Assembly: GCA_049969715.1 (NCBI GenBank)
Contig: JBMFOH010000021.1
Coordinates: 1-31,456 of the forward strand
Origin: JBMFOH01 sp049969715 [NCBI: bacterium]
GTDB taxonomy: Bacteria > DUMJ01
Length of the DNA: 31,456 bases
Direction of reading: 5' to 3'
How positions within the stretch are numbered: position 1 is the stretch's first letter; each line of letters starts with the position of its first letter. The position numbers and the translations under genes are program-made. Of the stretch, positions 1 through 31,456 are shown one piece after another. Under the pieces are notes generated by a model, which was not told where the DNA came from, did not search any database, and saw only the letters and a list, made by a program, of their open reading frames with translations.

Positions 1-188
1 ATTCTACTCCACGCATCCCTATAATTTGAAAGATGGAGTGGCCAGGTAATTCCCCAGAAATTATGCATAAATTGGAAGTTATCTTTAAATGACGTTATGA
101 TAGTAAATACAAAGGGATAGAATGTTAATATCCCTAAAAAGATTAAAATAATATGAATAGGTAAATCATGTTTTATCTCTTTTCTCAC
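1..188 (-). CDS. Sugar ABC transporter permease, MalG-like (partial, 3' end outside window)
   Basis: Reading from a GTG at 188, about 62 codons run off the left edge without a stop. The start is supported by GGAGG 9 bases upstream. The peptide begins VRKEIKHDLPIHIILIFLGI, then has one hydrophobic segment followed by FYPFVFTIITSFKDN. A first membrane helix followed by a P-[FL]-x(n)-T-S-[FL]-K pattern is the typical N-terminus of the MalG half of CUT1 permease pairs. The MalF-like partner ends only 18 bases upstream, so both are on one transcript behind the binding protein at 1201-2670. It would form half of the membrane channel of a carbohydrate importer. The EAA loop that contacts the ATPase lies outside the window, and no MalK-type ATPase is seen here. 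Confidence 0.8.
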   Translation of the reverse strand, partial: MRKEIKHDLPIHIILIFLGILTFYPFVFTIITSFKDNFQFMHNFWGITWPLHLSNYRDAWSR

Positions 189-206
189 TATTTTATTCCT
201 CCCTTC

Positions 207-1124
207 TTAAGCCTGATATTCTATACTAGATCTTAAATATTTGAAATTTATATAAGTCAAAATTAGAATTATAAGGAAAATAAAGGTCCCTATAGCACAA
301 GCATATCCCATTTTGTTATAGTACATAGCGTTTCTATACAGATATAGTCCAGGTACCATTGTGGTCTCTCCGGGGCCTCCATTTGTCATCACCATAATGT
401 TCACAAATCCCTGGATCGCTCCAATTAAGGTAAGAATAACAATTAATTTTATCTGAGCTGCTATAAGAGGTAGCTCTATCTTCCAGAATCTAGTCCAAGT
501 CGATGCTCCATCTATAGAGACTGCATCTAAAATTTCTATTGGAATTGCTTGAAGCCCTGCAAGATATATAAGTGTAGATGTCCCTGCAACCCATGGAAAT
601 CCTACAAATATCACAGCATATAAAGCCAGATCAAAGTCTCCCAACCAGGGTCTTGTCAATTGACTTAATCCTAAAGAGGTTAATAGTTGATTTAGAAGCC
701 CACTAGTTGGATTATATATAAATCTCCATATCATAAAAACTACCATTCCCGGTACCACCATTGGGATTACAAATAAAACACGATAGAAATACGCATATCT
801 CATATCTTTTAGATGGAAAATTAATGCAGCTGCTAAGAGTGGGAATGTAAGATTAATAATAAGAGATGCAATGGTCAATTTAAGAGTATTGAGAAAGGAA
901 AGAGGAATAGTTGGATCCTGAAACATATTTATAAAATTACCTAATCCTACATATCTTATAAAATTAGCTCCATCCCAATCAAACAAACTATGATATATAG
1001 CAGATATAGCTGGATAATAATTAAAAGTAAGTAAGAACAAAAAGGTTGGAAGAAGTAGAAGATAGCACTGCATCTTCTTAGTTATTTCTTGCCAGATAGT
1101 CCTTGATCCCTCTTTTCTATTCAT
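207..1124 (-). CDS. Sugar ABC transporter permease, MalF/UgpA-like
   Basis: A 305-residue integral membrane protein of the binding-protein-dependent transport family (CUT1 group). About six hydrophobic segments are visible, the first near residues 20-45. The EAA loop that docks on the cytoplasmic ATPase is at about 197-221, with EILDAVSIDGAS followed by FWKIELPLI, matching the usual A-x-IDGA-x(n)-F-x-I-x-LP pattern. NGGPG near residue 247 is also common in this subfamily. It would pair with the MalG-like permease downstream to form the channel. The start follows GGAGGAGATGATTTT, a good ribosome site. It sits 76 bases after the binding-protein gene, and the gap holds a hairpin (1148-1171) that may lower permease expression relative to the binding protein. 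The substrate is not predictable beyond a carbohydrate or polyol. Confidence 0.93.
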   Translation of the reverse strand: MNRKEGSRTIWQEITKKMQCYLLLLPTFLFLLTFNYYPAISAIYHSLFDWDGANFIRYVGLGNFINMFQDPTIPLSFLNTLKLTIASLIINLTFPLLAAALIFHLKDMRYAYFYRVLFVIPMVVPGMVVFMIWRFIYNPTSGLLNQLLTSLGLSQLTRPWLGDFDLALYAVIFVGFPWVAGTSTLIYLAGLQAIPIEILDAVSIDGASTWTRFWKIELPLIAAQIKLIVILTLIGAIQGFVNIMVMTNGGPGETTMVPGLYLYRNAMYYNKMGYACAIGTFIFLIILILTYINFKYLRSSIEYQA

Positions 1125-1147
1125 AAAATCATCTCCTCCAATTATTT

Positions 1148-1171
1148 AGGGGGAAGAAACTTCTTCCCCCT
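1148..1171 (-). terminator. Hairpin between binding-protein and permease genes (attenuating terminator or mRNA stabiliser)
   Basis: Perfect 10-bp stem (AGGGGGAAGA / TCTTCCCCCT) with a 4-base loop, placed directly after the binding-protein gene on the minus strand. Only a weak T-rich stretch (taaataat) follows. It therefore probably gives partial termination or protects the upstream message from 3' exonucleases, a common way to make more binding protein than permease. Confidence 0.65.
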
Positions 1172-1200
1172 ACGCTTAATAGACAAGCATCATATCCTTA

Positions 1201-2670
1201 TTATTTTGCCCAATCTGGATGTTCTGCTAAAAGCTGGTCTGCTGCCTTATTCATCTCTTTTTGAACTTCATCAGTCATTTTATCTATATTAATCTTACCA
1301 GCTAAATATTGCTGTAATAGCTTCCACAAGTTATCTACAAATTCCCTAGTTAGCATACTATCAAATGGCTCTATTCTTTCAGTTCCATACTTTACCATCT
1401 GATCTGTATATACCTTCAGAGATGGGTCTGCTCCTTTTGTATCTTTGACTCCTGGTGCGAATCCTCCATGATCATTAAGAAGTGGAATTAGATTTTGAGG
1501 TGCAGTTATGTATCTCATCCAATCTATAGTTTCATTTAGGACTCCTCGTTTTTCAGCAGAACTAGCTATAGCATATTGGAAGACACCGCCTACTCCAGCC
1601 ATTGCAGGGAAATCAACTCCGCCATAAGGAGACGTATCTTTTGTAATCTTTGGAATCTTAGGGAATATGCCCCATTCAAATTTACGGAGAGGATCAAATC
1701 GAACAGGTTTATTCATCCAACTTCCTAACCATACCATTGACGCCTTTCCTGTAACCCAAAGCCTATATACATCGTCTGATGGCAACGCCCAGAAACCTTG
1801 AGGCCAATATTGAGACCAATCCTTAAGTATTCTGAGCATTTCTTTCCACTCTGGATCCTTAGGACTATATGTTCCATTCTTTATAGCTTTTACCATAACC
1901 TGAGGTGGTAGGTTTTCTCCAGGCTTCCATGTACGTTTTACTGGCTCTTTTACTCCCTTAATCTCTGACATCTTATGGTCATAAAGAACATCTTGCAACT
2001 CTCGTGTACACCAGCTTCCCCAAAGTTGTACTCCTCCTCCCAAATCCATGCTTATAGAAAATGGAATGTATCCAGCTGCTTTTATTTTGCTCTGAACCTT
2101 AAGAAACTGGCTCCATATAGATGGAACTGAAACTCCTACCTTTTGAAAGATATCCTTATTGTAAAAAATACCTGTTCCTACTATATCTCCAGTTATCATG
2201 TAGATATTCCCGTCAGGCCCTGTTCCACTAGCTATAACAGGAGGTTGAAATATATCTATCCACTTCTTATTCCCCTTTACATAGGGATTAGGTTGATTTA
2301 AGTATGGGGTAAGATTTACAAACCATCCCTTTTGATAATCTCTAGCTATATAACCACGCTGATACCAGACTATTTCAGGAGATGTCCCTCCTGTCATCTG
2401 TGTAACAAGCCATTCCTCATAACCAGTAGGAATCTCAGGCATAAACTGGATATCTACATCTGGATGAAGCTTTTCGTACTCTTTCTCTAATTCCCACATA
2501 TACTTAGGAGGATCCCATCGATCCGCTTCTAATCTTTCTCTAGGGGTTAGAGCCTGAGCATACATTTTTACAACTTTTTTCTCTGCTCCTAGTACAATAG
2601 AAGAATTTACTAATAAAGAAATTACCAACAATAACAAGGCTATTTTCCCAGTCTTCTCTATGTAACTCAT
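1201..2670 (-). CDS. Extracellular sugar-binding protein, family 1 (CUT1 ABC importer)
   Basis: A 489-residue secreted solute-binding protein of the SBP family 1 type. The N-terminus MSYIEKTGK is followed by a hydrophobic stretch at about 10-27 and a likely signal peptidase site near VLGA-EKK (residue 29). No lipobox cysteine is visible, so it may be anchored by its uncleaved helix or be free. The body has family features: the EWLVTQMTGGTSPEIVWYQ stretch after the first lobe strand, a GIFYNKDIFQKVGV segment and a C-terminal DWMRYITAPQN helix. It is larger than the usual 400-430 residues. It starts at an ATG preceded by GAGGAGGG, and its promoter at 2836-2865 gives a leader of about 160 bases. 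It feeds the two permeases downstream; the sugar is unknown. Confidence 0.92.
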   Translation of the reverse strand: MSYIEKTGKIALLLLVISLLVNSSIVLGAEKKVVKMYAQALTPRERLEADRWDPPKYMWELEKEYEKLHPDVDIQFMPEIPTGYEEWLVTQMTGGTSPEIVWYQRGYIARDYQKGWFVNLTPYLNQPNPYVKGNKKWIDIFQPPVIASGTGPDGNIYMITGDIVGTGIFYNKDIFQKVGVSVPSIWSQFLKVQSKIKAAGYIPFSISMDLGGGVQLWGSWCTRELQDVLYDHKMSEIKGVKEPVKRTWKPGENLPPQVMVKAIKNGTYSPKDPEWKEMLRILKDWSQYWPQGFWALPSDDVYRLWVTGKASMVWLGSWMNKPVRFDPLRKFEWGIFPKIPKITKDTSPYGGVDFPAMAGVGGVFQYAIASSAEKRGVLNETIDWMRYITAPQNLIPLLNDHGGFAPGVKDTKGADPSLKVYTDQMVKYGTERIEPFDSMLTREFVDNLWKLLQQYLAGKINIDKMTDEVQKEMNKAADQLLAEHPDWAK

Positions 2671-2723
2671 TACTTTTCCCTCCTCTTTGAGATAGTAAAT
2701 TTTTAGAAAACCTTAAAACTTCC

Positions 2724-2752
2724 TTAACCTAAACCCTACCTTTTCAGGTTAA
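2724..2752. promoter_or_regulatory. Inverted repeat in the CUT1 leader, possible operator or RNA hairpin
   Basis: TTAACCT and AGGTTAA form 7-bp arms 15 bases apart. A smaller ACCT-TTTC-AGGT hairpin overlaps the right arm. The right arm continues into GTTAAC (2748-2753), the same hexamer found twice in front of the LacI-type gene at 9582. It lies about 80-110 bases downstream of the predicted transcription start of the binding-protein gene, so it could be either a roadblock operator or an RNA structure. Confidence 0.35.
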
Positions 2753-2835
2753 CTTGACTGAAATAACCCAAAATCATTGTAGAATACTATTTATCCTCTT
2801 TTCCAGCCATCACTCCCTTCTTCTATCCTAAGAAC

Positions 2836-2865
2836 AATATATCATCAATGAGATTAAAGTGTCAA
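2836..2865 (-). promoter_or_regulatory. Sigma-70-type promoter of the CUT1 importer operon
   Basis: On the minus strand TTGACA (2860-2865) and TATATT (2836-2841) are 18 bases apart, close to the full consensus. Transcription would start near 2829, leaving a long leader of about 160 bases before the ATG at 2670. Confidence 0.75.
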
Positions 2866-2869
2866 CTAC

Positions 2870-2883
2870 TGAACGAATGTTCA
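2870..2883. promoter_or_regulatory. Palindrome TGAACGAATGTTCA next to the CUT1 promoter
   Basis: Perfect inverted repeat with 5-bp arms and a 4-base spacer, ending 5 bases upstream of the -35 hexamer of the minus-strand promoter. The position suits an activator, or a repressor shared by both divergent operons. The binding protein is unknown. Confidence 0.4.
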
Positions 2884-2928
2884 AAATTACAGATAAGGTA
2901 AAGTTCTTAAAATTCTACCTCAACCCAA

Positions 2929-2941
2929 AACTGCAACAGTT
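2929..2941. promoter_or_regulatory. Palindrome AACTGCAACAGTT upstream of the CUT2 promoter
   Basis: Inverted repeat AACTG-CAA-CAGTT lying about 17 bases upstream of a weak -35 element. A poor -35 next to an upstream palindrome suggests activator dependence, but this is inference from position only. Confidence 0.35.
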
Positions 2942-2957
2942 ACATAGTCATCAGCTC

Positions 2958-2987
2958 TTCCCTAGTACTTCCCATTTATAGTATAAT
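2958..2987 (+). promoter_or_regulatory. Probable promoter of the CUT2 importer operon
   Basis: A perfect TATAAT (2982-2987) is preceded at 18 bases by a poor -35 (TTCCCT, 2958-2963). Transcription would start near 2994, about 28 bases before the chosen ATG at 3022. An upstream in-frame ATG at 2986 overlaps the -10 and therefore cannot be the translation start from this promoter. Confidence 0.55.
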
Positions 2988-3021
2988 GATATTGTTAAAA
3001 ATACTAAAAAGGAGGGATTGT

Positions 3022-4005
3022 ATGAAAAGGATGCGTGTAGTTGCATTAGTTTTAGCCATAGTGTTCTTCTCTTCTATACTTTCCTTTAATACTAGTTTTA
3101 CAGCCCCAAAGAAGTTAAAGATAGGGGTAGCTATTCCAAGTGCTGACCATGGGTGGACAGGTGGTGTTGTATGGTGGGCTAAAAAAGCTATTGCAGACTG
3201 GCAGAATAAGGATAAGAACATAGAATTCTATCTAGTGACCTCAGAATCAGCATCTCAACAGGTAGGTCAGGTAGAAGATTTAATGGTAAAAGGTATAGAT
3301 GGATTAGTAATCTTAGCCCACGACTCAGCTCCACTCACCCCAGTAGTTGAAGAGGCAAAAAAGAAAGGCATATACATAGTATCGGTAGATAGAGGGCTTA
3401 CAAAACCAGTAGAGGATGTGTATATAGCTGGTGACAATCCTGGATATGGCAGGATAGCAGCACAGTATATAGCAAAAGAATTAAAAGGAAAGGGTAAGAT
3501 CGTTATACTTGAAGGGATCCCCTGCGTTATAAATACTGAAAGGGTTGAGGCATTTAAGGCAGTTATGAAAAACTATCCAGATATAGAGATTCTAGATTCA
3601 CAACCAGCATACTGGTCTACCCAAAAGGGTCTAGAGGTAATGGAGAACTACCTCCAGAAGTATAAGCAGATAGATGCAGTATGGACTGGTGATGATGATG
3701 TTCTAAAGGGGGTACTACAAGCATACAAAGAATCCGGACGTAAAGATATAAAGCTCTTTGTAGGTGGAGGAGGATCAAAGGATATAGTTAAAATGATTAT
3801 GGATGGGGATCCAGTAGTTCGTGCTACCGCTACTTATCCACCATCTATGATTGCTACTGGTATTAGCCTTGCCATTATGGGACTAAGAGGACAACATTTG
3901 AGCGGCTTCTATCAAAGACAGATCCCTTCAAAGATTATTCTGGCGGCAGAGTTAATAACAAAGAGTAACGCCAAATACTATTATGAACCAGATTCTATCT
4001 ATTAA
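3022..4005 (+). CDS. Ribose-type (CUT2) sugar ABC transporter substrate-binding protein
   Basis: A 327-residue secreted protein of the periplasmic binding protein type I fold (Peripla_BP_4 group). I choose the ATG at 3022, which has GGAGGG 6 bases upstream and opens a normal signal peptide: MKRMR, a hydrophobic core, then a likely cut near SFTA-PKK. An ATG 12 codons upstream overlaps the -10 box. Family signatures are visible: KIGVAIPSADHGWTGGVVWW at the first strand, GIDGLVILAHDSAPL, and the switch region IVSVDRG followed by YIAGDN. The DAVWTGDDDVLKGVLQAY helix, where aspartates commonly contact sugar, is in the C-terminal lobe. It does not look like the AI-2 binding protein LsrB. The ATPase and permease follow, after a strong hairpin. 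The exact sugar is unknown. Confidence 0.93.
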   Translation: MKRMRVVALVLAIVFFSSILSFNTSFTAPKKLKIGVAIPSADHGWTGGVVWWAKKAIADWQNKDKNIEFYLVTSESASQQVGQVEDLMVKGIDGLVILAHDSAPLTPVVEEAKKKGIYIVSVDRGLTKPVEDVYIAGDNPGYGRIAAQYIAKELKGKGKIVILEGIPCVINTERVEAFKAVMKNYPDIEILDSQPAYWSTQKGLEVMENYLQKYKQIDAVWTGDDDVLKGVLQAYKESGRKDIKLFVGGGGSKDIVKMIMDGDPVVRATATYPPSMIATGISLAIMGLRGQHLSGFYQRQIPSKIILAAELITKSNAKYYYEPDSIY

Positions 4006-4027
4006 TTTAATCTCTTAGTTTAAAGAG

Positions 4028-4066
4028 TTTAAAGGCAGCTAGAAGGACTTTCTAGCTGCCTTTAAA
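4028..4066 (+). terminator. Strong hairpin between binding-protein and ATPase genes
   Basis: A perfect 17-bp stem (arms 4028-4044 and 4050-4066, core AAAGGCAGCTAGAA) with a GGACT loop, followed by the weak T-rich sequence ATAATTATAG. It lies in the 87-base gap after the binding-protein stop. It is probably a partial terminator or 3' stabiliser that makes the binding protein the most abundant product of the operon. Confidence 0.75.
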
Positions 4067-4092
4067 TAATTATAGACAAGGAGAAGGTAGAA

Positions 4093-5586
4093 ATGAGCCC
4101 AATAATAAGAACTGAAGGAATATCCAAGGAATTCTCAGGTGTTTATGTCCTCAAAGATATAAGTGTAGCGATAGAAAAAGGGGAAATCTTTGGAATCATA
4201 GGAGAAAATGGGGCAGGAAAATCTACATTCATAAAGATATTGAATGGGACATTTTCTCCATCCAAAGGGAGGATATTCTTTGAAGAAAAACCTGTGCAGA
4301 TTAAAGATGCAAGTATAGCCAAGAGCTTAGGAATAGCCACTATTCCTCAAGAGGTAAACCTAGTAGGTACTCTAAAGGTATATGAAAATATCCTTTTAGG
4401 GAATGAATTAATAAAAAGATTCTCTCTACTCAATAAAAGAGAAATGATTCGTAAGGTAGAGGAGTTATTCAGAAATTTAGATACAGAGATAGATCCCCAG
4501 GAGCAGATTTCAAATCTAAGTATTGCTCAGAAAAGAATGGTAGAGATTGCCAAAGCGATATCTCAAAATCCAAAGGTATTAATAATGGACGAACCCACAG
4601 AATCGCTTACCTTCCATGAAATCAGTATCCTTTTTAATCTAATGAGGAAGCTAAAGGAACGGGGAGTTACTATAATCTATATCTCTCATAAATTAAAAGA
4701 GATCAAGGATATATGTGATAGAGTAATGATACTAAGAGATGGAGATTTTATAAGCATAAATAAGATAACAGAGATAGACGAGGATGAAATGGCTAGGAGG
4801 ATGGTAGGAAGAGAATTAAATACCATCTTTCCCCCCAAGGTAATACCCAAAGAAGAGACTGTCTTAGAGGTAGAAGACCTTACAATAGACGGATTGCTCT
4901 ATAACATAAGCTTTAATCTAAAGAAAGGAGAGGTCTTGGGGTTTGCTGGGCTAATAGGCTCAGGAAGGACAGAATTAGCTGAGGCAATAATTGGAGTTAG
5001 GAAGATAAATAAGGGGAAGATCTTTATAAAAGGGAAAGAATGTAGAATAGACTCACCAGAGGATGCAGTAAGGTATAGGATAGGTTACCTCTCAGAGGAT
5101 AGACAAGGGATAGGCATCTTAAGGAATTTTGATATAAAAAGTAATATAACATTGACCTCTCTTCCTAGATACTGTTATACTTTAGGTCTGATAGACCACA
5201 GGAAAGAGATAGAAAAAGCATACTATTATAGAGATACCTTCGAGATTAAAGCACACTCGATAGATACAAGGCTAGAATTTCTAAGTGGCGGAAATCAGCA
5301 GAAGGTATCATTGGCTAAGACCTTAGATCCTGAACCTGAAGTCCTCATCTTAGATGAACCTACGAGAGGGATTGATGTAGGAACAAAAAGAGATATATAC
5401 AATTTTATCCACAATCTAGCGATATCCGGACTATCCTGTATACTAATCTCGTCAGAGCTAGAAGAGGTCATAGGTATGTCTAATAGAGTAGTAGTATTAC
5501 ATAATGGCAGAATTACTGGGATCTTGGAGGGAAACGAAATCAATGAAGAAGAAATTATGCTCTATGCTACTGGTCTAAAGGGATAG
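4093..5586 (+). CDS. CUT2 sugar ABC transporter ATP-binding protein, RbsA/MglA-like
   Basis: A 497-residue ATPase with two fused nucleotide-binding domains, the standard length for ribose, galactose and xylose importers. The first half has Walker A GENGAGKST (about 37-45), the degenerate signature LSIAQKRMVEIAKA and Walker B LIMDEPTESL. The second half has the degenerate Walker A GLIGSGRTE (about 290) usual in this family, the signature LSGGNQQKVSLAK and Walker B LILDEPTRGIDVGTK. As in other family members, the first signature is non-canonical, so only one ATP site may be fully active. It would drive the permease at 5600 and receive ligand from the binding protein at 3022. GGAGAAGG precedes the ATG. 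The permease gene starts 13 bases after its stop. Confidence 0.95.
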   Translation: MSPIIRTEGISKEFSGVYVLKDISVAIEKGEIFGIIGENGAGKSTFIKILNGTFSPSKGRIFFEEKPVQIKDASIAKSLGIATIPQEVNLVGTLKVYENILLGNELIKRFSLLNKREMIRKVEELFRNLDTEIDPQEQISNLSIAQKRMVEIAKAISQNPKVLIMDEPTESLTFHEISILFNLMRKLKERGVTIIYISHKLKEIKDICDRVMILRDGDFISINKITEIDEDEMARRMVGRELNTIFPPKVIPKEETVLEVEDLTIDGLLYNISFNLKKGEVLGFAGLIGSGRTELAEAIIGVRKINKGKIFIKGKECRIDSPEDAVRYRIGYLSEDRQGIGILRNFDIKSNITLTSLPRYCYTLGLIDHRKEIEKAYYYRDTFEIKAHSIDTRLEFLSGGNQQKVSLAKTLDPEPEVLILDEPTRGIDVGTKRDIYNFIHNLAISGLSCILISSELEEVIGMSNRVVVLHNGRITGILEGNEINEEEIMLYATGLKG

Positions 5587-5599
5587 AAGGAGGGAAGGA

Positions 5600-6535
5600 A
5601 TGAAGAGAATAAATTATGAGAAATATGGATCGCTTTTAACATTGATAGTCCTTTTTATTTTATCCTCTATTGCTAGTCCATACTTTTTACAGGTTCAAAA
5701 CATTCTAAATATCCTAAGACAAGTCTCTTATACCGGTATCATTGCATTAGGAATGACATTTGTGATTATAGGCGGAGGGATAGACCTCTCTGTAGGTTCT
5801 ATGACTGCTTTAATAGGTGGAATAATTATCCTTGTATTAAATCATTTTGGAGGAAAGATAGGAGCAATAGTTATCTCTATCCTCTTTGGACTGCTTCTTG
5901 GAATTATTGGAGGAATGATAAACGGGCTTTTAATTACAAAGGGGAAAATAGCCCCATTTATCGTTACTTTAGGCACTATGGCTATATTTAGGTCATTAAC
6001 TTTATATATCAGTAATGCAGGTGAATTTCGCTCAATAAGTGATATCTATCCATCTATAGGGATGGGAACGTTTCTTTTTGTCCCTATTCCTATCTGGATT
6101 TTTATAGGATTAGCAGCGGTGTTTCACATAATATTAAATAATACAAGGTATGGAAGATATATCTGTGCAGTAGGTTCGAACGAGAAGGTAGCTCAGTATG
6201 CTGCTATTAATGTAGACAGGGTAAGACTTGTCTCCTATGTAATAGTAGGAATCTCAGTAGCTATTTCTTCTGTACTCTTATCTTCGCGGTTAAACTCTAT
6301 AAGTTCCTCCAACGCAGGACTTAATTTTGAATTAGATGCGATTTCTGCTGTAATCATAGGAGGAACGCCTATGTCAGGTGGAAGTGGATCTATATCTGGA
6401 ACAATCTTTGGTGCCATAATACTTGGAATCATAAACAATATGTTAAATATGCTTGGTGTCTCTCCATATCTACAAGGGACAGTAAAGGGACTGGTAATTA
6501 TAGGTGCAGTATTACTTCAAAGAGGAAAACGTTAA
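5600..6535 (+). CDS. CUT2 sugar ABC transporter permease, RbsC-like
   Basis: A 311-residue, highly hydrophobic permease of the BPD_transp_2 family, expected to form a homodimeric channel with the RbsA-like ATPase. Clear family marks are GMTFVIIGGGIDLSVGSM (about 52-70), the GLLITKGKIAPFIVTLGTMA segment (about 113-132), and the cytoplasmic coupling region ICAVGSNEKVAQYAAINVDR (about 190-209) with the later IIGGTPMSGGSGSI-type loop. About eight to ten hydrophobic segments are visible. The start follows AAGGAGGGAAGGA, an excellent ribosome site. The next gene, a MntP-like exporter, begins 5 bases after the stop, so the two are co-transcribed. Confidence 0.94.
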   Translation: MKRINYEKYGSLLTLIVLFILSSIASPYFLQVQNILNILRQVSYTGIIALGMTFVIIGGGIDLSVGSMTALIGGIIILVLNHFGGKIGAIVISILFGLLLGIIGGMINGLLITKGKIAPFIVTLGTMAIFRSLTLYISNAGEFRSISDIYPSIGMGTFLFVPIPIWIFIGLAAVFHIILNNTRYGRYICAVGSNEKVAQYAAINVDRVRLVSYVIVGISVAISSVLLSSRLNSISSSNAGLNFELDAISAVIIGGTPMSGGSGSISGTIFGAIILGIINNMLNMLGVSPYLQGTVKGLVIIGAVLLQRGKR

Positions 6536-6540
6536 AACTG

Positions 6541-7119
6541 ATGGAAATAATTACGATTCTTTTAATAGCTATTGGGCTTGCTATGGACGCTCTTAGTGTG
6601 TCTATTACTAGTGGAATAACGATAAAAGAGATAAAGCTCGTTGATGCACTAAAGATTGGAGGCGCGTTTGGACTATTCCAGTTCATTATGCCGTTAATAG
6701 GATGGTTCGTTGGTTCAAGTCTAAGATGGTTAATATCAGGGATAGACCACTGGGTAGCATTTGGACTTTTAACTTTTATTGGTAGTAAAATGATTTATGA
6801 GTCTATAAAAGAAGACCCAGATAAAAAGAAGATAGATCCAAGACATAGTAGTACCTTACTTATCTTAGCAATTAGTACAAGTATAGATGCCTTAGCAGTA
6901 GGAATAGGCTTTTCTATTCTCAACATTGTAATCTTATATTCAGCAGTAATAATAGGGGTAGTAACATTTCTTCTTTCTTTTTTTGGAGTATTTGTTGGTA
7001 ACGGATTAAGACATCTACTAGAAAAGGCTAAAACGGAGATGATAGGCGGAATAATTCTGATAGGTATTGGAACAAAGATATTAATAGAGCATCTAACAAG
7101 ATCGAATCTAAAAATATAA
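6541..7119 (+). CDS. mntP: MntP-family manganese efflux pump (putative)
   Basis: A 192-residue membrane protein with six hydrophobic segments arranged as two related halves, as in MntP (formerly DUF204). The paired acidic motifs are present: GLAMDALSVSI with Asp16 in the first half and TSIDALAVGIGF with Asp116 in the second. The length matches the family (about 185-195). MntP exports Mn2+ across the cytoplasmic membrane. It begins 5 bases after the sugar permease stop without a convincing Shine-Dalgarno of its own, so it probably depends on translational coupling. No yybP-ykoY manganese riboswitch is possible here because there is no leader. Why manganese export sits with a CUT2 sugar importer is not clear. 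The stop codon lies inside the palindromic terminator shared with groEL. Confidence 0.88.
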   Translation: MEIITILLIAIGLAMDALSVSITSGITIKEIKLVDALKIGGAFGLFQFIMPLIGWFVGSSLRWLISGIDHWVAFGLLTFIGSKMIYESIKEDPDKKKIDPRHSSTLLILAISTSIDALAVGIGFSILNIVILYSAVIIGVVTFLLSFFGVFVGNGLRHLLEKAKTEMIGGIILIGIGTKILIEHLTRSNLKI

Positions 7120-7150
7120 GGAGAGGGTATCTAGATACCCTCTCCTTATA
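7115..7150. terminator. Bidirectional terminator, 36-bp perfect palindrome between mntP and groEL
   Basis: A perfect loop-less palindrome centred on TCTAGA, with arms containing TAAGGAGAGGGTATC and its complement. It contains the stop codon of mntP and ends 10 bases from the groEL stop on the other strand. On the minus strand it is followed at once by a T-rich stretch (ttttta), which suits groESL termination. On the plus strand the following run is weaker. Confidence 0.85.
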
Positions 7151-7160
7151 AAAGATATTA

Positions 7161-8774
<1,614 letters not shown>

Positions 8775-8781
8775 TCACCTC

Positions 8782-9072
8782 CTACTCTTCAATAATAGCA
8801 AGAATATCTCTTTCGCTTAAAACAAGATACTCTTCATTCTCTATCTTTACTTCAGTTCCTGAATACTTAGAATAAAGAACCCTATCCCCCTCTTTCACCT
8901 GAAGAGGAACAAGTTGCCCATTATCTAACAACCTTCCCTGTCCTACTGCTAACACCTTACCTTGCTGAGGTTTTTCTTTAGCGGTATCTGGCAACACGAT
9001 ACCACTTTTTGTTTTCTCTTCTACCTCAATAGGTTTTACAAGTACTCTGTCTCCTAGTGGCTTTAATTTCAC
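8782..9072 (-). CDS. groES: Co-chaperonin GroES (Cpn10), heat-shock copy
   Basis: A 96-residue Cpn10 forming the heptameric lid of GroEL. The start is GTG at 9072 with AAAGGAGG 8 bases upstream, giving [14 protein letters not shown]. The mobile loop (about 18-33) carries the GroEL-binding tripeptide in [10 protein letters not shown]. The roof hairpin is the normal [11 protein letters not shown] type, and the C-terminus [10 protein letters not shown] is canonical. It is first in the groES-groEL operon under a consensus-like promoter and HrcA-type CIRCE operator. A second, more divergent GroES is encoded at 15311-15601. Confidence 0.97.
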
Positions 9073-9099
9073 TCTATCAGCCTCCTTTTCTGGTATATT

Positions 9100-9126
9100 T
9101 TAGCACTCTATAGGTTAGAGTGCTAA
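9100..9126 (-). promoter_or_regulatory. CIRCE operator (HrcA site) of groESL
   Basis: TTAGCACTC-N9-GAGTGCTAA is an exact match to the CIRCE consensus, with the 9-base spacer TATAGGTTA. It begins a base or two downstream of the expected transcription start and ends 28 bases before the groES start codon. By established knowledge HrcA represses here and is released under heat stress; hrcA itself is not in the window. Confidence 0.97.
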
Positions 9127-9134
9127 CAGTAAAA

Positions 9135-9163
9135 AGTATAACATACTCTAATCCTAAATGCAA
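9135..9163 (-). promoter_or_regulatory. groESL promoter
   Basis: On the minus strand TTGCAT (9158-9163) and TATACT (9135-9140) are 17 bases apart. The start point near 9128 falls at the edge of the CIRCE element, the usual arrangement for HrcA-controlled chaperonin operons. Confidence 0.8.
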
Positions 9164-9468
9164 GAGGGTGTGTCAATGTTCTGCAGAAATCACTCAATTA
9201 AGATTAATCCCCTCTCGAGGATATCTTTCTATTATCTCCAAGAGGGGATATAATGGAATCTCTAGCCTCTTTCAAAGGAAAAGTCGATATGCCAAATGTT
9301 CCAGTAAGTATGCCTTTGTGAGGATTTAAGGAAGTAAAGCTATCCCTTTTTAGAAAGACAATTGGAAGGGATTAAAAGGGGTATGGTGTTACTATTAGAA
9401 GCTAAATTTTTTCATTTTTTAATCCCTTACGATCTGAAATGAGTAATTTCTGAAGAGTCATCAATCAC
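9164..9468. other. Gene-poor stretch with nested inverted repeats upstream of the LacI-type gene
   Basis: I see no convincing gene here. The short open frame at 9120-9329 has no ribosome site and overlaps CIRCE. Two structures stand out: ATCCCCTCT ... AGAGGGGAT (9207-9249, 9-bp arms, 25-base interior) and AAGGGATTAAAA ... TTTTAATCCCTT (9366-9377 with 9417-9428, 12-bp arms). The left arm of the second can alternatively pair with ATCCCTT at 9342-9348, so two exclusive folds are possible. Whether the stretch is transcribed is unknown. Confidence 0.4.
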
Positions 9469-9498
9469 TTGACAATAAAAATTAATATGGTGTATAAT
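9469..9498 (+). promoter_or_regulatory. Consensus promoter of the LacI-type regulator gene
   Basis: TTGACA (9469-9474) and TATAAT (9493-9498), both perfect, are 18 bases apart; the start would be near 9505. A second weaker pair, TTGTTA (9509-9514) and TATAAT (9533-9538), also 18 bases apart, overlaps the operator-like sequence downstream. Confidence 0.8.
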
Positions 9499-9510
9499 CT
9501 TGTTGGTATT

Positions 9511-9522
9511 GTTAATGTTAAC
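9511..9522. promoter_or_regulatory. LacI-family operator-like palindrome GTTAATGTTAAC
   Basis: Inverted arms GTTAA and TTAAC around a central TG; LacI-family sites usually have a central CG. It lies a few bases after the predicted start point, where a bound repressor would block transcription, so autoregulation is likely. The hexamer GTTAAC recurs at 9574-9579, inside the ribosome-binding region, and at 2748-2753 in the CUT1 leader. Inference from motif and position. Confidence 0.5.
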
Positions 9523-9528
9523 TTAATT

Positions 9529-9552
9529 ATGTTATAATATGGAATGTTATAA
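9529..9552. repeat. Direct repeat ATGTTATAA x2 in the regulator leader
   Basis: ATGTTATAA occurs at 9529-9537 and 9544-9552, a 15-base period, between the operator-like palindrome and the start codon of the LacI-type gene. The first copy contains the TATAAT of the secondary promoter. It may be part of the regulatory region or chance in AT-rich DNA. Confidence 0.35.
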
Positions 9553-9581
9553 CTGATATATTAAGGAGATAATGTTAACAG

Positions 9582-10628
9582 ATGGCTACTATAAAAGAGG
9601 TTGCTGAGAGGGCTGGGGTATCTGTAATGACTGTCTCAAGAGTGGTAAATAATAGTAAATACGTAAGCCCAGAAACTAAAGAAAAGGTAGAAAGGGCGAT
9701 GAAAGAACTTGGCTATGTTCCTAATGCTCTGGCTCATGGATTAATCACTAAGAAAACTCAGGTTTTAGGGCTCATAGTATCTGACATCACTAACCCCTTC
9801 TTTACTACTATAGCTAGAGGAGTAGAAGATACTGCAATAAAGAATGGCTTTAATATTATTTTGTGTAATACAGATGAGGATATCCAGAAAGAGAAGATGT
9901 ATATCGAACTTCTTTTAAGGAAAAGGGTAGATGGTATTATCCTTAGCCCTGCAGATTGTAGTAAGAAGAACAGTGTAGAAGAGATAATATCAAGAAATGT
10001 TCCACTAGTATTGATTGATAGATGTATCAAGGGATTACAGGTCGACTGCGTATATAGTGATAGTAGAAATGGGTCCTATAATTTAACAAAATATTTAATT
10101 AGCCTTGGACATAAAAGGATAGGAATCATAGTAGGACCTCCAAGGATATCCACTGCAGTAGATAGGGTAGAAGGATATAAAAGAGCTCTTCAAGAAGGAC
10201 ATATCCCTATAGATGAATCTCTGATAAAGTGGGGAGAAAAATACAACAGAGATGACGGATATAGAAATGCTTTAGAACTTTTAAATATAGACAATCCTCC
10301 TACAGCGATATTTGGAGGAAATAGACTTATAACAGTAGGGGTCCTTAAGGCGATTAGAGAGTTAAACTTGAAGATTCCTGATGATATTTCAGTGGTCTCA
10401 TTTGATGAGGTGGAAGACATATCTGGAACAAACCCATTTCTTACTATAGTGAGCCAAAACTCATATGCTATTGGAGTAGTTGCCACTGAATGGATTTTAA
10501 AGAGGATAAAGGGGGAGAGTAAATTTTTAGAAGACCCACAGGATATTATGTTACAGCCTAAGTTAATTATAAGAGAGTCCTGTGGAAGTCCAAAAGAGGA
10601 GGTGATAAAAGCTACTCTATCTAAATAA
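9582..10628 (+). CDS. LacI-family transcriptional regulator
   Basis: A 348-residue repressor with the standard LacI/GalR layout. Residues 1-22 form the helix-turn-helix MATIKEVAERAGVSVMTVSR, followed by a hinge helix with ALAHGLITKK at about 50-60. The periplasmic-binding-protein-like effector domain starts at about 61 (VLGLIVSDITNPFFTTIARG). The dimerisation region and a strand of the type VVSFDEVEDI are normal. It should bind a sugar or sugar phosphate and control nearby genes. AAGGAG lies 13 bases upstream, a rather long spacing, with a GTTAAC site in between. The downstream binding protein, hydrolase, isomerase and dehydrogenase are on the same strand and are its likely regulon. Confidence 0.95.
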   Translation: MATIKEVAERAGVSVMTVSRVVNNSKYVSPETKEKVERAMKELGYVPNALAHGLITKKTQVLGLIVSDITNPFFTTIARGVEDTAIKNGFNIILCNTDEDIQKEKMYIELLLRKRVDGIILSPADCSKKNSVEEIISRNVPLVLIDRCIKGLQVDCVYSDSRNGSYNLTKYLISLGHKRIGIIVGPPRISTAVDRVEGYKRALQEGHIPIDESLIKWGEKYNRDDGYRNALELLNIDNPPTAIFGGNRLITVGVLKAIRELNLKIPDDISVVSFDEVEDISGTNPFLTIVSQNSYAIGVVATEWILKRIKGESKFLEDPQDIMLQPKLIIRESCGSPKEEVIKATLSK

Positions 10629-10718
10629 GATCCTGATCTGATTACCTTATGAGGAGTATGAGAATGAGGTACAGTAATAAAACCTAGTAATTTAAATTTT
10701 ACAAGGAGGTAATATAGT

Positions 10719-12677
10719 ATGGAGAAGTATATTTCAAGCTTAATACTGATAGTGTTGAGTATTGTTTTAATCTTCAGTAGCATTCCTATGTCTTATGCCC
10801 AAAAGGTTCCTAGCCCTAACTTTTATAATACACCAGCAGACTATCAAAGGGCCACAGGAAAAAGGATAATTAAATTTAATGAATCACCAATGCTAACTGA
10901 CTTAGTAAAGCAGGGCAAATTACCACCAGTTGAGAAGAGATTGCCTAAAGACCCTCTAGTTGTTGTTCCAGTTGAGGAGGTAGGAGATTATGGAGGGACA
11001 GCAAATCTTTTTACCAACTCTCCCAATAATCCTGGAGAAGCAGATTATTTTATAGGATATGAATTCTTATTAGGGATAGCTACAGATGGAACATCGGTGA
11101 CACCCCATATGGCAAGGGCATGGAAATTTACAGATGGTGGAAAGACATTAACCTTATATCTACGTAAAGGACTAAGATGGTCAGATGGAGAGCCTTTTAC
11201 AGCTGACGATATTATGTTCTGGTACGAAGACATGGTACTAAATGATGAACTTTATCCAGTAAAACCTATTGAATGGTCTCCTGGCGGAAAATTAATGAAG
11301 GTAGAGAAGGTAGATGATTATACGGTCAGATTAAGATTTGCGGCACCATATCCACTAGCAATCTACAGACTAGCCCATGAAACAGGGAGAGTCTTTGCTC
11401 CTAAACATTATCTAAAGCAATTCCATCCCAAATACACACCTATAGAAGAATTAAACAAAAGGGTTAAAAATGAAGGACTCAATACATGGGTTCAATTATT
11501 TGGAAAATACGATGACTGGTTCCAGGGAGAACCTACCCTTAGACCCTTTATGCTTACTAAAAAAGGATTAGACTACCTTACCTTTGAAAGGAATCCATAC
11601 TATTGGGAGGTAGACACAGCTGGAAATCAGCTTCCTTATATAGATAAACTCTTTGTGAGAGTAGTTCAGGATATAAATATGATGGATATGAAGGCTATAG
11701 CAGGAGAAGCTGATTTCGCCGGAAGGCGAACTGCACTAGAAAATTATACCCTTTATAAAGAGAATGAAAAGAAGGGGAACTATAGAGTACTCTTATGGCC
11801 AGGGGTATGGGGTTCCCAGATGAACATTATGTTCAATCTAACATACAAGGACGATATAGTACTTAGAAATATATTTAGAGATGTAAGATTTAGGAAGGCT
11901 ATGTCCCTAGCAATAAATCGAGACGAGATTAACCAGATGCTCTACTTTGGTCTAGCTGTTCCCCGCCAGGTCACTGTAATACCTCAGTCTCCCTACTATG
12001 AAGAGTCATTTGCAAAAGCCTATATAGATTACAACCCTCAAGAGGCAGGAAAACTTCTAGACGAGATGGGGCTAAAGAAAGGTCCAGACGGTTACAGAAT
12101 AAGACCAGATGGAAAAAGATTGGAACTCCTAGTAGAATATACTCCAGAGGCAGGACGTGATAAAATGCTCGAGATGATTGCCCATTATTGGAATAATATT
12201 GGGGTCAAAACAGAAATAAAAGAGATAGCTAGGGAATTACAACCATCAAGAGCTAAAGGGAATCTTATACAGGTAGGGGTCTGGACTGCCGATAGATGTT
12301 CTTTTCTATTTCCCTTCCAACCATACTGGTGGGTACCAATGGATTATGACTGGGAAAATACCTGGTGTCCTCTGTGGGCACAATGGTATGTTACTGGAGG
12401 TAAGGCAGGAGAAGAACCTCCTAAAGAGTTGAAAGACCTTCTAAAACTGTGGGAGAAGATGCAGACTACATTAAGTGATAAAGAAAGGATAAAACTTGGG
12501 CAAGAGATCCTTAAATCCAACGAAGAAAATCTCTGGACTATTGGAACGGTAGGACTAGCCCCACAACCAATCATAGCAAAGAATAATCTAAGAAACATTC
12601 CAGAAAAAGGATTATGGGGATATGACCATCTAAGGACTTACCCATACTTCCCTGCTCAATTCTTTTTCAAAAAATAA
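10719..12677 (+). CDS. ABC transporter substrate-binding protein, family 5 (oligosaccharide/peptide type), orphan
   Basis: A 652-residue secreted binding protein of SBP family 5. The signal peptide MEKYISSLILIVLSIVLIF has a likely cut at SYA-QKV (about residue 27). The diagnostic SBP_bac_5 block is clear at about 145-170: GKTLTLYLRKGLRWSDGEP followed by FTADDIMFWYED. Later family blocks include FRDVRFRKAMSLAINRDEIN and YNPQEAGKLLDEMGL. It is longer than most dipeptide/oligopeptide members, as seen for the beta-glucan, xylan or mannan oligosaccharide binders of thermophiles. No Opp/Dpp permease or ATPase genes lie nearby, so it must use components encoded elsewhere. AAGGAGGT precedes the ATG. 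The catabolic neighbours suggest a carbohydrate ligand, but this is inference. Confidence 0.93.
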   Translation: MEKYISSLILIVLSIVLIFSSIPMSYAQKVPSPNFYNTPADYQRATGKRIIKFNESPMLTDLVKQGKLPPVEKRLPKDPLVVVPVEEVGDYGGTANLFTNSPNNPGEADYFIGYEFLLGIATDGTSVTPHMARAWKFTDGGKTLTLYLRKGLRWSDGEPFTADDIMFWYEDMVLNDELYPVKPIEWSPGGKLMKVEKVDDYTVRLRFAAPYPLAIYRLAHETGRVFAPKHYLKQFHPKYTPIEELNKRVKNEGLNTWVQLFGKYDDWFQGEPTLRPFMLTKKGLDYLTFERNPYYWEVDTAGNQLPYIDKLFVRVVQDINMMDMKAIAGEADFAGRRTALENYTLYKENEKKGNYRVLLWPGVWGSQMNIMFNLTYKDDIVLRNIFRDVRFRKAMSLAINRDEINQMLYFGLAVPRQVTVIPQSPYYEESFAKAYIDYNPQEAGKLLDEMGLKKGPDGYRIRPDGKRLELLVEYTPEAGRDKMLEMIAHYWNNIGVKTEIKEIARELQPSRAKGNLIQVGVWTADRCSFLFPFQPYWWVPMDYDWENTWCPLWAQWYVTGGKAGEEPPKELKDLLKLWEKMQTTLSDKERIKLGQEILKSNEENLWTIGTVGLAPQPIIAKNNLRNIPEKGLWGYDHLRTYPYFPAQFFFKK

Positions 12678-12685
12678 TAAGTCCA

Positions 12686-12713
12686 TTTAGGGGAGAGACC
12701 TCTCTCCCCTAAA
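12686..12713 (+). terminator. Palindromic hairpin after the family 5 binding-protein gene
   Basis: TTTAGGGGAGAGA and TCTCTCCCCTAAA, 13-bp arms around CC, 8 bases after the stop. No long T-run follows (attaag), so read-through into the isochorismatase-like gene is likely. As in the two importer operons, the hairpin sits directly behind a binding-protein gene. Confidence 0.65.
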
Positions 12714-12739
12714 ATTAAGAAAGGAAAGAATAGGTTAAG

Positions 12740-13471
12740 ATGAAGGAGAAAAGAGTCCTTAGACTCAATCTAAGAACCAGAGTAGACTCGAACCGAGAAA
12801 GGGTAGAGGAAAAGGAGTTCGAAATCTCTAAGGTTGCACTGCTTCTCTGTGATATCTGGGATAACCACTGGTGTAAGGGTGCCAAGAAAAGGGTAGATAT
12901 ATTAGTTCCAAGAATAAATGAGATTACTAGTATAGCAAGAAGTAATGGGATTCAAATCATACATTCACCCTCAGAGACTATAGATTTTTATAGAGATTCT
13001 ATCTATAGAAGAAGACTCTTAGATATACCATCAATAGAACCTAAAGAGACAATAACGTTTGAGGAACCTCCCCTTCCTATAGATGATTCAGATGGGGGGT
13101 GTGATACAGAGGAAAAACCTTGGTATAAAGCTTGGACTAGAGAACATCCAGCTATAGAGTTTGGGAAAGGTGATATAGTCTCTGATGATGGGGTAGAGAT
13201 ATATAGCTTCTTAAAATATGCTGGAATAACCACACTCATCTATATAGGTTTTCATACAAATATGTGTATACTAAATAGGTCTTTTGGCATAAGACAGATG
13301 AAAAGATGGGGTATAGATTGCATCTTAGTTCAGGATCTAACAGATGCGATGTATAATCCAAATATGCCACCATATGTATCTCATAAAGAAGGGACAGATT
13401 TAGTGATTCAACATATAGAAAGATATCTGTGCCCTACCATATTAAGTAAGGACCTAGAAAAAATCTATTAG
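12740..13471 (+). CDS. Isochorismatase-like cysteine hydrolase
   Basis: A 243-residue cytoplasmic hydrolase of the isochorismatase/nicotinamidase fold, a family that cleaves amide, carbamoyl or enol-ether bonds with an Asp-Lys-Cys triad. Candidate residues are Asp38 in LLLCDIWDNHW, Lys143 in FGKGDIVSDDG and Cys176 in GFHTNMCILNRSF. The HTNMC-x-LNRSFGIRQM block with the later DLTDAMYNPNMPP and SHKEGTDLVI is a distinct subgroup often annotated next to sugar-metabolism genes. The substrate is unknown; true isochorismatase or nicotinamidase activity is unlikely in this setting. It is followed 10 bases later by a sugar isomerase-like gene, in one operon with the LacI-type regulator upstream. An acid-base or N-acyl removal step in sugar catabolism is a guess. 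Confidence 0.85.
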   Translation: MKEKRVLRLNLRTRVDSNRERVEEKEFEISKVALLLCDIWDNHWCKGAKKRVDILVPRINEITSIARSNGIQIIHSPSETIDFYRDSIYRRRLLDIPSIEPKETITFEEPPLPIDDSDGGCDTEEKPWYKAWTREHPAIEFGKGDIVSDDGVEIYSFLKYAGITTLIYIGFHTNMCILNRSFGIRQMKRWGIDCILVQDLTDAMYNPNMPPYVSHKEGTDLVIQHIERYLCPTILSKDLEKIY

Positions 13472-13481
13472 GAGGAAAGGA

Positions 13482-14279
13482 ATGGAAAAGAGATACTATT
13501 TTTCTGTTTTTACAAAGCCATGGCAGAAAATGCCAATTCCAAAGTTAGGAGAATTTATAAAGAGCCTAGGATTTGATGGGATAGAGTTTCCAGTACGTCC
13601 TGGATATCAAGTAGAGCCAGAAAATGTAAAAGAGGAACTACCTAAACTTGTAAAACAGTTAAAAGAGTTTGGATTAGAGGTTTATAGTATTGCAGGTCCA
13701 ACAGACGAAAAGACCTTTTCTGCCTGTAGAGAAGCTGGAATACCTATTATCCGAGTGATGTACACTGTAGGACCGGATGGTTATTTAGCCTCAGAAAAGA
13801 GGGCTCGAGAAGACCTAGATAAGGTTTTACCCTTATGCGAAAAATATGGGGTAAAGGTTGGAGTCCAGAATCACTATGGACCGCATATCGCCCCAAACTC
13901 TTCAGGACTTCTTCGCTTAGTTGAAAAGTATGACCCTAAATATATAGGAGTTATCTGGGATGCAGCACACAATGCGCTAAATGGAGAAGAGCCTGAATTA
14001 GGACTTGACATAGTATGGTCCTACCTATATATGGTAAATCTAAAGAATGCATTCTGGAGGAGGGTTACTGGACCAGAAGCAGAGGTTGTAAGGTGGGATG
14101 TATACTGGACAAATGGAAGGCAAGGCCTAGCAAACTGGCCAAGGGTAGCCAGATATCTCAAAGAGCGAAACTACAGAGGAGTTATATGTTTGACAGCAGA
14201 ATACACAGCTAAAGAAGATGTTGATAGACTTATAACTGAAGATATAAAATTTGCAAGGTCTCTATTCTTGGAGGGATGA
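13482..14279 (+). CDS. Sugar phosphate isomerase/epimerase-like TIM barrel (AP endonuclease 2 fold)
   Basis: A 265-residue protein of the xylose-isomerase-like TIM barrel superfamily, which includes ketose 3-epimerases and inosose dehydratases. Family marks are GFDGIEFPVRPG in the second strand (about 30-41), GVKVGVQNHYG near 125-135 and YIGVIWDAAHNAL near 155-167, where the Asp and His would bind metal, then the last-strand glutamate in ICLTAEYTA (about 247). The first metal ligand, often Glu, is Gln in VQNH, as in many members of the VQNH/LQNH subgroup. AGGAGGAAAGGA precedes the ATG. It ends one base before the ATG of the oxidoreductase, so translation is coupled. Together with that dehydrogenase it suggests an oxidation-epimerisation route for an unusual sugar or cyclitol. 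Confidence 0.87.
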   Translation: MEKRYYFSVFTKPWQKMPIPKLGEFIKSLGFDGIEFPVRPGYQVEPENVKEELPKLVKQLKEFGLEVYSIAGPTDEKTFSACREAGIPIIRVMYTVGPDGYLASEKRAREDLDKVLPLCEKYGVKVGVQNHYGPHIAPNSSGLLRLVEKYDPKYIGVIWDAAHNALNGEEPELGLDIVWSYLYMVNLKNAFWRRVTGPEAEVVRWDVYWTNGRQGLANWPRVARYLKERNYRGVICLTAEYTAKEDVDRLITEDIKFARSLFLEG

Positions 14280-14280
14280 G

Positions 14281-15252
14281 ATGAAGGATTCAAGAATTAG
14301 AGTTGCGTTTGTTGGCTGCGGAGAGATGGCTAACAGAGTCCATTATCCTTCCTTACTCTCTTTTGATGATGTTGAGATATCTGCCATATGTGACATCGAT
14401 GAGAAACGTTTAAATGAAGCAGGAAACAGATATAAGATTGAGAAACGGTATACTAATTATCAAAAGATGATTGAAGAAACTACCCCTGACGCTGTCTATG
14501 CTATTGGACAGCCTCATATAATGTATGATATATGGATGTGGTGTCTTGAACAGGGACTTAACTTATATATAGAAAAGCCAATGGGGATAACTATACATCA
14601 GGCTCGAAGTCTAGCTTATATGGCAGAGAAGAAAGGTTGCATTACCCAGGTAAGTTTTCAAAGGCGAGCAGTCCCTCTATTAGCAAAACTAAAGGAAGAA
14701 TGTCTCAAGAAAGGACCAATAACCCATGCAGTCTGTGAATTTTACAAGTACAATATAACCCCATATCTTCAGGCAAGAGACCATATGATGGATGATGGAG
14801 TTCATGCAATAGATACTCTTAGATGGATATGTGGTGGAGAGATAAAGAAGATTCTAAGTGTTACAAAGAGTGTTTTAGTTCCGGATATTAACTTTATATC
14901 TGCAATACTAGAGTTTAATAATGGTTCCATTGGAATTATGATAAACAGTTGGACAAGTGGGAAAAGAATCTTCAATGTAGAGATTCATTCTCCAGGAGCA
15001 TGGGCTGAGGGAGACCCAGAAGGTAAAGGTTATCTCTATCTAGAAGGAGATACTAAAGGTATAGAATACGATACAAAAGAGGTGGCAGGAAGCAATGAAT
15101 TCTATATCTATGCTGGGTTTCAAGCTAAGAACAGAGAATTTATTGATTGTATAAAGACAGGTAAGCAACCAAGCTCGAACTTCTCTGATGCAGTAAAAAC
15201 TATGGAGATAGCAGAAAAAATCTTAGCCAAGGCAATATTAGAAGATTCCTAA
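14281..15252 (+). CDS. Gfo/Idh/MocA-family NAD(P)-dependent oxidoreductase
   Basis: A 323-residue dehydrogenase. I choose the ATG at 14281, preceded by GGAGGG and directly following the TGA of the epimerase-like gene; a longer version from 14251 would add 10 unconserved residues. The Rossmann motif VAFVGCGEMANRVHYPSL is at about 8-25, the family EKP motif appears as YIEKPMGITIHQA near 100, and the substrate-domain helix with DDGVHAIDTLRWICGG near 178-193 carries the usual Asp-x3-His. The family oxidises or reduces sugars, sugar acids and inositols. It closes the operon that starts with the LacI-type regulator or with the binding protein, and the palindromic terminator at 15271 follows 18 bases later. 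Confidence 0.91.
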   Translation: MKDSRIRVAFVGCGEMANRVHYPSLLSFDDVEISAICDIDEKRLNEAGNRYKIEKRYTNYQKMIEETTPDAVYAIGQPHIMYDIWMWCLEQGLNLYIEKPMGITIHQARSLAYMAEKKGCITQVSFQRRAVPLLAKLKEECLKKGPITHAVCEFYKYNITPYLQARDHMMDDGVHAIDTLRWICGGEIKKILSVTKSVLVPDINFISAILEFNNGSIGIMINSWTSGKRIFNVEIHSPGAWAEGDPEGKGYLYLEGDTKGIEYDTKEVAGSNEFYIYAGFQAKNREFIDCIKTGKQPSSNFSDAVKTMEIAEKILAKAILEDS

Positions 15253-15270
15253 AAATCTTTATAAGATTCC

Positions 15271-15312
15271 AATTATAGGGGGCTTTGGCTGCAGCCAAAG
15301 CCCCCTATAATT
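15271..15312. terminator. Bidirectional terminator, 42-bp perfect palindrome between oxidoreductase and second groES
   Basis: A loop-less perfect palindrome with arms containing AATTATAGGGGGCTTTGGCT and its complement, centred on TGCA. It overlaps the stop codon of the minus-strand groES at 15311-15313. It separates two convergent operons. No long T-run flanks it on either side, so it may act by stem stability alone or with Rho. Confidence 0.82.
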
Positions 15313-15601
15313 ACTCTCTTATTACCGCTAAGATATCATTCTTCTGAATTATAAGGTACTTTTTACCCTTAACTTCTATTTCATCCCCAGTATACTTTGT
15401 AAAGATCACATGGTCTCCTACCTTTATCTTCTCTCTGAGATCCTCATCAGTACCTACCTCAATAACCTTTCCAACCCTCGGGGCTTCCCTTGCAGCTTCG
15501 GGGATATAAATCCCAGACTGAGTCTTTCCTTCCTCTTCTTCTCTCTCCAAAAGAACTCTGTCATCTAAAGGTTGTATCTTTTCAAGAGAAATATCTATCA
15601 T
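15311..15601 (-). CDS. Second GroES-like co-chaperonin (divergent Cpn10)
   Basis: A 96-residue Cpn10 paralogue of the protein at 8782-9072. It keeps the core KIQPLDDRVLLERE, a mobile loop with KTQSGIYIPEAA (IYI in place of IVL, still suited to bind GroEL), and the C-terminal strand NDILAVIRE. The roof hairpin is shorter and different (VGTDEDLREKIKVGD). The start has AAGGAGG 8 bases upstream. It has no partnered GroEL and lies 3 bases after a glutaredoxin-like gene, sharing its promoter. It could form homo-heptamers or mixed lids with altered specificity. No CIRCE precedes it; the shared promoter instead carries a CsoR/CstR-like palindrome, so its regulation probably differs from heat-shock control. 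Confidence 0.93.
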   Translation of the reverse strand: MIDISLEKIQPLDDRVLLEREEEEGKTQSGIYIPEAAREAPRVGKVIEVGTDEDLREKIKVGDHVIFTKYTGDEIEVKGKKYLIIQKNDILAVIRE

Positions 15602-15604
15602 CTT

Positions 15605-15856
15605 TTATACCTCCTTGTATTGATTCAATAGTTTCTCTAATAAGGGTTTATTAAAACCTACTACAGGGCGATTATTTATTAGAGTAACAGGAACACCCAT
15701 CTGTCCTGTTGTCTTTACCAAGTCATCTGCTGCCTTAGGGTTCTTCTCTACATCTACTTCATAAAACCTTATTCCCTTTTCCTTAAGGAATTGCTTCGTT
15801 GCTTTACACCACGGGCAATGAGATGTTGTAAATATAATAACCCTTGGTTGTGCCAT
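15605..15856 (-). CDS. Glutaredoxin-like thiol-disulfide protein
   Basis: An 83-residue thioredoxin-fold protein read from the ATG at 15856 (MAQPRVIIFTTSHCPWCKAT). A longer reading from 15874 adds six residues but lacks a ribosome site, while the chosen start has GGAGGCGAAAAGGAAT upstream. The redox motif Cys14-Pro-Trp-Cys17 sits at the start of the first helix, and the cis-proline stretch GQMGVPVTLI is at about 54-63, followed by RPVVGF. This is the NrdH/glutaredoxin-3-like group, which reduces disulfides or handles low-molecular-weight thiols in the cytoplasm. The second GroES starts 3 bases after its stop, so they are one operon. The promoter's -10 lies within a palindrome like those bound by CsoR/CstR sensors. 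Confidence 0.9.
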   Translation of the reverse strand: MAQPRVIIFTTSHCPWCKATKQFLKEKGIRFYEVDVEKNPKAADDLVKTTGQMGVPVTLINNRPVVGFNKPLLEKLLNQYKEV

Positions 15857-15897
15857 ATTCCTTTTCGCCTCCATATATCAATCAAAAGTCTTACAAT

Positions 15898-15914
15898 ATA
15901 CCCCTATAGGGTAT
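15898..15914. promoter_or_regulatory. CsoR/CstR-like operator ATACCCCTATAGGGTAT
   Basis: Inverted repeat ATACCC-CTATA-GGGTAT, 6-bp arms and a 5-base spacer. Operators of CsoR/CstR/RcnR-type repressors generally have TACCC...GGGTA arms, so Cu(I)- or persulfide-responsive repression is a reasonable inference. The -10 hexamer of the glutaredoxin/groES promoter (15908-15913) lies inside it. No csoR-like gene is in the window. Confidence 0.6.
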
Positions 15915-15936
15915 CATAAAATCAATAGGATGTCAA
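15908..15936 (-). promoter_or_regulatory. Promoter of the glutaredoxin-groES operon
   Basis: On the minus strand TTGACA (15931-15936) and TACCCT (15908-15913) are 17 bases apart. The -35 is perfect and the -10 keeps TA...T. The start would be near 15901, about 45 bases before the glutaredoxin start codon. Confidence 0.65.
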
Positions 15937-15978
15937 TAGAAATGTAGGAAATTTTCTTTAAAGATATAAAACTACCGA

Positions 15979-17790
15979 TTAGATAAACTCCCTTATAATT
16001 TTTCCAGCGATATCATATCTTTCAAATGGTGGCATCAGGTATATTCCGCCCACCATCTTTTTTATACTGTCTATTATCTCTAACGAGATCTCTATACCCT
16101 CTCTCAGTTGATCTTTAGAGCTATGCATCCTTTCTCTTATCTTCTTAGGAATAGATATTCCCGGCACTTCATTATGCAAAAATTCAGTATGTCTTGAACT
16201 TCTTAAGGGAAGAATTCCAACTAAGATTGGAGGTAGTTTAAAATCTATTTTCTCCAAGAATCTTTCTAAAATTTCCCTATCATATATCGGCTGAGTCTCT
16301 ACAAAATTAGCTCCATTCTCAATCTTTCGTTCTAATCTTTCGATCTCTCTATCTAAATCTTCGGCATTAGGATTTACAGCAACCCCTATAGTAAAGTTTG
16401 TTGCCAGCCCTATAGGATTCCCCATATAGTCTGTACCATTGTTAAGTCTATTCATTATCATAACCAGTCCTTCTGAATTTACATCAAAGACAGGTTTTGC
16501 CTGTGGATGGTCTCCTATTGATGGAGGATCTCCTGTCAAAGCCAAAATATTCTTTATCCCTAAAGCTGCAGCACCTAAAAGTTCGGACTGAAGCCCTATA
16601 AGGTTTCTGTCCCTACAGGTAAAGTGAAGTATAGATTCCATATTCAGCTCTTCTTTAAATATATGAGCTAGAGCTATAGGAGAGATCCTTACCCTAGCCA
16701 TTGGAGAATCCGAAATATTTACAGCATCTGCTCCAGCTCTTTTTAAAAGTCTTACCCCCTCTTTCACCTTCTCAAGTTCTATCCCTTTAGGGGGACTTAT
16801 CTCCACAGAGAATAAGAACTTTTTGCCAAGCTTCTTGGAGAATTCTGAAGAGGTATTTTTTCTTATGATCCCTATCTTCTCCTCTACTATCTCTTCTGTT
16901 TGGATATCTATTGAAATATCCTTTCTAAGGGTCTCTTTGATACTGGCAATATGCCTCGGTGACGTACCACAGCACCCACCAACTATCTTCGCCCCATACT
17001 TTATATATTCTTTTACAAAACTAGCAAAATACTCCTCTCCAGTAGAGTAAACAAGTCTTCCTTGAACGAGCTGAGGATATCCTGCATTTGGCTGTACAGA
17101 AAAAGGTCCTTTAAGATCTAGGGCAAATAACTTGAGGGCCTCTAGCGTTTGAAGTGGACCATTTCCACAGTTCAAACCAATTACGTCAACCTTTATATCT
17201 TTTAGAAAGTCTATTACTCTATAGATGTCTTCCCCTAGAGATGTACTCATTTCTTTTGAAAATGAGAACTGAACTATAGTAGGTATATCGATAGAAAGCT
17301 TATCTAATAGCTCGAGTAGAATCTCTACATCTCTTGTTGATGGCATCGTCTCTAAGATTAATCCATCTGGCCCTTCTTCTATAAGACTTATAAGCTGCCC
17401 CTTGTATATACTAGAAGCTCTCTTTTCATCTATTTCAAATCCTTCTCCTATAGGCTTTCCGATAGGTCCGATACTGCCAATTATATAAACATTACCTCCA
17501 GACACTTCTTTTGCAAGCCTTACTCCTTCTTTATTGATCTTTTCAACTAGGTCTTCATACCCCCAAGCTTTCAATTTAAATTCATTGGCTCCGAAGGTAT
17601 TTGTTTCAATACAGTCAGAGCCTGCCTCTATATATTCTCTATGAATAGACAGAACCATATCTGGCTTTATAATGTTTGCATATTCAATGGGCTTGTCTTG
17701 AGGATATCCCCTATTTAAAAGCTCTGTACCAGTTGCTCCATCGAATATTATTACATCTTTTTCTCTCAAAAACTCGCGGAAACTTTTCAC
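15979..17790 (-). CDS. Bifunctional homocysteine S-methyltransferase / 5,10-methylenetetrahydrofolate reductase (YitJ-like)
   Basis: A 603-residue fusion. Residues 1 to about 290 are a homocysteine S-methyltransferase barrel with the zinc cysteines Cys208 (GLNCGNGP), Cys273 and Cys274 (VGGCCGTSPRH). Residues about 318 to 600 are a methylenetetrahydrofolate reductase (MetF), with FLFSVEISPPKG, ILALTGDPP and the FAD/folate-binding NFVETQPIYD. The same architecture occurs in Bacillus YitJ. It would make 5-methyl-THF and methylate homocysteine, or work with the MetH-like protein at 23145. The start is a GTG at 17790 with only a weak ribosome site, 16 bases after the AraD-like gene, so it is probably the last gene of the kinase-GH42-epimerase operon although functionally unrelated to it. 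Confidence 0.93.
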   Translation of the reverse strand: MKSFREFLREKDVIIFDGATGTELLNRGYPQDKPIEYANIIKPDMVLSIHREYIEAGSDCIETNTFGANEFKLKAWGYEDLVEKINKEGVRLAKEVSGGNVYIIGSIGPIGKPIGEGFEIDEKRASSIYKGQLISLIEEGPDGLILETMPSTRDVEILLELLDKLSIDIPTIVQFSFSKEMSTSLGEDIYRVIDFLKDIKVDVIGLNCGNGPLQTLEALKLFALDLKGPFSVQPNAGYPQLVQGRLVYSTGEEYFASFVKEYIKYGAKIVGGCCGTSPRHIASIKETLRKDISIDIQTEEIVEEKIGIIRKNTSSEFSKKLGKKFLFSVEISPPKGIELEKVKEGVRLLKRAGADAVNISDSPMARVRISPIALAHIFKEELNMESILHFTCRDRNLIGLQSELLGAAALGIKNILALTGDPPSIGDHPQAKPVFDVNSEGLVMIMNRLNNGTDYMGNPIGLATNFTIGVAVNPNAEDLDREIERLERKIENGANFVETQPIYDREILERFLEKIDFKLPPILVGILPLRSSRHTEFLHNEVPGISIPKKIRERMHSSKDQLREGIEISLEIIDSIKKMVGGIYLMPPFERYDIAGKIIREFI

Positions 17791-17806
17791 TTATTCTACT
17801 CTCTAA

Positions 17807-18451
17807 CTATTTCTGTCCATAATATTTTTGATGCCACTCGTAAGCCCTTTTCACTTCTTCATGGGGTATCTCTTGAGGCTTTCCTTTAAGGAGAGCCAGA
17901 TGCACTGTCTTAGCTATATCTTCAATCATCACCGCAATCTTCAATGCCTCAGAAGGACTTTTACCTATAGTAAATACCCCATGATTTTTCACTAGTACCG
18001 CCGGACTATTCCCTATAACTCTCAAGATTTCCTTTCCTATCGCTTCAGAACCAACAGGGGCATAATCTGTGCAGGGGACAGGACCACCAAAATCATCAGC
18101 CATAGCAGTAAGGTATACAGGAATAGGCCAACCTAGAGCGGCAAAACTTGTAGCATAGTTAGAATGAGTATGGGTAATTCCCATTACATCTGGTCTGTGT
18201 TTATAGATATAGAGATGTGTATAGGTATCAACAGATGGCTTATGGACCCCCTCTACTATATTCCCTTCTATGTCTACCACTACCATATCCTCTGGTTTCA
18301 TCGTTCTATAACTCATTCCACTCGGTTTTATAACAACATAATCTGTTTCTTTATCTCTGCCACTTACATTGCCACTAAACATAGTAACCAGTCTATTCCT
18401 AGAAAGCTCTAGATTCATTTCGCATACTTCTTCTTTTAATTTCTCTAGCAT
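17807..18451 (-). CDS. araD: L-ribulose-5-phosphate 4-epimerase-like class II aldolase (AraD type)
   Basis: A 214-residue zinc enzyme of the class II aldolase/adducin family. It aligns better with AraD than with L-fuculose-phosphate aldolase: the start MLEKLKEEVCEMNLELSRNR, GNVSGRD, KPSGMSY with Lys42, HTHS with His94 and His96, NHG with His157, and the C-terminal KYYGQK. The two residues needed for 4-epimerisation in E. coli AraD (Asp120, Tyr229) correspond to Asp119 in TAMADDF and Tyr211. I infer conversion of L-ribulose 5-phosphate (or a related ketopentose phosphate) to D-xylulose 5-phosphate. It starts 3 bases after the GH42 stop; AGAGGTG at the end of that gene is its ribosome site. AraA (arabinose isomerase) is not in the window. 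Other 4-epimerases (UlaF, SgbE type) or an aldolase remain possible. Confidence 0.82.
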   Translation of the reverse strand: MLEKLKEEVCEMNLELSRNRLVTMFSGNVSGRDKETDYVVIKPSGMSYRTMKPEDMVVVDIEGNIVEGVHKPSVDTYTHLYIYKHRPDVMGITHTHSNYATSFAALGWPIPVYLTAMADDFGGPVPCTDYAPVGSEAIGKEILRVIGNSPAVLVKNHGVFTIGKSPSEALKIAVMIEDIAKTVHLALLKGKPQEIPHEEVKRAYEWHQKYYGQK

Positions 18452-18454
18452 CTT

Positions 18455-20401
18455 TCACCTCTTGATAATCTTAACTTCTCTAGGAGATAATCTTATTTCT
18501 TCTACCTCACCTGGGAAGGAAATCTTAATAGATTCCTCACTATCGCTATGGTTAAGGATAAATAGATAGTTTCCATTTTCCCCTTCCCTTATAGTAATCT
18601 CTACATCTTTAGAACCCATAGCTATTATATCTAGCTTGCATCTAGTGGCAAGCCAAAAGATTAGAGATTCTATGTATGAAACCTCAGGGTCTACTCCTAT
18701 ATAGATAGCTTCTCCAGATCCAAACCTATTTAGAGAGACAGCACATCTGCCAGCATATGGTCCATCTTCATACTGAGCTATTATTTCCGCACTCCTAGGA
18801 ACAATCATCTCACATATCGCTTTGCAGGAGTAATTTTCTGGCCATATCCCTTTTATGTGGCAAGTCCCTCTTTGAGGCAAAGAGTAGTATTCTTCTATCT
18901 CTATTCCAAGAAGATCAGACAATTCCCCAGGAAGAGTTTTTTCTGTCACTACATTATTCCAGTCTTTCACTCCAGAGCGTAAGGTAACAACTAGGGTTCC
19001 CCCATCTTTTACAAATCTACTGAGATTATCCCTTATCTCTGGTGTCATAAGATAAAGACTTGGAGCTATTACTAGTTTATAACTTGATAGGTCCTTGGTA
19101 GGGGGAATTATATCCACGGGGATATGCTGATTAAATAGGGCAGTATAGTACTTCTGAATCTGTTCCATATAGCTAAACTCTGGATTATTAGGCTGGATCT
19201 CAAATGCCCATCTAATATCATAAGAATATATAATAGCAACTTCTGATTTATATCTAGCCCCTACGAGATCTACTAGGTCCTTCAGTTCCTCCCCCATCTG
19301 TTTAACTTCTTGATACCTTCTTCTAGGGATACCATCATGGTCTAGAATACCATGCCAGAACTCCTCCGTTCCAAACCTGCAACTACGCCATCTAAAATAG
19401 ACAATGGCATCAGCCCCATGGGCAATACCTTGATAAGCCCAGAGTCTGATCTCTCCAGGTAAGGGAGAAGCTCCAAAGACTTCCCAGCCTGCAGGTCCAC
19501 TCTGTTCCTCCATTACCCAAAAGTTCTTCCCTTTTATCCCTCTCATCACATCATGTGCTAAGGCAATCTGCTGTGGTAGCACCTTATCCCCAAATTTAGG
19601 ATAGTTATCCCAGGAGATAAAGTCTAGCTTCTCTCCCAATTTATAGTAATCTAATCCTCCAAACAACCCCATAAGGTTATGAGTAATGAACTTATCGGGG
19701 CATATCTTCCTAATGGTATCTACTTGAAGGTTCTGATAATCTATCGTCGAGTCAGAAACAAAGCGGGAAAAATCTAACAAAAGGCTTGGGTTATGAGCCC
19801 CAACTGTTCTCTTGGGAAGTATTATCTCATCCCAGCTATTATAGGTTTGACTCCAGAAGATTGTACCCCATGAGTTATTAAGATTCTCTAGGGTTCCATA
19901 CTTATTCTTCAACCATTCTCTAAATTTAGCCAAACAGTTATCACAATAACATCTATTACTCTCATGACAGCCAAGTTCATTGTCTATCTGCCAACCAATT
20001 ATGTTTGGATTATCCTTATAGTGTTCTACCATTGCGGTAACAATCTTTCTTGTAAGGTCTCTATACTTTGGACTATTATAACAGTAATGTCTTCTTCCTC
20101 CAGGTCCCATTATATGGCCATCTTTATCTACTGGTAAAACTTCAGGATAATTTTTCACTAACCACATAGGAGGACTAGCGGTAGGGGTTCCTAATACAAC
20201 CTTTATATTATGCCTGCTAAGGGTATCTATGGCCTTATCTAGCCATGAAAAGTCGAATCTACCTTCTTCTGGCTCAAGTTTACTCCATGCAAATTCTGCA
20301 AGCCTAGTTACATTTATCCCTGCCTCCTCCATAAGCTCTGCATCTATAGGCCATCTCTCCTCTGGCCAATGTTCAGGATAATAATCTACTCCATAATACA
20401 T
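18455..20401 (-). CDS. GH42 beta-galactosidase (possible alpha-L-arabinopyranosidase)
   Basis: A 648-residue cytoplasmic glycoside hydrolase of family 42; there is no signal peptide. Domain A is a TIM barrel from the start (YYGVDYYPEHWPEERW) to about 385, with the acid/base Glu142 in IDNELG and the nucleophile Glu298 in FWVMEEQSGP. A zinc site is formed by Cys107, Cys151, Cys153 and Cys156, as in the Thermus A4 enzyme. A trimerisation domain (about 390-590) and a short C-terminal beta domain follow. GH42 enzymes release terminal beta-D-galactose, and some also cleave alpha-L-arabinopyranosides, which would fit the pentose-type kinase and epimerase in the operon. It starts 10 bases after the kinase stop with AAGGAGG upstream. 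The length is normal. Confidence 0.95.
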   Translation of the reverse strand: MYYGVDYYPEHWPEERWPIDAELMEEAGINVTRLAEFAWSKLEPEEGRFDFSWLDKAIDTLSRHNIKVVLGTPTASPPMWLVKNYPEVLPVDKDGHIMGPGGRRHYCYNSPKYRDLTRKIVTAMVEHYKDNPNIIGWQIDNELGCHESNRCYCDNCLAKFREWLKNKYGTLENLNNSWGTIFWSQTYNSWDEIILPKRTVGAHNPSLLLDFSRFVSDSTIDYQNLQVDTIRKICPDKFITHNLMGLFGGLDYYKLGEKLDFISWDNYPKFGDKVLPQQIALAHDVMRGIKGKNFWVMEEQSGPAGWEVFGASPLPGEIRLWAYQGIAHGADAIVYFRWRSCRFGTEEFWHGILDHDGIPRRRYQEVKQMGEELKDLVDLVGARYKSEVAIIYSYDIRWAFEIQPNNPEFSYMEQIQKYYTALFNQHIPVDIIPPTKDLSSYKLVIAPSLYLMTPEIRDNLSRFVKDGGTLVVTLRSGVKDWNNVVTEKTLPGELSDLLGIEIEEYYSLPQRGTCHIKGIWPENYSCKAICEMIVPRSAEIIAQYEDGPYAGRCAVSLNRFGSGEAIYIGVDPEVSYIESLIFWLATRCKLDIIAMGSKDVEITIREGENGNYLFILNHSDSEESIKISFPGEVEEIRLSPREVKIIKR

Positions 20402-20411
20402 ACTTGCCTCC

Positions 20412-21977
20412 TTATGTCCCTGGAGCTCGCCACATAGGCTTTAATAGGCCTTCGTTAGTAAGCTCAAGCATCCTTGGATATATTGCTCTCCACTTTCTAT
20501 AATACTCCTGATAGATATTATGATTCTTCATATCAGGTTCATAGACCCTTTCAAATCTCACTAATCTTTCTACTGCCTCTTCTAGATTCTTATAAACATT
20601 CATAGCTACCCCAACAACCATTGCCGCACCAAGAGATGTGGCCTCTTTCACTACAGGTACCTTTATTCTTACACCATACACATCTGCCATAATCTGTGGC
20701 CATAAGAATCCCTTAGAAGAACCACCACAAAAGACAATCTCATCGGCAGGTGTATTTGTAAGTTCTAAGAGGGCTTGATAGTTTCCATAAGACACATAGG
20801 CAGCATTCTCCTCTAATGCCCTATAACATTCCTTCTTGCCAGAAGTCTGTGGAGATAAGATATCAAACTGTAAGAATGAAGGAGCTGCATGCTTCCATCT
20901 TCTTGCATTCATTACATCAGAGAATATAGCAATAATTCCATTAGAACCAGGAGCTGCCTGAGAAGCAAGTTTCTCCAGCAAATAGTACGGATCTACGCCC
21001 ATCTGTCTTGCCATCTCCTTTTCTAATTGGCAGAATGCATCTCTAAACCATCTTGTAGAGAATCCATGATAGAAACCTATTCCTTCTGTCATCCAGAAGC
21101 CAGGCATACTATGACACAGGGTTCTTACTCTAAATTTTGGGTCTATAAGGGGTCTATCTGTTACTACAGCAGTCTGCCACTGTGTCCCACCAACTATAAC
21201 ATAACTATTATTCTCTACTGCGCTTACTCCTATTAATGCAAGCTGGGTATCTGCCCCTCCTGTAACAACAGGTGTTCCAGCTAAGAGCCCAGTATCTCGA
21301 GCTGCTTCCTTGGTAACCTCTCCTATAATGGTACCTGATTCATAGACCGGAGGGAATATATCCTTACTCAAACCGACAAGCTGAATAGTTTCATCCGCCC
21401 ATGTTCTCTTGGCTAGATCAAACATCCCTGAGCTTGAACCAATAGAGGGGTCTGTAATAATCTTTCCTGAAAGCTTATATAACACCCAATCACTGAGCAT
21501 ATTCATATGTCCAATCTTATTAAATACCTCAGGAAGATGCTTCTTTAGCCATAGGAATCTAGGAGGGTCTATAATATTTACCCAGTCGCCCCCGAGTTTA
21601 AAGATCCTTTCTGCCGCTCCAGAATTTATAAGCTCAACTGCCTCATCAACAGCCCTTGCATCAAGATTTGTGCACGCCCATACCTCATTCCCATCCCTGT
21701 CATATAGGACCATTCCCTCCCTCATACTGCTTGCAGTAATAGCCAGGACCTCATCGGGCTTTACATCTCCCTTTGCCATAGCTGTTCTTATTGTCCTAGA
21801 AAGGATCTCCCATGCCTCTTTAGTATCAAACTCTTGAGATCCAGGATACTCTGGGATTTCCTTTGGTATCCATTCCTCTTGAGCCTGAGCAATCTGGTTT
21901 CCCTCTAGGTCAAATATCAGACACCTTCCACTTCCAGTACCAGCATCAAGGGTAATTATATACTTTTTTCTATACAT
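20412..21977 (-). CDS. FGGY-family carbohydrate kinase, LsrK (autoinducer-2 kinase)-like
   Basis: A 521-residue kinase of the FGGY family, with LDAGTGSGRCLIFDLEGNQI at 10-29 (phosphate 1 loop), a candidate catalytic Asp243 in GGADTQLALIG and the C-terminal GGSSKG and VKEATSLGAAM segments. Within the family it is closest by eye to E. coli LsrK: SMREGMVLYDRDGNEVWAC, TRWFRDAFCQLEK, HAAPSF, RALEENAAYVS and the end PMWRAPG all have direct counterparts. However, no LsrB, LsrF or LsrG is nearby; the operon partners are GH42 and an AraD-like epimerase, so a ketopentose or another short sugar is the more likely substrate. AAGGGAG precedes the ATG. A promoter lies at 22014-22041. Confidence 0.9.
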   Translation of the reverse strand: MYRKKYIITLDAGTGSGRCLIFDLEGNQIAQAQEEWIPKEIPEYPGSQEFDTKEAWEILSRTIRTAMAKGDVKPDEVLAITASSMREGMVLYDRDGNEVWACTNLDARAVDEAVELINSGAAERIFKLGGDWVNIIDPPRFLWLKKHLPEVFNKIGHMNMLSDWVLYKLSGKIITDPSIGSSSGMFDLAKRTWADETIQLVGLSKDIFPPVYESGTIIGEVTKEAARDTGLLAGTPVVTGGADTQLALIGVSAVENNSYVIVGGTQWQTAVVTDRPLIDPKFRVRTLCHSMPGFWMTEGIGFYHGFSTRWFRDAFCQLEKEMARQMGVDPYYLLEKLASQAAPGSNGIIAIFSDVMNARRWKHAAPSFLQFDILSPQTSGKKECYRALEENAAYVSYGNYQALLELTNTPADEIVFCGGSSKGFLWPQIMADVYGVRIKVPVVKEATSLGAAMVVGVAMNVYKNLEEAVERLVRFERVYEPDMKNHNIYQEYYRKWRAIYPRMLELTNEGLLKPMWRAPGT

Positions 21978-22002
21978 ATTTACACTCCCTTCTCATAAGA
22001 TT

Positions 22003-22041
22003 TATAATTGTAGAATATAACACTAAGAAGGAGAAAGTCAA
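22003..22041. promoter_or_regulatory. Overlapping divergent promoters of the kinase operon and the radical-SAM gene
   Basis: Minus strand: TTGACT (22036-22041) and TATATT (22014-22019), 16 bases apart, for the kinase operon. Plus strand: TATAAT (22003-22008) with TTACAC 17 bases upstream (21980-21985), for the radical-SAM gene. The two overlap in a 68-base gap, so their activity is probably linked. Confidence 0.6.
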
Positions 22042-22045
22042 TAAA

Positions 22046-23170
22046 GTGATAGAAATGCCTGCTAAAGCTATTACCTTACTTATAAAGCCTACATCTGCAG
22101 ATTGTAATCTAGCATGTAGGTACTGCTTTTATTCTCCAAAAGAGAGTCTATACGGTGGGAATAAGAGGATGGATACTAATACCTTAGAGGTACTTATCTA
22201 TAAAGCACTCTCGGTAGCAGAAGAGGTGACCTTCTCTTGGCAAGGTGGAGAACCTACTCTAATGGGACTTCCCTTTTATGAAAAGGTGATAGAACTCGAG
22301 AGGTCATATCAAAAGAAGGGACAGAGGATAATGAATACACTTCAAACAAATGGTATATTGCTAGACGAATCTTGGGCTATATTTCTGAAAAAGAATAGTT
22401 TCTTAGTGGGTTTAAGCATGGATGGGCCATCAGATATCCATAATGAATATAGGGTTACCAAGAATGGAGAACCAACCCACCATATAGTTCTTAGTAAGCT
22501 TAGATTGCTCCAAAAATATGACGTAGACTTTAATGTGCTTACTGTTGTAACTGATAAGAACAGTAGAAAGCCAGAGGCTTTATTCAGATACTTCCAGGAT
22601 TTGGGGGTACGGTATATGCAATTTATTCCCTGTCTAGAAAGGGACAAAGAGGGTAAGATTGCATCATTCTCAGTAGACCCTACAAACTATGGCAGATTCC
22701 TAGTCGGTATGTTTGATAGATGGTATAACAATGGTAAGCCTGAATACTATGTTAGAGAATATGAAGAATGGCTTATAGGATATGCATATGGAGTTAATCC
22801 CTGTATGTTCAGCCCCTACTGTCAGGGTTCGCTAGTTATAGAACACAACGGAGATATATATCCTTGTGACTTTTTTGTAGAACCAAGGTGGCTCCTCGGA
22901 AATATAAAGGAAAACTCCCTAGAAGAGATATATGATAGTGATCTATATAAAAGTTTTAGTAAAAGAAAGAATGATGTAGATGAAAGATGCAAAAACTGTA
23001 GATGGCTTGAACTCTGTTGGGGAGGATGCCCTAAGTTTAGAATAGATAAAAGCGGGATGGAGATAAAATATAGCTACTTCTGTCCATCCTATCAGAGATT
23101 CTTTGAGCATTCGGATAGGTATTTTAGAAACCTACTCCAAAGATTTAGTGGCTCGGGGCGAATCTCCTAG
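22046..23170 (+). CDS. Radical SAM/SPASM protein, anaerobic sulfatase-maturating enzyme type
   Basis: A 374-residue iron-sulfur enzyme. The radical-SAM cluster motif CNLACRYC (Cys20, Cys24, Cys27) is near the N-terminus, followed by FSWQGGEPTLMG and GLSMDGPSDIHNEYR, both typical of anaerobic sulfatase maturases. The C-terminal SPASM region holds two more clusters: CMFSPYCQG, IYPCDFF, RCKNCRWLELCWGGCPKF and YFCPSY. Such enzymes oxidise a Cys or Ser of sulfatases to formylglycine in the cytoplasm; related SPASM enzymes modify other peptides. The start is GTG at 22046, with AAGGAG 12 bases upstream; an ATG at 22055 is an alternative. No sulfatase is in the window. Its 3' end overlaps the convergent MetH-like gene by 26 bases. 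Confidence 0.9.
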   Translation: MIEMPAKAITLLIKPTSADCNLACRYCFYSPKESLYGGNKRMDTNTLEVLIYKALSVAEEVTFSWQGGEPTLMGLPFYEKVIELERSYQKKGQRIMNTLQTNGILLDESWAIFLKKNSFLVGLSMDGPSDIHNEYRVTKNGEPTHHIVLSKLRLLQKYDVDFNVLTVVTDKNSRKPEALFRYFQDLGVRYMQFIPCLERDKEGKIASFSVDPTNYGRFLVGMFDRWYNNGKPEYYVREYEEWLIGYAYGVNPCMFSPYCQGSLVIEHNGDIYPCDFFVEPRWLLGNIKENSLEEIYDSDLYKSFSKRKNDVDERCKNCRWLELCWGGCPKFRIDKSGMEIKYSYFCPSYQRFFEHSDRYFRNLLQRFSGSGRIS

Positions 23171-24866
23171 TATACTCGCGAAGAGGTATCCTTCCAGCAA
23201 GGACCTGAGAGGCTATAAGCGTATCCATAAGGTCAGGGTCCAAAGGATTTAATATGACACTATCAACACCGCTAAATACTGCCATACTTAAAAAGGACCT
23301 ATTTAGAATGGTCCTCTTTGGAAGCCCGAAGGATACATTGCTTAAGCCAATTATAGTAGGAAATCCTTTATTACTAAAGTATTCTATTGCTTTTAAGGTC
23401 TCCTTAATACTTTCAGGATAGACACTCACAGGAAAGACAAGTGGATCAAATATAATACCACTTCTGCCTAAGGGTTCTAGTTTTGAAAGGAACTTTTCTC
23501 CGTTCCCTATCCTTTCCTCTGCAGTAGAAGGATAATTAGCGCTTCCAGAGGTAAGAGCTACTGCCAATGCCCCATACTTTTTTACAAGTCCTATAAGTTT
23601 TTCCTTATTAGGCTCCAAAGATATAGAATTTACCAGGGCTCTACCTGGGTACAATTTTAACGCAGTCTCTAAAACCTCTGGGTCTTGTATATCAAAGACC
23701 AAAGGAACATCTCCAAACTGCTGAAAACCATATATAAGCTCTGTCAGAAGAGGGGTTTCGTCAACCCCAGGTAAAGAGAGATGAACATCTACTGCCTTGG
23801 CTCCAGACCTTACCTGTTCCCTTCCTAGCTCTATTAAACCTTCTACATCCTTATTTTCTACAAGAATCTTACCATCCTCAGTATAAGAATTAATCTTTTC
23901 CCCTATAACAGTTACTGGTAGAGACCTATCTATCTGTATAAACTTGGTCTTAGAGGTAAATGCAGTAATATTACCCTTATCTGTAAGGACCCTATCAATA
24001 TTACTTATAGCATTTCTTATAGCCCTTGTATGCTCTGGGGTAGAACCACAGCAAGAACCAACAATACTTGCACCAAGTTGGATGTACTTTACAGCAAAAT
24101 CAGCCATCTTCTCTGGTGTTTCTAGATATATAAGTCTTCCATCCTCAATTACAGGCATCCCAGCATTAGGCTGAATACTGATAAATGGAACACCTGAAAT
24201 AATCATCCTTTCTAACACTTTATATAAGCCTTCAGACCCCATACTGCAATTTGCCCCAACAACATCCGCTCCTAGACTCCATAGAACCAATGCTGCTACT
24301 TCAGGTGGGGTTCCTGTAACTGTCCTAAGGTTTTCATCAAAACTCATCTGGCATATTACAGGAAGGCTTATATTCTCTTTACAGGCAAGTAAAGCAATCC
24401 TAGCCTCCTGAAGGTCGGTCATTGTCTCTATAATTATTGCATCTACCCCCCCTGCCTCTAGTGCCAAGGCTTGTTCCTTAAAGGCATTATAGGCAGATTC
24501 AAAGGTCAAATCACCTAACGGATAGAGCATCTTTCCCGTAGGTCCTATAGAACCAGCTACAAAGGCATTATCTCCTGCCACCTTACGGGCTAATCTCGCT
24601 CCTTCAAGGTTTATATCCCTTACCCTATCCTCTAGACGATAAGAGGAAAGTCTAATCCTATTTGCTCCAAAGGTATTCGTCTCTATACAGTTAGCACCTG
24701 CCTCTAGGTAAAGTCTATGTACCTCTTCAACTACCTCTGGCTTTAATAGATTCCACTCTTCAGGACAACTGCCCGCGGTAAGACCATACTCCATTAGCAT
24801 CGTTCCCATAGCCCCATCAAATACAAGTATCCTTTCTTTCAAAACTTCAAGAAATGAGTATTTCAT
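23145..24866 (-). CDS. MetH-like protein: homocysteine methyltransferase plus pterin-binding module, no cobalamin domain
   Basis: A 573-residue protein with the first two modules of cobalamin-dependent methionine synthase. Residues 1 to about 290 are the homocysteine barrel with zinc cysteines Cys207 (GANCSMG), Cys272 and Cys273 (GSCCGSTPEH). Residues about 318-565 are a pterin-binding (methyl-THF) barrel with VIGEKINSY, AVDVHLSLPG and IIGLSNVSFGLP. The chain then ends; there is no cobalamin-binding (DxHxxG) or reactivation domain, and the next DNA is the convergent radical-SAM gene. It would need a separate corrinoid protein in order to move methyl groups. It is the last gene of the rplU operon; its start overlaps rsfS by 20 bases, with AAGGTG upstream. 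The clean module-boundary end argues against a broken gene. Confidence 0.9.
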   Translation of the reverse strand: MKYSFLEVLKERILVFDGAMGTMLMEYGLTAGSCPEEWNLLKPEVVEEVHRLYLEAGANCIETNTFGANRIRLSSYRLEDRVRDINLEGARLARKVAGDNAFVAGSIGPTGKMLYPLGDLTFESAYNAFKEQALALEAGGVDAIIIETMTDLQEARIALLACKENISLPVICQMSFDENLRTVTGTPPEVAALVLWSLGADVVGANCSMGSEGLYKVLERMIISGVPFISIQPNAGMPVIEDGRLIYLETPEKMADFAVKYIQLGASIVGSCCGSTPEHTRAIRNAISNIDRVLTDKGNITAFTSKTKFIQIDRSLPVTVIGEKINSYTEDGKILVENKDVEGLIELGREQVRSGAKAVDVHLSLPGVDETPLLTELIYGFQQFGDVPLVFDIQDPEVLETALKLYPGRALVNSISLEPNKEKLIGLVKKYGALAVALTSGSANYPSTAEERIGNGEKFLSKLEPLGRSGIIFDPLVFPVSVYPESIKETLKAIEYFSNKGFPTIIGLSNVSFGLPKRTILNRSFLSMAVFSGVDSVILNPLDPDLMDTLIASQVLAGRIPLREYTRRFAPSH

Positions 24867-25209
24867 CTGGTAATTTCACCTTCCTTGCCCTAGACCAGAG
24901 TCTTTCAAGATTGTAGAACTTACGTTCTTCTAGTCCCATTATATGTACTAGAAATACATCATAGTCCAGTATCACCCAGCCACCCTCATACTCTCCTTCA
25001 CGATGCAAAGGGATGAGACCTTCTTCAGACATAACCTTGTCTATATTCTCGACTATAGCCTCTGTCTGATGAGGCGTCTGAGAAGTAACAATAACAAAGT
25101 AATCTGTTATAGTATTTAACTCCTGAAGGTCTAGGACAATTATATCTTCCCCCTTTTTTTCCATCGCCGCATTCACAGTAGCATAAATCAGTTCAAGAGT
25201 AGACTTCAT
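24847..25209 (-). CDS. rsfS: Ribosomal silencing factor RsfS
   Basis: A 120-residue protein of the RsfS/Iojap/C7orf30 family, which binds ribosomal protein uL14 and blocks 30S-50S joining under nutrient limitation. The family signature is complete: DIIVLDLQELNTITDYFVIV (about 22-41), followed by SQTPHQTEAIVENI and later GWVILDYDVFLVHIM and RKFYNLERLW. The length is typical. It overlaps yqeK upstream by 17 bases and the MetH-like gene downstream by 20, so it is translated as part of a tightly coupled operon. Order nadD-yqeK-rsfS is widely conserved. Confidence 0.96.
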   Translation of the reverse strand: MKSTLELIYATVNAAMEKKGEDIIVLDLQELNTITDYFVIVTSQTPHQTEAIVENIDKVMSEEGLIPLHREGEYEGGWVILDYDVFLVHIMGLEERKFYNLERLWSRARKVKLPDEILIS

Positions 25210-25801
25210 TAAAAATTTTCTCCCCTCCTTTTGATATTAATATAGAATTCCAAGCCTCTATAGTCTTTGGATGAATAACCCCATTATTCCTCATTACATA
25301 TCCCACTGTCAAATTAAAAGCGAATATAATAGCACTATCTATATCCTTCTTCAAAAGTTCTCTTATATGTGTTACTCCTGGAAAATTACGATAATACTCA
25401 ACATAATCCGCTATAAAGACAATCTTGTCTAGGAGATTCATATCCTTATCCCCAGTGGTATGGACACTAATTGCTCTAATTATCTCACCATCATTTATCC
25501 CAAAATACTCCCGAGCAAATATAGCACCTACAGGGGCATGAAGAATCTGTGGAGATAAAAGGTCATAACTTGAAAGAGGAAGATTATATCTTTTAGCCAG
25601 ATTTATTAGTTCTTCATTAGAGAAACCTTTAGCACAATCATGAAGAAGACCAGCAATAGACGCCTTTTCTAAACTAACGCCATATCTTTTTGCAAGAGCT
25701 ATAGATTCCCTTTCTACCTCTAATGAATGGACAAATCTCTCAGGTGAAAGGTACCTCTTTAGAAAGGATATATAAGAATCCCTATCCTTTATATAACCCA
25801 T
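25193..25801 (-). CDS. yqeK: YqeK-type HD-domain Ap4A hydrolase
   Basis: A 202-residue HD-domain phosphohydrolase. The first metal His is in FVHSLEVERESI (about 22-33), the HD pair in IAGLLHDCAKGF (about 47-58), a further His in ILHAPVGAIFA and an Asp in the helix FIADYVEYYR. YqeK proteins split diadenosine tetraphosphate symmetrically into ADP. It overlaps nadD by 20 bases and rsfS by 17. No good Shine-Dalgarno precedes its ATG, so it probably relies on coupling to nadD. The gene order is standard for many bacteria; length and motifs are normal. Confidence 0.93.
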   Translation of the reverse strand: MGYIKDRDSYISFLKRYLSPERFVHSLEVERESIALAKRYGVSLEKASIAGLLHDCAKGFSNEELINLAKRYNLPLSSYDLLSPQILHAPVGAIFAREYFGINDGEIIRAISVHTTGDKDMNLLDKIVFIADYVEYYRNFPGVTHIRELLKKDIDSAIIFAFNLTVGYVMRNNGVIHPKTIEAWNSILISKGGEKIFNEVYS

Positions 25802-26381
25802 GCTTCTTTATGTATGCCTCTACTGGCTCAGGGACCATATATCTAATAGGTTTACCCAAAGCCACTCTTTCTCTTATCATAGTAGAAGAGATTGCATAAC
25901 CAGGGATCTCAAGAAGTGACACATTGTCCAATATCTCTCTATCTAGCATCTTTAGATGATCAGGGTTATAACCAGGACGAGTAACAGCTATAAAGCGTAC
26001 AATCTTTACAAGTTCATAAGGGTCACGCCAGGTAAGAATCTCTAATATGGCATCAAGGCCAGTTATAAAGAATATTGTTGAATCAGGATGCAACTGCTTA
26101 AAGCTCTTTACAGTATCTATCGTATAGGAGGGACCAGGACGGTCTATTTCCATTCTAGATATATTGAAGTATGGATTTGTAGTTATAGCAAGGGCAGTCA
26201 TTATATATCTGTCTTCAGCAGGAGCAATAGAACGAGGTTCCCTATGGGGAGGTTGTCCGGAAGGGATAAATATCACTTGATCTAGACTAAACTGAGACCT
26301 TGCCTCTTCTGCTGCTACAAGATGCCCATAATGAATTGGATTGAATGTCCCTCCCATCAGACCTATTCTATCAGAGTTCAC
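25782..26381 (-). CDS. nadD: Nicotinate-nucleotide adenylyltransferase NadD
   Basis: A 199-residue enzyme converting nicotinate mononucleotide and ATP to deamido-NAD in NAD synthesis. I start it at a GTG (26381), 8 bases after GGGAG; the open frame runs 24 codons further upstream but only inside obg and without a ribosome site. Motifs: GLMGGTFNPIHYGHL (about 7-21, with the HxGH-type T/H pair), PSGQPPHRE, and the second nucleotide motif ISSTMIRERV near the C-terminus. The start overlaps the obg stop by 11 bases, and yqeK begins before its own stop. Confidence 0.95.
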   Translation of the reverse strand: MNSDRIGLMGGTFNPIHYGHLVAAEEARSQFSLDQVIFIPSGQPPHREPRSIAPAEDRYIMTALAITTNPYFNISRMEIDRPGPSYTIDTVKSFKQLHPDSTIFFITGLDAILEILTWRDPYELVKIVRFIAVTRPGYNPDHLKMLDREILDNVSLLEIPGYAISSTMIRERVALGKPIRYMVPEPVEAYIKKHGLYKG

Positions 26382-27540
26382 AACGTATTCTCCCTTCTGA
26401 TACAACGAATGGTATATCATTGATAAAAACCTTACTCCCCTCTGTAGCTCCATACCTCTTTAATGCATCTAGAATGCCATATCTTCTAAAGAGAGGGTCT
26501 AACAAGAGGTGGTAATCCCTCTGATTAAAATCTATCCTTCCTATATCTTTAGAAAGGCTCTTATTTTTTATATAAAACCTTCCATTTCTCTTTTCTATTA
26601 CAACAGGCTCCATCTCTACTATATACTCTGAATCCTCAGTAGAAGATATTCTCCCCCTTGCAGCATTGAATAATCTTATAATCTCTTCCCTTAGAGAGGA
26701 TAGCTTCTCCTCGCTAGACAAGTCTTCTCTAGGGACAAGAATCATATGTTTTTCTAGGAAGTCTCTATTGTATAAACTCAATTCTTCCTTTATAATCTCT
26801 ATCTCTTCCCTTGTCTCAAAGAGTATAACTATTATCCTTGCCCTTTCTCCATGTCTTAAGAACTTATTCCCAAGCCCTAATCCACTGTAAGAACCCTTGA
26901 TAATAGCAGGTAGGTCTACAAACCTTATAAGGTTTATTCCTGTATCTAAAACGCCAAAATTAGGTTCGGTAGTAGTAAAAGGATAATCTGCAATCTTGGG
27001 ATGAGCATTTGTAAGAAGAGAAAGCAAAAGAGACTTTCCCCTATTTGGAAAACCTACTATAGCAACATCTACTAAGGACTTAAGAATTAGATGAAGCCTT
27101 ACTTCTTCTCCTGGCTCTCCCTTCTCTGCCACCTCTGGAGCTCTGTATCTATTAGATAAGAAATTACTATTACCCCTTCCCCCTCTTCCACCTTTGGCAA
27201 CCAGAATTCTATCCGATTTAGATAAGACCTCACCTAAAAATCTATTCTCAGAATATATACAGGTTCCTAATGGGACACCCACATAAAGGTTCTTACCATT
27301 CTTACCACTTTTATTATTACCCTGTCCAAAGGTACCAGACTCTGCTTCTAAGTTTCTTTTAGAAATATAAAGACGGAGAGAATCTATATTTTCATCACCA
27401 ACTATATAGACATCTCCGCCCTTTCCTCCGTCTCCACCATCAGGTCCACCCTTTGGCAAGAATTTTTCTCTATGAAAGCTTAACGCACCATGACCTCCAT
27501 CTCCTCCCTTTACTATAATATTTACCTCATCTACAAACAT
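26371..27540 (-). CDS. obg: Obg/CgtA-type GTPase with degenerate G motifs
   Basis: A 389-residue protein with full Obg layout: the glycine-rich Obg fold (1 to about 155; GGDGGHG, GGPDGGDGGKGG, KGGRGGRGN), a G domain (about 157-300) and an Obg C-terminal (OCT) domain (about 305-389). Obg acts in late 50S assembly and the stress response. The G domain is unusual. G1 is GFPNRGKS (163-170; Arg where Ala is usual, Lys and Ser kept), switch I keeps YPFTTTEPN, but G3 reads Asp209-Leu-Pro-Ala212 where DxPG is expected, G4 reads Pro270-Arg-Glu-Asp273 where NKxD is expected, and no G5 SA motif is seen before the OCT domain. The gene lies in its conserved place after rplU-rpmA. GTP hydrolysis and guanine selectivity are therefore doubtful. 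Confidence 0.93.
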   Translation of the reverse strand: MFVDEVNIIVKGGDGGHGALSFHREKFLPKGGPDGGDGGKGGDVYIVGDENIDSLRLYISKRNLEAESGTFGQGNNKSGKNGKNLYVGVPLGTCIYSENRFLGEVLSKSDRILVAKGGRGGRGNSNFLSNRYRAPEVAEKGEPGEEVRLHLILKSLVDVAIVGFPNRGKSLLLSLLTNAHPKIADYPFTTTEPNFGVLDTGINLIRFVDLPAIIKGSYSGLGLGNKFLRHGERARIIVILFETREEIEIIKEELSLYNRDFLEKHMILVPREDLSSEEKLSSLREEIIRLFNAARGRISSTEDSEYIVEMEPVVIEKRNGRFYIKNKSLSKDIGRIDFNQRDYHLLLDPLFRRYGILDALKRYGATEGSKVFINDIPFVVSEGRIRCEL

Positions 27541-27541
27541 A

Positions 27542-27799
27542 CTATTGTGATACAGGGATTACGCTCACTACCTTTTTATCCTTTTTTGTTCTAAAAGAGA
27601 CTACGCCGTCAGTAAGGGCAAAAAGGGTAAAATCTTTTCCCATTCCAACATTTTGTCCTGGGTAGAATCTACTTCCTCTCTGCCTTACTATAATATTCCC
27701 TGCTATAACATATTGTCCATCAGACCTCTTTACCCCTAGGTGCTTAGGATTACTATCTCTTCCATTTGTTGTACTTCCAGCTCCTTTTTTATGAGCCAT
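27542..27799 (-). CDS. rpmA: 50S ribosomal protein L27
   Basis: An 85-residue bL27, a component of the peptidyl transferase region of the large subunit. It starts directly with [18 protein letters not shown], the mature form; there is no N-terminal extension ending in a Prp cleavage site and no prp gene between rplU and rpmA, unlike most Firmicutes. The [20 protein letters not shown] core is normal. Its start overlaps the rplU stop by 11 bases, and obg begins one base after its stop. Confidence 0.98.
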
Positions 27800-28109
27800 A
27801 AGTCACCTCTTCTATCTGCACTCTAGTAAAATATTGTCTATGTCCTCTTCTCTTTCTATAGTGTTTCTTGGGTCGATATTTAAATACAATTATCTTTTTA
27901 CCTCTAAATTGTTCTAATACAGTGCCACGCACCTTTATATTTTCTAAATAGGGAGAACCTATAACAGATTCGCCCTCATTACCTTTTACCATCATTACCT
28001 TATCAAATACAATCTCTTCCCCTTCGTTAGCATCTACCTTTTCTACAGTTAGTATATCTCCAGGGCTTACTTTATATTGCTTTCCACCTGTTTCTATAAT
28101 AGCGTACAC
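27789..28109 (-). CDS. rplU: 50S ribosomal protein L21
   Basis: A 106-residue bL21 that binds 23S rRNA near L20. Start is GTG at 28109 ([18 protein letters not shown]), with AGGAGG 11 bases upstream. The C-terminal [19 protein letters not shown] block is diagnostic. It is the first gene of the rplU-rpmA-obg-nadD-yqeK-rsfS-MetH-like operon. The leader predicted from the promoter at 28148-28176 is only about 30 bases, too short for an L21 leader RNA. Confidence 0.98.
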
Positions 28110-28147
28110 AGTTACGTATACCTCCTAAGAATTAATTCACTAGTTAA

Positions 28148-28176
28148 AATTTACCATATAGAAGACCTAAAGTCAA
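28148..28176 (-). promoter_or_regulatory. Promoter of the rplU operon
   Basis: On the minus strand TTGACT (28171-28176) and TAAATT (28148-28153) are 17 bases apart, with the start near 28141. It sits between the stop of the flavoprotein gene and rplU. Confidence 0.65.
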
Positions 28177-28214
28177 GATTGTGTATGGGGGGATTGAAAA
28201 ACTGAGCCTGTTTT

Positions 28215-29450
28215 CTAGCAGTTTAGACCTGCCACATAGCCAGTAGAGAAAGCTATCTGGAGATTAAAACCTCCAGTATATCCATCTACATCTATTACCT
28301 CACCTGCAAAGAATAGTCCTTTTATAATCTTAGATTCCATAGTAGAGGGATCTATCTCTTCTACCTTTACACCACCTGAGGTAACTATAGCCTCTCTAAT
28401 GGGTCGAAAACCTCTCACAGTTAGAGAGAGATTTTTAATGAGTTTTACCAGAAGCATTCTTTCCTCTTTTGTGATTTGATTGACCACTTTTACGGGTGCG
28501 ATACCAGTGAGTTCAATAATTACTGGGATTAACTTCTTAGGCAGTAGGTCATCCAAAGAGTTAGCAAAGATTTTCCTTGAATACTTCGAAAAATCTCTCT
28601 GAACTCTTTTATCCAATTCTCCTTCGGAAAGAGCTGGCTTTAAATCGATAACGACTCTATACCTGTTCCCGACGATATCTCTCATATGAGAGCTAGCAGA
28701 TAAAACTATGGGACCAGAGATTCCAAAATGGGTAAACAACATCTCTCCAAAATCACTGTATATCTTTTTATCTTTTTTAAACACTGAAATAGCCACATTC
28801 TTGAGGGATAGTCCTTGAAGTCTTTTAACCCATTCCTCCGCTATCTCAAGAGGAACCAATGATGGTTTTAAAGGAATTATAGTATGTCCAAGCTCTTTAG
28901 CAAACCTATAACCATCCCCAGTAGAACCTGTATCAGGATAGGACATACCTCCAGTAGCAATGACTACACTATCGCATAATAAGAGTCTACCATCCTCAAG
29001 CAAGACTCCAACAATTCTATTGTCTTCAGCAATTATCTTTTTAGCCTTCCCTTTTATTATCTTCACATTATTCTTTTCTAGATATCTTTTAAGGGCATCA
29101 ACAATACTGGAAGCCCTATCAGACACAGGGAAGACTCTTCCTCCTCTTTCTACCTTAGTTTCAACTCCCAAGTTATTGAAAAACTCTATAAGGTCCCTAT
29201 TTGAGAACTTATTAAATGCACTGTATAAGAATTTACCATTAACAGGGATATTCTCTACAAGACCTCGAATATCTGTATCATTTGTTATATTACCTCTTCC
29301 CTTCCCTGTTAGAAGAAGCTTTTTACCGAGAATTCCATTTTTTTCGATTAAAGACACTTCAAGGCATCTACTTCCTGCCACACCTGCAGCCATCATTCCG
29401 GCAGGACCACCGCCAATTACAATTACTCTTTTTTCTTTAGACCCTTCCAT
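28215..29450 (-). CDS. HI0933-family FAD-dependent oxidoreductase (BaiN/RdsA-like flavoprotein)
   Basis: A 411-residue flavoprotein. The dinucleotide motif VIVIGGGPAGMMAAGVAG is at 10-27, then KKLLLTGKGRGNITN, the ATGGMSYPDTGSTGDGYRFA block near 167-186, GEMLFTHFGISGPIVL near 236, and the C-terminal FAGEVIDVDGYTGGFNLQ-type FAD motif. All are hallmarks of the HI0933 family, whose biological role is still poorly defined (flavin-dependent reductases; one member acts in bile-acid metabolism). No Shine-Dalgarno is seen; a TATAAT lies 8 bases upstream of the ATG on the same strand (29459-29464), so the mRNA may be leaderless. It is a single gene, upstream of and on the same strand as the rplU operon. 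Confidence 0.93.
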   Translation of the reverse strand: MEGSKEKRVIVIGGGPAGMMAAGVAGSRCLEVSLIEKNGILGKKLLLTGKGRGNITNDTDIRGLVENIPVNGKFLYSAFNKFSNRDLIEFFNNLGVETKVERGGRVFPVSDRASSIVDALKRYLEKNNVKIIKGKAKKIIAEDNRIVGVLLEDGRLLLCDSVVIATGGMSYPDTGSTGDGYRFAKELGHTIIPLKPSLVPLEIAEEWVKRLQGLSLKNVAISVFKKDKKIYSDFGEMLFTHFGISGPIVLSASSHMRDIVGNRYRVVIDLKPALSEGELDKRVQRDFSKYSRKIFANSLDDLLPKKLIPVIIELTGIAPVKVVNQITKEERMLLVKLIKNLSLTVRGFRPIREAIVTSGGVKVEEIDPSTMESKIIKGLFFAGEVIDVDGYTGGFNLQIAFSTGYVAGLNC

Positions 29451-29483
29451 AAATAGATATTATACAATAAGTATCTCCTGCTA

Positions 29484-29544
29484 CATAGTAATCGAACCGT
29501 CTCGGTTCGCAAATAACCGAAGCGAAGACGCTTCAACTACTATG
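29484..29544. repeat. Potential three-way-junction element between divergent promoters
   Basis: Three perfect inverted repeats nest in 61 bases: outer CATAGTA (29484-29490) with TACTATG (29538-29544); inner CGAACCG-TCT-CGGTTCG (29493-29509); inner GAAGCG-AAGA-CGCTTC (29519-29534). It ends 4 bases before the -35 of the helicase gene and lies upstream of the flavoprotein -10, so it is probably not transcribed from either promoter. It could be a small mobile palindromic repeat, a protein-binding site or an unannotated RNA. Confidence 0.55.
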
Positions 29545-29548
29545 GTTG

Positions 29549-29577
29549 TTGCATTTTCACAAGTATTTCCCTATAAT
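29549..29577 (+). promoter_or_regulatory. Promoter of the PLD-SNF2 helicase gene
   Basis: TTGCAT (29549-29554) and TATAAT (29572-29577), 17 bases apart; the start would be near 29584, about 24 bases before the chosen ATG. Confidence 0.75.
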
Positions 29578-29607
29578 ATAGACAAGATGGGTGAGGAGGC
29601 AGGAAAG

Positions 29608-31456
29608 ATGGATAACTTTATTACTAATAGTTCTACTAAGAGCCTTAAAAAAAGACTCCTGGAGCTTCTACCAATAAGTAGGGAATTAAAGTTCCTTGTT
29701 GGGTTTTTCTATTTTTCTGGTCTAAAAGAACTATATGAGGGCCTAAAAGATAACCCTAATACTACATTGAAAATTCTAGTAGGACTTAATGTGAATAGGA
29801 CAAATTATGGTCTAATTGAATACGGTGAATCTAAAAACAATCTTTCTGATTCAGAAAAGATTTATAACTTTTTCCAATCCATAAGAAACTCTATCAATAC
29901 AGAAAACTTCGATCGGAAGGAATTCTATGAGCAAGTAAGATTCTTTATTGAGTGTATAAGAAATGGAACACTTATTATCAGGAAGACTTATCAGCCAAAC
30001 CATGCAAAGTTATACATATTCAAACTTGAAGAAGAACAGGTAGGAAGAAACACCCTTTTCATTACAGGAAGTAGTAATCTTACTTCTTCAGGACTTACTC
30101 TTCAGGATGAGTTTAATGTAGAGATAAGTGATTACGGCTTTGAAAATGCGGAAGCATATTTTGATAATCTATGGGAAAATGCAGTTCAGATTACAGAGGA
30201 CGATGAAGTAAGGAAAAGACTTATAGAGGTCTTAGAAAAGGAGACCCTTATAAAAGAGATCACTCCATTTGAAGCCTATGCTTATGTGTTAAAGACATAT
30301 CTTGATACCTTTGAAGGTAAAAGCCTATCTCAAATGGTTAAGGACATACTTTCTGAAAATGGCTATAAAATCTATAATTATCAGTTAGATGCAGTAAGTC
30401 AAGCATTGTCTATTATTGAACAGAATAACGGAGTTATTATTGCCGATGTTGTTGGCTTAGGAAAGACGGTAATTGCCTGCGCAGTAGCCTTTGAATTAAA
30501 AAAGAGAGGTATCGTTATTGCACCTCCAGGACTTATCGGTGATATAAGCAGAAAATCAGGCTGGCGCAAATATTTGGAGGATTTCCATCTTACAAGCCTT
30601 GGCTGGGAAGCCTATTCTTTAGGAGATCTGGAACACGTTTTAGATTTAGTGTCTAGAGCCAAAGATATTGAGGTTGTTATTGTTGATGAGGCTCATAGAT
30701 TCAGAAATCAAGACACAGAAAGCTACGAACTTCTAAGGAATATCTGCAGAGATAAGACTGTCATCCTTCTTACCGCTACGCCGTTTAACAATAAACCTTC
30801 TGATATATTTTCTTTACTAAAGTTATTTGTTATACCAAAGAAATCTAATATATCATTGAGTGATGACCTTGAGGGAGAGTTTGCCATCTTTAAAAATACC
30901 TTTGATAAACTTGCCTATATTAAGCGTTACAGTGCTTCCCAAGACTTCAAGAAGAGGGCTCGTGCTTTTAGATATTATAAATCTATCTTTGGAAAAGATG
31001 CGGTGAATCTTCAGGATGTAAAAACGTTATCTCGATATCTTGCAAAGGAAATAAGAGATGTAATAGAACCTGTCACTATAAGGAGAAATAGGCTAGACTT
31101 ACAACAGAACCCTTATTACAAGGATGAGATAAGGGAACTTTCAAAGATAGAAGACCCAGAAGAATGGTTCTTTGAGCTTACAAGAGAACAGTCAGCATTT
31201 TATGATGAGGTTATAAATAAGTATTTTGATGGCTCAGAGAATAATGAAGGGTTTAAAGGGGCGATATATAAACCATTTATTTATGAGAAGGGTAAAATAA
31301 TAGACCTTTTAGAGGCAGACTTAACAAAGGAAGAAAACTTCCAGTACCAACGACAGGCTAACCTCTACGATTTTATGAGAAGACTTCTTGTAAAAAGGTT
31401 TGAAAGTTCATTTGGAGCTTTCGAACAGAGTTTAAGGAATTTCGAAAAAATTACCG
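29608..31456 (+). CDS. PLD-like nuclease / SNF2-type helicase fusion (partial, runs off right edge)
   Basis: At least 616 residues, open at the right edge. The ATG at 29608 has GGAGG 8 bases upstream; an in-frame ATG at 29587 lies at the transcription start and lacks a ribosome site. Residues about 20-200 are a phospholipase-D-like domain with one HxK motif (His132-Ala-Lys134, in NHAKLYIF), GSSNLTSSGL (154-163) and EFNVEI. From about 255 a superfamily 2 helicase follows: Q-motif-like YNYQLDAV, Walker A DVVGLGKT (280-287), DEAH (360-363), motif III LLTATPFNN (388-395). Such fusions occur in restriction-like and defence gene clusters, acting on DNA in the cytoplasm. The lost part should hold the second helicase lobe. 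No partner genes are visible on the left; they may lie beyond the window. Confidence 0.88.
   Translation, partial: MDNFITNSSTKSLKKRLLELLPISRELKFLVGFFYFSGLKELYEGLKDNPNTTLKILVGLNVNRTNYGLIEYGESKNNLSDSEKIYNFFQSIRNSINTENFDRKEFYEQVRFFIECIRNGTLIIRKTYQPNHAKLYIFKLEEEQVGRNTLFITGSSNLTSSGLTLQDEFNVEISDYGFENAEAYFDNLWENAVQITEDDEVRKRLIEVLEKETLIKEITPFEAYAYVLKTYLDTFEGKSLSQMVKDILSENGYKIYNYQLDAVSQALSIIEQNNGVIIADVVGLGKTVIACAVAFELKKRGIVIAPPGLIGDISRKSGWRKYLEDFHLTSLGWEAYSLGDLEHVLDLVSRAKDIEVVIVDEAHRFRNQDTESYELLRNICRDKTVILLTATPFNNKPSDIFSLLKLFVIPKKSNISLSDDLEGEFAIFKNTFDKLAYIKRYSASQDFKKRARAFRYYKSIFGKDAVNLQDVKTLSRYLAKEIRDVIEPVTIRRNRLDLQQNPYYKDEIRELSKIEDPEEWFFELTREQSAFYDEVINKYFDGSENNEGFKGAIYKPFIYEKGKIIDLLEADLTKEENFQYQRQANLYDFMRRLLVKRFESSFGAFEQSLRNFEKIT

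What the first reader, a model, noticed from the sequence alone, without database searches (positions are those of the whole stretch)
15311..15936. Glutaredoxin plus second GroES under a CsoR/CstR-like operator
Seen: a two-gene operon with 3-base spacing, a TTGACA-N17-TACCCT promoter and the palindrome ATACCCCTATAGGGTAT covering the -10. Known: CsoR/CstR-family repressors respond to Cu(I) or persulfide and bind TACCC...GGGTA-type sites; GroES normally sits with GroEL under heat-shock control. Inference: a co-chaperonin lid whose expression is tied to copper or sulfur/thiol stress, delivered with a thiol reductase, possibly to refold metal- or sulfur-damaged proteins using the main GroEL. I do not know of a described system of this kind.
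Basis: partly seen in the sequence, partly recalled or inferred. Interest (0 to 1): 0.62.

Follow-up and report, generated by a model that had tools for sequence, protein, structure and literature searches.

The report
Glutaredoxin-linked second GroES, CsoR-type operator
This bacterium carries, besides its normal chaperonin genes, a second and distinct chaperonin lid made together with a thiol-repair enzyme behind what looks like a copper- or sulfur-responsive switch; the same gene pair recurs in several distant bacterial groups, sometimes among sulfur-detoxification genes.

Summary
Grx (15605-15856, -) and groES2 (15311-15601, -) lie 3 bases apart. ATACCCCTATAGGGTAT (15898-15914) matches all conserved positions of the published type-2 CsoR operator; expected by chance 0.001 per window. 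The window's main groESL has a perfect CIRCE box, so groES2 is a second lid under other control.

The pair is not local. YruB-like Grx followed by groES recurs in a Kapabacteria-type class (45 of 47 Grx matches, 45 of 46 genomes), Spirochaetota, Aminicenantes and an unnamed phylum. All 42 distinct Grx-linked GroES (window included) carry a TDEDL-like motif in a shortened dome; 1 of 29 GroEL-linked GroES does. Thiol/sulfur genes lie beside 13 of 28 class loci, and some Bacilli have CstR-type sites before related Grx genes.

The operator was not found near grx in 42 other Grx-GroES loci, most such genomes searched lack CsoR, and the window's genome is not held, so the repressor is unseen. Spacing (TAC-X9-GTA) fits copper CsoR; relatives' contexts fit sulfane sulfur. 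Effector undecided; GroEL binding and repair role are inferred.

The parts
15605..15856 (-). grx: YruB-family dithiol glutaredoxin (CPWC), 83 aa from the likely start at 15856
   Evidence: TIGR02196 90.5 bits, over cut-off; PF00462
15311..15601 (-). groES2: second GroES, 96 aa, 11-residue dome segment with TDEDL, mobile loop kept (GIYIP)
   Evidence: PF00166 100.8 bits; NF001531 over cut-off; alignment A1
15898..15914 (.). ATACCCCTATAGGGTAT, CsoR/CstR-family operator-like palindrome (TAC-X9-GTA)
   Evidence: consensus as quoted in PMC3902906
15931..15936 (-). -35 box TTGACA; the hexamer 17 bases on (15908-15913, TACCCT) is a weak -10
   Evidence: read; not listed by the scan
15271..15312 (.). 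hairpin between the convergent groES2 and Gfo/Idh-type genes; scored as a terminator on the + strand only
7161..8768 (-). groEL, the presumed partner of both GroES proteins
   Evidence: best match per genome 61-65% identity in 10 of 12 genomes searched
8782..9072 (-). groES1, canonical GroES with full dome segment (GTG start read from the sequence)
9100..9126 (.). perfect CIRCE element in front of groESL

Best explanation
A conserved two-gene module: a YruB-type dithiol glutaredoxin made together with a distinct short-dome GroES. In this organism the module is a second lid for the one GroEL seen, kept apart from the CIRCE-marked groESL and repressed through a CsoR/CstR-family operator, so that it is made when Cu(I) or sulfane sulfur attacks thiols. 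Grx would reduce disulfides, persulfides or copper-blocked thiols on damaged proteins while GroEL-GroES2 refolds them. Shown: both genes and their families, spacing, operator match, separate CIRCE-marked groESL, recurrence of the pair, the dome signature, the tree position. Inferred: co-transcription, the repressor and its effector, GroES2 binding to GroEL, the repair role.
For: Operator: all 12 conserved and 16 of 20 defined positions of the type-2 consensus, next best site in the window 14; chance 0.001. Linkage: 45 of 47 Grx matches at E<=1e-12 in 149 genomes of the G011 class have groES next on the same strand; 7 of 9 genomes of the G007 phylum; 5 Spirochaetota and 1 Aminicenantes. Control: 0 of the 30 best Cpn10 loci of Spirochaetota has a Grx match beside it. 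Dome motif 42 of 42 (window included) against 1 of 29. Tree: window groES2 lies with Grx-linked GroES, also without dome columns. GroES fold and mobile loop. Context: CoA-disulfide-reductase-like gene directly upstream in 6 and OsmC-like in 7 of 28 class loci; L190 also has ArsR, SQR-like, DUF302 and rhodanese genes. A Psychrobacillus YruB-like Grx lies in a cst-type cluster with a CstR-like regulator (best solved chains 7mq1/7mq2, both Cys kept) and N6 sites.
Against: No CsoR-type site within 180-260 bases upstream of grx in 42 other Grx-GroES loci; the only ATACC-N6-GGTAT upstream of such a pair is about 510 bases away, in L007. CsoR not found in 9 of 11 and 18 of 24 genomes, so CsoR control is at best a local addition. 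The repressor gene was not seen. Site spacing X9 equals copper CsoR sites, whereas the sulfane-sulfur site is ATACC-N6-GGTAT, X8, which goes against the sulfur context of relatives. The -10 is weak. In many relatives this is the only GroES found. Short-dome GroES also occur without Grx beside them, and many Grx matches lack GroES: 25 of 30 fetched loci in Spirochaetota, 29 of 30 in the phylum of G009, 13 of 13 in Bacilli. The thiol contexts are two groups of related species. groES2 has no cysteine, so no thiol exchange with Grx is suggested.
Confidence: 0.45

Rival explanations
1. A general alternative lid: short-dome GroES is simply another GroES lineage, the only GroES in several groups; the Grx is an old operon partner, and no stress-dedicated refolding exists. 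The window organism holds both lineages.
For: Of 18 genomes searched, 16 have exactly one GroES match; in 13 of those 16 it is the Grx-linked one, and no groES was found in the groEL loci held, L033-L043. Short-dome GroES also occurs without Grx: next to groEL in L170 and L211, elsewhere in L114 and L212-L214.
Against: The pair stays together in 45 of 46 genomes of a class where 38 of those 45 carry at least two GroES matches, and it lies beside thiol/sulfur genes in two groups. The window copy has its own rare operator-like site.
Confidence: 0.3
2. Copper module (a special case of the best explanation): the site is a Cu(I)-CsoR operator and Grx-GroES2 serves copper stress, with no sulfane-sulfur role here.
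For: TAC-X9-GTA spacing and ATACCC/GGGTAT arms equal the copper CsoR type-2 sites; the sulfane-sulfur ScCsoR site has X8. For another CsoR-family protein, TTHA1953, one base more or less between the repeats weakened binding about 10- to 15-fold.
Against: No copper gene among the 20 window proteins scanned with Pfam; relatives' contexts are sulfur/thiol. The S. aureus CstR papers were not held, so the X8/X9 difference is not tested on CstR itself.
Confidence: 0.35
3. The palindrome is not a CsoR-family site but binds an unrelated regulator or nothing.
For: No repressor seen; no such site near the pair in 42 other loci.
Against: Match to all conserved positions, chance 0.001 per window, and it lies in the promoter region of the pair.
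Confidence: 0.12

Closest known systems
Type-2 CsoR operator (Streptomyces lividans csoR/copZA, PMC3902906)
   Same: ATACCC-N5-GGGTAT arms and TAC-X9-GTA spacing; here it overlaps the expected -10 position
   Different: Stands before grx-groES2 instead of copper genes; the repressor is not seen
CstR / sulfane-sulfur CsoR regulons (S. aureus cst; S. coelicolor ScCsoR, PMC7533328)
   Same: Site family ATACC..GGTAT; a YruB-like Grx lies in such a cluster in Psychrobacillus
   Different: The ScCsoR site has N6 (X8); no GroES match in the Psychrobacillus loci
Canonical GroES with CIRCE (groESL of this window)
   Same: Cpn10 family and mobile loop
   Different: groES2 has a dome segment 6 residues shorter with TDEDL, no groEL beside it, no CIRCE, a Grx partner
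Phage T4 gp31 co-chaperonin
   Same: A GroES-fold lid; fold match Z 9.6-9.8
   Different: 18-19% identity; Thermus Cpn10 matches better (Z 12.3)

Membership tests
GroES / Cpn10 | Cpn10 domain over the curated cut-off | tested here: met
   PF00166 100.8 bits, cut-off 21.1; fold Z 12.3 to 1wnr
GroES / Cpn10 | Mobile loop with hydrophobic triad (recalled feature) | tested here: met
   GIYIP at the loop in alignment A1, by sequence only
GroES / Cpn10 | Full dome segment of canonical GroES (not required of all members) | tested here: not met
   11 residues against 17 in groES1
GroES / Cpn10 | Binds GroEL and supports folding | not testable with these tools
   needs biochemistry
YruB glutaredoxin | TIGR02196 over cut-off and dithiol CXXC | tested here: met
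   90.5 against 88.55 bits; CPWC
Type-2 CsoR operator | ATACCC and GGGTAT arms, TAC-X9-GTA | tested here: met
Type-2 CsoR operator | A CsoR-family repressor in the genome that binds it | not testable with these tools
   window genome not held; no CsoR-family hit among 20 window proteins scanned
Sulfane-sulfur (ScCsoR) operator | ATACC-N6-GGTAT, 16 bp | tested here: not met
   window site is 17 bp with one more central base
CIRCE/HrcA regulon | CIRCE in front of the operon (motif recalled) | tested here: not met
   only CIRCE in the window (up to 4 mismatches) is at 9100, before groESL

The most novel reading that the evidence does not exclude
A dedicated thiol-repair chaperonin: a GroES lineage whose remodelled dome (GTDEDL) and lasting partnership with a dithiol glutaredoxin turn the GroEL chamber into a compartment for refolding proteins with persulfidated, disulfide-bonded or copper-blocked cysteines, wired in different groups to different sensors (a CsoR/CstR-type site here, ArsR-family genes beside it elsewhere).
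Probability: 0.25. Interest if true: 0.85.

Novelty: new variant of a known kind. Interest (0 to 1): 0.6.

Why it matters
GroES is usually treated as one constant lid made with GroEL (general knowledge). Here a recognisable GroES lineage is coupled to a glutaredoxin in distant groups, is in some the only lid found, and in others sits beside sulfur-detoxification genes. If its lid function is confirmed, chaperonin activity would be tied to cysteine chemistry as well as heat, and the dome's role could be tested by swapping two natural lids of one organism. The searches of the held library that put GroES with glutaredoxin and CsoR, operon, dome, gene-cluster or CstR/persulfide terms gave no title or abstract start that describes the pair; two searches found no paper, and the papers listed by 20 and 53 were not opened, so a mention in their text is not excluded.

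Tried and rejected
Rejected: that the linkage is chance (45 of 47); that it hangs on CsoR; a close phage or plasmid origin of groES2: all matches in those two collections are under 60% identity, the top-ranked rows 43.4%, and window 14000-18000 has no plasmid match.

Led nowhere: the window's own genome and phylum. ArsR proteins beside the pair (L082 downstream, L016 divergent; L085 also has one) were compared with solved ArsR proteins for L082 and L016; many match alike, 6o8k and its kin (SqrR by the legend quoted, which names 6O8N) among them, so no effector can be read from this. The AlphaFold model is middling (mean pLDDT 75.7; 47 and 50 for residues 21-40), so the dome shape is not claimed from it. 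A TTTCATC..GATGAAAA element seen by eye before grx in some class loci was found by pattern before grx only in L174 and L179 and dropped. The full split of short-dome from canonical GroES was not recovered without dome columns (best 89/68, four rows off); the canonical rows were Spirochaetota and the window only, and the bootstrap had not settled.

Bias and dropped rows: loci were best matches, not a random draw. Identical GroES sequences were merged to 42 Grx-linked ones, the window's included; the 42 other loci scanned for sites and neighbours are a separate count. A regular expression gave another loop length, or none, for 5 of the 42, which on reading are also 11 residues.

Full report
Observation. 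The two genes, their 3-base spacing, the TTGACA box and the palindrome are as described. Grx is a YruB-family glutaredoxin and the second gene a GroES, both over curated cut-offs. The pattern ATACCC-N5-GGGTAT is expected 0.001 times in a window of this make-up and occurs once. The -10 hexamer is weak (3 of 6), so the exact promoter is open. The main groESL has a perfect CIRCE (motif recalled), so this is a second GroES outside that operon.

Operator. PMC3902906 (passages and one section seen) gives the type-2 CsoR consensus ATATACCCCTNAGGGGTATAT with conserved positions 3-8 and 14-19 and a TAC-X9-GTA dyad. The window site matches all 12 conserved and 16 of 20 defined positions; the next best place in the window scores 14. 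PMC7533328 (passages seen) gives ATACC-N6-GGTAT for a sulfane-sulfur-sensing CsoR, one base shorter. PMC10318464 (passages and outline seen) reports that one base more or less between the repeats of another CsoR-family site weakened binding about 10- to 15-fold. So spacing favours a copper-type site, without settling it; the S. aureus CstR papers were not held.

Linkage. One genome scan brought 29 Grx loci; 10 have groES directly downstream, and the 13 from Bacilli have none. By group: unnamed phylum of G007, 7 of 9 genomes, the GroES of the other two lying at contig ends; Spirochaetota, 5 of 30 fetched Grx loci, from 76 of 247 genomes with a Grx match; phylum of G009, 1 of 30 fetched loci (L052, Aminicenantes), from 82 of 198 genomes, while five further Aminicenantes Grx loci (L010-L014) have no groES beside them. 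Most unpaired loci in those two phyla are more distant Grx. In the class of G011, 29 of the 30 best GroES matches follow a Grx, and 45 of 47 Grx matches at E<=1e-12 in 149 genomes are followed by groES, median gap 24 bases between aligned parts. Of those 45 genomes, 38 have at least two GroES matches, like the window. As a control, 0 of the 30 best Cpn10 loci of Spirochaetota has a Grx match.

Only lid. Among 18 genomes searched for Cpn10, 16 have exactly one match, one has two and one none; in 13 of the 16 it is Grx-linked. The groEL loci of ten such or related genomes hold no GroES match, though some are cut at contig ends. The genomes are largely draft assemblies, so a missed second copy is possible.

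Signature. All 42 distinct Grx-linked GroES (window included) match G-T/N-D/S-D/E-D/E-L/M/V in a short dome segment; 1 of 29 GroEL-linked ones does, L170. Window groES2 falls among Grx-linked sequences with dome columns (set of 37 rows, 35 of them Grx-linked, 95/87) and without (31 rows, 30 Grx-linked, 96/82). Its five nearest rows are L163, L169, L166, L165 and L171; four of them, not L165, lie next to CoA-disulfide-reductase-like genes. The motif is not strictly tied to Grx: it also occurs in GroES alone or beside groEL.

Context. A CoA-disulfide-reductase-like gene lies directly upstream in 6 and an OsmC-like gene in 7 of 28 class loci, two groups of related species. In L190 the pair is in a long run of genes with two ArsR-family regulators, a thioredoxin-like protein, the CoA-disulfide-reductase-like gene, an SQR-like protein, DUF302, OsmC and rhodanese. 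In Psychrobacillus (L020) a YruB-like Grx (83.7 bits, under the 88.55 cut-off) without GroES lies in a cst-type cluster: CstR-like regulator (best solved chain 7mq1, E 4.3e-19, with 7mq2 the same sequence, which PMC9774590, passages seen, names CstR; both Cys kept), TusA-, rhodanese-, DsrE- and OsmC-like genes, all named from matches under NCBIfam cut-offs, and several N6 sites. Six Sporosarcina Grx genes have an N6 site about 60 bases upstream.

Against. The site was not found near grx in 42 other Grx-GroES loci, CsoR-family genes were found in 2 of 11 and 6 of 24 genomes, and the window's genome could not be searched.

Noticed in passing
window 7161-9126: Canonical groESL with a perfect CIRCE element; contrast to the second groES.
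   Followed up: yes
window 15979-17790 and 23145-24866: Two homocysteine S-methyltransferase proteins: one fused to a methylenetetrahydrofolate reductase domain, one to a pterin-binding domain.
   Followed up: no
window 6541-7119: MntP-type manganese efflux pump gene directly after a sugar-type ABC transporter set.
   Followed up: no
L129, minus strand from about 1492 (G014): The second GroES of a Grx-GroES genome has a long dome segment with two adjacent cysteines.
   Followed up: no
L082, L085 (downstream), L016 (divergent), L190 (upstream): ArsR-family regulator genes beside the Grx-GroES pair, some with cysteines; a different sensor family from the window's site (L085 by eye).
   Followed up: partly
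L023-L028: Sporosarcina grx genes without GroES, each with an ATACC-N6-GGTAT site about 60 bases upstream.
   Followed up: partly
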